Assembly (NCBI RefSeq): GCF_017837635.1
Contig: NZ_JAGJRS010000013.1
Coordinates: forward strand, 186,001 to 250,000
Direction of reading: 5' to 3'
Source: Frateuria flava
Lineage (GTDB): Bacteria; Pseudomonadota; Gammaproteobacteria; Xanthomonadales; Rhodanobacteraceae
Length of the DNA stretch: 64,000 bases
In this document: one piece after another, positions 1 through 64,000 of the stretch
Layout of the letters: each line of letters opens with the position of its first letter
How positions within the stretch are numbered: the first letter of the stretch is position 1
Notes under the pieces: model-generated
The model's input: the letters and a program-made list of their open reading frames with translations, nothing else
The model's database searches: none
What the model was told of the DNA's origin: nothing
Position numbers and translations under genes: made by a program

Positions 1-1982
1 GCGACGGTGGCAAGGACGCCGGGACGGTTGATGACTTCGATGCGCAGCTCCGCGCGGTAGTCGCCCTGCACGTCACGGTCCCATTCGATGCCGACGCAGC
101 GCGCGGGCGACTTGCGGAACTCGGCCACGTTGGGACATTCCACACGATGAACCACGATGCCCTTGCCGGAGGAGAGGTAGCCGATGATCTCGTCGCCCGG
201 CAGCGGATGGCAGCAATTGCCGAAGCTGAGCACCCCGCGCTCGGCGCCAGTGATGCGGATGTTCTCGTGGGTGTGCGGCGCTTCGGTCGGACGGCCACCA
301 CCGCGCAGCGCGACCAGGTGATGCGCGACCTGGTCCGGCATCCGGTTGCCCAGTGCGATGTCGGCCAGCAGTTCCTCGAGCCGACGCAGCTTCGCCTCCT
401 CCAGGAAGCGCTCCAGCACCTTGGCCGGGATCGCGTCGATGTTGGTGCCCAGCGCGTCAAGCGCGCGGTCGAGCATGCGGTGGCCGAAGTCGACCGCGTC
501 CTCGTGCTGGAGGTGTTTCAGGTACTGGCGAATCGCCGTGCGTGCCTTGCCGGTGACCACGAACTCCAGCCACGCTGGATTAGGCACCGCCGAGGGCGCC
601 GTAATGATTTCCACCAGCTGACCGGACTCCAGCCGCGTGCGCAGCGGCAACAGCTTCTTGTCCACGCGCGCGGCCACCGCATGGTCACCCACGTCGGTGT
701 GCACCGCGTAGGCGAAATCGAGCGCGGTGGAATTGCGCGGCAGCGCCAGGATGTCCCCACGGGGGGTGAACAAGTAGACCTCATCGGGAAAAAGGTCGAT
801 CTTGACGTTCTCGATGAACTCGGCCGACGAGGGCGTGTGCGCCTGGCTGTCGGCCAGTGCGGACAGCCACTCGCGCGCCCGTGCCTGCGCGCTGTTGGCC
901 GGACCCGAATCGGTCTTGTAGGCCCAGTGGGCGGCCACGCCACGTTCGGCCACCGAATCCATTTCTGCAGTGCGGACCTGCACCTCGATCGGCGCGCCGA
1001 AGGGCCCCAGCAGCACCGTGTGCAGCGACTGGTAGCCGTTGGCCTTGGGAATGGCAATGAAATCCTTGAAGCGCCGGTCCACCGGGCTGTAGAGCGAGTG
1101 CACCGCACCCAGCGCCATGTAGCAGCTCATCGCGGTATCGACCACCACGCGGAAGCCATACACATCCATCAGCTGGGCAAAGCTCTTGTGCTCGTTGCGC
1201 ATCTTCGAATAGATGCTCCACGGCGACTTGATCCGCCCGACGACCTTGGCCGGCAGATGCTCGGCAGCCAGCCGGGCGGCAAGCGCGTGCTCGATCTTGC
1301 TCATCACCTCGCGGCGATTGCCCAGCGCCGCACGGATGCGCTCGCTGATGACGCGATAGCGGTCGGGGTAGAGCGCGCGGAAGCCCAGGTCCTGCAGCTC
1401 CGCTTTGAACTTGTTCATGCCCAATCGCTGGGCGATCGGCGCGTAGATCTCCAGCGTCTCGCGGGCGATGCGCCGGCGCGAGGCGGCGTCCTTGGCGCCG
1501 AGCGTGCGCATGTTGTGCAGGCGGTCGGCCAGCTTGATCAGGATCACGCGAATGTCGCGCGCCATCGCCAGCAGCATCTTGCGGAAGCTCTCCGCGTCGG
1601 CTTCCTGCCGGTTGGAAAAGCGCATCTTGTCCAGCTTGGTGACGCCGTCGACCAGGTCGGCCACGGAATCGCCGAATTCGGCGGTGATGTCCTCGCGACT
1701 GAGCGCGGTGTCTTCGAGCGTGTCGTGCAGGATCGCCGAGATGATCGTCTCGGCATCCAGGCCCAGCTCAGCCAGGATGCCGGCGACGGCGACCGGATGG
1801 GTGATGTACGGCTCGCCGCTCTTGCGCGCCTGCCCACGATGCGCGTGCGCACCGACCTCGTAGGCGCGCAGCACGCGCGCCACCTGGGCTTCCGGCAGAT
1901 AGGCCACGCGCTCCTTGAGCGCCAGCACGTAAGGGGGCAGCAAGGACGGGTCCACGGAATCGGAGGGCGTGGTCGCCGTCAT
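1..1982 (-). CDS. spoT: Bifunctional (p)ppGpp synthetase/hydrolase SpoT, 3' end cut by window
   Basis: Makes and degrades the stringent-response alarmone (p)ppGpp. Reading left from the ATG at 1982, the protein has an N-terminal HD hydrolase domain with HDTLED at residues 86-91, so the hydrolase looks intact. A synthetase domain follows (GRIKSPWSIYSKM, DVYGFRVVV, NGYQSLHTVL), then a TGS domain (VYLFTPRGDILALP), a conserved Cys/zinc-finger region (CCHPLPGDEI) and the start of an ACT domain (INRPGVLATVA) where the window ends. About 660 residues are visible, close to the full ~700-730 of the family. It lies downstream of rpoZ on the same strand with a 112-bp gap, the usual rpoZ-spoT neighbourhood. 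Confidence 0.97.
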   Translation of the reverse strand, partial: MTATTPSDSVDPSLLPPYVLALKERVAYLPEAQVARVLRAYEVGAHAHRGQARKSGEPYITHPVAVAGILAELGLDAETIISAILHDTLEDTALSREDITAEFGDSVADLVDGVTKLDKMRFSNRQEADAESFRKMLLAMARDIRVILIKLADRLHNMRTLGAKDAASRRRIARETLEIYAPIAQRLGMNKFKAELQDLGFRALYPDRYRVISERIRAALGNRREVMSKIEHALAARLAAEHLPAKVVGRIKSPWSIYSKMRNEHKSFAQLMDVYGFRVVVDTAMSCYMALGAVHSLYSPVDRRFKDFIAIPKANGYQSLHTVLLGPFGAPIEVQVRTAEMDSVAERGVAAHWAYKTDSGPANSAQARAREWLSALADSQAHTPSSAEFIENVKIDLFPDEVYLFTPRGDILALPRNSTALDFAYAVHTDVGDHAVAARVDKKLLPLRTRLESGQLVEIITAPSAVPNPAWLEFVVTGKARTAIRQYLKHLQHEDAVDFGHRMLDRALDALGTNIDAIPAKVLERFLEEAKLRRLEELLADIALGNRMPDQVAHHLVALRGGGRPTEAPHTHENIRITGAERGVLSFGNCCHPLPGDEIIGYLSSGKGIVVHRVECPNVAEFRKSPARCVGIEWDRDVQGDYRAELRIEVINRPGVLATV

Positions 1983-2094
1983 GGGTTCGCGATCCCCGTT
2001 CAGACAGTGCTTCCGTGCGGGTGATGGCCGGCCACGACAAGGTTGCCGGCGGGGCCGGCAGGGCGACTGCGCGGTCGGCAGCCGCCAGCGGGCA

Positions 2095-2388
2095 TCAGTC
2101 GTCGCCGCCCTTGGACAGGTCGTCGTTGTCGACTTCGGCGGCCGCCCATTCCAGCGCCTCGCGCTCGGCGCGCTCACGCTCGGCGCGATCGATCTCGTCG
2201 ATGGTGGCCTGGTCGATGCGACGATCGGCGATTTCACGCAGGGCAAGCACCGTCGGCTTGTCGTTGTCCGGGTGGACCGCCGGCTCGGCACCCTTCTCCA
2301 GCTGGCGGGCGCGCTTGGTCGCCATCAGCACCAGCTCGAAGCGGTTGTCGACCACCTCGAGGCAATCTTCCACGGTAATGCGGGCCAT
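2095..2388 (-). CDS. rpoZ: RNA polymerase omega subunit
   Basis: Omega subunit, which helps assemble beta-prime into core RNA polymerase and binds ppGpp at one site in gammaproteobacteria. The 97-residue protein starts MARITVEDC and has the family core [16 protein letters not shown] followed by an acidic C-terminus ([10 protein letters not shown]). Length and sequence match xanthomonad omega. It precedes spoT on the same strand. Its usual upstream partner gmk is not adjacent but about 4.7 kb away, separated by the mla genes. Confidence 0.97.
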
Positions 2389-2575
2389 AAATCCTCAGGC
2401 ACAAAGGCAACTTAGAGACGGGCAAGTGTAGCGGAGCGGCGGCTTGGCTGGCAATGCGGCATGCGCGTATCATGCGCGGTTCGATCGCCGGCGAACGGCG
2501 CCGATCCGCCTGACTGCAAAAATATAGAACCAGGCGGTACACTTTTGCGGTACCCGTAGCGGATCTCTTCAGCCG

Positions 2576-3406
2576 ATGCTTTCCTTGCCCCGATTCTCCC
2601 CCAGCCGCCTGCTGCCGCTGGCTGCCCTGGCCTTGCTGGCCGGCTGCACCATTGCCAAGCCGCGCACCGACGATCCGCTGGAGAAGTTCAACCGCAAGGT
2701 CTACTCGTTCAATAACGCGGTGGACCAGGCGGTGATCCGCCCGGTGGCGGTGGGTTATCGCAAGGTCACCAATCCACCGGTACGCCGTTCGGTCAGCGAC
2801 TTCTTCACCAACATCCGCATGCCGATCACGGTGGCCAACGACCTGCTGCAGGCGCGGCCGAAGCACGCCCTGCAGAGCACCGGGCGCTTCCTGGTCAACC
2901 TCACGCTGGGCCTGGGTGGTTTCTTCGACCCGGCCAGCCAGCTCGGCATTCCGCTGGAAGACAACGATTTCGGCGTGACCCTGGCGCGCTGGGGCGTGCC
3001 TGACGGCGACTACCTGGTGCTGCCGCTGGTCGGCCCGACCACCGTGCGCGATGTGTGGCGCATGCCGGTGGACAGCTACTTCTTCGATCCGCTGTCGATC
3101 TACGCGCGCAACCACGATTTCAAGTACGGCCAGCAGTACCTGCCGCAGATGATGTACCTGGTAACGCTGCGCTCGCGTGGCATCGATGCGGAGAGTTTCC
3201 TGGAATCGGCCTACGACCCGTACGTGTTCATGCGCGACGCCTACCGCCAGCGGCGTCTGTACCAGATCTATGACGGCAACCCGCCGGCCGAGGTCATCCA
3301 GCAGATGCAGGGCCTGAACGACGACAACTTCGATCCCGAGCAATTGCTGGACGAGCAACACCAGTGGGAAAACAAGCATTCGGACAGTGACCAGAAACAG
3401 CCGTAG
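2576..3406 (+). CDS. mlaA: Outer-membrane lipoprotein MlaA (VacJ)
   Basis: Outer-membrane component of the Mla pathway, which removes phospholipid misplaced in the outer leaflet and passes it to MlaC. The 276-residue precursor has a lipoprotein signal with lipobox LAGC (Cys about residue 24), then the MlaA core (DPLEKFNRKVYSFNNAVDQ, DFFTNIRMPITVANDLLQ, RFLVNLTLGLGGFFDPAS, DNDFGVTLARWGVPDGDYLVLP). It stands alone on the plus strand, convergent with mlaB. The C-terminal tail after about residue 240 is charged and Gln/Asp rich. Its TAG stop at 3404-3406 lies inside the first bases of a dispersed inverted repeat. Confidence 0.96.
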   Translation: MLSLPRFSPSRLLPLAALALLAGCTIAKPRTDDPLEKFNRKVYSFNNAVDQAVIRPVAVGYRKVTNPPVRRSVSDFFTNIRMPITVANDLLQARPKHALQSTGRFLVNLTLGLGGFFDPASQLGIPLEDNDFGVTLARWGVPDGDYLVLPLVGPTTVRDVWRMPVDSYFFDPLSIYARNHDFKYGQQYLPQMMYLVTLRSRGIDAESFLESAYDPYVFMRDAYRQRRLYQIYDGNPPAEVIQQMQGLNDDNFDPEQLLDEQHQWENKHSDSDQKQP

Positions 3407-3456
3407 GGTGGGCTTCGACCCACCACCCGGCAAGGTGGGCTGAAGCCCACCCTACG
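3402..3456. repeat. Family A REP-like inverted repeat
   Basis: Two inverted arms, CGTAGGGTGGGCTTCGACCC and its near reverse complement ending in CCCACCCTACG, separated by a short loop. Copies or relatives lie at 25716-25778, 25883-25941 and 45422-45488. The mlaA stop codon TAG is the GTAG at the left tip of this element. Confidence 0.85.
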
Positions 3457-3482
3457 AAAAAGGGGCCTTGCGGCCCCTTTTT
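3457..3482. terminator. Bidirectional rho-independent terminator between mlaA and mlaB
   Basis: Perfect hairpin AAAAAGGGGCC-TTGC-GGCCCCTTTTT between two convergent genes. The A and T runs at either side let it end transcripts from mlaA (plus) and from the mlaFEDCB operon (minus). Confidence 0.9.
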
Positions 3483-3504
3483 CTTGTTTGCGCATCGCCC
3501 TGGC

Positions 3505-3804
3505 TCAACCGACCAGGTCGTCCACCTCGCAGACCTGCGCCAGCGCGCGCATGCCCTCGGGCATGTTTTCCACCGCCAGCGCACGCCCCAGTTGGCGCGC
3601 CTGCGCCTGCGCCGCCAGCACGCAGGCGAGGCCTGCGCTGTCGCTGCGTTCCACGCCCGCAAGGTCCAGGCGCGCCACGGCTCCATCCGCCAGCGCCCTG
3701 CCGATCGCCTCCAGCGCGGCGGCAGCGGTATCGAAGCTCAGCACACCGCTGACGCCGAGCGTGCCCGGTGCCTCGCGGCGCAGATCGAAAGCTGCCGCGC
3801 TCAC
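3505..3804 (-). CDS. mlaB: STAS-domain protein MlaB
   Basis: Small cytoplasmic STAS protein that binds MlaF and supports assembly or activity of the MlaFEDB ABC transporter. The 99 residues form one STAS fold, with the helix-start motif DLAGVERSDSAGLACVLAA (D-S-A-G conserved in MlaB). It is the last gene of the operon and overlaps the mlaC stop by 4 nt. Assignment rests on the STAS pattern and operon position. Confidence 0.88.
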   Translation of the reverse strand: MSAAAFDLRREAPGTLGVSGVLSFDTAAAALEAIGRALADGAVARLDLAGVERSDSAGLACVLAAQAQARQLGRALAVENMPEGMRALAQVCEVDDLVG

Positions 3805-4472
3805 GAGGCCTTGGCGTCCTTGTCCATCGACTCGAGCGCTTTCTCGCCCTGGTTCTCCAGGTTGGCGATCAGCTTCTCGATGCCGACCTTGCGGATCTCC
3901 GCATCGACCTGGTTGCGGTAGTTGGTGACGTAGGAGATGCCCTCGATGATCACGTCGTAGGCCTTCCAGTCGCCTTCCTTGCTCTTGCGGAAGGCGTAGT
4001 CGACCGAGAGCTTCTTGCCGTCGTCCAGCACCACCTGGGTGCGCACGACGGTGCGCTTGTCGTTCAGGTCGCCACTGAACGGCAGCACCTGCACGGCGCC
4101 CTTGGTGTAGTTGAGCAGGCCTTCGGCGTAGCGGTGGGTGATCGAGTTGTAGAACGCCTTGGCGAAGCGCTCGCGCTGCTCGGGCGTGGCCTCGCGGGCA
4201 TGGCGGCCGAGCACCAGGATCGAGGCGTAGTCGATGTCGAAGTGCGGCAGGAAGACGTCGTCGATCACCGAGATCAACTTTTCCTTGTCATTCTTCAGCT
4301 CGTCTCGATGGCCGGCGATGGTGCTGTCCAGCTGGTGGGCGATCTCCTGGACCACCTGCTCCGGGGTCTGCCGGGACACCGGCGCCTGTGCGGCCGCATC
4401 CTGAGCCAACACGGGCGAGGCGGCCACCGTACCGAACGCGATGACCATGGCGAAAGCCAGAGTGCGCAACAT
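3801..4472 (-). CDS. mlaC: Periplasmic phospholipid carrier MlaC
   Basis: Soluble periplasmic shuttle carrying phospholipid between the MlaA complex and the inner-membrane MlaFEDB complex. The chosen ATG at 4472 has an AAGGAG ribosome site 8 nt upstream. The upstream in-frame ATG at 4502 lacks this and would precede the signal peptide. The 223-residue product has a signal peptide (MLRTLAFAMVIAFGTVAASP, cleaved near VLA-Q) and a MlaC/Ttg2D core: HFDIDYASILVLGRHAREATPEQ, FYNSITHRYAEGL, WKAYDVIIEGISYVTNYRNQ. It sits between mlaD and mlaB. Confidence 0.95.
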   Translation of the reverse strand: MLRTLAFAMVIAFGTVAASPVLAQDAAAQAPVSRQTPEQVVQEIAHQLDSTIAGHRDELKNDKEKLISVIDDVFLPHFDIDYASILVLGRHAREATPEQRERFAKAFYNSITHRYAEGLLNYTKGAVQVLPFSGDLNDKRTVVRTQVVLDDGKKLSVDYAFRKSKEGDWKAYDVIIEGISYVTNYRNQVDAEIRKVGIEKLIANLENQGEKALESMDKDAKAS

Positions 4473-4498
4473 GGGGAAACTCCTTGTGGGAAGCCGGC

Positions 4499-5359
4499 TC
4501 ATTGCTTGCCGGCGGGGGATTCGTTGGCGGCGTCCTTCTTTTCGGACGGGGAGCCGTTGACCAGGAACTTGCCGATCAGGTCTTCCAGCTGCATCGCCGA
4601 CTGGGTCAGCACCATTTCATCGCCGTTCTTCAGGAACTCCGGCGAGCCGCCGGGCTGGATCGCAACGTACTGGGTGCCGATCAAACCGCTGGTGAACACC
4701 GCGGCGGCCGAATCGTCCGGTATCTGGTCGTATTTCTTGTCGATCGACAGCTCCACCTCGGCGTCGAGCTTGACCGGGTCGGCGTGCACGGCCGCCACGC
4801 TGCCGATCGCCACGCCAGCCATCTTCACCGGCGCGCCGACCGAGAGCGCGCCGACGTTGCTGAAGCGCGCCTTCACCGTGTAGCTGCCGCCCAGGTTGTC
4901 CGCCACGCCGCCGGCGCCGAAGAACTTGCCCAGCATCTCCTCCAGCTGCTGCGCGGGCTTGGTGCGCGCCAGCGTGCCGCCGTCGGCGAGGTCTTTTTTC
5001 GAGCTGCCGTACTGGATCCCCACGTACTGGTCGCCGAGCAGGCCGCTGGTGAAGATCGTGGCGACCGAATCGTCCGGAATGTGGCTGTAGTCCTGGTCGA
5101 TTGACAGGGTCACGTCGGCCACTTCCTGCTTCGGATCGAGCACGATCGCGCTCACCTGGCCCACGCGCACGCCGGCGATCTTCACCGGCGCGCGCTCCTT
5201 GAGCTGGCCGATGTTGGCGAAGCGGGCCTGGACGCTGTAGCTGGCGCCCTGGTGTGTATTGGCGACCGAGGTCGTCTGCGTCGCCAGGTACGCCAGCGCG
5301 GCGAAGCCGAGCACGATGAACAGGCCGGTGCCCACGGCGTAGGAATGTCTCTGGCTCAC
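4499..5359 (-). CDS. mlaD: MlaD-type MCE protein with two tandem MCE domains
   Basis: Inner-membrane-anchored periplasmic lipid-binding subunit of the Mla ABC transporter. It has an N-terminal transmembrane helix (residues 8-27) and then two homologous MCE units, about 40-117 (YSVQARFANIGQLKERAPVK) and 159-236 (YTVKARFSNVGALSVGAPVK). Each ends with a FTSGL-(L/I)-G-x-QYV-I-Q stretch and is followed by a similar amphipathic helix (QQLEEMLGKFF / MQLEDLIGKFL). Length is 286 residues, whereas single-MCE MlaD proteins are about 150-185. The two units clearly arose by internal duplication. It lies between mlaE and mlaC. Confidence 0.95.
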   Translation of the reverse strand: MSQRHSYAVGTGLFIVLGFAALAYLATQTTSVANTHQGASYSVQARFANIGQLKERAPVKIAGVRVGQVSAIVLDPKQEVADVTLSIDQDYSHIPDDSVATIFTSGLLGDQYVGIQYGSSKKDLADGGTLARTKPAQQLEEMLGKFFGAGGVADNLGGSYTVKARFSNVGALSVGAPVKMAGVAIGSVAAVHADPVKLDAEVELSIDKKYDQIPDDSAAAVFTSGLIGTQYVAIQPGGSPEFLKNGDEMVLTQSAMQLEDLIGKFLVNGSPSEKKDAANESPAGKQ

Positions 5360-5379
5360 GGCTCAGGTCCTCAGGGGAA

Positions 5380-6150
5380 TCACATCAAAAACGCGGTTAG
5401 CACGAAGTCCAGCGCAAGGATCGCGATGGACGAGGCGACCACGGTACGGGTGGTGGCGTAGGCCACGCCTTCGCTGGTCGGCGGCGTGGTGTAGCCCTGG
5501 TAGACGGCGATCAGCGAGACCACCGCGCCGAAGACCAGGCTCTTGACCAGGATGCCGTTGACCACGTCTTTCCAGACATCGACGGTGGCGGTCATGTTCG
5601 ACCAGAACGTGCCGTTGTCGATGCCCAGCCAGGTCACCCCGACCAGGTGGCCACCGAAGATGCCCAGCGCGCAGAACACCGCGCACAGCAGCGGCATCGC
5701 AATCAGGCCAGCCAGATAACGCGGTACCGCGACGTAGGCGATCGGGTCGACCGCCATCATTTCCATCGCGGCCAGCTGGTCGGTCGCGCGCATCAGGCCG
5801 ATTTCGGCCGTGATGGAGGTGCCGGCGCGACCGGCGAATAACAGCGCGGTAACGACCGGGCCGAGCTCGCGGTAGATCGCGATGGCCACCACCGTGCCGC
5901 TGGCGGCGGTGCCGCCGAAGATCGACAGCACGTAGTAGAGCTGCAACCCAAGCACCATGCCGACGAACAGGCCGCAGACCATGATGATGGTCAGGCTCAT
6001 CGCGCCGACGAACCACAGCTGGCGCACCGTCTCGCGCAGGTAGCGCAGGCTGCGCGGCACCGCCGCCAGCAGGGTCAGCCCGAACAGGCCGGCCTCGCCG
6101 ATCTGCGCCAGTGCGTTGAGGATGACGTTGCGTTGCGGGCGGGCGCTCAT
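5380..6150 (-). CDS. mlaE: Mla ABC transporter permease MlaE
   Basis: Integral-membrane permease of the MlaFEDB phospholipid transporter. From the ATG at 6150, which overlaps the mlaF stop (ATGA), the product is 256 residues with several hydrophobic helices and the MlaE/YrbE core (VGAMSLTIIMVCGLFVGMVLGLQ, FAGRAGTSITAEIGLMRATDQ, MEMMAVDPIAYVAVPRYLAG). An in-frame extension to 6252 lies inside mlaF and has no family similarity. Short spacing to mlaD (20 bp) supports one transcript. Confidence 0.96.
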   Translation of the reverse strand: MSARPQRNVILNALAQIGEAGLFGLTLLAAVPRSLRYLRETVRQLWFVGAMSLTIIMVCGLFVGMVLGLQLYYVLSIFGGTAASGTVVAIAIYRELGPVVTALLFAGRAGTSITAEIGLMRATDQLAAMEMMAVDPIAYVAVPRYLAGLIAMPLLCAVFCALGIFGGHLVGVTWLGIDNGTFWSNMTATVDVWKDVVNGILVKSLVFGAVVSLIAVYQGYTTPPTSEGVAYATTRTVVASSIAILALDFVLTAFLM

Positions 6151-6974
6151 GCCTTGGTTCCTGCCAGGCCGAGCGCCTGGGCGTAATCGCCGGCGGGGTA
6201 CTGGAACGGCACCGGGCCGTCGATGTCGCCACCGAAGAACTGCCGCGTCCACGGCGAGCCGTCGTCGGCGATCGTCTTCGGATCGCCCTGGGCCACCACC
6301 TTGCCGCTGGCGATCAGATAAACCAGGTCGGCCACCTGCTTGATCGCGTCCAGCTCGTGCGCCACCAGCACACTGGTGATCCCCAGCGTCTCGTTCAGCG
6401 TGCGGATCAGCTTGAGCACCTGGCTCAACGCAATCGGATCCAGACCGACGAAAGGCTCGTCGTAGAGGATCAGCATCGGATCGAACACGATCGCCCGCGC
6501 CAGCGCCACGCGACGGGCCATGCCGCCGGAGAGCTCCGCCGGCATCAGCCCCGCGGCACCGCGCAGGCCCACCGCCTGCAGCTTGGTCAGCACGATGTTG
6601 CGGATCAGCACTTCGGGCAGCTTCGTGTGCTGACGCAACGGAAAGGCCACGTTCTCGAACACGTCGAAATCGGTCAGCAGGGCCGAGTTCTGAAACAGAT
6701 AGCCGATCTTCTCGCGCAGGCCGAACAGCTTCTCGCGCGACAGCTCCGGCACGTCCCGCCCGTCGACAATCACCTGCCCCGCGTCGCCACGCATCTGGCC
6801 GGTGATGTGCTTGAGCAGCGTGGTTTTCCCGGTACCGCTCGGCCCCATGATGGCCGTCACCTTGCCGCGCGGGATGTCCAGATCCAGCGCGTCGAAGATG
6901 GTCTTGCCGTTGAGCACCGTGGTCAGGCCACGGATGGACACCAGCGGTTCGGGAGAGGCGGCGGGGGCGGTCAT
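6147..6974 (-). CDS. mlaF: Mla ABC transporter ATPase MlaF
   Basis: Cytoplasmic ATP-hydrolysing subunit of the MlaFEDB phospholipid transporter. The 275-residue protein has Walker A GPSGTGKTT, Q-loop LFQNSALL, ABC signature LSGGMARRVALARA, Walker B LILYDEPFVGLDP and the switch His in VLVAHEL, so every catalytic motif is present. A C-terminal tail (FFGGDIDGPVPFQYPAGDY) resembles the MlaF extension. It is the first gene of the operon mlaF-E-D-C-B. Confidence 0.96.
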   Translation of the reverse strand: MTAPAASPEPLVSIRGLTTVLNGKTIFDALDLDIPRGKVTAIMGPSGTGKTTLLKHITGQMRGDAGQVIVDGRDVPELSREKLFGLREKIGYLFQNSALLTDFDVFENVAFPLRQHTKLPEVLIRNIVLTKLQAVGLRGAAGLMPAELSGGMARRVALARAIVFDPMLILYDEPFVGLDPIALSQVLKLIRTLNETLGITSVLVAHELDAIKQVADLVYLIASGKVVAQGDPKTIADDGSPWTRQFFGGDIDGPVPFQYPAGDYAQALGLAGTKA

Positions 6975-7088
6975 AAGCGGGCTAAGGTAGCCGAGCGGTG
7001 AAGACAGGCCAAGCGCCGGAGAGCCCGGGTCGTGGAATTCGCGTAACCGGCGTCGCCGCCGGGGAGGAACGCAACGGGGGCGCGAACG

Positions 7089-7751
7089 CTAGCGAACGAT
7101 TCCCGATTCCCGGTTCCCGATTCCCGGCTCCTCAAGCAGCTCGGCAATCAACGCCTCGTGCCGCTTCCACTGCAGCTCGCCGCGATGGCGCACCGCCCGC
7201 ACGATCGCCTGCAGGTCGCCCAGCGCCTCGTCGAAGCCGTCGTTGACCACGATGTAGTCGAACTCGTGCGCGTGGGAAATCTCCTCGCGCGAGTTATGCA
7301 GGCGCCGCTCGATCACCTCCGGCGTGTCCGACCCGCGTCCGCGCAGCCGCCGCTCGAGCTCGGCGCGCGAGGGCGGCAGGATGAACACGCTTACGCAAGT
7401 GGGCTTCGCGCGACGGATCTGCGCGGCGCCCTGCCAGTCGATCTCCAGCAGCACGTCGCGGCCCTGGTCGAGCAGTTCCTGCACCGTCGCCACCGACGTG
7501 CCATAGAAATTGCCGTGCACCTCGGCGTGTTCGAGGAACGTCCCGGCGGCGATCTGCCGCTCGAACTCCGCGCGCTCGACGAAGTAGTAATGGCGCCCGT
7601 ACTCCTCGCCCACCCGCGGCGGACGCGTGGTGTGCGAGATCGACAGCGAGATGGTCGGTTCGCGTTCCAGCAGCGCGTTGACGAGCGTGGACTTGCCGGC
7701 ACCGGAAGGCGCAGCAACGATGAACAGGGTTCCGGGCTGCGCGGCGCTCAT
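7089..7751 (-). CDS. gmk: Guanylate kinase
   Basis: Phosphorylates GMP (and dGMP) to GDP with ATP. The 220-residue protein has P-loop APSGAGKSTL, GMP-binding region ISHTTRPPRVGEEYGRHYYFV, and the family stretches GNFYGTS, DVLLEIDWQGAAQIR and RGRGSDTPEVIERRL. It overlaps the upstream yicC stop (ATGA). The last dozen residues (EEPGIGNRESGIVR) are encoded by heptanucleotide repeats and are not part of the conserved fold. rpoZ is not the next gene here. Confidence 0.97.
   Translation of the reverse strand: MSAAQPGTLFIVAAPSGAGKSTLVNALLEREPTISLSISHTTRPPRVGEEYGRHYYFVERAEFERQIAAGTFLEHAEVHGNFYGTSVATVQELLDQGRDVLLEIDWQGAAQIRRAKPTCVSVFILPPSRAELERRLRGRGSDTPEVIERRLHNSREEISHAHEFDYIVVNDGFDEALGDLQAIVRAVRHRGELQWKRHEALIAELLEEPGIGNRESGIVR
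7099..7133. repeat. Short heptanucleotide repeat inside the 3' end of gmk
   Basis: About five 7-bp units (GATTCCC, GATTCCC, GGTTCCC, GATTCCC, GGCTCC). Read on the gmk strand they encode GIGNRESG. They are related to, but not identical with, the long GGGATTC array at 17888-18104. Confidence 0.85.
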
Positions 7752-8611
7752 TCGATGTTCTGCACCTGCTCGCGCATCTGCTCGATCAACACTTTCAGTT
7801 CCACCGCAGCGTTGGTCGAGCGTGCATCGACCGATTTGGAGCCGAGCGTGTTGGCTTCGCGGTTGAACTCCTGCATCAGGAAGTCCAGGCGGCGGCCGAC
7901 CGGTTCCTTCAGCCCCAGCACGCGGCGGGTTTCGCCGACATGGGTAGCCAGGCGGTCGAGCTCCTCGTCGACGTCGCTGCGGGTGACCTGCAGCACCAGC
8001 TCCTGCTCCAGACGACCGGGGTCGGCGGGTTGCTTGAGGTCGGCCAGGCGGGCTTCCAGGCGCGACCGCAGCGCGGTGCGGATTTCCGGCATCCACTGGC
8101 GTACCTGGGCCACGATCTTCTCGATCGCATCGAGCTTGTCGCGCAGGATCGTCTCCAGCTGCGCGCCCTCACGCTCGCGGGTGGCACTGAGCGCGTCGAG
8201 CGCGCGGTCAAGCACCTCGAACAGGGCCGCCTGTTGGGCATCGGCATCCACTTCCGCCTGGCGCAGCACGCCCGGGAAGCGCAGCAGCTCGGTCAGCTGC
8301 ACCTGCATGCCGGGGAAACGGCCGGCAAGTTCGCGATTCAACGTCGCCAGGCGACCGAGCGTCACCTCGTCCACTTCCAGCGACTCGCCCCGCGCCTCGC
8401 CCCCGCGCAGGCGCACGGTGAGATCCACCTTGCCGCGCGACAGCCGCGCGGCCACGCGCTCGCGCAGCGCCGACTCGAAGCTGCGCAGCTCTTCCGGCAA
8501 GCGCGGGCTGAGCTCCAGGTAACGGTGGTTGACGGTGCGCAGCTCGCAACTGAGCGTGCCGGCAGGGCCGGCGGTTTCGGCACTGGCGTAGGCCGTCATG
8601 CTGCGGATCAT
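7748..8611 (-). CDS. yicC: YicC family endoribonuclease
   Basis: YicC-family protein; E. coli YicC is a stress-linked endoribonuclease. The start at 8611 gives [12 protein letters not shown], the typical family N-terminus, and 287 residues, the same length as E. coli YicC. The C-terminal DUF1732 region has [17 protein letters not shown] and a charged helix ending in QVQNIE. It is divergent from rph across 76 bp and overlaps gmk by 4 nt, as in many proteobacteria where yicC, rph and gmk cluster. Confidence 0.93.
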
Positions 8612-8687
8612 GCGTCGAGCCTTACGGTCGGGGGAAAGCGGCAATGGTAAACTCTCGCGTCCCGCCTTGCCCAACCCGAGATCCGCC

Positions 8688-9410
8688 ATGACCCGTCCGA
8701 GCGGCCGCGCCAGCGACCAGCTTCGCCCGGTGACGCTGCAGCGTCACTACACCCGTCACGCCGAAGGTTCGGTGCTGGTGAGCTTCGGCGACACCCGCGT
8801 GCTGTGCACCGCCAGCATCGAAGACCGCGTGCCGCCGTGGCTGCGCGGCAAGGGCGAGGGCTGGGTCACCGCCGAGTACGGCATGCTGCCGCGCGCCACC
8901 GGCACGCGCACCCAGCGCGAGGCAGCGCGCGGCGTGCAGGGCGGGCGCACGCTGGAAATCCAGCGCCTGATCGGCCGCAGCCTGCGTGCCTGCGTCAACC
9001 GCCAGGCGCTGGGCGAGCGTGTGATCACGCTGGATTGCGACGTTATCCAGGCCGACGGCGGCACCCGCACCGCGGCAATCACCGGCGCCTACGTGGCGCT
9101 GGTCGACGCGGTCAACTTCCTGATGAAGCGCGAGAACCTCAAGCGCAGCCCGATCATCGGCGCGGTCGCGGCGGTATCGGTCGGCGTCTACAAGGGCGTG
9201 CCGGTGCTGGACCTGGATTACGCCGAGGACTCCGCCTGCGATACCGACATGAACGTCGTGATGAACGACGGCGGCGGCTTCATCGAGGTGCAGGGCACGG
9301 CCGAGGGCCACGCGTTCCGCCGCGACGAGATGGACGCCATGCTGGCGCTGGCCGAAAAGGGCATTGCCGAACTGGTCGCCGCGCAGCGCGCCGCGCTGGC
9401 GGAGGGCTGA
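8688..9410 (+). CDS. rph: Ribonuclease PH
   Basis: Phosphorolytic 3'-to-5' exoribonuclease that trims tRNA 3' ends. The 240-residue protein from ATG 8688 starts [15 protein letters not shown] and has hexamer-forming and active-site stretches [64 protein letters not shown] and a C-terminal EVQGTAEG. An in-frame ATG at 8598 would overlap yicC and gives no family sequence. It leads the operon rph-rdgB-hemW. Confidence 0.97.
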
Positions 9411-9413
9411 GCC

Positions 9414-10010
9414 GTGCGTCGCCTGGTGCTGGCCAGCGGCAACCGCGGCAAGCTCGCGGAGTTCGAGCACCTGCTCGCCGACGGCGGCTTCGAGGTCGTC
9501 GCCCAGGGCAGCCTGGGCGTGCTCGACATCGAAGAGACCGGCACCACCTTCGTGGAGAACGCGCTGCTCAAGGCGCGCCACGCCGCACGCATCACCCGGC
9601 TGCCGGCGCTGGCCGACGACTCGGGCCTGTGCGTGGAACACCTCGATGGCGCCCCGGGCCTGTATTCGGCCCGCTACGCCGGCAGCCATGGCGACGCGGC
9701 CGCCAACCGCGCCAAGCTGCTGCATGCGCTTGAGGGCGTACCGGCCGAACGCCGCGGCGCCTTCTTTATCTGCGTGCTGGTGCTGCTGCGCCACGCTGAC
9801 GATCCGGCCCCGCTGATCGCCGAAGGTCGCTGGCACGGCCGCGTGCTGGAGGCCGAGCGCGGCAATCTTGGCTTCGGCTATGACCCGTTGTTCCTTCCAG
9901 ACGGCCAGTCCCAATCCGCCGCCGAACTCGATCCGGCGCTCAAGAACCGCCTTAGCCACCGTGGCCAGGCGCTGGCGGAGTTGCACGCCCGGCTGAGCGC
10001 CGGGCACTAG
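9414..10010 (+). CDS. rdgB: Non-canonical purine NTP pyrophosphatase (RdgB/HAM1)
   Basis: Hydrolyses dITP, ITP and XTP to monophosphates, keeping deaminated purines out of nucleic acids. It begins with GTG at 9414, three bases after the rph stop. The 198-residue protein shows SGNRGKLAEF, the active-site stretch ADDSGLCVEHLDGAPGLYSARYAG and GFGYDPLFLP. The rdgB-hemW pairing is the same as yggV-yggW in E. coli. Confidence 0.96.
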   Translation: MRRLVLASGNRGKLAEFEHLLADGGFEVVAQGSLGVLDIEETGTTFVENALLKARHAARITRLPALADDSGLCVEHLDGAPGLYSARYAGSHGDAAANRAKLLHALEGVPAERRGAFFICVLVLLRHADDPAPLIAEGRWHGRVLEAERGNLGFGYDPLFLPDGQSQSAAELDPALKNRLSHRGQALAELHARLSAGH

Positions 10011-10012
10011 CC

Positions 10013-11179
10013 ATGGCGTTGATCGCGCCGCCGCTGGCGCTGTACGTGCACATGCCCTGGTGCGTGAAGAAGTGTCCGTACTGCGACTTCAACTCGCACG
10101 GCGTGCGCGGCGAGCCGCCGCCCTACGCGACCTATGTCGACACCCTCCTGGCGGACCTGGACGCGGACCTGGCCGATTTCGGCGCCGCCGTCGAAGGCCG
10201 CTCGATCGTCAGCGTCTTCTTCGGCGGCGGCACGCCCAGCCTGTTCGCGCCCGAGCACATCGCGCGCTTCCTGGATGGGGCCCGCGCGCGATTGCCCTTC
10301 GTGGGCGACTGCGAAATCACGCTGGAGACCAACCCCGGCACGGTCGAACACGGCCGCTTCGATGGCTACCTGGCGGCCGGGGTGAACCGGCTTTCCTTCG
10401 GCATCCAGAGCTTCGACGACGACAAGCTCGCGCGCCTGGGCCGCATCCATTCCGCGGCCGAGGCCGAGGCAGCGGTGAAGTCGGCGCAGGACGCGGGCTA
10501 TGCCAACCTCAACCTCGACCTCATGTACGCGTTGCCGCAGCAGTCGCTCGAAGGCGCGCTGGCCGACGTGGAGCGTGCGCTCGCGCTCGCGCCGACCCAC
10601 GTCTCCCATTACCAGCTCACGCTCGAGCCTAACACCGCCTTTGCCGCCAGCCCGCCGCCGCTGCCCGACGACGATGCGGCATGGGCCATGCAGGAAGCCT
10701 GCGAAGCGCGCCTGGCCGAGGCCGGCTACGGCCAGTACGAGGTGTCTGCCTACGCGCGGCCCGACCGGCGCTGCCGACATAACCTCAATTACTGGGAATT
10801 CGGCGACTACCTGGGCATTGGGGCCGGCGCGCACGGCAAGCTCACCGACGCGGCCGCCGGCACGGTGCTGCGGCGCTGGAAGAGCCGCCACCCGCGCACT
10901 TACCTGGAGGCCACCGGCGGCCCCGCGCGCATCGGCGGCGACGGCCCGGTCGAGCCGGCCGAGCTACCGTTCGAGTACATGCTCAACGCCCTGCGGCTTT
11001 ACCAGGGCGTGCCGCTGGACGCGTTCACCCAGCGTACCGGGCTAGCGCTCGAACGCATCGCCCCTGCGCTGGACCAGGCGCGCACCCGTGGCTGGCTGCA
11101 GGATATCCCGGGACGGCTGCAGCCCTCGCTGCTCGGCCAGCGCTTCCTCAACGACCTGATCGAGCTGTTCATGGCCTGA
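10013..11179 (+). CDS. hemW: Radical SAM heme chaperone HemW
   Basis: Radical-SAM-fold protein related to coproporphyrinogen III oxidase HemN but acting as a heme-binding chaperone. The 388-residue protein has the N-terminal YVHMPWCVKKCPYCDFNSH motif (CxxxCxxC) that binds the 4Fe-4S cluster, FFGGGTPSLF, the SAM region ETNPGTVE and GVNRLSFGIQSF. It starts 2 bp after rdgB, so it is probably co-transcribed. HemW rather than HemN is chosen from the short N-terminus and rdgB synteny. Confidence 0.94.
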   Translation: MALIAPPLALYVHMPWCVKKCPYCDFNSHGVRGEPPPYATYVDTLLADLDADLADFGAAVEGRSIVSVFFGGGTPSLFAPEHIARFLDGARARLPFVGDCEITLETNPGTVEHGRFDGYLAAGVNRLSFGIQSFDDDKLARLGRIHSAAEAEAAVKSAQDAGYANLNLDLMYALPQQSLEGALADVERALALAPTHVSHYQLTLEPNTAFAASPPPLPDDDAAWAMQEACEARLAEAGYGQYEVSAYARPDRRCRHNLNYWEFGDYLGIGAGAHGKLTDAAAGTVLRRWKSRHPRTYLEATGGPARIGGDGPVEPAELPFEYMLNALRLYQGVPLDAFTQRTGLALERIAPALDQARTRGWLQDIPGRLQPSLLGQRFLNDLIELFMA

Positions 11180-11257
11180 CGCCGTGAAATCCGGCCTATG
11201 GCGGAGCGGAATCCAGGCGCATACACTGGTGAACGTCAAAAATCCGAGAACTGCGTC

Positions 11258-13528
11258 ATGGATGTCGAGCAAAGGCAGCACCCAGCGGCCCTGCCCGGAC
11301 TGGACGGCCCGGCCACCCAGCAGCACCTGCCCGTGCGTGTCCAGCGCCTGGTGACCGAGTTGCGCGGGTTGTACAACACGCGCCTGGAGCCGGTCCTGGG
11401 CGAAGCGCTCGACGCGCTCGACGACACCCTTTACCAGCTGGCCGAACGCTCGCGCGGCCATCTCGAACAGCAACGCTGCTTCGACAGCCGCGCGATGGCC
11501 CGCTGCCACCGCGCCGCCTTTCTGCGACAGGTCGCCGAACATCTCGCCAGCCGCTTCGCGCGGCTGGGTCAGGTAAGCGACAGCGCCGACACCCTGGCCC
11601 CCATGGCTTCATTGAGCCTGCTCGGCCGTGACGAGCACGAGCTCAATGCCGCGCTGGAACAATTGACCTCCCGCGGCGAAGCCCACACCGGCCCGGTGCT
11701 GGCCGAGCTTTCCTATCGCATGGCCGTGCTGGTCGGCGCACCGCCGCTGGAAGGCGAGGCGCTGCCCGCCTCGCCACAGAGCCTGTCGGCCGCCGTGCGA
11801 CAGGCCATCCCGGCACTGGACCTGCCGGCGGACCACCAGGTGCTGCTGGTGCAGGCGCTGGAGCGCAAGTTGGCGCCCATGCTCCCCGCTCTCTACGAAG
11901 CGGCGAACGCGCATCTGCTCGCCGGCGGCATCCTGCCCCACCTGCGCGCCTTCGCCGGTGCACGACCGGCCAACGCACCACCGGCACCGCCGTCGATGAA
12001 GGCTCCGACGCCTGCGAACGAGCCAACCCGGCCGGCACCGGCCGCCAGCCACGAACCGATCGCCGTGCTGGAGAACCTGCGCGACCTGCTGTCGCGCCAG
12101 CGTGCTGGCGAGGCGCGCACGGTCGCCGGCCACGCCGCCAGCGCCGCCGAACTGGAGGTTGCGCTCGGCGCCCTGCAGCAGCACCTGGTGCAGGTCACCG
12201 ACCGCGCCAGCCGCGAACTGCGCAGCGCCCAGCGCCTGCGCGAGGAACTGCTGACCCACCTCAATGCGGGTAAACCCGCTGGCGCCGCCCGTACGGGATT
12301 GAGCCCTGAGCAGGACGACACAGTGGAGTTGGTCGCGCGGTTGTTCGAGCAGCTCGGCCAGCAGTTGCACCCCGGCCCGGGCGCGACCGCCCTGCTGGGC
12401 GATCTGCAGGTGCCGATCCTGCGCGTGGCGATGAGCGACCGCGACTTCTTCGAGCAGGCCGAACATCCGGCCCGCCACCTGCTCGGCACGCTGGCCGAGG
12501 CGACCAACGACTGGGGCGATGGCAAGGACATCGACCCGGACCTGGCCACGCAACTCAACCGCCTGGTCGCCCGCGCGCAACGCGAGGCGCCCAGCGCCGG
12601 CCTGTACACCAGCCTGCTGGCGGACATCCGCCACCACCTGGCCCAGCTCAGCCGCAAGGCGCAGGTGACCGAACGGCGCCAGGTCGAGGCCATGCAGGGT
12701 CGCGAGCGCCTGCACCAGGCGCGCGAGCGCGCGGCCGAGGTGCTGGCGGCGCGCTTTGCCGAAACCACGCCGCGTGGCCTGCTGCGCGCCCTGCTCGACC
12801 GCGCCTGGTCGGACGTGCTGGCGTTGGCGCTGCTGCGCCACGGCGAGGACAGCGAAGCCTTCGCCGAACGGTTGCGGCTGACCGACCAGCTGCTCGGCCG
12901 CCTACCGGTGGACGACCCGCTGCGCCTGCGCCTGGCGGTGGAGGATCACCTGCAGCAGATCGGCATGCAGGCGGAGGAAGCCGAACAGGTGGCCCAACGC
13001 TTGATCGGCGGTGGCGAATCTCCCAGATCGGCCGAACCGGTCGGGACGACGATACCGGCGCCGGCTGCGGCCGACATGCCAGCGCTGGCCGCCTACGCGC
13101 TGGCGGCCGAGCCGCCCAGCGCGACCGACCTAGCCTTGCGCCTGAAGCAACGCCAGCGCCTGGGCGAGCAGCGCGGCCAGGAGACGCGCCCGGCCACCCC
13201 GCAAGCCGCCGAACCCCCGCTTGGCCCACTGGAAGCGCGCATCCACAACCGCCTGCGGCAATTGCCGTTCGGCAGCTGGTTCGAGTTCATCGACACGCAT
13301 ACCGGTGCCGTCGAACGGCGCAAGCTGGCGTGGTTCTCGCCGTTGTCGGGCAACACCCTGTTCGTCAACCGGCGCGGCCAGCGGGTGGCGGAGATGAACC
13401 TGCGCGAGCTGGCCTCGGCCATCGCCGGCGGCCGGGTACGCGAACAGCTGGTGCCACGCGACGGACTGTTCGACCGCGCCTGGCGCGCACTCACCGGCAG
13501 CCTGCAGCGCCCGACCGCCCGCGCATGA
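11258..13528 (+). CDS. DUF1631 family protein, first copy
   Basis: Large cytoplasmic, mostly helical protein of unknown function (756 residues from ATG 11258). I recognise the DUF1631 pattern: conserved N-terminus, long charged helices (AQVTERRQVEAMQGRERLHQ), an AWSDVLALALLRHGE stretch and a small C-terminal beta domain (GSWFEFIDTHTG, KLAWFSPLSGNTLFVNRRGQ) that loosely recalls a PilZ-like barrel (inference). Pro/Ala-rich linkers lie near residues 235-275 and 585-665. No signal peptide or membrane segment is visible. It overlaps the following PilZ gene by 4 nt, and the pair is repeated immediately downstream. A role in c-di-GMP-linked surface behaviour is only inferred from this partner. Confidence 0.85.
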   Translation: MDVEQRQHPAALPGLDGPATQQHLPVRVQRLVTELRGLYNTRLEPVLGEALDALDDTLYQLAERSRGHLEQQRCFDSRAMARCHRAAFLRQVAEHLASRFARLGQVSDSADTLAPMASLSLLGRDEHELNAALEQLTSRGEAHTGPVLAELSYRMAVLVGAPPLEGEALPASPQSLSAAVRQAIPALDLPADHQVLLVQALERKLAPMLPALYEAANAHLLAGGILPHLRAFAGARPANAPPAPPSMKAPTPANEPTRPAPAASHEPIAVLENLRDLLSRQRAGEARTVAGHAASAAELEVALGALQQHLVQVTDRASRELRSAQRLREELLTHLNAGKPAGAARTGLSPEQDDTVELVARLFEQLGQQLHPGPGATALLGDLQVPILRVAMSDRDFFEQAEHPARHLLGTLAEATNDWGDGKDIDPDLATQLNRLVARAQREAPSAGLYTSLLADIRHHLAQLSRKAQVTERRQVEAMQGRERLHQARERAAEVLAARFAETTPRGLLRALLDRAWSDVLALALLRHGEDSEAFAERLRLTDQLLGRLPVDDPLRLRLAVEDHLQQIGMQAEEAEQVAQRLIGGGESPRSAEPVGTTIPAPAAADMPALAAYALAAEPPSATDLALRLKQRQRLGEQRGQETRPATPQAAEPPLGPLEARIHNRLRQLPFGSWFEFIDTHTGAVERRKLAWFSPLSGNTLFVNRRGQRVAEMNLRELASAIAGGRVREQLVPRDGLFDRAWRALTGSLQRPTARA

Positions 13529-13872
13529 CCGCCCAGGTCATTTCGTTCGACCAGCGCCGCGCGCCGCGCAAGCGCACGGCCGCCTCGCCGCTGGTCACCG
13601 ACACCATCAGCACCCGGCCGCTGGGCCACCTGTGCAACCTGTCGGCCAGCGGTGTCCTGCTGATCGCTCCCGAACGCCCGCGCAGCGAAGCGGTGTTCCA
13701 GGCCCGTCTGCCACTGGCCGATGGGCGCCCTGGCGCCCGGGCCATCGAGATCGGGCTGCAGGAGCAGTGGCACCAGGCCGCCAACGCCGGCCAGATGTGG
13801 GTCGGTTACCGCATCATCGCGATCGCCCCGGAAGATGCGCTGACCCTCGCGCACTGGCTGCAGCGGGCCTGA
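13525..13872 (+). CDS. Small PilZ-domain protein, first copy
   Basis: Single-domain c-di-GMP receptor candidate of 115 residues, started at the ATG (13525) that overlaps the DUF1631 stop. It carries both PilZ binding signatures: an Arg-rich RxxxR segment (QRRAPRKR) and NLSASG, matching [D/N]xSxxG. It then has beta-barrel strands (EIGLQEQWH, WVGYRIIAI). No output domain is attached, so it probably acts by binding a partner, most simply the neighbouring DUF1631 protein (inference). Confidence 0.88.
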   Translation: MTAQVISFDQRRAPRKRTAASPLVTDTISTRPLGHLCNLSASGVLLIAPERPRSEAVFQARLPLADGRPGARAIEIGLQEQWHQAANAGQMWVGYRIIAIAPEDALTLAHWLQRA

Positions 13873-13940
13873 ACCGGCCACCGTGACGCGCCTGCCTCAT
13901 CGGCATAGACTCGCAGACATCGTGGTATGCAAGGCTTCCC

Positions 13941-16070
13941 ATGGATGTCGAACAACCGGACCGGTCGCGCTCGAGCCCAGTCGCCCCGCCGGCGCACTGG
14001 CCGGCGAAGACACGCCGTCTGGTCGACGAAATCCGCCAGTTGTGCCGTGAGTGGCTGTCCGGGCCACTGAGAACATGCCTGGCGGACTTCGACCGCGCCC
14101 TGCACGAGCACGCAGCCAGCGCCCGAAGCCACATCGACCAGCAGCGCTACCAGGCCACTCGCCAGCGCCTGGTGCAGGAGCGCCAGGCATTCGAGCAACG
14201 CTTCATCGAAAGCATCGACCACGCGCTGCTGGAACTGGGCGCGCAGCCGGCGGAGGCCAGGGCGCAACCCGTGCGCCTGACCCTGAGCCTGCTCGATCCG
14301 ATCGAGCACGAGATGACCGCTGCGCTGGACCAGCTGGTCGCCCGCAGCGCCGCGCGTGGCGGCCCGCTGCTGGTGGAGCTGAGCTATCGCCTGGCGGTGC
14401 TGATCGGCACGCCGCCGCTGGAGAGCGAGGCTATGCCGCTGGGCCCGCAGGCGATGGCCAGGGCGTTCCGCGATTCCAGCGCGGCGCTCGGGCTGCCCGC
14501 CGAGCACCACCTGCTGTTGCTGCAGGCGGTCGAGGGCAAGCTGATCCAGGGCCTGACCCCGCTGCACGAGGTGGTCAACAACCACCTGGCGAACGCCGGC
14601 ATCCTGCCGCGGTTGCGTCCCTTCCCGCTACCGCGCTCGCCGCGGCCACCCCGCCCTCCGCGCCCACTCCCGGCGGCTCCCGCGCCGGCCGCCGAAACCT
14701 CCGGCGCACCGGCGAGGCCCTCCGGCCTGCGCGAACTGCTCACCCGCCAACGCGGCCCGCGTCCGGTGTCAGGCCACGCGCGCTTTGCCAGCACGGGCGA
14801 ACTGGATGCCGCACTCGCCAACCTTTCGCGCCGGCGGGTGGACCCGGACATGCTCCGGCGCGCTCCGCGCCTGCGCGAAGCGCTGGTCGACCAGCTCAAC
14901 GCGGGGCAGCCGATCGACGCCGTCCCCATCCTGCCTGGCCCGGACGCCGACGACGCGCTGGAACTGATCGCCCGGCTGTTCGACACCCTGCGGCGTCAGC
15001 AGCCACCCCAGGCCGCTGCGCGCGATCTGCTCGACCGAGTGCAGTTGCCCGTGCTGCGCGCCGCCCTGGCGGACGAAGGCTTTTTTGAACATCGCGAACA
15101 GCCGGCCCGCCAGCTGCTCGACCACCTGCTCGAAGCGGCCCGCGACTGGCTGGAAGGGAGCGAAAGCGGCCTGGTGGCGCCGCTGGAACAACTGCTCGAA
15201 CGCCTCGACCGCGAACCGCCCACGCCTGCGCTGCATGCGGACCTTGCGGCCGAACTGGAGCGCCAGATCGCCCAGCAGCAGCGCAAGGCCCAGGTCACCG
15301 AGCGTCGGCACGTCGAGGCGATGCAAGGCCGCGAACGGCTGGAACAGGCTCGCCAGCGCGCCGCCGACCTGCTCGCCGGGCAGCTCGCCAAGGCACCACC
15401 GCGCGCCGCGCTGCGCGCACTGCTCGAACACGCCTGGTCGGACGTGCTGGCATTGACCCTGCTGCGCCACGGCGAGCAGAGCGACACCTTCGCCCGCCGG
15501 CTGGTGATCACCGACCAGCTGCTCGGCCGCCTCCCTCCCGGCAACCTGGATGCCCTTCAAGCCGAAGTGGTGGCCGGACTGCAACAGATCGGCATGCACG
15601 GCGAGGAGGCCACCGCAATCGCGCAACGCCTGATCGGCGCCGGTGCGGTCATGCAGGAAGGCGAACCGGCAGGGCTTACCAGTCTGGCGATGCGCCTGAA
15701 ACAGCGGCATGGACCGGGCGAAGTTGCGCCGCCGACTCATGCCCCGGCGCCCGTGCCCTCGGCCGAAGCCTTGCGCCTGCATCAACGCCTTGGCCGGCAT
15801 CCCGGCGGCTGGTTCGAATTCGTCCAGCCCGACGGCAGCCGGGTCTCGCGCAAGCTGGCCTGGTATTCGCCACGCGCCGCGCGCGGCCTGTTTGTGACGC
15901 GCCATGGGCAACGCGCCGAGGAGATGAGCCTGGCCGATCTCGCCCAGGCGATCGCCGCGGGTAAAGTCCGCGAAGTACCGGCCGCTAACGAGAGTGACCT
16001 GGACCGTGCCTGGCGCGCGCTGACCGACAGCCTGCGCCAGGCGACACCGATACCCGGAGCCCGTTCGTGA
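13941..16070 (+). CDS. DUF1631 family protein, second copy
   Basis: 709-residue paralogue of the protein encoded at 11258-13528. Matching blocks run from the start (both begin MDVEQ) to the end: LVELSYRLAVLIGTPPLE, AQVTERRHVEAMQGRERLEQ, AWSDVLALTLLRHGEQS, ITDQLLGRLP, GWFEFVQPDGSRVSRKLAWY and AWRALTDSLRQ. The central Pro/Ala linkers are shorter than in copy one. It overlaps the next PilZ gene (GTGA). Divergence is clear, so the duplication is not recent. Function unknown. Confidence 0.85.
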   Translation: MDVEQPDRSRSSPVAPPAHWPAKTRRLVDEIRQLCREWLSGPLRTCLADFDRALHEHAASARSHIDQQRYQATRQRLVQERQAFEQRFIESIDHALLELGAQPAEARAQPVRLTLSLLDPIEHEMTAALDQLVARSAARGGPLLVELSYRLAVLIGTPPLESEAMPLGPQAMARAFRDSSAALGLPAEHHLLLLQAVEGKLIQGLTPLHEVVNNHLANAGILPRLRPFPLPRSPRPPRPPRPLPAAPAPAAETSGAPARPSGLRELLTRQRGPRPVSGHARFASTGELDAALANLSRRRVDPDMLRRAPRLREALVDQLNAGQPIDAVPILPGPDADDALELIARLFDTLRRQQPPQAAARDLLDRVQLPVLRAALADEGFFEHREQPARQLLDHLLEAARDWLEGSESGLVAPLEQLLERLDREPPTPALHADLAAELERQIAQQQRKAQVTERRHVEAMQGRERLEQARQRAADLLAGQLAKAPPRAALRALLEHAWSDVLALTLLRHGEQSDTFARRLVITDQLLGRLPPGNLDALQAEVVAGLQQIGMHGEEATAIAQRLIGAGAVMQEGEPAGLTSLAMRLKQRHGPGEVAPPTHAPAPVPSAEALRLHQRLGRHPGGWFEFVQPDGSRVSRKLAWYSPRAARGLFVTRHGQRAEEMSLADLAQAIAAGKVREVPAANESDLDRAWRALTDSLRQATPIPGARS

Positions 16071-16414
16071 CGCCCAACCCGCAGGAAAGCCGCCGCGCCC
16101 ATCGCAAGCCGGTCAACATCGCCGCCGAAGTGGTCGATGCGATCAGCGGCCGGCGCATGGGCCAGTTGGGCAACCTGTCGGCCAGCGGCATGCTGCTGAT
16201 CGGCAGCGAGGCGCCACGCAACGAGGCGATCTACCAGTTGCGGCTCCCGTTGCCAGGGTTGGCCGAAGCGACGCCGACGATCGAAGTGGGCGTGCAGGAG
16301 CAGTGGCACGAGGAAGCGGCCACGCCCGGCCAGGTCTGGGCCGGCTACCGCATCATCGCCATCGGCGACGTCGAATCGGCGCAGCTCCAGCGTTGGCTCG
16401 ACATGCCCGGCTGA
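16067..16414 (+). CDS. Small PilZ-domain protein, second copy
   Basis: 115-residue paralogue of the protein at 13525-13872, beginning with a GTG that overlaps the preceding stop. The c-di-GMP signatures are present (SRRAHRKP giving RxxxR; NLSASG). The sequence YRIIAI near the C-terminus matches the first copy, while loop regions differ. It closes the second DUF1631-PilZ unit. Confidence 0.87.
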   Translation: MTPNPQESRRAHRKPVNIAAEVVDAISGRRMGQLGNLSASGMLLIGSEAPRNEAIYQLRLPLPGLAEATPTIEVGVQEQWHEEAATPGQVWAGYRIIAIGDVESAQLQRWLDMPG

Positions 16415-16517
16415 GGTTTTCTTTAAGGGTGGCCCTCGGCGGCCCACCGCGCGATCATGGGCAGTCTCCCCACCGGCGGGACCGCCTTCGCGCCCGCCGC
16501 CCGATGAAGGACGCCGC

Positions 16518-17837
16518 ATGACCGAGAATCTCGCCCCGCTCTACGCCAAACACCTGGCCACCCTGCGCGAACGCGCGGACAAGGCGCTCGCGCTGGGCGG
16601 CTTCGACCGGTTGCTAATCGCCGCGGGCAAGCCGCTGAACAAGTTCCTCGACGACCAGGACTTCCCGTTCGTCTCCAACCCGCATTTCCGCCACTGGCTG
16701 CCGCTGACCGACGCGCCGGGCAGCTGGATCGTGTACGAGCCCGGTGCGAAACCGAAGCTGGTGTTCGTACAGCCGCGCGACTACTGGCACGTGGTGCCGG
16801 CCGCCCCCAGCGGCTACTGGGTCGATCAGTTCGACATCCAGGTCGTGCGTAGTGACGCCGACGCCGTCGCCGCACTGCCGAAGCAGGGCCGCAACGCCGT
16901 GATCGGACCGGCCTGTCCGTCCATCGAAGGCGTGCAGGCAAACAACCCCGAGCCGGTGATGAACTACCTGCACTGGCACCGCAGCTACAAGACGCCCTAC
17001 GAGCTGGCGCTGATGCGCGAGGCGAGCCGTATCGGCACGCGCGCGCACCGCGCGGCCGAAGCGGCGTTCCGCAACGGCGAGAGCGAGTTCGGCATCCACA
17101 TGGCCTACCTCGCCGCCGCGCGGCAGGTGGACGCCGAGCTTCCCTACTCGAGCATCGTGGGCCTGAACGAGCACGGGGCGGTGCTGCACTACAGCCACTT
17201 CGACCGCCAGCCGCCGTCCGTGCATCGCTCGTTCCTGATCGACGCGGGCGCCAGTTGCGCCGGTTACGCCAGCGACATCACGCGCACCTACGCCGCTACC
17301 GGCGCCGGCGATTTCCAGGCGCTGATCGACAGCATGGACGCCGCCCAGCGCGAGCTGGCCTCGAAGGTGCGCGCCGGCCAGAGCTACCCCGAGCTGCACA
17401 TCCACGCCCACCACCTGGTGGCCAGCGTGCTGCGCGAGCACGGCATCATCCGCATGGACCCCGAGTCGGCGGTCGCCAGCGGCGTGACCTCGGCGTTCTT
17501 CCCGCATGGCCTGGGCCACCCGATCGGCCTGGCGGTGCACGACGTGGCCGGGTTCCAGCAGAACGAGCGCGGCGGCAGCATTGCGCGTCCGGAAGGCCAC
17601 CCGTTCCTGCGCATGACCCGCGTGCTCGAGGCCGGGATGGTGGTGACCATCGAGCCTGGCCTGTATTTCATCGACATGCTGCTGGACGAGCTGCGCGCGA
17701 ACCCGGCGGCGAAGGATGTCGACTGGGCCCGGGTCGATGCGTTCCGGCCCTACGGCGGCATCCGCATCGAGGACGACGTGGTGTGCAGCGACGGCGCGCC
17801 GGAGAACCTCACCCGCGACGCCTTCGCCCTGCTCTAG
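16518..17837 (+). CDS. pepQ: Xaa-Pro dipeptidase PepQ
   Basis: Cytoplasmic M24 metallopeptidase that cleaves dipeptides with C-terminal proline. The 439-residue protein has the PepQ-type N-terminal domain (MTENLAPLYAKHLATLRERAD, FVSNPHFRHWLPLTD) and the pita-bread domain with all metal ligands: two Asp in DAGASCAGYASDITRTY, His in FFPHGLGHPIGLAVHD, Glu in TIEPGLYF and Glu in GIRIEDDV. Length matches E. coli PepQ (443). It is followed by the heptad repeat array and faces cydB. Confidence 0.95.
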   Translation: MTENLAPLYAKHLATLRERADKALALGGFDRLLIAAGKPLNKFLDDQDFPFVSNPHFRHWLPLTDAPGSWIVYEPGAKPKLVFVQPRDYWHVVPAAPSGYWVDQFDIQVVRSDADAVAALPKQGRNAVIGPACPSIEGVQANNPEPVMNYLHWHRSYKTPYELALMREASRIGTRAHRAAEAAFRNGESEFGIHMAYLAAARQVDAELPYSSIVGLNEHGAVLHYSHFDRQPPSVHRSFLIDAGASCAGYASDITRTYAATGAGDFQALIDSMDAAQRELASKVRAGQSYPELHIHAHHLVASVLREHGIIRMDPESAVASGVTSAFFPHGLGHPIGLAVHDVAGFQQNERGGSIARPEGHPFLRMTRVLEAGMVVTIEPGLYFIDMLLDELRANPAAKDVDWARVDAFRPYGGIRIEDDVVCSDGAPENLTRDAFALL

Positions 17838-17887
17838 CGGGAGACCCGTCGGAGCCCAGTTGTGGGCGATGCGGGTCGCGCGCACCC

Positions 17888-18104
17888 GGGATTCGGGATT
17901 CGGGATTCGGGATTCGGGATTCGGGATTCGGGATTCGGGATTCGGGATTCGGGATTCGGGATTCGGGATTCGGGATTCGGGATTCGGGATTCGGGATTCG
18001 GGATTCGGGAGCCGGGAGCCGGGAGCCGGGAGCCGGGAGCCGGGAGCCGCGAGCCGGGAGCCGCGAGCCGCGAGCCGCGAGCCGCGAGTCCGGATTCGGG
18101 ACTC
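17888..18104. repeat. 31-unit heptanucleotide tandem array
   Basis: Unbroken 7-bp periodicity: 17 identical GGGATTC units (17888-18006), then 14 units drifting through GGGAGCC (six), mixed GCGAGCC/GGGAGCC, GCGAGTC, CGGATTC and GGGACTC. Shortly after, 18131-18163 holds a few units in the opposite orientation (CCCGAATCCC type), so the whole could fold back on itself. It fills the 329-bp spacer between convergent pepQ and cydB. Nothing else is seen in that spacer. Confidence 0.97.
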
Positions 18105-18166
18105 GTCAGAGCGGAGCCGTGCTTCGCTTTCCCGAATCCCCAATCCCGACTCCCGAATCCCGAACC

Positions 18167-19177
18167 TCAGTGATACCCCTCGCCAGCCAGTACCTTGCCG
18201 CGGAACACGCGATACGAATACACGGTATAGGCCAGCACCGCCGGGATCAGGAACGCCGCCCCGACCAGCACGAAACCCTGCGACGACGGCGGCGAGGCGG
18301 CCTCCCAGATGCTCATGCTTGGCGGCACGATGTTCGGCCACATGCCGACCACCAGCCCGATGAAGCCCAGCGCGAAGAAACACAGCGCCAGCACGAACGG
18401 TTGCACTTCGCGGTTCTTCAGCACCGCTCGCCACAGCGTGATGGCGTTGAGCACGGTCAGGATCGGCACCGGCGACAGCCACAGGATGTGCGCGCCGGTG
18501 AACCAGCGCTCCATCAGCTGCGAATCCAGGAACGGCAGCCACGCACTGACCATCAGCATGAAGCCGATCACCGCCAGCATCAGCGGCCGGGTCAGATCGA
18601 ACGCGATCCGTTGCAGCCGTCCGTCGGTCTTGAGGATCAGCCAGGTGGCGCCGAGCAAGGCGTAGCCGAACACCACCGCCACCGCGGTCATCACCGCGAA
18701 CGGACTGAACCAGCCGAACGCGCCCTGCACGTACTTGCCGCCGGTCAGCGGCATGCCCTCGACCAGCGCACCCAGGATCAGCCCCTGCGCGAAGGCGGTG
18801 ACCACCGAGCCCACGCTGAAGGCCACGCCCCACAGCCAGCGCGAGGTATGTGCCTTGAAACGGAACTCGAACGCCACGCCGCGGAAGATCAGCGCGATCA
18901 GCATCGCCAGGATCGGCAGGTACAGCGCCGACAACACGATCGCGTAGGCCTTGGGAAAGGTCGCCATCAGACCGGCGCCGCCGAGCACCAGCCAGGTCTC
19001 GTTGCCGTCCCAGATCGGCGCGGCGGTGTTCATCATGTGGTCGCGCTGGTCTTCGTCGTCGGCGAACGGCAGCAGGATGCCCAGCCCGAGCACGAAGCCG
19101 TCCAGCAACACGTACATCATCACCGCGAAGCCGATGATGAAGAACCACACCACGGGGAGCACGGTCGCCCAGTCCAT
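18167..19177 (-). CDS. cydB: Cytochrome bd-type quinol oxidase subunit II
   Basis: Second membrane subunit of a bd-family quinol oxidase, which reduces oxygen to water without pumping protons. The 336-residue protein has about eight to nine hydrophobic helices and the CydB N-terminal signature LDGFVLGLGILLPF with APIWDGNETWLVLGGAG. It starts 2 bp after the cydA stop. No CydX-like small ORF is evident after it, only the repeat array. Confidence 0.95.
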   Translation of the reverse strand: MDWATVLPVVWFFIIGFAVMMYVLLDGFVLGLGILLPFADDEDQRDHMMNTAAPIWDGNETWLVLGGAGLMATFPKAYAIVLSALYLPILAMLIALIFRGVAFEFRFKAHTSRWLWGVAFSVGSVVTAFAQGLILGALVEGMPLTGGKYVQGAFGWFSPFAVMTAVAVVFGYALLGATWLILKTDGRLQRIAFDLTRPLMLAVIGFMLMVSAWLPFLDSQLMERWFTGAHILWLSPVPILTVLNAITLWRAVLKNREVQPFVLALCFFALGFIGLVVGMWPNIVPPSMSIWEAASPPSSQGFVLVGAAFLIPAVLAYTVYSYRVFRGKVLAGEGYH

Positions 19178-19179
19178 CG

Positions 19180-20583
19180 TCAGTCTCCCATCGGGTCGTC
19201 GGGCGCCGACAGCGGACGCGCCGGCGTGCGGTGGTGGCTGCCGTGCACCGGCGTGGCCGGCTGCCCGCGCTGCGGCGCCGGCAGCGGACCGTCACGGAAC
19301 AGCTTGAACAGGTACCAGATGCCGGCACCGAAGATGCCGAGATAGACCACCACGAAGGTGATCAGCGAGGCCAGCACACTGGACGCCGGCAGCACCGTGG
19401 CCGCCTGCGAGGTACGCATCAGCCCCTGCACCACCCACGGCTGGCGGCCGACCTCGGCCACCCACCAGCCGGTGAGCAGCGCGATGAAGCCGGAAGGGAT
19501 CATCACCACCCACGCCCTGAGGTACCAGCGGTCGCGCAGCAGGCTGCCGCGCTTCCAGCGCCACAGGCCGGTGAGCGCCAGCGCCAGCATCAGCAGGCCC
19601 AGGCCGACCATGACGCGAAAGGAAAAGAACGGGATCTTGACCGGCGGCCGCTCGTCGCGCGGGAAGTCCTTCAGGCCCTTGACCTCGCCGTCCCACGAAT
19701 GGGTGAGGATCAGGCTGCCCAGGTGCGGCACCTCCACCGCGTAATGGTTGGTTTCGGCCTGCTCGTCCGGCCATGCGAACAGGGCCAGCGGCACGCTGCT
19801 CGCGGTGTCCCAGCGCGCTTCGATCGCAGCCAGCTTGGCCGGCTGATACTCGCGCACCTTCAGGCCCGCCATGTCGCCGATCACGATCTGGATCGGGATG
19901 ACGATCGCCAGGAACGCCAGCGCCAGCTTGAGCATCGCCCCGGCGCGGTCGACGAAGCGTCCCTTGAGCAGATAGACGACCGAAACCCCGCCGACCACCA
20001 TGGCGGTGGAAATGAACGCGGCCAGCACCATGTGCGGCAGCCGCACCAGGAACGAGGGGTTGAAGATCACCTGCCACCAGTCCGCCGGGTAGAACACGCC
20101 ATCGCGGATGTCGTAGCCCGCCGGCGTCTGCATCCAGCTGTTGGCGGACATGATCCAGAACGAGGACAACAGCGTTCCCAGCGAGACCATGCAGGTGGCC
20201 AGGAAATGCATGCCGTCGCTGACCTTCTTCCAGCCGAACAGCATCACGCCCAGGAACGTGGCCTCCAGGAAGAACGCGGTCAGCACCTCGTAGTTGAGCA
20301 ACGGCCCGACCACGTTGCCGGCGACGATCGAGAAGCCGGCCCAGTTGGTGCCGAACTGGAAGCTCATCACGATGCCCGACACCACGCCCATGCCGAAGGC
20401 GACGGCGAAGATCTTCAGCCAGAAGAAATACAGGTCGCGCCACAGGTCCGTGCGCTTGACCAGCCAGACGCCCTCGATGAACGCCAGCCACGCCGCCGTG
20501 CCGATGGTGAAGGCGGGAAACAGGATGTGGAAGGACATCACCCACGCGAACTGCAGGCGCGAGAGGAACTCGGCAGTCGGCAT
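19180..20583 (-). CDS. cydA: Cytochrome bd-type (CIO-like) quinol oxidase subunit I
   Basis: Heme-bearing subunit of a bd-family terminal oxidase. The 467-residue protein shows SRLQFAWVMSFHILFPAFTIG (His ligand), FGMGVVSGIVMSFQFGTNW, an HFLATCMVSLG region and GWWVAEVGRQPWVVQGLMRT. It is shorter than E. coli CydA (522), with a short Q-loop, which fits the cyanide-insensitive CioA type (family knowledge). A His/Pro-rich tail follows the last helix. A candidate -10 element (TATAGTC on the minus strand near 20612-20618) lies upstream; I see no clear Fnr or ArcA box. Confidence 0.94.
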   Translation of the reverse strand: MPTAEFLSRLQFAWVMSFHILFPAFTIGTAAWLAFIEGVWLVKRTDLWRDLYFFWLKIFAVAFGMGVVSGIVMSFQFGTNWAGFSIVAGNVVGPLLNYEVLTAFFLEATFLGVMLFGWKKVSDGMHFLATCMVSLGTLLSSFWIMSANSWMQTPAGYDIRDGVFYPADWWQVIFNPSFLVRLPHMVLAAFISTAMVVGGVSVVYLLKGRFVDRAGAMLKLALAFLAIVIPIQIVIGDMAGLKVREYQPAKLAAIEARWDTASSVPLALFAWPDEQAETNHYAVEVPHLGSLILTHSWDGEVKGLKDFPRDERPPVKIPFFSFRVMVGLGLLMLALALTGLWRWKRGSLLRDRWYLRAWVVMIPSGFIALLTGWWVAEVGRQPWVVQGLMRTSQAATVLPASSVLASLITFVVVYLGIFGAGIWYLFKLFRDGPLPAPQRGQPATPVHGSHHRTPARPLSAPDDPMGD

Positions 20584-20957
20584 GCTTCACTCCCGGGGGA
20601 AGGGCGTCGTCGACTATAGACATGGATGGCGTGATGGCTGCGGCATCGCGACAGGCTGCCGCGCGGCGTGGTGCCGCAGGAACGCTCGACGGAAGATGGA
20701 TGGTTGCATCCGGGCGCCGCGCGGCGCCCTGACCCTCGCCCGCCTGCCGGCAGTCTCTGCCGAAGGAGCGCTGCCGGCGCGGGTCTTGAGGCCAGCGCTT
20801 CGACTTCGGCCTGCCGGCTACGCCCAGTGCGAACGGGTTTGTCCCTGCAGAGCGTGAGTCGGCTCCCTCGGGACAGGATGGGGCAGCGGCGGATCCGGCG
20901 GCGCACACCACGGCTCGTCATGTATTCCCTCGCACGAACCAGCTCGCGCGCGAGCGC
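20584..20957. other. 374-bp intergenic region upstream of cydA
   Basis: Lies between the cydA start and the 3' end of pepP. The cydA side probably contains its promoter. The middle is GC-rich with one arm of the family C dispersed repeat (20795-20837). No ORF with coding character or start signal was found. Confidence 0.6.
20795..20837. repeat. Family C dispersed repeat, single arm
   Basis: GCGCTTCGACTTCGGCCTG followed by a TACGC and GCGAACGGG stretch. The reverse complement of the same pattern is the right arm of the element at 43151-43278. Confidence 0.65.
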
Positions 20958-22268
20958 TCAGCGCCCGCCCAGCACCCGCATCAACTCCTCCGGCTCCCTC
21001 GGCACGGCCTCCGTGAGCACCACGTTCCCGTCGGTGCTCACCGCCACGTCGTCCTCGATGCGAATGCCGATGCCGCGCCAGCGCTCGCCCACGCCGCGCA
21101 GGTCGGGCGGCACGTAGATGCCCGGTTCGACCGTCACGACCATGCCCGGCTCGAGCAGGCGCGCGTCGCCATCGACGCGGTAATCGCCCACGTCGTGCAC
21201 GTCCAGGCCGAGCCAGTGGCCCGTCTTGGAAGGGAAGAAGGTCTTGTACGCCCCGCTCTCGATCGCCGCATCGGCCGCGCCCTTGAGCAGCCCCAGCGCG
21301 CACAGCCCCTCGGCGATCACCCGCACCGCCGCGTGGTGCGCGGCGTCGAACGGGCGACCCGGCCTGACCTCGTCGATCGCCGCCTGCTGCGCAGCCAGTA
21401 CCACCTCGTACAGGGCGCGCTGCTCGCGCGACCAGCGGCCGTTGATCGGGAAGGTGCGCGTGATGTCGGAGGCATAGCAGTCCACCTCGGCGCCGGCATC
21501 GATCAGCAACAGGTCGCCATCCTTGAGCGGCGCGCGGTTGGCTACGTAATGCATGGTGCACGCGTTGACGCCACCGGCGACGATCGGCGGGAACGCCGGC
21601 ACCGCGCCCCGGCTGCGCATCACCCGCAGCAGTTCGGCCTCGACCTCGTACTCCAGGCGTCCGGGCAATGCCGCCGCCATCGCCGCCACGTGCGCTTCGG
21701 CGGCAATGCCCGCGGCCTGGCGCATGAGCTTCAGCTCGCCGCGCGACTTGTAGAGCCTGAGGTCGTGCAGCAGATGCCCCAGCGCCACGAACTCCTTCGG
21801 CACCACGCCACCGCCACGCAACTGCCGCAGACGCCGCATCCAACCGAGCAGGCGCGCATCGAAATCCGGCTCGCGCCCGAAGTGGCAGTACACCCGCGCC
21901 CGCCCCTCGATCATGCCGGGCAGGATGTCGTCGATGTCCTCGATCGGGAACGCGTCGTCCAGCCCGAACGCACTGACCGCGCGCTCGGTGCCGGCCACCT
22001 CGCCGTGCCAGCGCTCGTGCGCCGGGTCGCGCTCGCGGCAGAACAGCACCGCTTCGCCGTGCGCGCGACCGGGCAGCAACGCCAGCACGGCGTCCGCTTC
22101 CGGAAAGCCGGTGAGGTAATGGAAGTCCGAATCCTGCCGGTACGGCCAGGCCGCATCGGCGTTACGCATGCGCTCGGGCGCGGCGGCGATCAGCAGCGCC
22201 GCGTCGGCACCGGCCATGCGCATCAGCTGACGTCGCCGGCGCGCGAATTCCGCGATCGCAATGCTCAA
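20958..22268 (-). CDS. pepP: Xaa-Pro aminopeptidase PepP
   Basis: M24B metallopeptidase removing N-terminal residues in front of proline. Metal ligands are present: DAGAEVDCYASDITRTF (two Asp), GHWLGLDVHDVG (His), VEPGIYV (Glu) and GIRIEDDVAV (Glu). The N-terminal domain shows ERMRNADAAWPYRQDSDFHYLTGF. I chose the TTG at 22268, which overlaps the upstream UPF0149 stop (TTGA), because it gives (M)SIAIAEFARRRRQL and 436 residues, matching E. coli PepP (441). An in-frame ATG at 22511 lies deep in the upstream gene and adds unrelated sequence. Confidence 0.93.
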   Translation of the reverse strand: MSIAIAEFARRRRQLMRMAGADAALLIAAAPERMRNADAAWPYRQDSDFHYLTGFPEADAVLALLPGRAHGEAVLFCRERDPAHERWHGEVAGTERAVSAFGLDDAFPIEDIDDILPGMIEGRARVYCHFGREPDFDARLLGWMRRLRQLRGGGVVPKEFVALGHLLHDLRLYKSRGELKLMRQAAGIAAEAHVAAMAAALPGRLEYEVEAELLRVMRSRGAVPAFPPIVAGGVNACTMHYVANRAPLKDGDLLLIDAGAEVDCYASDITRTFPINGRWSREQRALYEVVLAAQQAAIDEVRPGRPFDAAHHAAVRVIAEGLCALGLLKGAADAAIESGAYKTFFPSKTGHWLGLDVHDVGDYRVDGDARLLEPGMVVTVEPGIYVPPDLRGVGERWRGIGIRIEDDVAVSTDGNVVLTEAVPREPEELMRVLGGR

Positions 22269-22831
22269 TGCAGCGTGTCGTTCGCCGGGCGCTGGGCGCT
22301 GTGGCATTCGGCAAACAACAACATCGCGCCCATGCGCACGAACTCGTGCACCTCGATCAGCGCATCCTCGTCCTCGCTCTCGTCGCCGAAATCGAACGCC
22401 GAGCTGGCGATGGTGGTCAAATCGCGCAGGATCTCCTGCGCCTCGTCCGACAACTTCGCATGCGCGCCGGCGCCGGCCAGGCCGAAACCGCCAAGGAAGC
22501 CGCGGCACCACTCCACCAGCGCCTCGGCGCGTTCGGCCAGTGGGCGGTCGTCCGCCGGCAACAACGGTTCGAAGCCCAGTTCGGGATCAGCCAGCTCGCC
22601 GCGGGACTGGGTCGCCAACCGCTCCAGCAGCGCCTGGTCATGCGGCGCCGGCACGACTGTCTCGCCGCCCTCGAACTCCAGCGCCGTCAACAGCCGCTGC
22701 TTGTCCAGCGCGCCGCCACCGGCCAGGAAACCGCACAGCGAGCCATGCAGTTCGCTGGCGTCCGCGCCGACGCGCATGCGCACGAGCGCGGCATCCAGCT
22801 CGTCGTAACCGAGCATATCGCTGCCAGTCAT
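22265..22831 (-). CDS. ygfB: UPF0149 family protein (YgfB-like)
   Basis: 188-residue cytoplasmic protein of the YgfB/YecA N-terminal type. It shows GSLCGFLAGG, WCRGFLGGFGLAG, EAQEILRDLTTIAS and an acidic DFGDESEDEDALIEVHEFVRMGAMLLFAE C-terminus. In E. coli ygfB also sits directly upstream of pepP; YgfB proteins have been linked to regulation in Pseudomonas, but I cannot assign a precise role here. The ATG at 22831 is preferred over an extension to 22891. Confidence 0.9.
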   Translation of the reverse strand: MTGSDMLGYDELDAALVRMRVGADASELHGSLCGFLAGGGALDKQRLLTALEFEGGETVVPAPHDQALLERLATQSRGELADPELGFEPLLPADDRPLAERAEALVEWCRGFLGGFGLAGAGAHAKLSDEAQEILRDLTTIASSAFDFGDESEDEDALIEVHEFVRMGAMLLFAECHSAQRPANDTLH

Positions 22832-22881
22832 CGGGGCTCTCCATGGGAATCGGCCACCCAGTCTAATCCGCCGAAGCCTGG

Positions 22882-22949
22882 GTAGGAGCACACTTTGTGC
22901 GCGACCGGGGGCCGCCCCAAGGCCGGTCGCGCACGGAGTGCGGTTCTAC
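22882..22949. repeat. Family B REP-like inverted repeat
   Basis: Arms GTAGGAGCACACTTTGTGCG and the inverted GTGCGGTTCTAC separated by a GC-rich centre. Relatives lie at 38037-38110, 59229-59287 and more loosely 33764-33849. Confidence 0.8.
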
Positions 22950-22985
22950 GGGGAAGTGCCGCACCTTTTCGCGCGGCAGGCTTGG

Positions 22986-22991
22986 TATATT
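22986..22991 (+). promoter_or_regulatory. Candidate -10 element of the zapB-like/zapA operon
   Basis: TATATT placed so that transcription would start around 22998, next to the ATG at 22999, where no Shine-Dalgarno is visible. This suggests a very short or absent leader. The -35 region is not well defined. Confidence 0.4.
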
Positions 22992-22998
22992 TCACACC

Positions 22999-23223
22999 AT
23001 GAGCACGCCCGATCCCGTCCAGCAGGAATTGGCCACCCTGAACCAGCAGCTGGACCGCCTGCTGGACCTCGTGCGCCGGCTGCAGGAGGAGAACCGCAGC
23101 CTGCGGCACAGCCAGGAACAGCTGGCCAACGAGCGGGCGGGCCTGATGGCGCGCAACGACCAGGCGCGCACCCGCGTCGAGGCGATGATCCAACGGTTGA
23201 AAGCCCTCGAGAACAACGGCTGA
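22999..23223 (+). CDS. Small coiled-coil protein, ZapB-like (TIGR02449 type)
   Basis: 74 residues, almost entirely coiled coil with heptads such as ELATLNQQLDRLLDLVRRLQ. It always tends to precede zapA in this lineage and is named as a cell-division ZapB-like protein by position and shape (inference). It overlaps the zapA start (TGATG). No Shine-Dalgarno precedes its ATG. Confidence 0.8.
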   Translation: MSTPDPVQQELATLNQQLDRLLDLVRRLQEENRSLRHSQEQLANERAGLMARNDQARTRVEAMIQRLKALENNG

Positions 23224-23540
23224 TGAGCAGCACGCCCTCCCCCGCTTCCGAGCCGGTCGCGCTGCGCCTGCTGGATCGCGAATTCCTGATCGCCTGCGCC
23301 CCGGAGGAACGGGACGGCCTGCTCGCCGCGGCCACCTTTCTCGACCAGAAGATGCGCGAGCTTCGCGCCAATGCACGTACGCCGGGTTTCGACCGGCTGG
23401 CGGTGCTGGCGGCGATCAGCGTCACCCACGAATACCTGGGCCTGCGCAAGCAGCACGACGGGGCTGATCGCAGCGTGACTGACGGCCTCGCTGCATTGCG
23501 CCGCAAGCTTGAAGCGGCGCTCGACGCGCAAGTAAGATAG
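23223..23540 (+). CDS. zapA: Cell division protein ZapA
   Basis: FtsZ-associated protein that cross-links protofilaments at the division ring. The 105-residue protein begins MSSTPSPASEPVALRLLDRE and has the ZapA core LRLLDREFLIACAPEERDGL, AATFLDQKMRELR, GFDRLAVLAAISVTHEYL and a C-terminal coiled coil. Its neighbours, 6S RNA and 5-formyl-THF cyclo-ligase, match the conserved zapA-ssrS-ygfA arrangement of gammaproteobacteria. Confidence 0.93.
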   Translation: MSSTPSPASEPVALRLLDREFLIACAPEERDGLLAAATFLDQKMRELRANARTPGFDRLAVLAAISVTHEYLGLRKQHDGADRSVTDGLAALRRKLEAALDAQVR

Positions 23541-23545
23541 GCCCC

Positions 23546-23733
23546 GGCGTTTTCTGCGGTGTGCGCCAGCACACTCTACATTTGCCTTGTTCCTATATAC
23601 GGCCCCGGGTCGGCTTCACATGGTTGTTGTGCATGTCCGCCGCGTGCGGAAAGCCTTTAAGGCCATGTAGCCCTCCCACCTGATCCAAGCGGATCAAGGT
23701 CGTTCGGTGGGCAGCGGCATCGTGGTTGACGCC
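23546..23733 (+). ncRNA. ssrS: 6S RNA
   Basis: About 188 nt between zapA and the 5-FCL gene, the conserved position of ssrS. The 3' half carries the recognisable pattern AAGCCTTTAAGGCC, then CACCTGATCCAAGCGGATCA with AGGTCG, GTGGGCAGCGGCATC, parallel to E. coli 6S. The ends GGCGTT and GACGCC can pair to close the long hairpin. 6S RNA mimics an open promoter and holds the housekeeping RNA polymerase in stationary phase. End points are estimated from pairing. Confidence 0.85.
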
Positions 23734-23818
23734 ACCCCTTTCCCCGCCTGGTTGACGTTGACGCAACGCCGGCCGGGCGCGAGCGGCGCCGGTCGCGCCG
23801 TCTTCCAGGAGATGCGCC

Positions 23819-24424
23819 GTGGACGCCACCGCCCAACGCCGCGAACTGCGCCAGCATCTCGCCGCTCGCCGCCGCGCCCTGACGCCAGCGCAACGCATTG
23901 CCGCTGCGCAGGGCCTGAGGCACAGCCTCGAACAACTCCCCGAGTACCACACCGACGCACGCGTGGCCGGCTACTGGGCTTGCGACGGCGAGTTGCCCCT
24001 CAACCTGGTGATTCCGCCACTGGCCGCACGCGGCCAGCGCTTCCTGCTGCCGGTGCTGGGTCAGGACCGCGAACTGCGCTTTGCGCCCTGGTCGGCCGGC
24101 GAAGATGTCGAGCCCAACCGCTATGGCATCCCCGAGCCGGTGGCGCCGCGAGAGTGGTTCGCGCCGTTCCAGCTCGACCTGGTGCTCGTTCCGCTGCTGG
24201 GCTTCGACCGCCATGGTCACCGGCTCGGCTACGGCGGGGGCTGGTATGACCGCAGCTTTGCGTTCCTGAACGATCAGGCGCGCCCCACCGAGCCTCTGCT
24301 GGTGGGCGTCGCGTACGATTTTCAGGAACTGCCGGCCATCAAGTCCGAATCGTGGGACGTGCCGCTGGACTACATCGCCACCGACCGCGAGTTGATCGAC
24401 TGCCACGCGGAAGACACGCCGTGA
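23819..24424 (+). CDS. ygfA: 5-formyltetrahydrofolate cyclo-ligase
   Basis: Converts 5-formyl-THF to 5,10-methenyl-THF with ATP. The 201-residue protein has ALTPAQRIAAAQGL, the ligand-binding EPNRYGIPEP and the signature LLGFDRHGHRLGYGGGWYDR. The GTG at 23819 has a CAGGAG site about 8 nt upstream; the nearby ATG at 23812 is out of frame. It follows 6S RNA and may be expressed from the read-through transcript, as in E. coli (family knowledge). Confidence 0.95.
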   Translation: MDATAQRRELRQHLAARRRALTPAQRIAAAQGLRHSLEQLPEYHTDARVAGYWACDGELPLNLVIPPLAARGQRFLLPVLGQDRELRFAPWSAGEDVEPNRYGIPEPVAPREWFAPFQLDLVLVPLLGFDRHGHRLGYGGGWYDRSFAFLNDQARPTEPLLVGVAYDFQELPAIKSESWDVPLDYIATDRELIDCHAEDTP

Positions 24425-24542
24425 GCGCGACAGCTGCCGCCTCCGCAGCCCGTAGTGGAACCTTCGTCCCCGACGCCCATACGCGGCAGGCCGTTCGGGC
24501 ACAGCACGCACACCTGCCACATCTCCGCGTCCCGAGGTCCCG

Positions 24543-24546
<4 letters not shown>
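24421..24546 (+). CDS. Possible 41-residue small protein
   Basis: ORF from a GTG that overlaps the upstream stop (GTGA) to a TGA that overlaps the next start (ATGA). It encodes an Ala/His/Arg-rich peptide beginning MSATAAASAARSGTFVPDAH. I recognise no family. The double 4-nt overlap is the main reason to list it; it could equally be a spacer open by chance in a GC-rich genome. Confidence 0.3.
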
Positions 24547-25010
<464 letters not shown>

Positions 25011-25067
25011 CCACCCCTCCAACGCCAGCCCGCTGGTTGGCCGGCAAGACCCCCAAGGAAAACGTCC

Positions 25068-25703
25068 ATGAGCAACGAAAAGCGTCTCGCTGGCGAGGCC
25101 GCCCTCCGCTACGTCGAGGACGGCGCCATCGTCGGCGTCGGCACCGGCTCGACCGTGGCCTTCTTCATCGACGCGCTGGCCGGCATCAGGGACCGCATCC
25201 ATGGCGCCGTGTCGAGCTCCGAGCAGTCGACCGCGCAACTGAAGCGGCACGGCATTCCAGTGCTCGACCTCAACAGCACCGGCCCGCTGTCGCTCTATGT
25301 CGACGGCGCCGACGAGTGCGATCCGCACAAGCGCCTGATCAAGGGCGGCGGCGCTGCACTGACGCGCGAGAAAATCATCGCCGAGGCCAGCGCGAAGTTC
25401 GTATGCATCATCGACTCGAGCAAGCGCGTGGATCTGCTTGGCCGCTTCCCGCTGCCGATCGAAGTGATTCCGATGGCGCGCAGCCTGGTCGGCCGCGAGA
25501 TCGTCAAGCGCGGCGGCCAACCGGTCTGGCGCGACGGCGTGGTGACCGACAACGGCAACTGGGTGATCGACGTGCACGGCTGGCAGATCACCGATCCGGT
25601 GTCGCTGGAGGCCGAACTGAACCAGATCCCGGGCGTAGTCACGGTCGGCCTGTTCGCGCGGCGTGCCGCGGACATCGTGCTGGTCGGCGACAAGGAAATG
25701 TAG
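25068..25703 (+). CDS. rpiA: Ribose-5-phosphate isomerase A
   Basis: Interconverts ribose 5-phosphate and ribulose 5-phosphate in the pentose phosphate pathway. The 211-residue protein has [42 protein letters not shown] with AALTREKI, and GNWVIDVHG, all RpiA signatures including the catalytic Asp/Glu and Lys residues. Start ATG 25068 follows an AAGGAAA-like site. Confidence 0.97.
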
Positions 25704-25715
25704 GCCGCATGGCGC

Positions 25716-25778
25716 GGTGGGGCGGGCTTCAGCCCACCGTCCTGCAACGTCGCGGCGGGCTGAAGCCCACCCTGCAAC
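25716..25778. repeat. Family A REP-like inverted repeat
   Basis: GGGCGGGCTTCAGCCCACCG and the inverted GCGGGCTGAAGCCCACCCTG. First of two adjacent copies in the rpiA-clc spacer. Confidence 0.8.
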
Positions 25779-25882
25779 AACCGTGACTCAGCTCGGGCGA
25801 ACCGGTGCGCTGGAGGCCGAGTCGCACCCGATCCCGGCGCGGTCACGACCAGCCACGAGAAAAATCGGTTTCGCGTGCCGCC

Positions 25883-25941
25883 GCGGGGTGGGCTTCAGCC
25901 CTCCTTCCGGCAACGTGGTGGGACGAAGCCCACCTGGCAAC
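25883..25941. repeat. Family A REP-like inverted repeat, degenerate
   Basis: GGGGTGGGCTTCAGCCCTCC and the inverted GGTGGGACGAAGCCCACC. Second copy in the same spacer; the arms have diverged. Confidence 0.75.
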
Positions 25942-25950
25942 GACCGCGCG

Positions 25951-27837
25951 TCAGACCGTGCGCACGCCGTTCCGTCCGAAGCGCAGGTGCCGGCTGGCCT
26001 GCCGCGCCTCTCGCAGTCGGCGCTTGTGCGCACTCAGCAGATCACCGCGTGTGATGATGCCCACCATGCGATGCGGCGCGTCCTTGCTCACCACGATCAG
26101 CCGTCCGACCTGCTCGGCAACCATGTGGTCGGCCGCTTCGCGCAGCGAGTGATCTTCCTTGACCATGATCGGCGGACGCGTGACCAGATCGCCCAGCGCG
26201 AGCGAGTACGACCACTGCGGATCGAGCAGGCTGCGCCGGGTCAGCACGCCCAGCACTTGGTTGTTCTCGTCGACCACCGGGTAACCCTGATGCTGCGACT
26301 CGGACGAACCCTCGTTCAGCCAATGGCGCACCTCGCCCAGGATCTGGGTGGTGCGCAGGGTCACCACGGCGCGCGTGCAGGCATCGCCGGTCGCCACCTG
26401 GTCGAGATAGTCGGCCGCGTATTCGGAAGGCACGCGCACGCCGCGGCGGGCGATTTTCTCGGTCATGATGGTGTTGCGCATCATCAGCGCCGAGATCAGG
26501 TACGCGGCGGTGCAGCCGCCCAGCAGCGGCAGTAGGCCGGCCGGCTGACCCGTGGTCTCGAATGCGAATACCACCGCGGTCAACAGTGCGCGCGAGGCGC
26601 CGGCGAAGATCGCCGCCATGCCCACCAGCGCCGCGATGCGCGGGTCGATGCCGAACTGCGGCAGCAGGGCGGCCAGGCCCAGGCCGATCAGCGCGCCGAG
26701 CGCGCCACCGATGGTGAACAGCGGCGCCAGCGTACCGCCCGAGGTACCGCTGCCCAACGAAATCGACCAGGAAATGAACTTCATCACGCAGAGGAAGAAC
26801 AGCGTGTGCAGGGTGAACTCGCCGCTGACGATGCCTTCGATATTGGTGTAGCCCACGCCCAGGGTCAGCGGCGCGAAATAGCCGACCACGCCCACTGCGA
26901 TGCCGCCGAGCGCCGGCCACCACATCCAGTGGATGGGCAGCTTCTCGAAAGCATCCTCGATGCCGTAGACGATGCGGGTCACGCCGACGCTGATCAGTCC
27001 CAGCACCGCACCGACGCCCACGTAGCAGGCCAGCGCGACGGCACCCGGCTCGGCCAGGGCCGGCATCGCGAAGACCGGCGCGGTTCCCTGGAACGCATAA
27101 CGCACCGAGGTGGCCGCCACGGTAGCCAGCGCGACGGGGATGAGCGAGCGCGGGCGCAGTTCGAACAGCAGCAGTTCCACCGCCAGCACCACCGCCGCCA
27201 CCGGCGAGGCGAATACCGCGGCCATGCCCGCGGCGGCACCGGCCGCCAGCAATACCTTGCGCTCGCCGCCGGTGACCCGCAGGAGCTGCCCGATGAACGA
27301 GCCGAGTGCGCCGCCGGTGGCGATGATCGGGCCCTCGGCGCCGAACGGCCCACCGGTACCGATCGCGATGGCGGAGGACACCGGCTTGAGGAAGGTGATC
27401 CGCGGGGGGATCTTCGATTCGTTGAGGAGCACCTGCTCCATTGCCTCGGGAATGCCGTGACCACGGATGGCGCGCGAACCCCAGCGCGCCATCGCGCCGA
27501 CGATCAGACCGCCGATCACCGGCACCACGATCACCCAGGCGCCCAAGTGGTGGCCAGCCGGGGAAGAGAATTCGGTCGACACGCGGCCATAGAAGGCCAG
27601 GTTGGTGACCAGCCCGATCAGCGAGGTCAGCACCTGCGCGATGAGGGCTGCCGCCAGACCCAGCACCACCGAGACCGCAGTGATCCGCAACACCCGCCGA
27701 TCCACCAGGGTGGAGCGACGGGGCATGCGCGTAGCATCGAGGCTGACCCCCAGCGCGGGAGAGAGGGGCAAGGCGTCCGTGCTGCCTTCCAGGCGCACGC
27801 CCGGCGGGGGCGCCGGCTTCTCGGAGGGGGAAGTCAT
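25951..27837 (-). CDS. ClC-family chloride channel/antiporter with CBS domains
   Basis: 628-residue membrane protein with about ten or more hydrophobic helices (residues 50-450) and two C-terminal CBS domains (about 475-615; VTRPPIMVKEDHSLREAA, RLIVVSKDAPHRMVGIITRG). ClC filter motifs are recognisable but modified: GHGIP (127-His replaces the usual Ser of GSGIP), GAEGP (gating Glu 168 kept) and GTSGGTLAPLF. It probably moves chloride or another anion, possibly with proton coupling. Ion selectivity cannot be read off. CBS domains suggest nucleotide regulation. The first 45 residues are Pro-rich and cytoplasmic. Confidence 0.93.
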   Translation of the reverse strand: MTSPSEKPAPPPGVRLEGSTDALPLSPALGVSLDATRMPRRSTLVDRRVLRITAVSVVLGLAAALIAQVLTSLIGLVTNLAFYGRVSTEFSSPAGHHLGAWVIVVPVIGGLIVGAMARWGSRAIRGHGIPEAMEQVLLNESKIPPRITFLKPVSSAIAIGTGGPFGAEGPIIATGGALGSFIGQLLRVTGGERKVLLAAGAAAGMAAVFASPVAAVVLAVELLLFELRPRSLIPVALATVAATSVRYAFQGTAPVFAMPALAEPGAVALACYVGVGAVLGLISVGVTRIVYGIEDAFEKLPIHWMWWPALGGIAVGVVGYFAPLTLGVGYTNIEGIVSGEFTLHTLFFLCVMKFISWSISLGSGTSGGTLAPLFTIGGALGALIGLGLAALLPQFGIDPRIAALVGMAAIFAGASRALLTAVVFAFETTGQPAGLLPLLGGCTAAYLISALMMRNTIMTEKIARRGVRVPSEYAADYLDQVATGDACTRAVVTLRTTQILGEVRHWLNEGSSESQHQGYPVVDENNQVLGVLTRRSLLDPQWSYSLALGDLVTRPPIMVKEDHSLREAADHMVAEQVGRLIVVSKDAPHRMVGIITRGDLLSAHKRRLREARQASRHLRFGRNGVRTV

Positions 27838-28158
27838 GGAAATACCGCGGGTAAAACGGGGATTTTACGCCTCCAGGTCAAGGAACCGAAGAGCGGCGGG
27901 CTCCCTGGCGCCCGTCCAGCGCCCCGGGGCCTGGCGTTACCGCTCCAGCGAAGGCGCATGTCACCCTGGCGCCATGCCGCACGTTTGATGCGGCGCCGCA
28001 CCGAGGCACTCGACGACTGCCACGGGCGAGCCCCCGTAGGCCTCGGAAAACTTAACGTGACGCTCAGTTTCGGAGCGCGTCTTCGCGAAAAAATCACTAT
28101 TGGAAGGTAGAGTGCGATTGCTCAATCAGTGAGCAGTCCAACAAAAGGGGACATGGCT
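27838..28158. other. 321-bp spacer between clc and the small secreted gene
   Basis: Divergent promoter region. The half near 28060-28140 is AT-richer than the surroundings (runs such as GCGAAAAAATCACTATTGG) and likely contains the promoter of the rightward gene, but no convincing -35/-10 pair could be fixed. The rest is GC-rich without repeats I recognise. Confidence 0.5.
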
Positions 28159-28641
28159 ATGATCAAAATCCTGCCGCGCCGCGCACTTCTCGCGGGCTTG
28201 GTCGTCATGGGCTTTTCTGCCTCTGCCGTGGCGGCTACAGGCACGGGCCTGGGTCAAGCCTGGCCGAATGCACAGGACGTGAGCGCAAGCACGCATTGGC
28301 ATGTGTACACGTTCGCCAACAATGGCGTGCAGTACGTTCAGGTGAACGACCTCTTCGGTAACGTGCGCGTGGCCTTCGCCAATATCAACGGGCAGTTTCT
28401 GGTCTTGCCCATGGGGCGCGATGCGCAGCGACTCTCCACTCCGCAGCAGACGGGCCTGACCAGCAGTACGGCCGTAGCATTGGTTTCGTACGCAGAGACG
28501 GTCTACCAGAGCAGTAGTGTCAAGCTGCAGGCCGTGCCTATGAGCGATGGCACCGTCACGTTCACGGCGGCTCCCGCCAGCCCCACGGCGACAGCTGCCC
28601 CTTGCGATGATCCGGAAGAGTGCAGCAGCCACTCGCCGTAG
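28159..28641 (+). CDS. Small secreted protein of unknown function
   Basis: 160 residues from the ATG at 28159, chosen because AGGGG lies 8 nt upstream and because it begins a clean signal peptide (MIKILPRRALLAGLVVMGFS, cleavage after AVAA). ATG 28153 and GTG 28129 are in-frame alternatives. The mature part has Trp and aromatic-rich beta-like stretches (THWHVYTFANNGVQYVQVND, VRVAFANINGQFLVLPMG) and a short Thr/Ala/Pro linker ending CDDPEECSSHSP with two Cys. I recognise no family. Base composition is less GC-rich than its neighbours. It is monocistronic, with its own terminator. Confidence 0.8.
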   Translation: MIKILPRRALLAGLVVMGFSASAVAATGTGLGQAWPNAQDVSASTHWHVYTFANNGVQYVQVNDLFGNVRVAFANINGQFLVLPMGRDAQRLSTPQQTGLTSSTAVALVSYAETVYQSSSVKLQAVPMSDGTVTFTAAPASPTATAAPCDDPEECSSHSP

Positions 28642-28664
28642 GCATCATCAATGGATGCGAGACG

Positions 28665-28693
28665 AAAAAACCGCCCTTGAGGCGGTTTTTTTT
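28665..28693 (+). terminator. Rho-independent terminator after the secreted orphan gene
   Basis: AAAAAACCGCC-CTTGA-GGCGG followed by eight T. Strong stem and U-tract directly downstream of the stop at 28641. Confidence 0.92.
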
Positions 28694-28927
28694 GTTTCCC
28701 GGCCTGCCAAGGATGGATGACGGCAGGATCAGTGAGCTGCCCGGGACCGCCGGCGTCGTCACGGCCTGGCGCACTCCGCATACGGTGATCACCCCTACTG
28801 TCCTCTTGCGCCCAACAAGCTGCGAACGACGGCGGCGGCTGATCAAGCGCTCGGCGAGCCCTTCAACCCTCGCCCGAACTGGCAAAAGGCATCCTGTCCC
28901 CAGGATTGCCAGAAGGATGCTCGCAGG

Positions 28928-30505
28928 TCAGACGAGTTCCGGATCGAACAGGATCAGGCTGATCCGGCTGCCGGTACCGTGAGCGCGCGCATGCACCTTG
29001 CCTTCGAAGATGCCGGCGCGGTCCTTGAGTGCCCCCAGCCCCATGCCGCTCCCGCCAAGCGCCGACTGGATGTCATCCCAGCGCACGCGCGCCAGCCGCT
29101 CGTAATCGACGTCACTGTCGACGCACAGCACCGCCCAGCGCCGTCCGCCGGACTGGCCACCACGCAGCCGCACGCGAACCTTGCTGACGTTGCGCTTGGC
29201 ACAGGCAAGCGCAATGGCTTCCGACGCCAACCGGTACAGCGCCATGTGGACACTGGTGGAAAGCTGATCGATCTCGCCCTGGATGTCGCACCAGTAAACG
29301 ATGCCGCCTTCGTCGAGCGCACGCGGAATGGAACCCTCGCGCAACGCCGCAGGCAGGCCGCGGTCACGCCAGGACAGTGGATACAGCGAATCGGCAAGGC
29401 GGTAGATCTGGTGCTGTGCGACCGCCGCCTGGCGATAGTAAGTGCGCTCGTCTGTTCCGGGCAGCAGGCAACGCAACCTGCCGAGCAGTTGCGTGTAGGA
29501 GGCCTGGATCGCCCCGCTCATCTGTTCCAGCGCATAGGAGGTCTGCCGCAGCTGCAGTTCACCCAGGTAGACGTTGCGCTGCGCCATCGCCAGAGCCAGA
29601 CGCGAATCCGTGCGTTCCTGCCTCTCACGCTGGTGCAGCACTGCGATCCGCGCGCCAAGCATCAGCATGGTGGTGGAGGTGAAGGCGATGAATGCCTGGG
29701 CCTGCACGGTTTCGTGGTCATGCATCACGGGCATGGTCAGGATCACCGCGATGCTCGCCGCGGTGCCGCCTATCGCGGCCCCGTGCCAGCCGTGGCGCAG
29801 CGCCAGCCAGGCGACCGGCAGGAACATCGCCATCCGGGCGGCCTGGCTTGCATCGCCGGCGACACCCGAGGCGAGCCAAACCAGCAGCGCCAGCGCCGGC
29901 AAGAGCAGAGAGACGGTTTCAAGCACCAGGCGGTTCTCGGACATCGATGCCAGCAGTTGCCTCATCGCCATGCCCATCAACTTCTCTCGTACCGCCAGCA
30001 CCAGCGGCACGACGGTCAGGATGCCGGTATACGAGCCGAGGAAATACCGTCCCGCGGCCGCGCGATAGTCATACGGAGACTGGGCCGTAGCCAGAACCAG
30101 CGCTGTGGTATCGGCGAAGGTCCAGACAAACGAGACCAGCAACGCGCAAAGCAGAAACACGTTCATGCTGGTGATCGAACGCGATGGGAACAGGCGGTGC
30201 TGCTCCCTGCAGAAGCGGACGATCGGCATGGCCAGGCCGATGGGCGGCACCACCATCACAGCCGACCACATCCAGCCGTACTGCTCCATGCAATCGAAGC
30301 TGATGTAGCCCAGCGGCAGCAATTCACCGACCAGCAGGGCCGGCCAGTAGCGGTAAGGCATCAACATGAGCGCGCACAGGCGCAGGCCAGCGAACAGCAC
30401 CCAATGGGAGAACGAAATCTCGCGCAGCAGCGTGTAGCTGACGGCATAGCCGACTGCGACTGCCAGCTGTCGAAGCCAGATGTTGTCCCAGATCCTTGTC
30501 CGCAT
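28928..30505 (-). CDS. MASE1 membrane sensor protein with degenerate histidine-kinase-like C-terminus
   Basis: 525 residues from the ATG at 30505 (GGGGGTAAGGAC upstream); an ATG at 30571 is possible. Residues about 8-300 form a multi-helix MASE1 sensor (RQLAVAVGYAVSYTLLREIS, YFLGSYTGILTVVPLVLAV). A helix region (ERQERTDSRLALAMAQRN) follows, then a HATPase-like domain (HMALYRLASEAIALACAK, SALGGSGMGLGALKDRAGIF). The phosphoacceptor His motif of HisKA_3 (RDLHD type) is not seen. The usual N-box Asn and the G1 DxG motif are altered, so it may be a pseudokinase. No response regulator is adjacent. Confidence 0.82.
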   Translation of the reverse strand: MRTRIWDNIWLRQLAVAVGYAVSYTLLREISFSHWVLFAGLRLCALMLMPYRYWPALLVGELLPLGYISFDCMEQYGWMWSAVMVVPPIGLAMPIVRFCREQHRLFPSRSITSMNVFLLCALLVSFVWTFADTTALVLATAQSPYDYRAAAGRYFLGSYTGILTVVPLVLAVREKLMGMAMRQLLASMSENRLVLETVSLLLPALALLVWLASGVAGDASQAARMAMFLPVAWLALRHGWHGAAIGGTAASIAVILTMPVMHDHETVQAQAFIAFTSTTMLMLGARIAVLHQRERQERTDSRLALAMAQRNVYLGELQLRQTSYALEQMSGAIQASYTQLLGRLRCLLPGTDERTYYRQAAVAQHQIYRLADSLYPLSWRDRGLPAALREGSIPRALDEGGIVYWCDIQGEIDQLSTSVHMALYRLASEAIALACAKRNVSKVRVRLRGGQSGGRRWAVLCVDSDVDYERLARVRWDDIQSALGGSGMGLGALKDRAGIFEGKVHARAHGTGSRISLILFDPELV

Positions 30506-30783
30506 TGTCCTTACCCCCTTGGCATGGATGGCCTGAATCGCCCCAATTCCGCGACCGGTCCACGTCGACATGTTATTCCGCCTATACAACAATTCTTTGC
30601 GTGAAAAACGAGTGAAACCAACAACCTACCGCGGCCGCGCCGACAACGCCCATCCTAGCGCAAGCGGGGCCGATGCAACGTTTGGCGCCGCTGCGCCACT
30701 GTGCCCTATGTCGCAGGATCGGCATGCGGGCACCCGCTGCAGAAAATGGAGACGCCGGTTTTCCGCCACGCCACCACACATGC
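30506..30783. other. Spacer between the MASE1 gene and the tRNA-Gln terminator
   Basis: About 280 bp; with the terminator it makes the 314-bp gap to tRNA-Gln. The MASE1 side carries AT-rich DNA (near 30575-30625) that may hold its promoter. The remainder is featureless to me, with no supported ORF. Confidence 0.5.
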
Positions 30784-30819
30784 AAAAAAGAGGCCCGCCA
30801 ATGGCGGGCCTCTTTTTTT
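30784..30819 (-). terminator. Rho-independent terminator after tRNA-Gln
   Basis: AGAGGCCCGCC-AATG-GGCGGGCCTCT flanked by A and T runs, touching the tRNA 3' end. Works on either strand by sequence, but is placed to end the rplM-rpsI-tRNA direction. Confidence 0.93.
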
Positions 30820-30893
30820 TGGCTGGGAGACTAGGATTCGAACCTAGATAAACGGAGTCAGAGTCCGTTGTCCTACCGTTAGACGATCTCCCA
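30820..30893 (-). tRNA. tRNA-Gln (anticodon CUG)
   Basis: 74 nt including an encoded CCA. Acceptor arms TGGGAGA/TCTCCCA with discriminator G, T-arm TAGGTTCGAATCCTA and anticodon loop CTCTGAC within an ACGGA/TCCGT stem, giving anticodon CTG for CAG codons. It lies 54 bp downstream of rpsI on the same strand. Confidence 0.96.
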
Positions 30894-30901
30894 AAACCCT
30901 T

Positions 30902-30935
30902 GGGAACGATGCGCTCTGACCGGTTGCATCGTCCC
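30902..30935 (-). promoter_or_regulatory. Hairpin between rpsI and tRNA-Gln
   Basis: GGGAACGATGC pairs with GCATCGTCCC across a 13-nt loop, with one bulge. No U-run follows on the rpsI strand, so it could be a processing site or an attenuator rather than a full terminator. Confidence 0.55.
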
Positions 30936-30947
30936 TCGAAGCGGATG

Positions 30948-31340
30948 TTAGCGCTTCGAGAACTGGGTGGCGCGGCGGGCCTTGTGCAGACCGACCTTCT
31001 TGCGCTCGACTTCGCGGGCGTCGCGGGTCACGAAGCCGGCCTTGCGCAGCGGCGACTTCAGGGTTTCATCGTACTCGATCAGCGCGCGGGCAATGCCCAG
31101 GCGGATGGCACCGGCCTGGCCGGTGATGCCGCCGCCGGCGACGGTGACCTTGATGTCGAACTTGTCGGTGCTCTGGGTCAGTTCGAGCGGCTGGCGCACG
31201 ATCATGCGCGAGGTCTCGCGACCGAAGAACTGGTCGAGGGTCTTGCCGTTGACTTCGATCGCGCCGTTGCCCTTGCGCAGGAAGACGCGGGCGGCGGAGG
31301 TCTTGCGGCGGCCGGTGCCGTAATTCTGCTGGATAGCCAT
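30948..31340 (-). CDS. rpsI: 30S ribosomal protein S9
   Basis: 130-residue small-subunit protein, starting [20 protein letters not shown], with [19 protein letters not shown] and the conserved C-terminal tail RKARR-like [11 protein letters not shown] whose final Lys-Arg reaches the P-site tRNA. It follows rplM after 8 bp, the universal bacterial pair. Confidence 0.98.
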
Positions 31341-31348
31341 GGGTTTCC

Positions 31349-31777
31349 TTAGATCTCCAGCGCCTGCGGCTGCTGGGCGGTATGCGGATGGTCGGCGCCG
31401 CCGTACACCTTGAGCTTGCGATACATCGCACGGCCCAGCGGGTTCTTCGGCAGCATGCCCTTGACGGCGATCTCGATCACCCGCTCCGGGTGCGTGGCCA
31501 GCATGTCCTTCAGACTCATGGTCTTGAGGTTGCCGACGTAGCCGGTGAAGCGGTGGTACATCTTGTCGTCCAGCTTGGCGCCGGTGACCGCGACCTTGTC
31601 GGCGTTGACCACGACGATGTAGTCGCCGGTGTCGACGTGCGGGGTGAACTCCGGCTTGTGCTTGCCGCGCAGGCGACGGGCGATCTCGGTGGAGAGACGG
31701 CCGAGCGTCTTGCCCGTCGCGTCGACCACGTACCAGTCGCGCTTGACGCTTTCCGGCTTGGCGCTGAACGTTTTCAT
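31349..31777 (-). CDS. rplM: 50S ribosomal protein L13
   Basis: 142 residues: [58 protein letters not shown] and [20 protein letters not shown]. Early large-subunit assembly protein. First gene of the rplM-rpsI operon. A CCGCC-CTCGT-GGCGG hairpin in the leader (31798-31812) could be an L13 autoregulatory element by analogy with E. coli (inference). Confidence 0.98.
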
Positions 31778-31841
31778 TTCAAGAATACCTGTCTGCCGCC
31801 ACGAGGGCGGTTAGCGGAATCGGTGGAACAAAGGCGCGAGA

Positions 31842-31870
31842 TGATAACGGAGCTTTCATCCATCGCGCAA
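31842..31870 (-). promoter_or_regulatory. Candidate sigma-70 promoter of rplM-rpsI
   Basis: On the minus strand TTGCGC (31870-31865), 17-nt spacer, TTATCA (31847-31842). Places the start of transcription about 55-60 nt before the rplM ATG. Confidence 0.55.
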
Positions 31871-31908
31871 GCCTGCCGGTCGGCCGACTGTGAGCTGCCA
31901 ATGATAGC

Positions 31909-33117
31909 ATGTCCGCCATGCCCGAGAACAAGTCCGCGCGTATCGCCGCGCTGGCCGACCAGTGCGTGCAGTGCGGCCTGTGCCTGCCGGCGTGCCCGAC
32001 CTATGCGCTGGACGGTAACGAAGCCGAATCGCCGCGCGGGCGCATCGCCATTGCCGCCGCCCTTGCCAACGGGCTGGCGCCGGTTTCGGACGAACTGCGC
32101 GAGCCTCTCGACCACTGCCTTGGCTGCCTGAACTGCGAACGAGTCTGTCCCGCCCACGTGCGCTTCGGCGAGCTGCTGGTGGAAACGCGCGCCCTGCTCG
32201 GGCCCGCACCGGGGCGGCCACGCGTGCTGCTCGCGCTGGCGAAGCGGCCCACGCTCGTGCGATGGACGAGGTTCCCCGGCCTGCGACGCTGGTTTGCGCG
32301 CCTCGCACGCGGGCTGCCAAAGCGCTCGCGCTGGCGTGCGGCCCTGGCCATCGCCTCGCTGCCGCCGGCCGCGCAGCCGCAGCCGCAGCCGCAGACGATC
32401 CCCGCAAGATCACGGCGCACACGGGCGCTGCCCCGGGTGGCGCTTTTTCCCGGATGCGTCGGCAGCGTCGACGACGCATCCGCGCAGCAGGCGGCGGTCA
32501 CCTTGCTCGAGGCTGCCGGCCATCCGGTGACACGCCTGCCGGCCTTCTGCTGTGGCGCGCTCGACGCCCACGGTGGCCACGCGCAGGCGGCCGCGCGCGC
32601 GGCCCGGCGCGTCCGGGAAAGCTGGCGAGCCAGTGGCGCCGCGATCCTGGTGACGGTCACCCCCGGCTGCCTGGGCCAATTGCGGCACGCCCTGCCTGGC
32701 GTGGAGACCGTGGATCCCTACCCCCTGCTCGCGGCACAGGCCGACCGCCTGCACTTCCGCCCGCTCTCCGAACGCGTGGCGCTCCATCTGCCGTGCACGC
32801 AGCAGAATGTGGCGCGCAGCGGCGATGCCTTGCAGGCACTGCTCGCGCGCGTGCCGGAGCTGCAGGTGACGCTACTCCCGCCACGTTGTTGCGGCGCCGC
32901 TGGCAGCCACATGCTTGAATTCCCCGAGCGCGCGGCAGCCCTGCGCGCTCCCACGCTCGAGGCCATCGCAACGCTGGCGCCGCAGGCGCTGCTGTCGTCC
33001 AATATCGGTTGCCGCGTGCACCTGGCCGCGGGCTTGGCCGGGCAGGAGATCGCTGTACCAACCCTGCATCCGCTGGTACTGCTGGCACGGCAACTTATCC
33101 CGGGACATCCGTCATGA
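31909..33117 (+). CDS. (Fe-S)-binding oxidoreductase subunit, GlcF-like
   Basis: 402-residue protein with two 4Fe-4S ferredoxin motifs ([12 protein letters not shown] and [12 protein letters not shown], each followed by the distal Cys-Pro) and two cysteine-rich CCG domains ([26 protein letters not shown]). This is the architecture of glycolate/lactate oxidase iron-sulfur subunits such as GlcF and related electron carriers. No flavoprotein partner (GlcD) is adjacent, so its substrate is unknown. The start could be 31909 or 31918. Its stop overlaps coq7 (ATGA), so it may be co-transcribed with ubiquinone synthesis. Confidence 0.85.
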
Positions 33118-33755
33118 ACGTTCGCACGCTTTCTCCACTCGACCGCCTGCTGGCAGGCATCGAGCGCGCCCTGGAAACCGTCGCCGGTGCGCCGGAAGCC
33201 GCGCGCCCCTCCCCCGCCACATCGCTGGACGACGCGCCGCTCGACGACGCCGAGCGCCGCCACGCCGCCGGGCTGATGCGCATCAACCACACCGGCGAGG
33301 TCTGCGCGCAGGCGCTGTACGACGGCCAGGCCGCGCTCGCGCGCGACGAGGAGACGCGCCAGCACCTGCAGCACGCCGCCGACGAGGAGACCGACCACCT
33401 TGCCTGGTGCGCACAGCGGCTGCGCGAACTGGACAGCCGGCCGAGCCTGCTCAACCCGTTGTGGTACGCCGGCAGCTACGCCATCGGCGCCGCCGCCGCG
33501 CTGGTCGGCGACAAGGTCAGCCTGGGCTTCGTGGTGGAAACCGAGCGGCAGGTGGAAGCCCACCTGGAAGATCACCTGCAACGCCTGCCGCGGCAGGACG
33601 AGCGCTCGCGCGCTGTGCTCGCACAGATGCAGGCCGACGAAGTACGCCATGGCGACAACGCCAAGGCGCGCGGCGGCATCGATCTGCCCTTCCCGATTCC
33701 GGGACTCATGCACCTGAGCTCGCTGGTGATGAAGGGCATTGCCTACCGCATCTGA
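33114..33755 (+). CDS. coq7: Demethoxyubiquinone monooxygenase Coq7
   Basis: Di-iron enzyme that hydroxylates 2-octaprenyl-3-methyl-6-methoxy-benzoquinol in ubiquinone synthesis, the alternative to UbiF. The 213-residue protein has the carboxylate ligands in [37 protein letters not shown] and [11 protein letters not shown], matching the E/ExxH pattern. ATG 33114 overlaps the upstream stop. Confidence 0.95.
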
Positions 33756-33763
33756 TGCCGACC

Positions 33764-33849
33764 GGCTCGTGCAGGCTCGCTTGCGGGCGATGCTTTCGCT
33801 TGACGGCGGATAACCAAGGCGCCACCCGCAAGCGCGCTCCTGCCAAGGC
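33764..33849. repeat. Family B-like inverted repeat
   Basis: GCTCGCTTGCGGGCGATGC and the inverted CGCCACCCGCAAGCGCGCTC, between convergent coq7 and the extensin-like gene. Degenerate relative of the GTAGGAGCGCAC family. Confidence 0.6.
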
Positions 33850-33855
33850 GGCAAG

Positions 33856-34545
33856 TCAGCGGCAGTAGCCCCAGCCTTGCGCTTCCACGTGGAAGTGACT
33901 GCGGTGCTCGCGGTTGTAGTCCGGCCCCAGCACAAGGCCGGCCACCTCGCAGGCGCGGTTGTGCACGAGATGCAGGAAGGCGCCCGCCCTGCCCCGTGCA
34001 TCCCAGTCGCCGGCGATATCGAGCCGATGGCCGTCCGCCAGCACAAAGCCGGTCAGATCGATCGCGGCCGCCCGCGCGTGGCGGCTGAGCGGGGCGCTGG
34101 CACGGCCGTAGATGTTGCGGCACGCGTAGCTGCCGACGTGGTCGGCCTGGCGCACCGCTGTGCCATAGAGCTGCCTGGCGGCGGGCTGCAACACCTGGCG
34201 ATCGAGCAGCACCAGGGTTGCCGCCAGCGGGCAGGAAACGATCGCCGGTCGCTCGATCGCCGCCGCGCCGGTACCGCGCAGGCGAACCGCATCGATCCAG
34301 CCGCAGGCGCCCGGGCCGTCGCGGTCGGGCAAGGGTGTAAAGCGCGCGCCCGCCTGCGCCAACGCCGCCCTGCACGCGCGCGGCTCGCGTCCCAGCCGGT
34401 CCAGCTTGTAACGGAAGAACAGGTCCGGCGGCGCACGCAGGTCCAGCGGCGCCCACGGGTTGTAGCGATCCGGCGGACGCCAGCCACGCGACCACACCAG
34501 CGCCAGCAGGGCGAGCAGCAGCAGGAACAGCAGGAAGGCGCGCAT
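33856..34545 (-). CDS. Extensin-like C-terminal domain protein
   Basis: 229 residues with an N-terminal hydrophobic anchor or signal (MRAFLLFLLLLALLALVW) and an Extensin-like_C domain: SYACRNIYGRASAPLSRHAR, AIDLTGFVLADGHRLDIAGD, FLHLVHNRACEVAGLVLGPD and HRSHFHVEAQG. The His/Asp pattern (SRHARAAAIDLTG, HSHFHVE) resembles D,D-carboxypeptidase-like M15 folds, so a cell-envelope hydrolase is plausible, but function is not established. Start ATG 34545 chosen because 34578 adds unrelated residues. Confidence 0.85.
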   Translation of the reverse strand: MRAFLLFLLLLALLALVWSRGWRPPDRYNPWAPLDLRAPPDLFFRYKLDRLGREPRACRAALAQAGARFTPLPDRDGPGACGWIDAVRLRGTGAAAIERPAIVSCPLAATLVLLDRQVLQPAARQLYGTAVRQADHVGSYACRNIYGRASAPLSRHARAAAIDLTGFVLADGHRLDIAGDWDARGRAGAFLHLVHNRACEVAGLVLGPDYNREHRSHFHVEAQGWGYCR

Positions 34546-34581
34546 GGACCAGGCATGGGCATCGCCCTGTGCGCACAATGA

Positions 34582-34607
34582 AAAACCCCGCCTCGCGGCG
34601 GGGTTTC
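34582..34607 (-). terminator. Rho-independent terminator of speD
   Basis: AAACCCCGCC-GCGA-GGCGGGGTTTTT on the minus strand, two bases after the speD stop. Confidence 0.92.
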
Positions 34608-34608
34608 G

Positions 34609-35394
34609 TTACATCAGGTTGCGGCCGTGGAACAGTTCCTCGATCTCGCGCTTGAGCAGCGACTCGATGCGCTGGCGCTCCTTGAACGAGAGGTCGTCCG
34701 CGTGCGCCTCGAACAGATAGGTGTCCAGGTCGAAGTCCTTGATGTGCATCTTCGTGTGGAAGATGTTTTCCTGGTAGACGTTGACGTCGAACATCTCGTA
34801 CTTCTGGCGGATGTGACGCGCCAGGTAGTCCTGCACCGAGTTGATCTTGTGGTCGATGAAATGCTTCTTGCCCTTCACGTCGCGGGTGAAGCCGCGCACG
34901 CGGTAGTCGCACACCACGATGTCCGACTCGAAACTGTCGATCAGGTAGTTCAGCGCCTTCAGCGGCGAGATCACGCCGCAGGTGGCCACGTCGATGTCCG
35001 CGCGGAAGGTCGCGATGCCGTTGTGCGGATGCGTTTCCGGGTACGTGTGGACGGTGATGTGGCTCTTGTCCATGTGCGCCACCACGGCACCGGAGATGGT
35101 GTCGCGGCCGAGCTTCTCCACCACCGGCTCCTCGGAAATAAGGATGGTCACCGACGCACCCTGCGGATCGTAGTCCTGGCGCGCGATGTTGAGGATGTTC
35201 GCGCCGATGATCTCCGCCACGTCGGTGAGGATCTGGGTCAGGCGATCGGCGTCGTACTGCTCGTCGATGTATTCGATGTAGCGCTGGCGCTGGTCTTCGG
35301 ACACCGCGTAGCAGATGTCGTAGATGTTGAAGCTCAGGGCCTTGGTCAGGTTGTTGAAGCCCTGCAGGCGCAGGCGCGGGAGCGGTTTCACCAC
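34609..35394 (-). CDS. speD: S-adenosylmethionine decarboxylase proenzyme
   Basis: Makes decarboxylated SAM for spermidine synthesis. It self-cleaves to form a pyruvoyl group at the Ser of [12 protein letters not shown]. Near-colinear with E. coli Spe[73 protein letters not shown] and [15 protein letters not shown]. Start taken as GTG 35394 (GGAGA 8 nt upstream), 261 residues; an ATG at 35487 would add a hydrophobic extension not found in the family. Divergent from clp, as in Xanthomonas. Confidence 0.95.
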
Positions 35395-35643
35395 GGCGAC
35401 TCTCCATGGCCGGAATGCGGCCAGCAGATGAGGCGGGTTAGCAGCAAGGGTCCCCGCGAAAAGAAAAAGGCGCGCCAGGACCCTCATCCTGCGCGACCCA
35501 GGGTTCCGGCTGGTATGCAGCTTGGCCGAAAGACTGCGAAGTATGCGGCAAAACCCCGGAAAACAGAACTCACGCCCGCAAGCCGCGTCATCTCTTGATC
35601 AGCCGAGACGCGTGATGCATGGTAAGGCCTTGGCGGCAGCGCC

Positions 35644-36363
35644 GTGGCTCAACCAGCGGATACCCTCGTGGCGCAACTCAAATACCAACTCCAGCAGGCA
35701 TTCGAACGGTCCCAGGCACCACTGAGCTTCGCGCCGGACCCCGCATCGATGGAGCGCTTCCTGGCCCTGTGCCATCGTCGGCGCTACCCCGGCAAGACCG
35801 CGATCATCCGCCCGGGTGATCCGGCCAACACGCTCTACTACATCATCGAGGGCTCGCTGGCGGTCTGCACCGAGGACGAGCAGGGTCGCGAATTGATCCT
35901 GGCCTACTTGAACCGCGGCCAGTTCATCGGCGAGATGGGCCTGTTCGTGGAGCAGGCGCAGCGCGAGTCGATCGTGCGCAGCCGCACCCCGTGCGAGATG
36001 GCCGAGATCAGCTATGAGCGCCTGTTCCAGCTGATGGAAGGCCCGCTGCGCGAGGAGTGCCCGAAAATCCTCTTCGCGATCGGCTCGCAACTGACCAACC
36101 GCCTGCTGCGCACGTCGCGCCAGGTCAGCCGCATGGCCTTCATGGACGTCACCAACCGCATCTCGCGCACGCTGCTGGACCTGTGCCAGGAGCCCGACGC
36201 CATGACCCATCCGGACGGCACGCAGATCCGCATCTCGCGCCAGGAGGTCAGCCGCATCGTGGGCTGCTCGCGCGAGATGGTCGGTCGCGTGCTCAAGCAG
36301 CTCGAAGAGCAGGGCATGATCGACGTGTCCGGCAAGACCATCGTGGTCAAGGGCACGCGCTGA
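35644..36363 (+). CDS. clp: CRP/FNR-family global regulator Clp
   Basis: 239-residue transcription factor with an N-terminal cyclic-nucleotide-type domain (IIRPGDPANTLYYIIEGSL, GQFIGEMGLFVE) and a C-terminal winged helix whose recognition helix is SRQEVSRIVGCSREMVGRVL. Closest to Xanthomonas Clp, which is controlled by c-di-GMP rather than cAMP (established for Xanthomonas; inferred here). It governs virulence and exoenzyme genes there. GTG start at 35644. The 249-bp divergent speD-clp spacer shows no clear TGTGA-N6-TCACA site. Confidence 0.93.
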   Translation: MAQPADTLVAQLKYQLQQAFERSQAPLSFAPDPASMERFLALCHRRRYPGKTAIIRPGDPANTLYYIIEGSLAVCTEDEQGRELILAYLNRGQFIGEMGLFVEQAQRESIVRSRTPCEMAEISYERLFQLMEGPLREECPKILFAIGSQLTNRLLRTSRQVSRMAFMDVTNRISRTLLDLCQEPDAMTHPDGTQIRISRQEVSRIVGCSREMVGRVLKQLEEQGMIDVSGKTIVVKGTR

Positions 36364-36390
36364 GGCTTCGCGCTCAACGCCTTCCGGTAA

Positions 36391-36424
36391 CGCGGCAGCC
36401 TCAGGGCTGCCGCGACGTTTTCGG
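36391..36424 (+). terminator. Terminator after clp
   Basis: CGCGGCAGCC-TCAG-GGCTGCCGCG followed by ACGTTTTC, a 10-bp perfect stem 27 nt after the clp stop. Confidence 0.85.
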
Positions 36425-36551
36425 CCGTTAGATCATGCAGACGTCCGCGCGCTCGCACGAGCAGGCGGGATTCGTGATGCAGCCGTCGGTGCGCGAGGGC
36501 GCAGTACGGCGCGACCCTGCAAGCCCCGGCCCGGCGCGGAGCCGGTGCGGG

Positions 36552-37226
36552 TCAGTGCCAGGCCACCCGCTCGAGCGACCGGCCCAACGCCCGCTCGATC
36601 CGCTTGCACAGCTTCGGCGTGCCGTTGACCAGCACCGGTTCGGCCGCGGCCTTGAGCATGTGCAGGTCGTTGAACGAATCGCCATAGGCGCGCTGCCAGG
36701 CGGGCACGCCGTGCGCGGTGAGCGCCTTGAGCTTGCCGGCGCCGATGTTGTGGTGCGCCAGGCGCAGGCCGAAGGGACCGGGCTTGAGTCGGGAGGCGAC
36801 CACCTCCACGCCGACGAGCCCCAGCTGCGCAAGCAGGCTCTCGACGAGCATGTGCTCGCAACCGGTCACCACGATCACCCGCTCGCCCGCCGCCTGGTGT
36901 CGACGCAGCGCGCGCACGCCGTCGCGGCAGAACTGGCCGGGACGTCGCACCAGCTCGCCAGCGAATGCATCGATCACGGCGCGGTAGCGCTTCTCGTCCA
37001 ACCCGAGCAGCGCGATGTGCACCAGCGGCCGGCGCAGCCGACGGGTCAGCGGCCACAGCAGCATCAGCCCCGGCAGCGCCAGCAGGGCGAGCAGCTGGCG
37101 CCAGGTCGAGCGTGCATAGCGCTCGCGGATGAACAGCTCATAGGTATCGGCGTGAGTAAGCACCCCGTCGAAATCGAACAGCACGACCGGCGGTGCGTCG
37201 GCGGCGGGGGTGTCCTGCCCGTCCAT
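36552..37226 (-). CDS. HAD-superfamily (subclass IB) phosphatase
   Basis: 224 residues. HAD motifs: I VLFDFDGVLTHAD, II VIVVTGCEH (Thr/Gly), III around RLKPGPFG and IV YGDSFNDLHML. Resembles SerB/PSP-like phosphatases, with a hydrophobic segment (LLALLALPGLMLLWPL, about 45-60) that could be a membrane-associated cap. Substrate unknown. The stop is near a downstream GC-rich spacer. It follows trpC on the same strand after 4 bp, so it is probably the last gene of the trpGDC transcript. Confidence 0.85.
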   Translation of the reverse strand: MDGQDTPAADAPPVVLFDFDGVLTHADTYELFIRERYARSTWRQLLALLALPGLMLLWPLTRRLRRPLVHIALLGLDEKRYRAVIDAFAGELVRRPGQFCRDGVRALRRHQAAGERVIVVTGCEHMLVESLLAQLGLVGVEVVASRLKPGPFGLRLAHHNIGAGKLKALTAHGVPAWQRAYGDSFNDLHMLKAAAEPVLVNGTPKLCKRIERALGRSLERVAWH

Positions 37227-37230
37227 GGCA

Positions 37231-38025
37231 TCAGGCCGCGAACAGCCGCTCGAGCGCCTGGCCCGGGTCCCCGGCCCGCATGAACGCCTCGCCCACCAGG
37301 AAGGCGTGGATGCCTGCCTCGCGCAGGCGCGCCACGTCCTCGCGCGTGTGGATGCCGGACTCGGCCACCAACACTCGGTCGTCGTCGGCCATGCGCGGCT
37401 TGAGCGCGAGCGAGGTGTCCAGCGTCGTCTCGAAGCTGCGCAGGTTGCGGTTGTTCACCCCGATCAGCGGCACCGGCAGGGCCAGCGCACGCTCCAGCTC
37501 CGCGGCATCGTGCACTTCGCACAGGACATCCAGGTCGAGCTCGGCGGCCAGCAGCGACAGTTCCAGCAGTGCGGCATCGTCCAGCGCCGCAACGATCAGC
37601 AGGATGCAGTCGGCGCCGATCGCGCGGGCCTCGTACACCTGGTAGGGGTCGACGATGAAGTCCTTGCGCAGCAGCGGCAGCGCACAGGCCTCGCGCGCCT
37701 GTTGCAGATACGCCTCGCTGCCCTGGAAGAAGTCCCTGTCGGTCAGCACCGACAGGCAGGCCGCGCCGCCCGCGGCATAGCTGCGCGCGATCGCGGCCGG
37801 ATCGAAGTCGGCGCGGATCACGCCCTTGCTCGGGCTGGCCTTCTTCACCTCGGCGATCACCGCCGGCAGGCCGGCGGCGAGCTTGTCCTCGATGGCGGCG
37901 GCGAAGCCCCGGGTGGGCGGCAGGTCCTCGATGCGCGAGGCGAGCTCGGCCAGCGGCAGCGCGGCGCTGCGCTCGGCGATTTCCTCCGCCTTGCGGGCGA
38001 GGATACGTTGCAGGATGTCGGTCAT
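37231..38025 (-). CDS. trpC: Indole-3-glycerol-phosphate synthase
   Basis: Fourth step of tryptophan synthesis (CdRP to indole-3-glycerol phosphate). The 264-residue TIM barrel has [14 protein letters not shown] (catalytic Lys), [44 protein letters not shown] and [12 protein letters not shown]. Monofunctional, without a fused TrpF domain. Separated from trpD by an 81-bp spacer filled with a family B repeat. Confidence 0.97.
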
Positions 38026-38036
38026 GGCGTCGAACG

Positions 38037-38110
38037 GTAAGAGCGCAGCTGTGCGCGGAAAGCCAACGGGGCGGCTGCCGGGCGCCGGGCGCGCACGAGT
38101 GCGCTCCTAC
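38037..38110. repeat. Family B REP-like inverted repeat in the trpD-trpC spacer
   Basis: GTAAGAGCGCAGCTGTGCGCG and the inverted GAGTGCGCTCCTAC. On the trp strand the TAG of the terminal TGTAGGAGCGCAC is the trpD stop codon (38109-38107). Confidence 0.8.
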
Positions 38111-39153
38111 ATGGCGAGCCGGCGCGTCGCGGCGATGAATTCCACCATTTTCGCATGCGCGGCGCCGCTGGCGATGGCCTGGCGCGCGAGCGCGATGCCT
38201 TCGTCAATGTCACCTGCCACACCCGCGGTGTAGAGCGCCGCACCGGCGTTGAGGCAGACGATGTCGTGCGCCACGCCGGCGCGGCCGCCGAGCGCATCGA
38301 GCAGCATGGCGCGCGACTCGTCCACGCTTTCCACCCGCAGGTTGCGGCTGGAGGCCATCGCCAGGCCGAAGTCCTCCGGCTCGATCTCGTACTCGCGCAC
38401 CTCGCCGCCGCGCAGCTCGCCGACCAGCGTGGCCGCGCCCAGCGAGATCTCGTCCATCCCGTCGCGGCCCCACACGACCATGGCGTGCCGCGCGCCCAGC
38501 GCCTGCAGCACGCGCACCTGGATGCCGACCAGGTCGGGATGGAACACGCCCATCAGGATGTTCGGCGCGCCGGCCGGATTGGTCAGCGGTCCCAGGATGT
38601 TGAACAGCGTGCGCACGCCCATTTCCTTGCGCACCGGCGCGACCACTTTCATCGCCGGATGGTGGTTCGGCGCGAACATGAAACCGATGCCGGTTTCCTC
38701 CATGCACTGGGCGACCTGCGCCGGACCCAGATCGATCACCGCCCCCAGCGCCTCGAGCACATCCGCGCTGCCGGACTTGGACGACACGCTGCGCCCGCCG
38801 TGCTTGGCCACGCGCGCGCCGGCCGCCGCGGCGACGAACATCGAGGCGGTGGAAATGTTGAAGCTCGACGCGCCGTCGCCGCCGGTGCCGACGATGTCCA
38901 CGAAATGCGGATGCGCCGGCGCGTCGACCCTGGCGGACAGCTCGCGCATCACCCGCGCCGCGCCGGTGATCTCGCCCACCGTTTCCTTCTTGACGCGCAG
39001 GCCGGTGATGATCGCCGCGGTCATCAGCGGACTGACCTCGCCGCGCATGATCTGGCGCATCAGCGCGATCATCTCGTCGTGGAAGATCTCGCGGTGTTCG
39101 ATGGTGCGCTGGAGCGCCTCCTGCGGCGTGATCGAAATCTCGCGCGGACTCAT
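38107..39153 (-). CDS. trpD: Anthranilate phosphoribosyltransferase
   Basis: Transfers phosphoribose from PRPP to anthranilate. The 348-residue protein has the PRPP loop [39 protein letters not shown] (anthranilate site), [25 protein letters not shown] and [17 protein letters not shown] 39153 overlaps the trpG stop (ATGA). The C-terminus ends RRLAM at a stop codon supplied by a repeat element. Confidence 0.97.
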
Positions 39154-39749
39154 GCAGCCAGCTTCCGCCGCGGCAGGCCAAGGAAGTTGGCGAGCAGGTC
39201 GTGGCCGTACTGGGTCAGGATCGATTCGGGGTGGAACTGGACGCCCTCGACCGGCAACGTCTTGTGTCTGAGTCCCATGATCTCGTCGATCGAACCGTCC
39301 GCGTGTTCGGTCCACGCGGTGACTTCCAGGCAGTCCGGCAGCGAGCCCTGTTCGACCACCAGCGAGTGATAGCGCGTGGCCTCGAACGGGTCCGGCAGGC
39401 CGGCGAACACGCCCTGCCCGCGATGGCGCACCGGCGAGGTCTTGCCGTGCATGATCTGCTTGGCGCGGATGACCTTGCCGCCGAACGCCTGCCCGATCGC
39501 CTGGTGGCCCAGGCACACGCCGAACACCGGAATCTCCCCGGCCAGCTCGCGCAGCACCGCCAATGACACGCCCGCGTCGTCCGGCGTACCCGGCCCGGGC
39601 GAAATCATGATGTGCGAGGGCTTCAGCGCGCGGATGCCGGCCACGTCCAGCGCATCGTTGCGCACCACCCGCACCTCCTGCCCCAGCTCGCCGAGGTACT
39701 GGACGAGGTTGAAGGTAAAGCTGTCGTAGTTGTCGATCATCAAGAGCAT
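39150..39749 (-). CDS. trpG: Anthranilate synthase glutamine amidotransferase component
   Basis: Supplies ammonia from glutamine to TrpE. The 199-residue class I GATase starts [19 protein letters not shown] and has [14 protein letters not shown], the nucleophile Cys in [17 protein letters not shown], and the His-Glu pair in [14 protein letters not shown]. In Xanthomonas trpE lies upstream nearby; here the next gene is a D-amino-acid dehydrogenase on the same strand and trpE is not in the window. Confidence 0.95.
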
Positions 39750-39906
39750 GGTGGATACGCGGCGACGGGCCAATCGGCATGATAGCCGGGCCAGGCGGCA
39801 GGCGCTTCAGGCGGGGCAACCCGCCAGCGGCCGCGGTGCGTTTCAGGCCATGCTGGACGCCGCCGCAGATCTGCATCCTGGCGGGACCTGGCAGCGGAAG
39901 TTCGGG

Positions 39907-41040
39907 TCACCGTCGCAGGCGCGCCGGATCGAGCATGGCCGGGGTTATGCCGGCCTGGGCCAGGTGCCCGGGCAACGGTCGCCCCAGTGCCAGGTTGGCG
40001 CAGCATTCGCCCATCGCGGCGCTGGTCTGGATGCCGTAGCCGCCCTGGGCGGCGACCCAGAAGAAGCCCGGGGCGTCGGGCGCGAAGCCGCCGACCAGGT
40101 CGCCATCGGCGACGAAGGAGCGCAGGCCAGCCCAGGTGCGGGTCGGGCGGCGGATTTCCAGGGTGGTGGCCTGCTCGATGTGGTGGATGCCCAGCGCGAT
40201 GTCGTACTCCTCCGGCTGCACGTCGTGCGGATCGACCGGATCGGCGTTGGCGGCCGAGCCGAGCAACAGGCCGGCGTCGGGCTTGAAGTAGAACGTCTCG
40301 GCGATGTCGCAGACGAACGGCCAGCGATGCACATCCATGCCCGCCGGCGGCTCGAATACGAAGGCCGAACGGCGCTTCGGCTGCAGGCCCAGCGGCGCGA
40401 CACCGGCCATCCGTGCGACTTGGTCGGCCCAGGCGCCGGCGGCGTCGAGCAGCAGCGGTGCGCGGTAGACGGTCTCGCCCGCATCGACTTCCCAGCCGGC
40501 GGCGGTGCGCTCGATCGCGCGGATGGCCACGTCCAGGCGCAGCTGTCCGCCGCGCGCGCGCAGGCCGCGCAGGAAGCCCTGGTGCAGTTCGTTGACGTCG
40601 ATGTCGGCCGCGCCCGGCTCGTGCATGCCGATGTGCGCCGCCTCGGGCCTGAGCACCGGCACGCTCGCGCGCAGGCGGGCGGCGTCGTGCAGTTCGAGGT
40701 CGCGCGTGTACGGCAGGATCGCCTCGTACTCGGCACGCACCCGCTCGGCGTCCGCGGCGGTGCCGATCACGGTGGCGCCGCGGGGCGTCAGGATCGGCGC
40801 GCTGGCGAAGCCCACGGGCGGGTTGTCGAGGAACGGCCGAGTCGCGCGGGTCAGCGCGCGCACCTGCGGCGAGCCGTAGGTCTCGCTGAACAGCGCGGCC
40901 GAGCGGCCGGTCGAATGCATGCCCGCGTAGCTCTCGCGCTCGAGCACCAGCACGCGTGCGTGCGGCGCGAGGAAGTAGGCCACCGAGGCGCCGGCCATGC
41001 CGGCGCCGATCACGATCACATCGGTTTCGATCGATTGCAT
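39907..41040 (-). CDS. dauA: FAD-dependent D-amino-acid dehydrogenase, DauA-like
   Basis: 377-residue DAO-family flavoenzyme starting MQSIETDVIVIGAGMAGASV (dinucleotide-binding GxGxxG). It strongly resembles P. aeruginosa D-arginine dehydrogenase DauA: LERESYAGMHSTGRSAA, GSPQVRALTRATRPFLDNPP, GLQPKRRSAFVFEPP, LLGSAANADPVDPHDVQPEE, TWAGLRSFVADGDLVGGF and FFWVAAQGGYGIQTSAAMG. It would oxidise D-amino acids to 2-oxo acids and ammonia, passing electrons to quinone. Substrate range (D-Arg, D-Ala or others) is not certain. It sits downstream of a symporter and an L,D-transpeptidase, so it may handle cell-wall D-amino acids (inference). Confidence 0.85.
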   Translation of the reverse strand: MQSIETDVIVIGAGMAGASVAYFLAPHARVLVLERESYAGMHSTGRSAALFSETYGSPQVRALTRATRPFLDNPPVGFASAPILTPRGATVIGTAADAERVRAEYEAILPYTRDLELHDAARLRASVPVLRPEAAHIGMHEPGAADIDVNELHQGFLRGLRARGGQLRLDVAIRAIERTAAGWEVDAGETVYRAPLLLDAAGAWADQVARMAGVAPLGLQPKRRSAFVFEPPAGMDVHRWPFVCDIAETFYFKPDAGLLLGSAANADPVDPHDVQPEEYDIALGIHHIEQATTLEIRRPTRTWAGLRSFVADGDLVGGFAPDAPGFFWVAAQGGYGIQTSAAMGECCANLALGRPLPGHLAQAGITPAMLDPARLRR

Positions 41041-41098
41041 GCGCGACTCGTCTGAGGATTCCCTCCCCTGTGGCAGGAGAGGTGGGGAAGTAGGCGGC

Positions 41099-42358
41099 TT
41101 ATCCGTTGTCCGCGTGCGTCGCCGGGGCGACCTCGCGCGACTGCCGCGCCACCACACTGGTGGCGGTCACGTCGGCGGTGACGTTGCCCAGGGTGGCGAA
41201 GGCGTCGGGCAGCGTGTCGACCGCCAGCATCAGGCCCAGCGGCCCGACCGGCAGGCCCATCGACTGGGCCACCGGCAGGTTGGTCGCGATGAAGGTGACC
41301 GCGCCCGGCAGGCCCACCGAGCCCAGGCTGATGACCACCGCCAGCACCGCGCCGGCGATGAGCTGGGTGGCGGACAGGTCGATGCCGTACGCCCAGGCGA
41401 TGAACGCCGCCGAGGTCAGGTACTGCACCGGGCTCGTCAGGCGGCACAGGGTGACCGCCATCGGCAGTACCAGCGAGTTGACCTGCCTGGGGTAACCCAG
41501 CCGCTGCCCGGCGCTCTCCAGCATGGCCGGCAGCGACGCGAGCGACGACTGCGTGCTGATCGCCACCGCCTGCGGCGGCAGCAGCGCGCTGGCGAAGCGG
41601 CGCAGCTTCTCGCCGCCCCAGACCACGGCCACCGCGTACATCATCGCGGTCACCGCCAGGTACAGCACGATCTCCGCCAGCACGTACACGCCCAGCGCGC
41701 TCAGCATGCCCAGCCCCGAGCGCGCGCACACGCCCAGGATCAGCGCGAACACGCCCAGCGGCGCCACCCACAGCACCCAGCGCACGATCACGATCATGGC
41801 GTCGGCGATGGCCTGGAAGAATTCCACCAGCATCGCCCGGCGCGCCGGCGCAATCCGCGTAAGGGCGAAGCCCAGGAACAGCGCGAACACCACCAGCGGC
41901 AGCATCGCGCTCTGCGCGGCGGCCATGATCGCGTTGCTTGGGATCATCGCCACCAGCGCGGCCGACCAGCTCACCGGGCCGGTCTGGGCGGCCGTGCCGA
42001 CGACCGCATGATCCAACGCGGTGCGCAGCGCCGGGTTGTGCGGGAACAGCGAGAACAGCGCCGGCGCGGCGGCGGCGGTGAACAGCGCGCCGAGCAGCAG
42101 CAACAGAATGAACACCACGATAGCGCGCCGCGCGATGCGTCCGGAGGCCGCCGCGTCGGTCGCCGTGTTGACGCCGACCACCACCAGCGCCAGCACCAGC
42201 GGCACCACGGTCATCTGCAATGCGTTGAGCCACAGCTTGCCGATCGGCTGCACCACGTCGGCCACCTGCGTGGCGACCAGCGGATTCCATGCCGCCAGGC
42301 CCAGGCCGAGGATGGCGCCGGCCGCCAGGCCGCCCAGCACGCGCGCGGTGGGGCTCAT
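41099..42358 (-). CDS. Dicarboxylate/amino acid:cation symporter (DAACS)
   Basis: 419-residue secondary transporter of the glutamate/dicarboxylate:cation family. It has about eight helices, the Ser-rich reentrant hairpin AVAISTQSSLASLPAMLES, NSLVLPMAVTLCRL (variant of the NMDGTA region) and SLGSVGLPGAVTFIATNLPV with LAVDTLPDAFATLGNVTAD. It imports acidic or small neutral amino acids with Na+ or H+. Its ATG overlaps the L,D-transpeptidase stop (ATGA), so both are coupled. With dauA downstream, uptake of D-Glu, D-Ala or similar is plausible (inference). Confidence 0.9.
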   Translation of the reverse strand: MSPTARVLGGLAAGAILGLGLAAWNPLVATQVADVVQPIGKLWLNALQMTVVPLVLALVVVGVNTATDAAASGRIARRAIVVFILLLLLGALFTAAAAPALFSLFPHNPALRTALDHAVVGTAAQTGPVSWSAALVAMIPSNAIMAAAQSAMLPLVVFALFLGFALTRIAPARRAMLVEFFQAIADAMIVIVRWVLWVAPLGVFALILGVCARSGLGMLSALGVYVLAEIVLYLAVTAMMYAVAVVWGGEKLRRFASALLPPQAVAISTQSSLASLPAMLESAGQRLGYPRQVNSLVLPMAVTLCRLTSPVQYLTSAAFIAWAYGIDLSATQLIAGAVLAVVISLGSVGLPGAVTFIATNLPVAQSMGLPVGPLGLMLAVDTLPDAFATLGNVTADVTATSVVARQSREVAPATHADNG

Positions 42359-43119
42359 CGGGCGGCATCCCCGAGCGCCGGCAGGCGCCAGTCGGCCTGG
42401 AGCTTTTCATAGGCGGGCGTGGGAAGTAGCACGAACACCGGGTGGTCGTCCGGACGCAGCCAGGCCAGCAGGCGGTGCATCAACGACGGATCCATCGCCG
42501 TGCAGCCGGTGGTGGCATCGACCGGCGATTTCCACAGATGCGCGAAGATGCAGCTGCCACCCTGCGCACGCTGCTGCGGGTTGTGCTCGATCACGAAGCC
42601 CTGGGCGTAGCGCTGGTCGCCATGAACGTGGATGTCGCGGCGCATCGGCTCGGTCGAACCCTCGACCGCCTTCTCGCCCACCACCTTGGCGTCGACGATG
42701 CGGTTGTACTGCGGCGAGCCGCTGACGTCGACGCAGTAATCGGTGGCACTCAGCGCGCGGTAGGGCATGGCGGTATCGGCGTTGGCCGCGTAGCCGAACG
42801 CCTCGCCGATGTCGAACACGCCGGCCGGGCTGCGCAGGTCGCCCTCGCGCTTGACCGGGCCGTCGTGTCGCGGCGCATTCAGCCCCAGGCCCCAGGCGGC
42901 CCCGGCCTTGCCGAGGGTGACCGGCGCGGCGGTTCCGATTTCCTTCCAGGCACCGGCCGTGCGCGCGTAGGTGCGCAAGATGCCGTGGTTGACGTTCCAG
43001 CTGGGCGTGGTGACCACGACCATCTGGCGGGCGTCGGACCAGGCGGTGGATTCGTTACTGGCGGCGAGAGCGTTGCCGACGAAGGCGAGCGCGAAAGTCA
43101 GCAGCACGACGTTGCGCAT
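42355..43119 (-). CDS. L,D-transpeptidase (YkuD) family protein, exported
   Basis: 254 residues with a signal peptide (MRNVVLLTFALAFVGNALA). The catalytic region shows RRDIHVHGDQ, GGSCIFAHLWKSPVDATTGCTAM: a His followed by a GC motif with nucleophile Cys, as in YkuD-like L,D-transpeptidases (classical ST-HGC motif here TTGCTAM). The preceding SPAGVFDIGEAFGYA and APRHDGPVKREGDLRSP also fit. It acts in the periplasm on meso-DAP cross-links or as a carboxypeptidase. ATG 43119 chosen; in-frame extension to 43293 runs through a repeat. Confidence 0.85.
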   Translation of the reverse strand: MRNVVLLTFALAFVGNALAASNESTAWSDARQMVVVTTPSWNVNHGILRTYARTAGAWKEIGTAAPVTLGKAGAAWGLGLNAPRHDGPVKREGDLRSPAGVFDIGEAFGYAANADTAMPYRALSATDYCVDVSGSPQYNRIVDAKVVGEKAVEGSTEPMRRDIHVHGDQRYAQGFVIEHNPQQRAQGGSCIFAHLWKSPVDATTGCTAMDPSLMHRLLAWLRPDDHPVFVLLPTPAYEKLQADWRLPALGDAAR

Positions 43120-43150
43120 GACCGGGATACTCCTGAGGTGAGGGGGGATG

Positions 43151-43278
43151 CCCTTCGACTCCGCTTCGCTACGCTCAGGGCGAACGGTTGCGATGACGTT
43201 TTCGATGCCCGCTTGCGCTGTTCGGCTTTTCCTGGCCGGTCGCGCTGAGCGTAGGCCACAGGCCGAAGTCGAAGCGCC
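43151..43278. repeat. Family C imperfect inverted repeat
   Basis: Left arm CCTTCGACTCCGCTTCGC followed by TACGCTCAGGGCGAACGG. Right arm is the approximate reverse complement with GCTGAGCGTAGGCC and CCGAAGTCGAAGCGCC. About 50 bp of unrelated sequence separates the arms. Confidence 0.8.
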
Positions 43279-43303
43279 TGCCGTAACCCCCAAAGGCGAA
43301 TCG

Positions 43304-43416
43304 CTCTCCCGTCGGCAGAGGGTGCCGACAGGCGGGTGAGGGTCCGGGCGGAGCGGGGTGCGCGCGCTGGGCGGACCCTCTCCCCAACCCCTCTCCCGGG
43401 GGGAGAGGGGCTCAAG
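43304..43416. repeat. Family D palindromic element
   Basis: Begins CTCTCCCGTCGGCAGAGGGT, contains GCCGACAGGCGGGTGAGGG and closes with the inverted ACCCTCTCCCC, CCTCTCCCGG and GGGAGAGGGGCTCAAG. The same design is found at 57952-58064. Confidence 0.85.
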
Positions 43417-43449
43417 GGCTGCAGCCCCGGGAACGTCTGCGCGGCCACC

Positions 43450-44301
43450 TTAAGGCTCCAGCATCAACTGGATTCGCTCCAGGTTCGCCAGCAGCTGCGC
43501 ATGGCGGTCGTCGTGGCTTTCGCACAGCAGCACGAACACGCAGTCGAGCAGGTGCTGCAGCGCCGACTGATACAGCAGCGGCTGGATGTAGGGCCGCTCG
43601 TCGTGCGCGCTGACCAGCAGCTGGATGTCGGCCAGCGTGCGCAGCGGGTTGGCGGTGTGCCGCGTGACGGTGATCACCTGCCCGCGCCGCTCGCGGAAGT
43701 AGCGTGCGATCTTGCACAGCGCCGGATGGTTGCCGTGCTCGGAGAACACCAGCAGCACGTCGCCGGCGCCGGCGGCGGAGACGTTCGCAGTCATCCGCGC
43801 GGTGTCGAAGTTGTGCACCGTGAGGATGCCCAGCAGCGACAGCCGCAGCGCGAAGTTGCGCGCGTAGATGTCGTCCTCGCCCAGGCCGATGATGAAGACC
43901 TTGCCGGCGCGCCCGGCCTGCTCGATCGCCGCGGCGATCGTGTCGATCACTTCGGGCGGATTGATCAGCCGCGTCGCCTCTTCGGCTTCCGACTTGCGCC
44001 GCCACAGCGCGCCGGGGCCCTCCTCCTGGCCGCTGCCGGCGCGCTCCATCGCCGGTGCATCGCCGTTGTCGGCGCGCGCGATCGCCTCGCCGACGGAATA
44101 CTTCAGGTCCGGGTAGCCCTTGAAGCCGAGCTTCTGGGTGAACTTGACCACGCTGGACTGGCTGATCCCCAGCGCATTGGCCAATTGCTGCGAGGAGTAG
44201 TCGCGCAGCAGGTGCGCATTCTCCAGGATGAAGTCGGCGATGCGCCGCTCCACCGCCGACATCTGGTCGCGTTCCGAACGGATTTTGACCAGCGGGGACA
44301 T
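43450..44301 (-). CDS. RpiR/MurR-family regulator (HTH + SIS)
   Basis: 283 residues. N-terminal HTH_6 domain: SAVERRIADFILENAHLL and SSQQLANALGISQSSVVKFT with QKLGFKGYPDLK. C-terminal SIS sugar-phosphate-isomerase fold about 125-260 (VFIIGLGEDDIYARNFALRL, LLVFSEHGNHPALCKIARYF). RpiR/MurR regulators sense phosphosugars such as MurNAc-6-P (family knowledge); the effector here is unknown. Its ATG overlaps the epimerase stop by one base (TGATG), tying it to peptidoglycan-peptide metabolism. Confidence 0.92.
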   Translation of the reverse strand: MSPLVKIRSERDQMSAVERRIADFILENAHLLRDYSSQQLANALGISQSSVVKFTQKLGFKGYPDLKYSVGEAIARADNGDAPAMERAGSGQEEGPGALWRRKSEAEEATRLINPPEVIDTIAAAIEQAGRAGKVFIIGLGEDDIYARNFALRLSLLGILTVHNFDTARMTANVSAAGAGDVLLVFSEHGNHPALCKIARYFRERRGQVITVTRHTANPLRTLADIQLLVSAHDERPYIQPLLYQSALQHLLDCVFVLLCESHDDRHAQLLANLERIQLMLEP

Positions 44302-45398
44302 CAGTCCGCGATCCTCTCCAGGCCCCTGATCTCGCGGATGCCGAGGCCCGGGGCGTCGGTCACGGAGATTTCCGATTCGTTGAAGATTACCCCACCGTCG
44401 ACCGGGTTGAACTGCGCCAGCGAGGGGCCGTCCAGGTCGATCTTGCTGATCGCGTCGGCGCGCGCCACCGCCACGTGCACGGCGGCGGCCACGCTGATCG
44501 AGGTCTCCAGCATGCAGCCGATCATGCAGTCGATGCCGTGCAACTGGGCGATGTCGGCGATCTTGATCGCGTTGGAGATGCCGCCGGTCTTCATCAGCTT
44601 GATGTTGATGATGTCGGCCGCGCGCATGCGGATCAGCTCGATCACCTCCATCGGGCCGAACACGCTCTCATCGGCCATCACCGGGGTGTGCACCCGTTCG
44701 GTGACGTAACGCATGCCTTCGAGGTCGCGCGCCTTGACCGGCTGCTCGACCAGTTCCAGCTTGATCCCGGCTTCTTCCAGCGTCTGCAGCGCATAGACGG
44801 CCTGCTTGGCGGTCCAGCCCTGGTTGGCATCCAGGCGCAGCAGTGCGCGCCCCTCGACCGCCGCATAGATCGCCTTGACCCGCTCGATGTCGACGCCGAT
44901 GTCCTTGCCGACCTTGATCTTCAGCGACTCGAACCCGCGCTCCACCGCCGCCACCGAATCGGCCACCATCTTGTCGATGTAGTCCACGCTGATGGTGATG
45001 TCGGTGGTGATCACCGGATCGCCGCCACCCAACAGCTTGTACAGCGGCGCGCCGTAGAGCTGGCCCCACAGGTCGTAGAGGGCGATCTCCACCGCGGCCT
45101 TGGCGCTGGAGTTCTTCTCCATCGAGCCCTGCACCAGGTGGGTCAGGCGGTTGAGGTTGGCGATGTCCTGGCCGATCAGCCGCGGCGAGATGTAGTGGCG
45201 GATGGCATCGACAATCGAGCCGTGCGTGTCGCCCGTAATCACCGCGGTGGCCGGCGCCTCGCCGTAGCCGACCTGGCCGGTGTCGGTGTGCACCATCACC
45301 ACGATGTCCTCGACCTGGTTGACGGTGCGCAACGCGGTCTTGAAGGGTGTCTTCAGGGGCACCCGCAGCATACCGAACTGGATGTCTGTGATCTTCAT
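44301..45398 (-). CDS. Dipeptide epimerase, L-Ala-D/L-Glu type
   Basis: 365-residue enolase-superfamily (MLE subgroup) enzyme. The acid/base Lys pair (SLKIKVGKDIG and INIKLMKTGGI) and metal ligands DANQGW, ELVEQPV and VMADESVFG are present. The late motif KIDLDGPSL carries the DxD that binds the dipeptide amino group in L-Ala-D/L-Glu epimerases (YcjG/YkfB). It converts L-Ala-D-Glu from murein peptides into L-Ala-L-Glu for peptidase degradation. Upstream a family A repeat separates it from the NlpC/P60 gene; downstream is the RpiR regulator. Confidence 0.9.
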   Translation of the reverse strand: MKITDIQFGMLRVPLKTPFKTALRTVNQVEDIVVMVHTDTGQVGYGEAPATAVITGDTHGSIVDAIRHYISPRLIGQDIANLNRLTHLVQGSMEKNSSAKAAVEIALYDLWGQLYGAPLYKLLGGGDPVITTDITISVDYIDKMVADSVAAVERGFESLKIKVGKDIGVDIERVKAIYAAVEGRALLRLDANQGWTAKQAVYALQTLEEAGIKLELVEQPVKARDLEGMRYVTERVHTPVMADESVFGPMEVIELIRMRAADIINIKLMKTGGISNAIKIADIAQLHGIDCMIGCMLETSISVAAAVHVAVARADAISKIDLDGPSLAQFNPVDGGVIFNESEISVTDAPGLGIREIRGLERIAD

Positions 45399-45421
45399 GA
45401 TGTTCTTGGTCTTCTGTAGTC

Positions 45422-45488
45422 CGTAGGGTGGGCTTCAGCCCACCGGCCCGTTCGCGGCGGCGTGTGGTGGGCTGAAGCCCACCCTACG
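45422..45488. repeat. Family A REP-like inverted repeat
   Basis: CGTAGGGTGGGCTTCAGCCC and the exact inverse GGGCTGAAGCCCACCCTACG around a central CGGCCCGTTCGCGGCGGCGTG. It is the most symmetrical copy in the window. Confidence 0.88.
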
Positions 45489-45493
45489 AACGC

Positions 45494-46894
45494 TCAAGGC
45501 CGCATGCGCACGATGCTGGTGACGTGGTCGATGAAGGTGGAGTCCTTGCCGTAGAGCATCGGAAGCAGCGGCGTCACCGAAACGGCATTGAGCTTGACGT
45601 GCGCCGTGGAGCCGTCGGCCTTGCGGTAGCTCATGCCCAGCACGTCGTGGATCACCCACGGTTGCCCTTGCCACTGGCCCAGGGACATCATCACGTGGCC
45701 GGGGATGTAGATCAGGTCGCCGAGCTTGAGGCTCTCCGCCGCACGCAGGCGTTCGGCGTGCGTGCTGTCCTTGCCGAACGTTTGCTTGGCGAAGGCCGGA
45801 CTTACCCCCTGGCTGGAGGTATTGCGCGGCATCTGCAGGCCCATCGAGCGATAGACGTCCGAGACGAAGCCGGAGCAGTCCCGCCCGTCGTAGGCATGGC
45901 CCCAGCCATAGCGCTCGCCCAGGAACTTGAATGCCTGGGTGATCAGGTTGCGCGGCGTCAGCGGCAGGTAGTCGGGCGCGGTGTCGGCGTTCTTCTGTAT
46001 CAGCGCGGGACTGAAGGCGAGCGAGCCGTCCGCCTTGCGCACCGGCAGCTCCACCACGTGCGCGGCGTAGGGCGTCTGGCCGTTGACCGGCTGGTCCGCG
46101 GCCAGGTCGGTGAGCACCGGCACGCGCGTGCCCATGTCCAGTTCGACCTGCGAGACGGCCGGCGCTTCGCGCGTGTAGACCGTATGGACCTTGGCGCCGG
46201 TGACGACCCGGTACGGCGTCTTGTCGACGTAACCGAACACCGCGTCCTTGCCGCCTTCGGCGATGTTGCTCGCCTCGGTCCAGGCCGCGTAGCGCGGGCT
46301 CACCACGAACAACCAGCGGCCGTCGCGGCTGGCATGGGCGATCACCACCGGCGTGCCCGGGAACTCGGCGGTCTCCTGGAAGCGGTCGATGTCGGTATCG
46401 CCCGGTTCGCGGAACACGCGCAGCGTGGTCGGGAAGGTGCGCAGCGCGGCGCGGCGCACCACCATGCCGTAGCGCGTGGGCTGGCTGGCCGGGATGGTGT
46501 CCAGCGCGCGGGCATCGATGATGCCTTTCACTGTCGCAGCCGGCACCGGCCTGCCATCGACGTCGTAAAGCGTCTTGGACGGCGCATCGGCCAGCTCCTC
46601 GATCCAGCCGCGCACCTGCGCGCCACTGAGCGTGGCCGGCAGCTTGCGCAGTTCGTGCATCGAGGTGTCCTGCGCGAACAGCCTGGCGTTCTGCGCCTCG
46701 ATCTGCTGGCGGCTCAGGATCACTTTGTCCGGCTGCGGCTGCAGGCCGATCCAGAACCCGGGGGTGAGCTGCGCCTCGCCTACGCCGAGTACGCCCGAGG
46801 GCGGCACCGGCAGCGTCGAAACCTGGTCGCGCGCATGCAGCGGCGTGGCTGCCAGCAGCAGGGCCAGCAGCGCCGAAGGGAGAACAGTTCGCAT
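45494..46894 (-). CDS. Exported NlpC/P60 (C40) endopeptidase with SH3-like domains
   Basis: 466 residues from ATG 46894 (GAGGACC site upstream), signal peptide MRTVLPSALLALLLAATPLH. An N-terminal region and SH3b-like segments (about 150-300; YGMVVRRAALRTFPTTLRVF, AHASRDGRWLFVVSPRYAAW) are followed by an NlpC/P60 domain: RYGWGHAYDGRDCSGFVSDV (nucleophile Cys), IYIPGHVMMSLG (His) and WVIHDVLG. This resembles YkfC-type enzymes that split gamma-D-Glu-meso-DAP bonds. It would generate L-Ala-D-Glu, the substrate of the adjacent epimerase. An ATG at 46909 is an alternative start. Confidence 0.88.
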   Translation of the reverse strand: MRTVLPSALLALLLAATPLHARDQVSTLPVPPSGVLGVGEAQLTPGFWIGLQPQPDKVILSRQQIEAQNARLFAQDTSMHELRKLPATLSGAQVRGWIEELADAPSKTLYDVDGRPVPAATVKGIIDARALDTIPASQPTRYGMVVRRAALRTFPTTLRVFREPGDTDIDRFQETAEFPGTPVVIAHASRDGRWLFVVSPRYAAWTEASNIAEGGKDAVFGYVDKTPYRVVTGAKVHTVYTREAPAVSQVELDMGTRVPVLTDLAADQPVNGQTPYAAHVVELPVRKADGSLAFSPALIQKNADTAPDYLPLTPRNLITQAFKFLGERYGWGHAYDGRDCSGFVSDVYRSMGLQMPRNTSSQGVSPAFAKQTFGKDSTHAERLRAAESLKLGDLIYIPGHVMMSLGQWQGQPWVIHDVLGMSYRKADGSTAHVKLNAVSVTPLLPMLYGKDSTFIDHVTSIVRMRP

Positions 46895-46914
46895 GGTCGT
46901 GGTCCTCATGGCCT

Positions 46915-48066
46915 TCACGGTCCCGCCAGCGTCGACATGATCGACGCCACCAGCAGGCCGAAGCCGGTGCCCAGTATGTAACCCAGCAGCGCGAGCAGGA
47001 TGCCGACCGGCACCAGCGCGCGCGAATAGCTCGCCGCCAGCACCGGCGTGGCCGCCACGCCGCCGATGTGCGCCAGCGAGGAAATTCCGCACAGATAGAG
47101 ATCGAACCGGAACAGCTTGGCGAAACCCACCAGCAACACCGCATGCACGGCGATGACGGTGACGCCGCAGAGCAGGTAAAGCGGCGCCGCGCCGATGCCG
47201 TGGAAATTGCTCTGCGAGGCGAGCACCGCCACCACGCTGATCAGCAGCGCGCTGGAAATGGTGCCCGCACCGGGATAGCGCGCCAGCGGTGTGTGCGCTA
47301 CCACCAGCCCGCCGGCGGTGGCGAGCAGGATGGTCCAGGTCGTGGCGCTGATCATGGTCGAGGTCGGCAGGTAGCCGGCCAGCCAGGCGCTCAGCGCCGC
47401 GACCGCCAGCGCGAGCCCCAGCCACAGCAGCACCGCGTCGGAGGTGGTCGGCCCGCTCGCCTTCGCCTCGGCCACCGGCAGGTCGCCGGTCGATTTTGCC
47501 TTGGTCCAGCGGTTGAACGCCGGCGCCAGCCGCGCCACCGCGAACAGCACCGCGACCCAGGTCGAATAGCACAGCGCGTCGGTCAGCAGGCTCATCGCCA
47601 GGTGCTGGTCGGACATGCCGATCGCCTGCTTGACCGCGATCATGTTCGCCGTGCCGCCGACCCAGCTGCCCGACAGCGCCGCCAGCGGATGCCAGGCATC
47701 GCCCGGCAGCCAGCGCTTGTAGAGCAGGAAGGTGGTGATGAAGGCGATGAACAGGCTGATCGAGGTGCAGGCGAACACGCCCAGTACCCGCGGCCCCAGC
47801 TTGAAGATCGCGCGCAGATCGCAGTTGATCATCAGCAGGAACAGCAGCGCCGGCACCATGTGCGATACCAGCATCGACTGCGCGGTGCGGATTTCCTCGT
47901 TGACCTGCCACAGCCCTGACACCGCCAGCGCGGTCACCAGCAGGTAGGTGAAGACGATCGGCGGCAGCACGTTGAACACGCGCCAGCCGGTGCGCCGCTC
48001 CAGCGCCGGAAACAGGCCGGCGGCCAGCAGCATCACGGCCAGGTACGGCCATACCGTGTGGATCAC
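46915..48066 (-). CDS. DUF819 family inner-membrane permease
   Basis: 383 residues with ten or so hydrophobic helices and no cytoplasmic domain. DUF819 features: NVLPPIVFTYLLVTALAVSG, ALSGSWVGGTANMIAVKQAI, GMSDQHLAMSLLTDALCYST, ISSALLISVVAVLASQ and ISSLAHIGGVAATPVLAASY. The family is an uncharacterised transporter group with a fold like cation/proton-exchange carriers. Its place at the head of the NlpC/P60-epimerase-RpiR run suggests import of peptides or dipeptides from murein (inference). Confidence 0.85.
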   Translation of the reverse strand: MIHTVWPYLAVMLLAAGLFPALERRTGWRVFNVLPPIVFTYLLVTALAVSGLWQVNEEIRTAQSMLVSHMVPALLFLLMINCDLRAIFKLGPRVLGVFACTSISLFIAFITTFLLYKRWLPGDAWHPLAALSGSWVGGTANMIAVKQAIGMSDQHLAMSLLTDALCYSTWVAVLFAVARLAPAFNRWTKAKSTGDLPVAEAKASGPTTSDAVLLWLGLALAVAALSAWLAGYLPTSTMISATTWTILLATAGGLVVAHTPLARYPGAGTISSALLISVVAVLASQSNFHGIGAAPLYLLCGVTVIAVHAVLLVGFAKLFRFDLYLCGISSLAHIGGVAATPVLAASYSRALVPVGILLALLGYILGTGFGLLVASIMSTLAGP

Positions 48067-48090
48067 GCGCTACCCCTCGTGCGTCGTGTC

Positions 48091-48107
48091 AGGAATATGC
48101 CATTCCT
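48091..48107. promoter_or_regulatory. Palindromic operator candidate in the divergent spacer
   Basis: AGGAAT-ATGCC-ATTCCT, a perfect 6-bp inverted repeat with a 5-nt spacer. It lies between the predicted transcription start and the DUF819 start codon, where a bound protein would block transcription. The RpiR/MurR-type regulator encoded at 43450-44301 is the obvious candidate ligand, by proximity only. Confidence 0.55.
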
Positions 48108-48122
48108 CATACATTGAGCTGA

Positions 48123-48150
48123 AGCATAAATTATTGACCACCTTTTGCAA
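48123..48150 (-). promoter_or_regulatory. Candidate sigma-70 promoter for the leftward operon
   Basis: Minus strand: TTGCAA (48150-48145), 16-nt spacer, TATGCT (48128-48123). The start of transcription would be near 48116, just upstream of the palindrome. Confidence 0.6.
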
Positions 48151-48170
48151 GCGTGTTACACAAGGCCTTG

Positions 48171-49712
48171 ATGCCAACTGGCGGGGGCGTTCGTGCAATG
48201 ACGAGGGTGCCAGGCAAGCAACGCAAACACGCACCGGCGCGCCGGCGGACCGTGCTGGCCGGCACCGTGCTGGCGGGCCTGCTTTGCTGCGCGACGTCGT
48301 CGCTGGCGAGCCTGCCACCGCCAGGCCCGCCCGCCATCGTCGCGCAAATCGACCACGGTCACTTTGCCGCCGCGCGCCAGGCGATCGATACCGCACTCGA
48401 ACAGCAGGGACTGACCCCGCAGGCGCGTGAGGCGCTGCAGTTCCAGCGCGAGCGCATGCATCGCATGCTGCTCGATTTCACGCTGACGGCGGATGAGGCC
48501 AAGGCACGCATCCGCAAGCAGATCCCCGACCTCACCGATGCCGAGTTCGCGCGTTGGGACCACGCCGGTCTGCTCGAACACATGGTGATCGACGGCCGCA
48601 CGCTCTATTTCAACCGCGCCCCGTCCAACCTTTTCCTGCTCAGCGACGAGGCGCGTGCGCGCCGTGGGCGCTCGGCGCCGGCGCTGCCGCCCAACGGCCC
48701 GAACGAACTGTTGAACGACCACCATCGCGCCGCCTTCCGCGAGGCGGTCGAAAGCGGCAAGACCGGCGTGCTGCCGATGCGCGTGCGGGTGACCCAGACG
48801 GTCACCGTCGACGCCAATGCGGTGCCGGCCGGCGAGACGGTCAAGGCATGGATCCCCTACCCGCGCGCGATCCCCGGCCAGCAGGACGACATCCACTTCG
48901 TCGCCAGCCAGCCGGCCGGCGCGCGCGTGGCGCCGGTCGACACGCTGCAGCGCACCGCCTACATGGAAGCACCGGCCAGGGCCGGGCAGCCGACCGTGTT
49001 CAAGCTCACCTATGAGCTGACCCTGCGCGCGCAATCGCATCCGATCGATCCGGCCAGGGTGGTCCCGGCCACGATCACGCCGCAGCTCGAACCCTTCGTG
49101 CAGGAACGCGCGCCGCACATCGTCTTCACCGACGACCTGCGCGCGTTCTCGCGCAAGGTGGTGGGCGATGAGAAGAACCCCTACCGCATCGCGCAGAAGC
49201 TCTTCGCCGCGGTGGACGCCATTCCCTGGGCCGGCGCGCGCGAATACTCCACCATCAGCAACATCAGCGACTACACCCTGCACGCCGGCCACGGCGACTG
49301 CGGCGAACAGACCCTGCTGCTGCTCACCCTGCTGCGCCTCAACGGCATCCCGGCGCGCTGGCAGTCCGGCTGGATGTTCTCCGACGGCGACTACGACAAC
49401 ATCCACGACTGGGGCCAGCTCTATCTCGCGCCCTATGGCTGGGTGCCGGTCGACGTGACCTTTGGCCAGCTCGAGCCGAAGGCCGGCGACGATCCGCGCC
49501 TTCGCTGGTTCTACCTGGGCGGCCTGGACGCGTACCGCATCGCCTTCAACGACGACTACAGCCGTCCATTCGTGCCGGCCAAGCAGTTCCCGCGCTCCGA
49601 AACGGTCGACTCGCAACGCGGCGAGGTCGAGTGGCGCGGCGGCAATCTGTATTTCGACAAGTGGGATTACCACTTCGACTGGCAGTTCCTGCACGGACGC
49701 AACGACAAGTAA
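48171..49712 (+). CDS. Exported transglutaminase-like (papain-fold) protein
   Basis: 513 residues from ATG 48171 (AAGG site); GTG 48153 and ATG 48198 are alternatives. A twin-basic-like n-region and hydrophobic stretch (RRRTVLAGTVLAGLLCCATS) form a signal peptide. Residues about 185-290 form a beta-rich domain (VTQTVTVDANAVPAGETVKA, WIPYPRAIPGQQ). The transglutaminase core has Cys in GHGDCGEQTLLLLTLL, His in YDNIHDWGQLYLA and Asp in WVPVDVTFGQ, so the Cys-His-Asp triad is complete. It could be a periplasmic peptidase or amide-processing enzyme; no substrate is known. First gene of the rightward arm. Confidence 0.85.
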   Translation: MPTGGGVRAMTRVPGKQRKHAPARRRTVLAGTVLAGLLCCATSSLASLPPPGPPAIVAQIDHGHFAAARQAIDTALEQQGLTPQAREALQFQRERMHRMLLDFTLTADEAKARIRKQIPDLTDAEFARWDHAGLLEHMVIDGRTLYFNRAPSNLFLLSDEARARRGRSAPALPPNGPNELLNDHHRAAFREAVESGKTGVLPMRVRVTQTVTVDANAVPAGETVKAWIPYPRAIPGQQDDIHFVASQPAGARVAPVDTLQRTAYMEAPARAGQPTVFKLTYELTLRAQSHPIDPARVVPATITPQLEPFVQERAPHIVFTDDLRAFSRKVVGDEKNPYRIAQKLFAAVDAIPWAGAREYSTISNISDYTLHAGHGDCGEQTLLLLTLLRLNGIPARWQSGWMFSDGDYDNIHDWGQLYLAPYGWVPVDVTFGQLEPKAGDDPRLRWFYLGGLDAYRIAFNDDYSRPFVPAKQFPRSETVDSQRGEVEWRGGNLYFDKWDYHFDWQFLHGRNDK

Positions 49713-49760
49713 CCAACAAGTTCAACTGACATCGACCCGGCGTCGAGGGGAGTAGGGGAA

Positions 49761-52700
49761 ATGAGCAGCAAGGTTTGGAACATGCGCAGGACCGTGCTCG
49801 GCACGGCGCTCGGGCTGGCGCTGGTCGCCTTTGGCGCGCCACCGGCGCACGCGGCCAATACCGACGGCACGGTGGCCGGCCACACCCAGGCCGGCGCCAC
49901 CGTGACGGTCACCAGCCCGGATACCGGCCTGACCCGCTCGGTCGTCGCGGACGACGAGGGCAACTACCGCCTGCCCTATCTGCCGGTGGGCCAGTACACG
50001 ATCAGCGCCACCAGCGGCGGCCAGCAGGTCGGCCCGACCCGCAACGTGACGGTTGCGCTGGGCACCACCACCACGGTGAACCTGGGCGCGGTCGACGCGA
50101 CCAGCCTGGCAACCATCAACGTCACCAGCTCGGTGCTGCCGGTGATCGACGTCAGTTCCACCGAGTCGGCCACCATCGTTTCGCGCGCCGACCTGGTGCG
50201 CCTGCCGGTGGACCAGAACGTCACCTCCGTGGCGCTGCTCGCGCCGGGCGTGGTCAAGGGCAACGCCGGCTTCGGCGGCATCTCCTTCGGCGGCTCGTCG
50301 ATCGCCGAGAACGCGTTCTACGTCAACGGCCTGAACGTCACCGACTTCTACAACCGCAACGGCTTCTCCGAGGCGCCGTTCGCGTTCTACGACCAGTTCC
50401 AGGTCAAGACCGGCGGCTACTCGGTCGAGTTCGGCCGCACCACCGGCGGCGTGGTCAACGCGGTGGCGCGCTCGGGCACCAACGAGTTCAAGGCCGGCGC
50501 CGAGATCACCATGGAGCCGGGCAACTGGCATTCGCGCGCGCATGACTACTACTTCGACGGCGAGCGCTACTACACCGCCAGCCGCGACCAGGACTCGCTG
50601 ATCAAGACCAACGTCTGGGCGTCCGGCCCGATCGTGAAGGACAAGCTGTTCTTCTTCGCCATGTACGAAGCGCGCGGCGCCAGCCCGCACAACACCGACA
50701 ACGTCGGCACCACGATGACCGACCACAGCTCCAACCAGGGCTTCTGGGGCACCACCATCGACTGGAACATCACCGACAACAACACGCTGTCGCTGATGGC
50801 CTTCTCGGACAAGAACAAGGACACCGGCGACGTCTACAGCTACGACTTCGACAACGACCGGCGCATCGCCAAGACCAACGAGGTCTACACCAACACCGGC
50901 GGCAAGAACTGGGCACTGACCTGGACCAGCTACCTGACCAACGACCTGTCGATGAAGCTGATGTACGGCCGCAACCAGCGCCAGGCGGACATCAGCTCGC
51001 AGCTGGACAACGAGTGCAACCGCGTGGCCGTGAGCGCCGGCGTGCCGCTGCCGGGTGACTTGCCGCTGGGCTGCACCAGCAGCTCGCAGGTCGCCTCGCG
51101 CGAGGACATCCGCAAGCAGTACCGCGCGGATTTCGAGTGGACGCTCGGCGACCACCTGCTGCGCTTCGGTTATGACCACGAGGTCGACACGTCCGACTAC
51201 GCGCGCCGCTATCCGGGCCCGGGCGGCTATTACTACAACGTGTACACCGTTCCCACCGGTGGCCAGGTCGGCAATGCCGATGGCGGCGGCCGCGTCCCCG
51301 TGGGCGACGAGGCCTGGGTGCGCGTGCGCCGCTACGAGATCGCCGGCAACTTCCAGACCAAGAACGCTGCCTGGTACATCGAGGACAACTGGCAGATCAC
51401 CCCGAACCTTGTGCTCAACGGCGGCCTGCGCAACGACAGCTTCGACAACCAGGACGCCGCCGGCCGCAGCTACATCAAGATCGACCAGCAGATCGCCCCG
51501 CGCCTGGGCTTCTCCTGGGACATGAAGGGCGACGGCAGCACCAAGCTGTTCGGCAACCTGGGCCGCTACTACCTGCCCGTGGCGAACGTGATCAACATCA
51601 AGCAGGCCGGCGGCCTGCTGGACGAGCGCTCCTCGCATCGCTTCCTCGGCTGGCAGACGCAGGAGATCAATGGCTTCCAGTACGCCATGCCGATCGTCGG
51701 CGACGCGCTGCCGGGCAGCCACGTGGACACCTCGCAGGGTGACGGCACCGTCGGCGACCTGCGCGCCGAGGTCGACCACGACATGGATCCGGTCTACCAG
51801 GACGAGGCGATCCTCGGCTTCCAGCAGATGATCGACAACAGCTGGTCGTGGGGCGTGAGCGCCACCTACCGCCGCCTGCACAACGCGATCGACGACATGG
51901 AGATCAGCGCCACCTCACAGTGCGGCGAGGATGGTTACATCGGCTGGGTGATGGCCAACCCCGGCAAGAAGGTGACCGTGTGGGGCGACACCAACTGCGA
52001 CGGCGACGCCGATGGCTACCTCACCGTGGACACCTCCAAGGAAGGTTGGGCGATGTACCGCCAGGACGGCGTGGACGCCGACGGCGACGCGATCATGACC
52101 TACATCGGCCAGCGTGGCTGGGTGAAACCCAAGCGCACCTACACCGCGCTTGAGTTCCAGCTCGACCGCGCCTGGGACGAGAAGTGGTCGTTCAACGCCT
52201 CCTACGTGCTCGCCTGGAACCGCGGCAATGCCGAAGGCCCGGTCAACTCCGACACCGACTTCGACGACACCGGCCGCACCGAGAACTTCGACGATCCGTG
52301 GGTGAACTTCGGCGGCAACGGCTACTTGCCCAACGACCGTCGCCACCAGCTCAAGCTGCGCGGCACCTACGCGATCACCCCGCACTGGCAGGTCGGTGCC
52401 AACGCCGACATCCACTCCGGCGGCCCGATCACCGGCTTCGGCGTGGGCAACCCGTACGATGCGAGCAACTACCACAGCTACTTCATCTGCGTGGAGAACT
52501 GCGATTCGGACAACTCCGCCGAACGCGTGTACCAGCACTCCTCGCGCGGCGACTACGGCCGACTGCCGTGGACCTACACCTTCGACGCCAGCCTGAGCTA
52601 CATCCTGCCCTTCCAGGGCGGCGGCGATCTGCGCGTGAAGCTGGCCGTCTACAACCTGCTCAACCAGCAACGCACCGTGCAGGTCGACCAGACCCTGCAA

Positions 52701-52796
52701 AGTGCGATCTCCAATGAAACCGACGCCACCTTCCGGCTGCCGATCGGGTTCCAGTCGCCGCGCTTCACTCAGTTGAGCGTAAGCGTGAACTTCTAA
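49761..52796 (+). CDS. TonB-dependent receptor, Oar-like
   Basis: 1011-residue outer-membrane receptor. It has a signal peptide (MRRTVLGTALGLALVAFGAP, cleaved near AHA), an N-terminal carboxypeptidase-regulatory-like beta domain (TVTVTSPDTGLTRSVVADDE), a plug domain (TIVSRADLVRLPVDQNVTSV, ENAFYVNGLNVTDFYNRNGF) and a long beta barrel ending in Phe (FTQLSVSVNF). It shows no canonical TonB box that I can identify with confidence. Probably imports a peptide or carbohydrate; the genes that follow point to murein-derived peptides (inference). Followed by a strong terminator, so downstream genes may have their own promoter or be read through. Confidence 0.92.
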   Translation: MSSKVWNMRRTVLGTALGLALVAFGAPPAHAANTDGTVAGHTQAGATVTVTSPDTGLTRSVVADDEGNYRLPYLPVGQYTISATSGGQQVGPTRNVTVALGTTTTVNLGAVDATSLATINVTSSVLPVIDVSSTESATIVSRADLVRLPVDQNVTSVALLAPGVVKGNAGFGGISFGGSSIAENAFYVNGLNVTDFYNRNGFSEAPFAFYDQFQVKTGGYSVEFGRTTGGVVNAVARSGTNEFKAGAEITMEPGNWHSRAHDYYFDGERYYTASRDQDSLIKTNVWASGPIVKDKLFFFAMYEARGASPHNTDNVGTTMTDHSSNQGFWGTTIDWNITDNNTLSLMAFSDKNKDTGDVYSYDFDNDRRIAKTNEVYTNTGGKNWALTWTSYLTNDLSMKLMYGRNQRQADISSQLDNECNRVAVSAGVPLPGDLPLGCTSSSQVASREDIRKQYRADFEWTLGDHLLRFGYDHEVDTSDYARRYPGPGGYYYNVYTVPTGGQVGNADGGGRVPVGDEAWVRVRRYEIAGNFQTKNAAWYIEDNWQITPNLVLNGGLRNDSFDNQDAAGRSYIKIDQQIAPRLGFSWDMKGDGSTKLFGNLGRYYLPVANVINIKQAGGLLDERSSHRFLGWQTQEINGFQYAMPIVGDALPGSHVDTSQGDGTVGDLRAEVDHDMDPVYQDEAILGFQQMIDNSWSWGVSATYRRLHNAIDDMEISATSQCGEDGYIGWVMANPGKKVTVWGDTNCDGDADGYLTVDTSKEGWAMYRQDGVDADGDAIMTYIGQRGWVKPKRTYTALEFQLDRAWDEKWSFNASYVLAWNRGNAEGPVNSDTDFDDTGRTENFDDPWVNFGGNGYLPNDRRHQLKLRGTYAITPHWQVGANADIHSGGPITGFGVGNPYDASNYHSYFICVENCDSDNSAERVYQHSSRGDYGRLPWTYTFDASLSYILPFQGGGDLRVKLAVYNLLNQQRTVQVDQTLQSAISNETDATFRLPIGFQSPRFTQLSVSVNF

Positions 52797-52813
52797 GGCC
52801 CTCCCCGCCTGGC

Positions 52814-52843
52814 GGCCCGCGGTCATCGCGGGCCGTCTTTTTT
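52814..52843 (+). terminator. Rho-independent terminator after the TonB receptor gene
   Basis: GGCCCGCG-GTCAT-CGCGGGCC then GTCTTTTTT; perfect 8-bp stem. Confidence 0.92.
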
Positions 52844-52855
52844 GGGCCGCTGCGA

Positions 52856-54148
52856 ATGATCCCCATGACCGCTTCCCCCCGGCACGACGCCCTCGTGCCC
52901 GATCCTCAACCAACCTTCGACAGCGTGGACCTGCACGCCCTGGCCGCACGGCTGGGCACCCCGCTGTACGCCTACTCGGCGAACGCGATCCGCCAGCGCA
53001 TCGGCGAGCTCCAGCGGGCGCTGCACGGCCTGGATGCCACCATCTGCTACGCGGTCAAGGCCAATTCCAACCGCGCCATCCTCGAGTTGATGGCCGCCGC
53101 CGGGCTGGGCGCGGACATCGTCTCGGCCGGCGAACTGCAGCGCGCGCTTGCCTCCGGCATCCCGGCGCACCGCATCGTGTTCTCCGGCGTCGGCAAGACC
53201 GACGTCGAAATCGACGCGGCACTCGCCGCCGGCATCGCCCGCTTCAACGTCGAGTCGCTGGACGAGCTGCACGCCATCGAGCGCGTGGCTGCCGCGCGGC
53301 ACGTGGTGGCGAATGCCGCGGTGCGCATCAACCCCGACGTGGACGCGCTCACCCACGCCAAGATTTCCACCGGCCGCGCCGAGAACAAGTTCGGCGTGAG
53401 CATCGCCGAGGCACGCCGCTGGTTCGCCGAGCGGCGGCAGCTGGCGAACGTGCGGCTGGACGGCCTGCACGTGCACATCGGTTCGCAGATCCTCGAGCTG
53501 GAGCCCTTCCGGCTGGCGTTGAATCGCGTGGCGTCCTTCTGGCGCGAATTGGTCCACGCCGGCCACCCGATCGCCAGCATCGACGTCGGCGGCGGCCTGG
53601 GCGTGCGCTACCGCGCCGGCCACGATGAGCCGATCGCCGCCGCCGATTTCGCCGGCGTCGTTCGCGCGGCGCTGGCCGGCTTCCATGGCCACCTGCTGCT
53701 GGAGCCGGGCCGCTACCTGGTCGCCGAGGCCGGCGTGCTGCTGACCCGCGTGCTGCGCATCAAGGAGGGCACCGAACGGTCCTTCCTGGTGCTGGACGCA
53801 GCGATGAACGACCTGCAGCGGCCAAGCCTCTACGACGCCTGGCACGACATCGTGCCGGTGTCGCCCGAGCCGCGGCCGCTGGCGACCTACGACGTGGTCG
53901 GTCCGGTCTGCGAAACCGGCGATACCTTCGCACGCGCACGCGTTCTGCCGGCTTGCGAACCGGGCGACCTGCTCGCCATCCAGGGTACCGGCGCCTACGG
54001 CGCGTCGATGGCCTCCACCTACAACTCGCGCCCGCTCGCCGCCGAGGTGCTGCTCGACGATGGCCGCTACGCGGTCATCCGTCGCCGGCAGACCCTGGAG
54101 GAGATGGTCGCCGGCGAACAGTCGGCGCAGGATTGGGCCACGCCATGA
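52856..54148 (+). CDS. lysA: Diaminopimelate decarboxylase (LysA-type)
   Basis: 430-residue fold-type III PLP enzyme. ICYAVKANSNRAILELMA has the PLP Lys; LDGLHVHIGSQILELEPF, SIDVGGGLGVRY, LLLEPGRYLVAEAG, VGPVCETGDTFARA (active-site Cys) and GAYGASMASTYNSRP with the DAP-binding Tyr follow. This pattern fits DAP decarboxylase rather than ornithine/arginine decarboxylases. It would turn meso-DAP into lysine. Placed among murein peptidases, it may serve catabolic DAP disposal as well as, or instead of, biosynthesis. Starts at ATG 52856; ATG 52865 is possible. Confidence 0.88.
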   Translation: MIPMTASPRHDALVPDPQPTFDSVDLHALAARLGTPLYAYSANAIRQRIGELQRALHGLDATICYAVKANSNRAILELMAAAGLGADIVSAGELQRALASGIPAHRIVFSGVGKTDVEIDAALAAGIARFNVESLDELHAIERVAAARHVVANAAVRINPDVDALTHAKISTGRAENKFGVSIAEARRWFAERRQLANVRLDGLHVHIGSQILELEPFRLALNRVASFWRELVHAGHPIASIDVGGGLGVRYRAGHDEPIAAADFAGVVRAALAGFHGHLLLEPGRYLVAEAGVLLTRVLRIKEGTERSFLVLDAAMNDLQRPSLYDAWHDIVPVSPEPRPLATYDVVGPVCETGDTFARARVLPACEPGDLLAIQGTGAYGASMASTYNSRPLAAEVLLDDGRYAVIRRRQTLEEMVAGEQSAQDWATP

Positions 54149-54163
54149 GGACACCCGTCGACG

Positions 54164-55372
54164 ATGCGTAATCTTGCCCGCCTTGCCCTGCTCGCCCTGC
54201 CCTTCGCCGCCGCGCTGCCTGCGCAGGCGCAGCAGGACCCGCCGATCACCATCGACACCCACGTCGATATCCCGTTCACCTACATGCGCGAGCCGCGCTT
54301 CGACGTCGGCCACGACACGCCGCTGCTGGTCGACCTGGGCAAGATGCAGCGTGGCGGCCTCGACGCCGCGTTCTTCGTGATCTGGGTCCCACAGCACAAG
54401 CTCGATGCGGCCGGCTATGCCAAGGCGGTCGACCAGGCCGAGCAGAAGTATGAGGCGATCGGCCGCATGCTGATGCTTTATCCGGACCGCATCCGCGCGG
54501 CGACCTCGCCCGGGCAGGTGCTGGCCAACCGCAAGGCCGGCCTGCTCTCGGCGATGATCGGCATCGAGAACGCCTATTCGCTCGGCCACGACCTGCATCG
54601 GCTGGACGCTGCCTACGACCGCGGTGCGCGCTACGTCGGCCTGGTCCACGTGGGCAACAACGACCTGTGCACCAGTTCGCAGCCGGACACCAAGCACGGC
54701 GAGCCGGCGATGAACAGCGCCGGCGACCACGGCATCACCGACTTCGGCCGCCAGGTGGTGGCGCGCGCCAACCGGCTTGGCATGATGGTTGATGTCTCGC
54801 ACGCTTCGGACGCCTGCGTGCGGGACGTGCTGGCCGCTTCGCGCGCGCCGATCATCGCCTCGCACTCCGGCGCGCGCGCCGTGCTCGATAACCCGCGCAA
54901 CCTGCCCGACGACCTGCTGCGCGCCATTGCGGCCAAGGGTGGCGTCATCCAGGCGGTGGCCTACAAGGAATTCCTCAAGAAGGACCCGGGACGCGAAGCG
55001 GCGGAGGAGAAGCTGCAGGCCGAGGTCGCGCACCAGGCCGGCGACAGGGAATACGACAGCGACAAGCACGACTATCTGCCTGCGATGGCCGCGGGCATGG
55101 CGAAGATCCAGGAAAAATTTCCGCTGCCCACGGTCGAGGATTACGTCAGGCAGATCCGCCACATCGCCGACGTCGCCGGTGTCGACCACGTTGGCATCGC
55201 CTCGGACTTCGACGGCGGCGGCGGCATCACCGGCTGGAAGGACGCCAGCGAAACCCGCAACGTCACCGCCGCACTGCGCCGCGCCGGCTTCAGCGATGCG
55301 GACATCGCCAAGATCTGGGGCGGTAACCTGCTGCGCGTGTGGCGCGAGGTGGAGCGTGATGCGCAGCGCTGA
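54164..55372 (+). CDS. Exported membrane-dipeptidase-like M19 peptidase
   Basis: 402 residues, signal peptide (MRNLARLALLALPFAAALPA). M19 metal ligands are visible: TIDTHVDIPFTY (HxD), MIGIENAYSLG (bridging Glu), VDVSHASDACV (His), IIASHSGARAV (His) and IASDFDGGGGITGW (Asp). The family hydrolyses dipeptides including L-D and D-containing ones, so L-Ala-D-Glu or D-Ala peptides are possible substrates. Periplasmic, sitting 15 bp after lysA. Its last bases overlap the possible start of the next gene. Confidence 0.9.
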   Translation: MRNLARLALLALPFAAALPAQAQQDPPITIDTHVDIPFTYMREPRFDVGHDTPLLVDLGKMQRGGLDAAFFVIWVPQHKLDAAGYAKAVDQAEQKYEAIGRMLMLYPDRIRAATSPGQVLANRKAGLLSAMIGIENAYSLGHDLHRLDAAYDRGARYVGLVHVGNNDLCTSSQPDTKHGEPAMNSAGDHGITDFGRQVVARANRLGMMVDVSHASDACVRDVLAASRAPIIASHSGARAVLDNPRNLPDDLLRAIAAKGGVIQAVAYKEFLKKDPGREAAEEKLQAEVAHQAGDREYDSDKHDYLPAMAAGMAKIQEKFPLPTVEDYVRQIRHIADVAGVDHVGIASDFDGGGGITGWKDASETRNVTAALRRAGFSDADIAKIWGGNLLRVWREVERDAQR

Positions 55373-57023
55373 CCTTCTCCCTCCCCTGCATCTCAGGGGA
55401 GGGCAGGGGAGGGGTGCCTTTCGCTTCGGACAAGCAACCCCCTCCCAACCTCCCCCTGCAAGCCGGGGGAGGAGCCAGAAGCGCGCTCGCCTCTCTCTGT
55501 GCCTCTCCCTTCTGCTCGCGGCTACCGGTGCCATCGCCCAGCCTGCCGATCCGGTGTATGACCCCATCGTCGATGCCGTCGTCGCCCGCTACCACCTGCC
55601 TGGCATCGCCGTGGGCGTGATCGAGAACGGCCGGATCGTCTACACCGCCACCCGCGGCGAGACGGTGGCGGGCTCCGGCCAGCCGATCACCCCGCAAACG
55701 CTGTTCAAGATCGCCTCCAACAGCAAGGCGATGACCACCGCGCTGCTCGGCCGCCTGGTCGATGAGGGCAAGCTCGCCTGGGACGACCCGGTCACGAAGT
55801 ACCTGCCCGACTTCCGCATGGCCGATCCGTGGGTCACGCAGAACATGCGCGTGGCCGACCTGCTCACCCACTCCAGCGGCCTGCCCGAAGGCGGCGGCGA
55901 CCTGATGCTGTGGCCCGAGCCCAATGCCTTCACGCGGGCGGACATCATCCACGGCCTGCGCTACATCAAGCCCGGCTACAGCTTCCGCTCGCAGTACCAG
56001 TACGACAACCTGCTCTACGTGGTCGCCGGCGAAGTTGCCGCCGCGGCCGGCGGCGCACCCTACGAAACGCTGATGCAGCGCGAGGTGTTCGCGCCGCTGG
56101 GCCTTTCGCGTTGCCGGGTGGGCACATGGGACCGCGATGCCGTGGGCAATGTCGCGCAGCCGCACTATCGCAAGGACGGCCACAACCTGCCGATGCGCCA
56201 GGACGGGCCCACTATCCCGGCGATCACCTCCGACGCCGCCGGCGGCATCCGCTGCGATCTCACCGACATGCTGAGCTGGGCAACGAACTGGCTGGCGCCC
56301 ACGCCGGCACAGCTGCAGTGGCTCTCCTCCACCCAGCGCCAGGTGCTGCAGTCGCCGCACATGCTGATCCCCGTTTCCAATCAGCGCCGCGCCTGGGACC
56401 ACACTCACGTGATGGCCTATGGCTACGGCTGGCGGATGGCCGACGTCGACGGGGAGTGGGTGGTCTGGCACACCGGCACGCTCGGCGGCATGTATTCGAT
56501 GCTGGCGCTGCTGCCGGACCGCAAGAGCGGCTTCGTGTTCATGATCAATGGCGAGGCCGAGGATGCGCGCACCGTGCTGGGCGAGGTGCTGACCAAGCAC
56601 TTCACCGCACCGGGCGACGGCCACGGCGTGGCCTGGTATGCCGACGCGCTCGACCACGAGGCGGCGCAGCGCCCCGCCGCGGCGCGGGCGCCGGATACGT
56701 CCGCGGCCACCACGGTCGCGCCGGGCAGTTTCGCGTGGAGCGGCCGCTACCGCGATCCCTGGTTCGGCGAAATCACGCTTTGCCCGCGCAAAGACAGCGT
56801 GCAATGGGCATCGCGCAAGTCGCCGCACATGCATGGCACCGTGAAGCAACTCGGGCAACGCTACCTGGTGCACTGGGACGACCCGGCCGTCGACCTCGAC
56901 GCCTGGCTCGACCCGCACGCCGGCTCGCCGCCCACGCTCACCATGGCCAAGCTCGACCCGCTAGGTGATTTCAGCTCGGACTACGAGGACCTGCATTTCG
57001 AGCGCATTGGGGATTGCCCATGA
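55359..57023 (+). CDS. Serine beta-lactamase/DD-peptidase-fold hydrolase with repeat-derived N-terminus
   Basis: Class C beta-lactamase-like fold with SxxK (IASNSKAMT), YxN (SQYQYDNLLYV) and a HTG triad (VVWHTGTLGG). A C-terminal beta domain follows residue 430. The family includes DD-peptidases, D-aminopeptidases and esterases. The only in-frame ATG before the fold is 55359, overlapping the M19 stop, giving 554 residues. Residues about 5-40 are then encoded by a family D repeat. The apparent signal peptide (LSLCLSLLLAATGAIAQ) is internal, with no ATG, GTG or TTG in frame just before it, so the original start seems to have been lost. A non-standard start cannot be excluded. Confidence 0.8.
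   Translation: MRSADLLPPLHLRGGQGRGAFRFGQATPSQPPPASRGRSQKRARLSLCLSLLLAATGAIAQPADPVYDPIVDAVVARYHLPGIAVGVIENGRIVYTATRGETVAGSGQPITPQTLFKIASNSKAMTTALLGRLVDEGKLAWDDPVTKYLPDFRMADPWVTQNMRVADLLTHSSGLPEGGGDLMLWPEPNAFTRADIIHGLRYIKPGYSFRSQYQYDNLLYVVAGEVAAAAGGAPYETLMQREVFAPLGLSRCRVGTWDRDAVGNVAQPHYRKDGHNLPMRQDGPTIPAITSDAAGGIRCDLTDMLSWATNWLAPTPAQLQWLSSTQRQVLQSPHMLIPVSNQRRAWDHTHVMAYGYGWRMADVDGEWVVWHTGTLGGMYSMLALLPDRKSGFVFMINGEAEDARTVLGEVLTKHFTAPGDGHGVAWYADALDHEAAQRPAAARAPDTSAATTVAPGSFAWSGRYRDPWFGEITLCPRKDSVQWASRKSPHMHGTVKQLGQRYLVHWDDPAVDLDAWLDPHAGSPPTLTMAKLDPLGDFSSDYEDLHFERIGDCP
55377..55473. repeat. Family D palindromic element inside a gene start
   Basis: CTCCCTCCCCTGCATCTCAG, GGGAGGGCAGGGGAGGGGTG, ... 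CCCCCTCCCAACCTCCCC and GCCGGGGGAGGAG: two hairpin-forming arms in inverted order. Overlaps the first codons of the serine hydrolase. Confidence 0.8.
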
Positions 57024-57070
57024 GCTACGAACCAATCGCTCTCCCCACTCCTGGCGCAGACCAGAACCCG

Positions 57071-57207
57071 CGCCTTCCCCCGCCTGCGGGGGAAGGCGCC
57101 AAAGGCGGATGGGGGCGCTTTTGGCGGAAGGCATTCGAGCTTGAGAGCACCCGCTCCGGGCATCCCCCATCCGCCCTGCGGGCGCCTTCCCCCGCAAGCG
57201 GAGGAAG
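57071..57207. repeat. Family D-related palindromic element before vanX
   Basis: CGCCTTCCCCCGCCTGCGGGG with GGAAGGCGCC on the left; inverted GCGCCTTCCCCCGCAAGCGG with AGGAAG on the right. GGCGGATGGGGG and CCCCCATCCGCC are internal inverted repeats. The right tip, GGAGGAAG, provides the ribosome site of the next gene. Confidence 0.8.
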
Positions 57208-57214
57208 ACTCACG

Positions 57215-57922
57215 ATGCGGCTGCTCGCCATTGCGTGGCTGTCGATGGTCTGCGCGGCAGCCCACGCGGACCAGGCGATCACCCGCTCCCCCGCCCGCAC
57301 CGCCGCCGAAGCCGACCTGGTCGACATCCGCACGCTCGTCCCCGATATCGCCGAGGACATCAAGTACGCCGGCCACGACAACTTCGTCGGCGTGCCGGTG
57401 GACGGCTATCTCGCACCCAAGTGCCTGCTCAAGCGCCCGGTCGCCGAAGCGCTGGCGCGCGTCGAGCACGATCTGCGCGCGCAGCACCAGCGGCTGAAGC
57501 TGTGGGACTGCTATCGCCCGGCCCGCGCCGTCGCACACTTCGTGCGCTGGGCGCACGACCTCGCCGACACACGCACCAAGGCCGAGCACTACCCGCGGCT
57601 GGACAAGCGCGTGCTGCTGGGCGACTACATCGCGCCGGTCTCCGGCCACAGCCGAGGCGGCACCGTCGACCTCACGATGGAGCGGTGCGATGCCCGCGAC
57701 ATCCACTGCAGGGAACTGGACATGGGCACGCACTTCGACTTCTTCGACGTGCGCGCGCACACCGATGCAGCCGACGTCCCGCCCGCACAGCACGCCAACC
57801 GGCTGCTACTGCGCAAGGCAATGGAGCGCGAAGGATTCAAGAACTATCCGCTGGAGTGGTGGCACTACACCTGGGCCGACGAGCCCACGCCGCACACGAT
57901 CTACGACGTGCCGGTGAAGTGA
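57215..57922 (+). CDS. VanX-type D-Ala-D-Ala dipeptidase, exported
   Basis: 235 residues, signal peptide (MRLLAIAWLSMVCAAAHA). M15D signatures: LWDCYRPARAVAHFVRW, SGHSRGGTVDLTM (zinc His and Asp, HxxxxxxD) and PLEWWHYTW (Glu and zinc His, ExxH). It cleaves D-Ala-D-Ala and related dipeptides. As a periplasmic enzyme in a peptide-degrading locus it most likely scavenges wall-derived D-Ala-D-Ala rather than giving glycopeptide resistance. No vanH/vanA genes are nearby. ATG 57215 chosen over 57014, which runs through a repeat. Confidence 0.92.
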   Translation: MRLLAIAWLSMVCAAAHADQAITRSPARTAAEADLVDIRTLVPDIAEDIKYAGHDNFVGVPVDGYLAPKCLLKRPVAEALARVEHDLRAQHQRLKLWDCYRPARAVAHFVRWAHDLADTRTKAEHYPRLDKRVLLGDYIAPVSGHSRGGTVDLTMERCDARDIHCRELDMGTHFDFFDVRAHTDAADVPPAQHANRLLLRKAMEREGFKNYPLEWWHYTWADEPTPHTIYDVPVK

Positions 57923-57951
57923 TGCTTGCCGCACGTCCCAAGATCGAATCC

Positions 57952-58064
57952 CTCTCCCCCCGGGAGAGGGTGCCGACAGGCGGGTGAGGGTTCGGGCGGA
58001 GCGTGCACCACGCACTGGCCGTACCCTCACCCCGACCCCTCTCCCGGCGGGAGAGGGGCTCAAG
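57952..58064. repeat. Family D palindromic element
   Basis: CTCTCCCCCCGGGAGAGGGT, GCCGACAGGCGGGTGAGGGT on the left; inverted ACCCTCACCCCG, CCCCTCTCCCGGCGGGAGAG and GGGCTCAAG on the right. Closest relative of 43304-43416. Confidence 0.88.
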
Positions 58065-58084
58065 TTCAACGCCCGGAGAACGCC

Positions 58085-59146
58085 ATGCGCCTCGCCCTGT
58101 TGCTCGCCTCGATCCTCTGCTCCGGCCCGGCGCTGGCCACCGACGCCGTGCAGAACGCCGACCACCTTATGCAGAAGTATCAGGGCGATGTCCCGGGCGC
58201 CGCCCTGCTCGTGCTCAAGGACGGCAGGCCGCTGATGCGCAAGGGCTACGGCCTGGCCAACCTCGAAAAGCATACGAAGGTCACGCCCGGCACCGACTTC
58301 CGTCTCGCCTCGGTCAGCAAGCAGTTCACCGCCGCGGCGATCCTGCTGCTGGCCGAGGACGGCAAGCTCACGCTCGACGATTCCATCCGCCACTGGCTGC
58401 CCTCGCTGCCGGCCACGACCGACAAGGTGACCCTGCGCCAGCTGCTCGACCACACCGGCGGGCTGATCGACTACGAGGACCTGATCCCGCCGCAGCGGAC
58501 CACCCAGGTGAGCGACCAGGACGTACTGCGCCTGCTCTCGGCCACCCCGCGCCGCTACTTCGCGCCGGGCAGCGCCTACCGCTACAGCAATTCCGGCTAC
58601 GTACTGCTGGGGCTGGTGGTGGAAAAGGCCTCCGGACTGGCACTGCAGGATTTCCTGCAGCAGCGCATCTTCGCCCCGTTGCACATGGACCACACCCTGC
58701 TCTACGTGCACGACGACCCCACGTCTACCAAAAGCCGGGTGCCCAACCGCGCCTACGGCTACAGCGAGATCGACGGCCACTGGCAGCGCACCGACCAGAG
58801 CGTCACCTCGGCCACGCGTGGCGACGGCGGCATCTATTCGAACATCGACGACCTCGCCAGATGGGATGCCGCGCTCTACGACGACCGCCTGCTCAGCGAC
58901 GCCTCGCGCGAGGCCGCCTTCAGCCCGCACGCGACGGTGGTCGGCGAGCCCTATGAGGCCCGCTACGGCTACGGCTGGCGCATCACCGGCGACACACTGT
59001 GGCACTCCGGCGAAAGCATCGGCTTCCGCAACGTGATCGTGCGCTGGCCGAGGCAGCACCTGACCGTAATCCTGCTGAGCAACCGCAACGATCCGGAGCC
59101 GTACCAGGCGGTGCTGAAGATCGCGCAGCCGTTCCTGGCGGAGTGA
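58085..59146 (+). CDS. Exported serine beta-lactamase-fold hydrolase
   Basis: 353 residues with signal peptide (MRLALLLASILCSGPALA). SxxK LASVSKQFTAA, YxN YRYSNSGYVLL, and HSG in LWHSGESIGF give the full penicillin-recognising triad in class C-like order. No C-terminal lipocalin domain. Candidates: DD-carboxypeptidase, D-aminopeptidase or esterase. It is a paralogue of the hydrolase at 55359-57023 but only distantly. Last gene of the rightward arm; the terminal stop is followed by 80 bp and a repeat. Confidence 0.88.
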   Translation: MRLALLLASILCSGPALATDAVQNADHLMQKYQGDVPGAALLVLKDGRPLMRKGYGLANLEKHTKVTPGTDFRLASVSKQFTAAAILLLAEDGKLTLDDSIRHWLPSLPATTDKVTLRQLLDHTGGLIDYEDLIPPQRTTQVSDQDVLRLLSATPRRYFAPGSAYRYSNSGYVLLGLVVEKASGLALQDFLQQRIFAPLHMDHTLLYVHDDPTSTKSRVPNRAYGYSEIDGHWQRTDQSVTSATRGDGGIYSNIDDLARWDAALYDDRLLSDASREAAFSPHATVVGEPYEARYGYGWRITGDTLWHSGESIGFRNVIVRWPRQHLTVILLSNRNDPEPYQAVLKIAQPFLAE

Positions 59147-59228
59147 CGCGCACCCGGTAGCGCTGCCGGGCGGCGGAGGTGGCCGTCGCGCCCAAGGGCG
59201 CTCCGACCGAAGAGACACAACGTCTCCT

Positions 59229-59287
59229 GTAGGAGCGCACCCTGTGCGCGACCGTGGCGTCCGGGTCTCGCACAAGGTGCGCTCTAC
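59229..59287. repeat. Family B REP-like inverted repeat ending recD
   Basis: TGTAGGAGCGCACCCTGTGC and the inverted GCACAAGGTGCGCTCTACA. The TAG in the right arm, read on the minus strand (59286-59284), is the recD stop codon. Confidence 0.85.
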
Positions 59288-61110
59288 AGCAATGCAAGCT
59301 GTTCGGGCTCGCCGCCGGACGGTATACCGGCAAGCCGGTCGGCCAGACCGCCGGCGCGGCGCACCGGCAGCGCCAGCGCCGCGCGCAGGGTCGCCTCGCC
59401 GGCCCACAACTCGACCGCCTGCCGTGCCCGCGACACGCCGGTGTAGAACAACTGGCGCGACAGGATGCGATGGGCCGGATCGGGCGGCAGCAGCACCGCC
59501 ACGCGGGCGTATTCCGAACCTTGCGACTTGTGGATGGTGATCGCGAACGCGCCTTCGTGCGCCGGCAGCGCACCGGGGCTGAAGCTGCGCGCGCCGGCCA
59601 GGCCGTCGCCGCCCGCGCTTTCGAACCACACGCGCAGCCGGCCCTCGGCGTCGGCCAGGCACAGGCCGACGTCGCCATTGAACAGCCGACTGGCGTAGTC
59701 GTTGCGGGTGATCAGCACCGCGCGGCCGGGATACCAGACCCGATCGGCCGCCATGTTCCAGCGCCGCTTCAGCCGTTGCTCGATCAGCGCGCTGGCGGCC
59801 AGCGCGCCGAACTCGCCCTCGCGCAGCGCGCACAGCAACTGGCGCGAGCCGAGCGCGCGCAAGGCCGCGAGCGCAGTGGACACCTGCGCGGGATCGCTCG
59901 GCTCGCCTTGTGCCACCGGCAGCGTCGGATGGATCGGCAGCGCCGCGAGCGCGTCCGCCCATGATTCGATCGCCTGGCGCAGCGTCGCGCCGCCGGCCAC
60001 CGGTCGGCGCATCACCTGCTCGCCCAGGGTGGCCTCCAACGCCGCCGTGTCGCCCGCGCGCACCGCGCGGTTGAGCGCGACCAGCGGCCGCTCCGCGCGG
60101 AAGCTGTGTTCCAGCCGCACCAGCGCGGGGGAGCGCTCGGCTTCCAGCACGGCGACCAGGTCCATCAACACCGAGCCGGCGGCCACCGAGGTGAGCTGGT
60201 CGGCGTCGCCGACCAGGATCAGCGTGGCGTCCGGCCGCACCGCGTCGAGCAACGCGCGCAGCAGGGAAAGATCGACCATCGAAGCTTCGTCGACCACCAC
60301 CACGTCGGCGGCCAGCGGGTGCTCGCGGTCGCGCGTGAAGCGATGGCTGCGCGGGCTGTAGCCGAGCAGGCGGTGCAGGGTCAGTGCCTCGGTGTCGGGA
60401 ATGCGCTCGAGCAGTGGCTGCCAGTCCTCCGGCAGCGGCGCACGCGGATGGTCGAGCAGGCCCTGCTTGCCCGCGCGCAGCGACTGCAGCAGGCGCTGCG
60501 CCGCCTTGCCGGTCGGCGCCGCGACGGCCATACGCAAAGGCTGCGACGCCTGGTGCTGCAGCATCAGCAGCATGCGCAGCACGGTGGTGGTCTTGCCGGT
60601 GCCCGGCCCGCCGGTGAGCACGAACAGCCGCCGCCCGGCCACGCCGCGTACGGCGTCTCGCTGCCGCTTCACCGCCGCGCCGCGTTCGCCATGGAACAAC
60701 ACGTCAAGCGCGCCGTCGGCAACGGTGGCCGGCTTTGCGGCACGCAGGCGCTGGTGGATCAGCGCCGCGACCGCCAGTTCGTCGGCGTAGTTGCGTCGCA
60801 GGTACAGGCGACCGGCGGCGTCGAGCACGAACGGGGTGACGCCCGCGCCATCACTCACCAGCGCTTCGCCGCGCAGGGATTCGACCTCGTCGCGCGCGAG
60901 CGGCTCCAGGCCATGGCGGCCGGCGTCCTCGCCCACGAGCGGCAGCGCGGTATCGCCGGCGCCATCGGCGAACGAGGCCCACGCGGCCAGCGCCGCCAGC
61001 CGGGGCGAACCGCCGTGTGCGCGCACCCAGCGCCACAGCGTGCGATCGAGCGGGCGCCAGGCGGCCTCGATCGGTTCGTCCCCGCGGATGCGGAAGTCGA
61101 AATGGCTCAT
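59284..61110 (-). CDS. recD: Exonuclease V alpha subunit RecD
   Basis: 608-residue 5'-to-3' helicase of the RecBCD recombination machine. SF1 motifs: VLTGGPGTGKTTTVLRML (Walker A), VVVDEASMVDLSLL (Walker B), LVGDADQLTSVAAGSVL, HSFRAERPLVALNRAV, AITIHKSQGSEYARV and FYTGVSRARQAVEL. Start ATG 61110; upstream in-frame sequence is repeat. Located after recB on the same strand, as in E. coli recB-recD, separated here by a 208-bp spacer with a family D element. Confidence 0.96.
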   Translation of the reverse strand: MSHFDFRIRGDEPIEAAWRPLDRTLWRWVRAHGGSPRLAALAAWASFADGAGDTALPLVGEDAGRHGLEPLARDEVESLRGEALVSDGAGVTPFVLDAAGRLYLRRNYADELAVAALIHQRLRAAKPATVADGALDVLFHGERGAAVKRQRDAVRGVAGRRLFVLTGGPGTGKTTTVLRMLLMLQHQASQPLRMAVAAPTGKAAQRLLQSLRAGKQGLLDHPRAPLPEDWQPLLERIPDTEALTLHRLLGYSPRSHRFTRDREHPLAADVVVVDEASMVDLSLLRALLDAVRPDATLILVGDADQLTSVAAGSVLMDLVAVLEAERSPALVRLEHSFRAERPLVALNRAVRAGDTAALEATLGEQVMRRPVAGGATLRQAIESWADALAALPIHPTLPVAQGEPSDPAQVSTALAALRALGSRQLLCALREGEFGALAASALIEQRLKRRWNMAADRVWYPGRAVLITRNDYASRLFNGDVGLCLADAEGRLRVWFESAGGDGLAGARSFSPGALPAHEGAFAITIHKSQGSEYARVAVLLPPDPAHRILSRQLFYTGVSRARQAVELWAGEATLRAALALPVRRAGGLADRLAGIPSGGEPEQLALL

Positions 61111-61132
61111 GCCTGGCTCCGCCTCGAAACAA

Positions 61133-61287
61133 GCTCCCTCTCCCCTGCGGGGAGAGGGTTGGGGTGAGGGGCCGGGGCTCGCCCGGAACTCGCAACCGGG
61201 CGAAGAAAGATCGGCCACGGCTCCACTTCAGCTCCCCGCAAGCCTTGGCCCCTCACCCCGGCCCTCTCCCCGCAGGGGAGAGGGAGC
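61133..61287. repeat. Family D palindromic element in the recB-recD spacer
   Basis: CTCCCTCTCCCCTGCGGGG, AGAGGGTTGGGGTGAGGGGC on the left; inverted GGCCCCTCACCCCGGCCCTC, TCCCCGCAGGGGAGAGGGAG on the right; the longest copy, with a 55-bp unrelated centre. Confidence 0.88.
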
Positions 61288-61318
61288 AAGGCGGGCGGGC
61301 TTGTGTAATTGGGGCACG

Positions 61319-64000
61319 TCATGCCGGTTCTCCCACCCGTGCCGCCAGCACGCCATCGACTGCGTCCAGCAACGCCTCATCAAAGCGCTGCCGCCACACG
61401 CCCGCCCCCGGCGCCAGGCCGACCGCACGCACGAACAGGTAGATCGCCTCGCCCAGGTGCGCCTCGCGCCGGTAGCCGGGCAGGCGCTGGCGCAACAGCC
61501 GATCCAGCGCCACGGTGTAGAGCAACGCCTGGAAGCGGTAGTGGTGCGCGTCCATCGCCGTGGGCAGGCGTTCGGGTGCATAGGCGTCCAGTTGCTCGCC
61601 GAGCCAGTTGCTCTTGTAGTCGAGCACGTGGAAGCGCCCGGCATGCTCGAACACCAGGTCGATCTTGCCGGTCATCAGCCCGCGCAACACACCGTAGGGC
61701 GCGCGCGGCACCAGCGCCGGCTCGCCGTGACTCGTGCAGGCCTCGCGCAGCGCATCGAGCGAGACCGCATCGAGCACGTAGTGGAAGGCCATCTCCGCGC
61801 GCAGCGCCGCGGCCGGCAGTGCGCCGAGCGCGAGGCCGGGCGCGAGCGGTGCATCGAGCGTGGCCTGCACGCGCGCGGCGAGCCTGCGCACCAGCAGCTC
61901 GGCCGGCTCCTCGCCGCGGCGCACGCCCGCCTCGTGCAGGCAGCGCGCGACCAGCGCGTGCTGCCGGGTCACCGGCACGCCGACCTCGCGATGCTCGAAT
62001 ACCGCGTGCATTGCGTTGCCGAATTCAGCGCCGCGCCAGGGCGCCAGCGCGAGCAACGCGGGGTCGCCAGCGGCGGGCGCCGGCAGCATGTCCGGCGCGC
62101 CCTCGTCGGCGATCTCGGGTGTCTCGGTGGCAGCGGCCTCGTCGCTCGCGGATTGCTCTTCCAGCGCGCCGATCGCCTCGACCCTGGCCAGCGTCGAGAA
62201 GCTGTGCAACTGCTGCACGGGACGCGTAGCCGGTGGCGCGAGGGCCTCGCGGGCATCCGCCGGCGGTGGCGGCGCATCGGGGATCACTGGATACGGCCAG
62301 GGCCACTCGTCGGCCAGCCAGGCCATGTGTTGCGCGCCTGCGGCGACGTTCGCGGCGAGCAGCCGCTCGACAGTGGCATCCAGTGCCGAGCGCGCAGGAT
62401 CGACCGGCGCTACTTTCACTTTGCCGTTGGTCGGGCGCTGCGGGTCGAGTACGTACACGTGGCAGGCAAGCTCGGCGCGGGTCAGCGCCACATAGAGCAC
62501 GCGGAAGCGCTCGTCCTGGTCTTCCACCGCCACTTCCGAGCAGGCGTCCGCGTGGGCGGCACCGCCGAGCACCAGTTCGCGCCCGCCACTGGCCGGGTCG
62601 TAGCGCAGCGGCAGCTTTTCCTCGCGGCCCTCCTGCGCCCACATCAGCGGCAACAGCACCAGCGGGAACTCCAGGCCCTTGCTGGCGTGCAGCGTCATCA
62701 GGCGCACCCGGCGCGCGTCGGACTCGATGCGCAGCTGCTGTTCCTCCTCGGCGTCGTCGCTGGCCACGTCCTGGCCGCCGCGCTTCTGGGCCAGCCAGGC
62801 GAGCAACTGCTCGCTGCCGGGATGCTCGTCCTCGGCCTGCTGCAGCAGTTCGCCCAGATGGCGAAGGTCGGTCAGCGCGCGCTCGCCCGCGGGCGTGGCG
62901 AGCAGCGCGGGCGCGGCGTGATGGAGCAGCGACTGCACCACCGCCAGCACGCCCTCGTCGCGCCATTGCCGGTGCCAGCGGGTGAAGCGTTGCTCGTGGC
63001 GCTGCCAGTCATCGGGTCGTTCACGCAGCGCGGCGAGTTCGGCGAGGCCCACGCCCAGCAGGCGCGTGGCCAGCGCCGCGCGCAGCGCGCCCTCGTCGCC
63101 CGGCTGGTCGACCGCGTAGAGCACCACCTGCAGCTCGCGCGCCAGCGCCGTGGCGAACACGCTGCTGCGCCCGGCGCCGACGCACGGCACATGGCGTTCG
63201 CGCAGGCGCTCGCGCAGGCTGGCAACGTGGTCGTTGGTCGGCAGCAGCACCGCGATGTCGCCCGGGCGCAGCGGCTTGCCGTCGATGCTCCAGTCGTCCG
63301 CCAGCAGTTGCGCAACGTGATTGGCGCAGGCGTCCAGCGCGAAGGCGATGCGCGCGTCCTTGTTGACCGGCACCTCGGCGCACAGGTGCAGCGCGAGCGG
63401 GCGCGCGACCGGTTCGCCACGATGGCGCAGCACCCTGGCGGCCCGCCCGGCGCTGACCGGCTCGTAGGCGATCGCGCCCGCGGCTTGCTGCGAAAGCGCC
63501 GGCCCGGCCAGCGCGTACAGCTCGTTGAAGCCCTGCACCAGCGCCTCGGAGGAACGGAAGTTGCGGTCCAGGCGCAGCTCCGCATCGATGTCCTGCCGAG
63601 CGGCCAGGTAGGCGTGGATGTCGCCGCCGCGGAAGCGGTAGATCGCCTGTTTGGGGTCGCCGATCATCACCAGCCGTCCGCGCCTGGCGCCCGCGTCGTC
63701 GCGGTAGATGCGGTCAAGGATCGCGTACTGCTGCTGGTCGGTGTCCTGGAACTCGTCGACCAGTGCGACCGGCCATTCGCGGAACAGGCGGTCGGCGAGC
63801 ACGCCGCCGCGGGTGGCCAGTGCGCGGTGCACCTGAACGATGAGTTCGTCGAAGGTGAGCTGGCCGCGTTCGTGCAGGCGGGCGTCGCGGCGGGCCAGCA
63901 GTTCGTCGCGGTAGCGCGCGAGCGCGGCGCTGCGGGCGGGCAAGTGCGGGTCGGCGAGCGCGGCCGCGGCGCGATGGGCGAAGGCGAGCACGTCGTTGTC
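61319..64000 (-). CDS. recB: Exonuclease V beta subunit RecB, N-terminus cut by window
   Basis: C-terminal ~890 residues of the 3'-to-5' helicase-nuclease. Visible: VALVDEFQDTDQQQYAILD (Walker B), MIGDPKQAIYRFRGGDIHAY, LDRNFRSSEALVQGFN, VRLMTLHASKGLEFPLVLLP, VLYVALTRAELACHVY, and a nuclease domain with GLMTGKIDLVFEHAGRFHVL, DYKSNWLGEQL (catalytic Asp/Lys). The N-terminal Walker A lies outside the window. The extreme C-terminus is short and ends DGVLAARVGEPA. Confidence 0.95.
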   Translation of the reverse strand, partial: DNDVLAFAHRAAAALADPHLPARSAALARYRDELLARRDARLHERGQLTFDELIVQVHRALATRGGVLADRLFREWPVALVDEFQDTDQQQYAILDRIYRDDAGARRGRLVMIGDPKQAIYRFRGGDIHAYLAARQDIDAELRLDRNFRSSEALVQGFNELYALAGPALSQQAAGAIAYEPVSAGRAARVLRHRGEPVARPLALHLCAEVPVNKDARIAFALDACANHVAQLLADDWSIDGKPLRPGDIAVLLPTNDHVASLRERLRERHVPCVGAGRSSVFATALARELQVVLYAVDQPGDEGALRAALATRLLGVGLAELAALRERPDDWQRHEQRFTRWHRQWRDEGVLAVVQSLLHHAAPALLATPAGERALTDLRHLGELLQQAEDEHPGSEQLLAWLAQKRGGQDVASDDAEEEQQLRIESDARRVRLMTLHASKGLEFPLVLLPLMWAQEGREEKLPLRYDPASGGRELVLGGAAHADACSEVAVEDQDERFRVLYVALTRAELACHVYVLDPQRPTNGKVKVAPVDPARSALDATVERLLAANVAAGAQHMAWLADEWPWPYPVIPDAPPPPADAREALAPPATRPVQQLHSFSTLARVEAIGALEEQSASDEAAATETPEIADEGAPDMLPAPAAGDPALLALAPWRGAEFGNAMHAVFEHREVGVPVTRQHALVARCLHEAGVRRGEEPAELLVRRLAARVQATLDAPLAPGLALGALPAAALRAEMAFHYVLDAVSLDALREACTSHGEPALVPRAPYGVLRGLMTGKIDLVFEHAGRFHVLDYKSNWLGEQLDAYAPERLPTAMDAHHYRFQALLYTVALDRLLRQRLPGYRREAHLGEAIYLFVRAVGLAPGAGVWRQRFDEALLDAVDGVLAARVGEPA

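Follow-up and report, generated by a model that had tools for sequence, protein, structure and literature searches.

Our analyses of the locus listed in Table 1 suggest, with a probability of roughly two in three, that each of the two DUF1631-PilZ modules lying side by side in Frateuria flava is a two-part c-di-GMP output device in which PilZ docks on DUF1631, the modules being paralogous and each having its own PilZ. The locus belongs to a window of 64,000 nucleotides, the whole stretch of DNA that was analysed. As the original prediction had stated, it holds two DUF1631-PilZ pairs with the same gene order, both using 4-nt stop/start overlaps. The claimed protein similarity was also recovered by BLASTP, running from the MDVEQ start to the C-terminus for DUF1631a and DUF1631b (44% identity, E 3e-160), and at 51% identity (E 2e-33) for PilZa and PilZb; both PilZ proteins indeed keep RxxxR and NLSASG. 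DUF1631a and DUF1631b are full-length matches to PF07793, far above its curated cut-off of 33.7 bits. PilZb likewise exceeds the Pfam PilZ cut-off (PF07238, 22.5 bits), whereas PilZa remains below it despite its resemblance to PilZb. The same tandem arrangement occurs in all five complete Frateuria genomes searched, and comparison with F. terrea shows purifying selection on each of the four genes (dN/dS of 0.20, 0.15, 0.24 and 0.06); for these two reasons the arrangement is not due to chance.

Table 1. Features of the DUF1631-PilZ locus and its conserved neighbours (window positions).
Feature	Position	Strand	Properties
hemW-like gene, conserved upstream neighbour	10013..11179	+	Radical_SAM + HemN_C; synteny
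DUF1631a (copy 1, clade X)	11258..13528	+	756 aa; PF07793 452 bits, residues 25-749
ATGA stop/start overlap, DUF1631a/PilZa	13525..13528	+	read from sequence
PilZa (copy 1)	13525..13872	+	115 aa; RRAPR, NLSASG; PF07238 17.7 bits, under 22.5 cut-off
DUF1631b (copy 2, clade Y)	13941..16070	+	709 aa; PF07793 373 bits; helical body and C-terminal SH3/Tudor-like barrel predicted (residues ~608-699)
GTGA stop/start overlap, DUF1631b/PilZb	16067..16070	+	read from sequence
PilZb (copy 2)	16067..16414	+	115 aa; RRAHR, NLSASG; PF07238 24.1 bits, above cut-off
pepQ-like Xaa-Pro dipeptidase gene, conserved downstream neighbour	16518..17837	+	PepQ_N + Peptidase_M24; synteny

A promoter scan of the locus returned zero sigma-70 matches at the scan threshold, and terminator matches there were no commoner than the chance level. 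Approximately 30 bases 5' of the DUF1631a and DUF1631b starts lie the hexamers TACACT (~11222-11227) and TAGACT (~13906-13911), candidate -10 elements that could belong to separate promoters for the two genes. The window also contains, just 3' of the pepQ-like gene, a 7-bp tandem repeat of CGGGATT (17887-18045, with ~18 perfect copies at 17887-18010) and, further along, a 6S RNA (23548-23732; Rfam RF00013, 82.3 bits).

Across the Rhodanobacteraceae, DUF1631 genes fall into two types that are clearly apart by profile score and tree, namely type A, which is solo, and type B, which is PilZ-linked. Relatives of PilZb were present in 103 of the 114 genomes of our family sample and gave 113 PilZ matches, of which 112 lie directly 3' of a type-B DUF1631 gene on the same strand; the one that does not (G077) is a fragment lying where a contig ends. 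Seen from the other partner, an adjacent 3' PilZ accompanies 112 of the 116 type-B genes listed. The remaining four are those of G074, where the DUF1631 match stops at residue 594 of 756 and the gene is apparently cut by the contig, of G087, and the second copies of G050, which has an in-frame TAG, and of G099. While these counts are unbiased, a named set of 83 type-B genes was gathered with type-B patterns; it shows the exact 4-nt overlap in 71 cases (53 ATGA, 18 GTGA), a PilZ gene at different spacing in 10, and none in two, each of which opens a DUF1631-DUF1631-PilZ array (Rhodanobacter fulvus and Root480). In these Rhodanobacter arrays (L132, 4938-9798; L171, 4938-9792), the first DUF1631, without a PilZ of its own, stands beside a partnered copy. 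RxxxR and NxSxxG are both present in every PilZ partner examined (63/63 each). Two records call for comment. That of Dyella jiangningensis (CP007444.1) carries the DUF1631-PilZ locus twice (L142, L143) with identical gene coordinates in both, which reflects either duplication of a large segment or an error of assembly, and a contig labelled Candidatus Eremiobacteraeota (L178) bears a Dyella-like copy of the locus and is probably misbinned.

The Frateuria genome itself has three DUF1631 genes, two in the window and one on another contig. This third copy (L001), of type A, lacks an adjacent PilZ, its neighbours being nadC and Trm112/purE-type genes, and scores 380 bits against the PacR model NF058594 (cut-off 1200). 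The PilZ subfamily is thus almost always a DUF1631 partner, but the reverse does not always hold, because most DUF1631 lineages, including this third copy, have no adjacent PilZ.

Most loci share the order rph-rdgB-hemW-[module(s)]-pepQ, with gene names assigned by Pfam. Two genomes of a sister family (L299, L301) possess a hemW-like gene together with DUF1631 and PilZ with the 4-nt overlap; the site therefore predates the family, and both Frateuria modules occupy this ancestral hemW-pepQ position. In the outgroup-rooted DUF1631 tree, copy 1 belongs to clade X (9 rows, support 100), alongside Dyella acidiphila and some Rhodanobacter, and copy 2 to clade Y (18 rows, support 100), where it groups with Fulvimonas soli, Frateuria defendens and Rhodanobacter OK091; the PilZ tree agrees on these separate groupings. 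The 'tandem duplication' of the original prediction consequently stands as a description of the arrangement and fails as to the recent origin that it implied. A recent in-situ duplication within Frateuria followed by fast divergence might be suspected from copies that sit side by side and share the MDVEQ start and the 4-nt overlaps, but it is highly improbable: the copies group with different taxa, and a joint clade of Frateuria copies costs 90 log-likelihood units in a 20-row tree and is rejected under the model used (AU p = 2.4e-16). The two modules are old paralogues that predate the genus and did not arise by duplication within it. Their order at the same site varies, being X-Y in Frateuria and Y-Z in some Rhodanobacter arrays, which, together with the AU rejection, implies an old paralogue set with reshuffling, loss or transfer. 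The acquisition of one module by horizontal transfer within the Rhodanobacteraceae, with insertion beside a resident module, would fit this lineage-dependent order as well as the fact that some Y modules (L121, L124, L125, L180) lie away from the hemW-pepQ site. Nevertheless, X and Y are found at the ancestral site in several genera, a distribution for which an array already present in the ancestor, later altered by differential loss or unequal crossing-over, accounts equally well, so that we regard transfer as a respectable but rather unlikely account.

Within this old paralogue set, partners have stayed together. The same rows make up clades X (9), Y (17 pairs) and Z (22) in the DUF1631 and PilZ trees, whose clade memberships we compared by reading the two printed trees; for Y, with 18 rows in the DUF1631 tree, the count covers those that have a PilZ, among them Dyella lutea L168. 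Support in the PilZ tree is strong for Z (99/98) and not strong for X (86/70) and Y (94/89), and the comparison gave no sign of partner exchange. Each PilZ is co-inherited with its own DUF1631, a pattern that physical linkage alone could also yield.

DUF1631 extends well outside this family. It was detected in 45 of the 143 genomes of a class-wide sample, many copies being solo, and in 17 of the 150 genomes of a phylum sample, all 17 from Gammaproteobacteria. Pairs of DUF1631 and PilZ were confirmed by Pfam in other families (L238, L246, L254, L296, L298), and in a further lineage (L240) the PilZ gene lies directly 5' of DUF1631. In addition, 13 genomes of the class sample, representing 13 families, contain long open frames reading PilZ-DUF1631-GGDEF-EAL. 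Eight fusions (seven of these plus L302) were run through Pfam; every one shows clear DUF1631, GGDEF and EAL domains, and four also have a PilZ above the cut-off. The other fusion PilZ regions were recognised from their motifs and with a local PilZ profile, some of whose input sequences were fusions; L302, a sequence outside that input, scores 59 bits against it. For the frames outside the Pfam run, the GGDEF-EAL part was deduced from length and C-terminal sequence. On the tree the fusions form one DUF1631 clade (14 rows, support 100), and the operons with a 3' PilZ form another (15 rows, support 93). Given this separation and the 5'-PilZ lineage, there are at least two separate kinds of PilZ-DUF1631 association, and probably three. 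Judged by the linkage, the matching trees and the fusions, the partnership that the original prediction called dedicated holds for this subfamily of PilZ and for one DUF1631 clade or two, and does not hold for DUF1631 overall; in our genome survey, separation of the two families is frequent for DUF1631 and not for the PilZ subfamily. Many fusions (L224-L236, L302) have DFCxxG, with Cys replacing Ser in the second PilZ motif, as against the NxSxxG of the operon PilZ, a change that may alter ligand binding. Tandem DUF1631 pairs without PilZ also exist (L237, 1927-6577, in G128; G110, C154:54235-60370), indicating that DUF1631 itself tends to occur in tandem.

The AlphaFold2 (AF2) model of DUF1631b, based on 63 sequences (mean pLDDT 84.4, pTM 0.59), shows a helical body and a C-terminal barrel; the C-terminal domain modelled alone reached a pLDDT of 78. 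This domain aligns to SH3/Tudor-like domains, such as those of TraI (Z 8.0, 2.2 A over 68 residues) and Spindlin (Z 7.5), and is predicted to be SH3/Tudor-like in its general fold only, such Z values being attained also by models that lack a clear relative. As to a possible PilZ domain hidden at the DUF1631 C-terminus, the whole-protein and domain-alone models both give the SH3/Tudor-like barrel; PilZ structures do not figure among the matches listed for the domain, where SH3/Tudor-like ones are best, although such an absence is no proof. A Foldseek search with the DUF1631b models gave no significant match, and a sequence search of solved structures found none for DUF1631 and none meaningful for PilZb.

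The literature that we found describes no function for DUF1631 (PF07793). The nearest named NCBIfam model is PacR (NF058594), but DUF1631a and DUF1631b score 216.5 and 159.1 bits, far under its curated cut-off of 1200, and hence do not qualify as PacR; the open literature yielded nothing on PacR as a DUF1631 protein. Canonical PilZ receptors are not known to be linked to the gene of a large partner. Those receptors, such as PA4608 and DgrA (PMC3131395), resemble the Frateuria proteins in being small PilZ proteins with RxxxR and D/NxSxxG; by contrast, the Frateuria PilZ genes overlap with DUF1631. Judged by motifs only, PilZa and PilZb both have the RxxxR and [D/N]xSxxG signature of c-di-GMP-binding PilZ. 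The xanthomonad Filp/FimX pair, in which it is the EAL domain of the large partner that binds c-di-GMP, the PilZ being degenerate (PMC6637768), offers a parallel for the proposed partnership of a large protein with a small PilZ in c-di-GMP signalling. However, a FimX/Filp-type system requires a large partner with (degenerate) GGDEF/EAL, and the Pfam scan of DUF1631a and DUF1631b found DUF1631 with no GGDEF and no EAL; moreover, the Frateuria PilZ proteins keep their motifs. The PilZ-DUF1631-GGDEF-EAL proteins also unite PilZ and DUF1631, there in one chain, but differ from the Frateuria pairs in their N-terminal PilZ, their added enzyme domains, their frequent DFCxxG and their separate DUF1631 clade. 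The xanthomonad PilZ gene XC2249, considered as a possible orthologue, adjoins fliC/fliD/fliS (PMC3131395) and hence represents a different locus.

Because other bacteria have PilZ and DUF1631 fused within single proteins, the two very probably work together. We propose that translational coupling would lead to PilZ being made directly after DUF1631, co-translation helping the partners to meet, and that PilZ would dock on DUF1631 as on a large helical scaffold. PilZ would be the ligand-binding part, capturing c-di-GMP via RxxxR/NxSxxG, a role suggested by the invariance of these motifs, and c-di-GMP would then change what the scaffold binds or does, with possible consequences for processes further downstream, for example attachment to surfaces or dispersal. 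In the fusions, a PilZ-DUF1631 unit ahead of GGDEF-EAL would sense or control c-di-GMP turnover. It might be argued instead that the two proteins are co-translated at hemW-pepQ only through operon stability, without interacting, since linked genes yield matching trees without interaction and most DUF1631 are solo. Such neutrality is improbable in view of the Y modules that remain linked at other sites, of the three layouts in which PilZ occurs with DUF1631 (3' gene, 5' gene and N-terminal fusion) and of a PilZ subfamily that practically never goes without DUF1631. Slightly less probable still is that PilZ acts on DUF1631 without c-di-GMP, for instance as a subunit that aids its folding or stability. 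Some PilZ adaptors are known that do not bind the ligand, as in the degenerate PilZ of Filp/FimX (PMC6637768), and PilZa scores under the Pfam cut-off, but a ligand-free adaptor would not need the motifs that all 63 partners retain.

We therefore retain the c-di-GMP-dependent pair as our preferred reading. Its extension is about an even bet: PilZ-DUF1631 would be a c-di-GMP output complex that is widespread in Gammaproteobacteria (in the GTDB sense) and has gone unrecognised, existing as a coupled pair or as a PilZ-DUF1631-GGDEF-EAL receptor-enzyme, with DUF1631 as the effector scaffold and the two paralogous pairs mutually insulated. One lead on the output of DUF1631 comes from PA4523 of P. 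aeruginosa, which we take to be a DUF1631 protein and whose value as a lead rests on that assumption. PA4523 is reported to be induced at biofilm dispersal (PMC13128677) but to respond little to a nitric oxide donor or a nitroxide (PMC13024080). DUF1631 proteins are large and common in one bacterial class, and their repeated linkage and fusion to PilZ, together with the fusion to GGDEF/EAL, places at least two of their clades in c-di-GMP signalling and makes the family testable. The solo clade provides a built-in comparison for the PilZ-linked ones, and genomes with two PilZ-DUF1631 pairs, like that of Frateuria, are natural material on how paralogous partner pairs stay separate.
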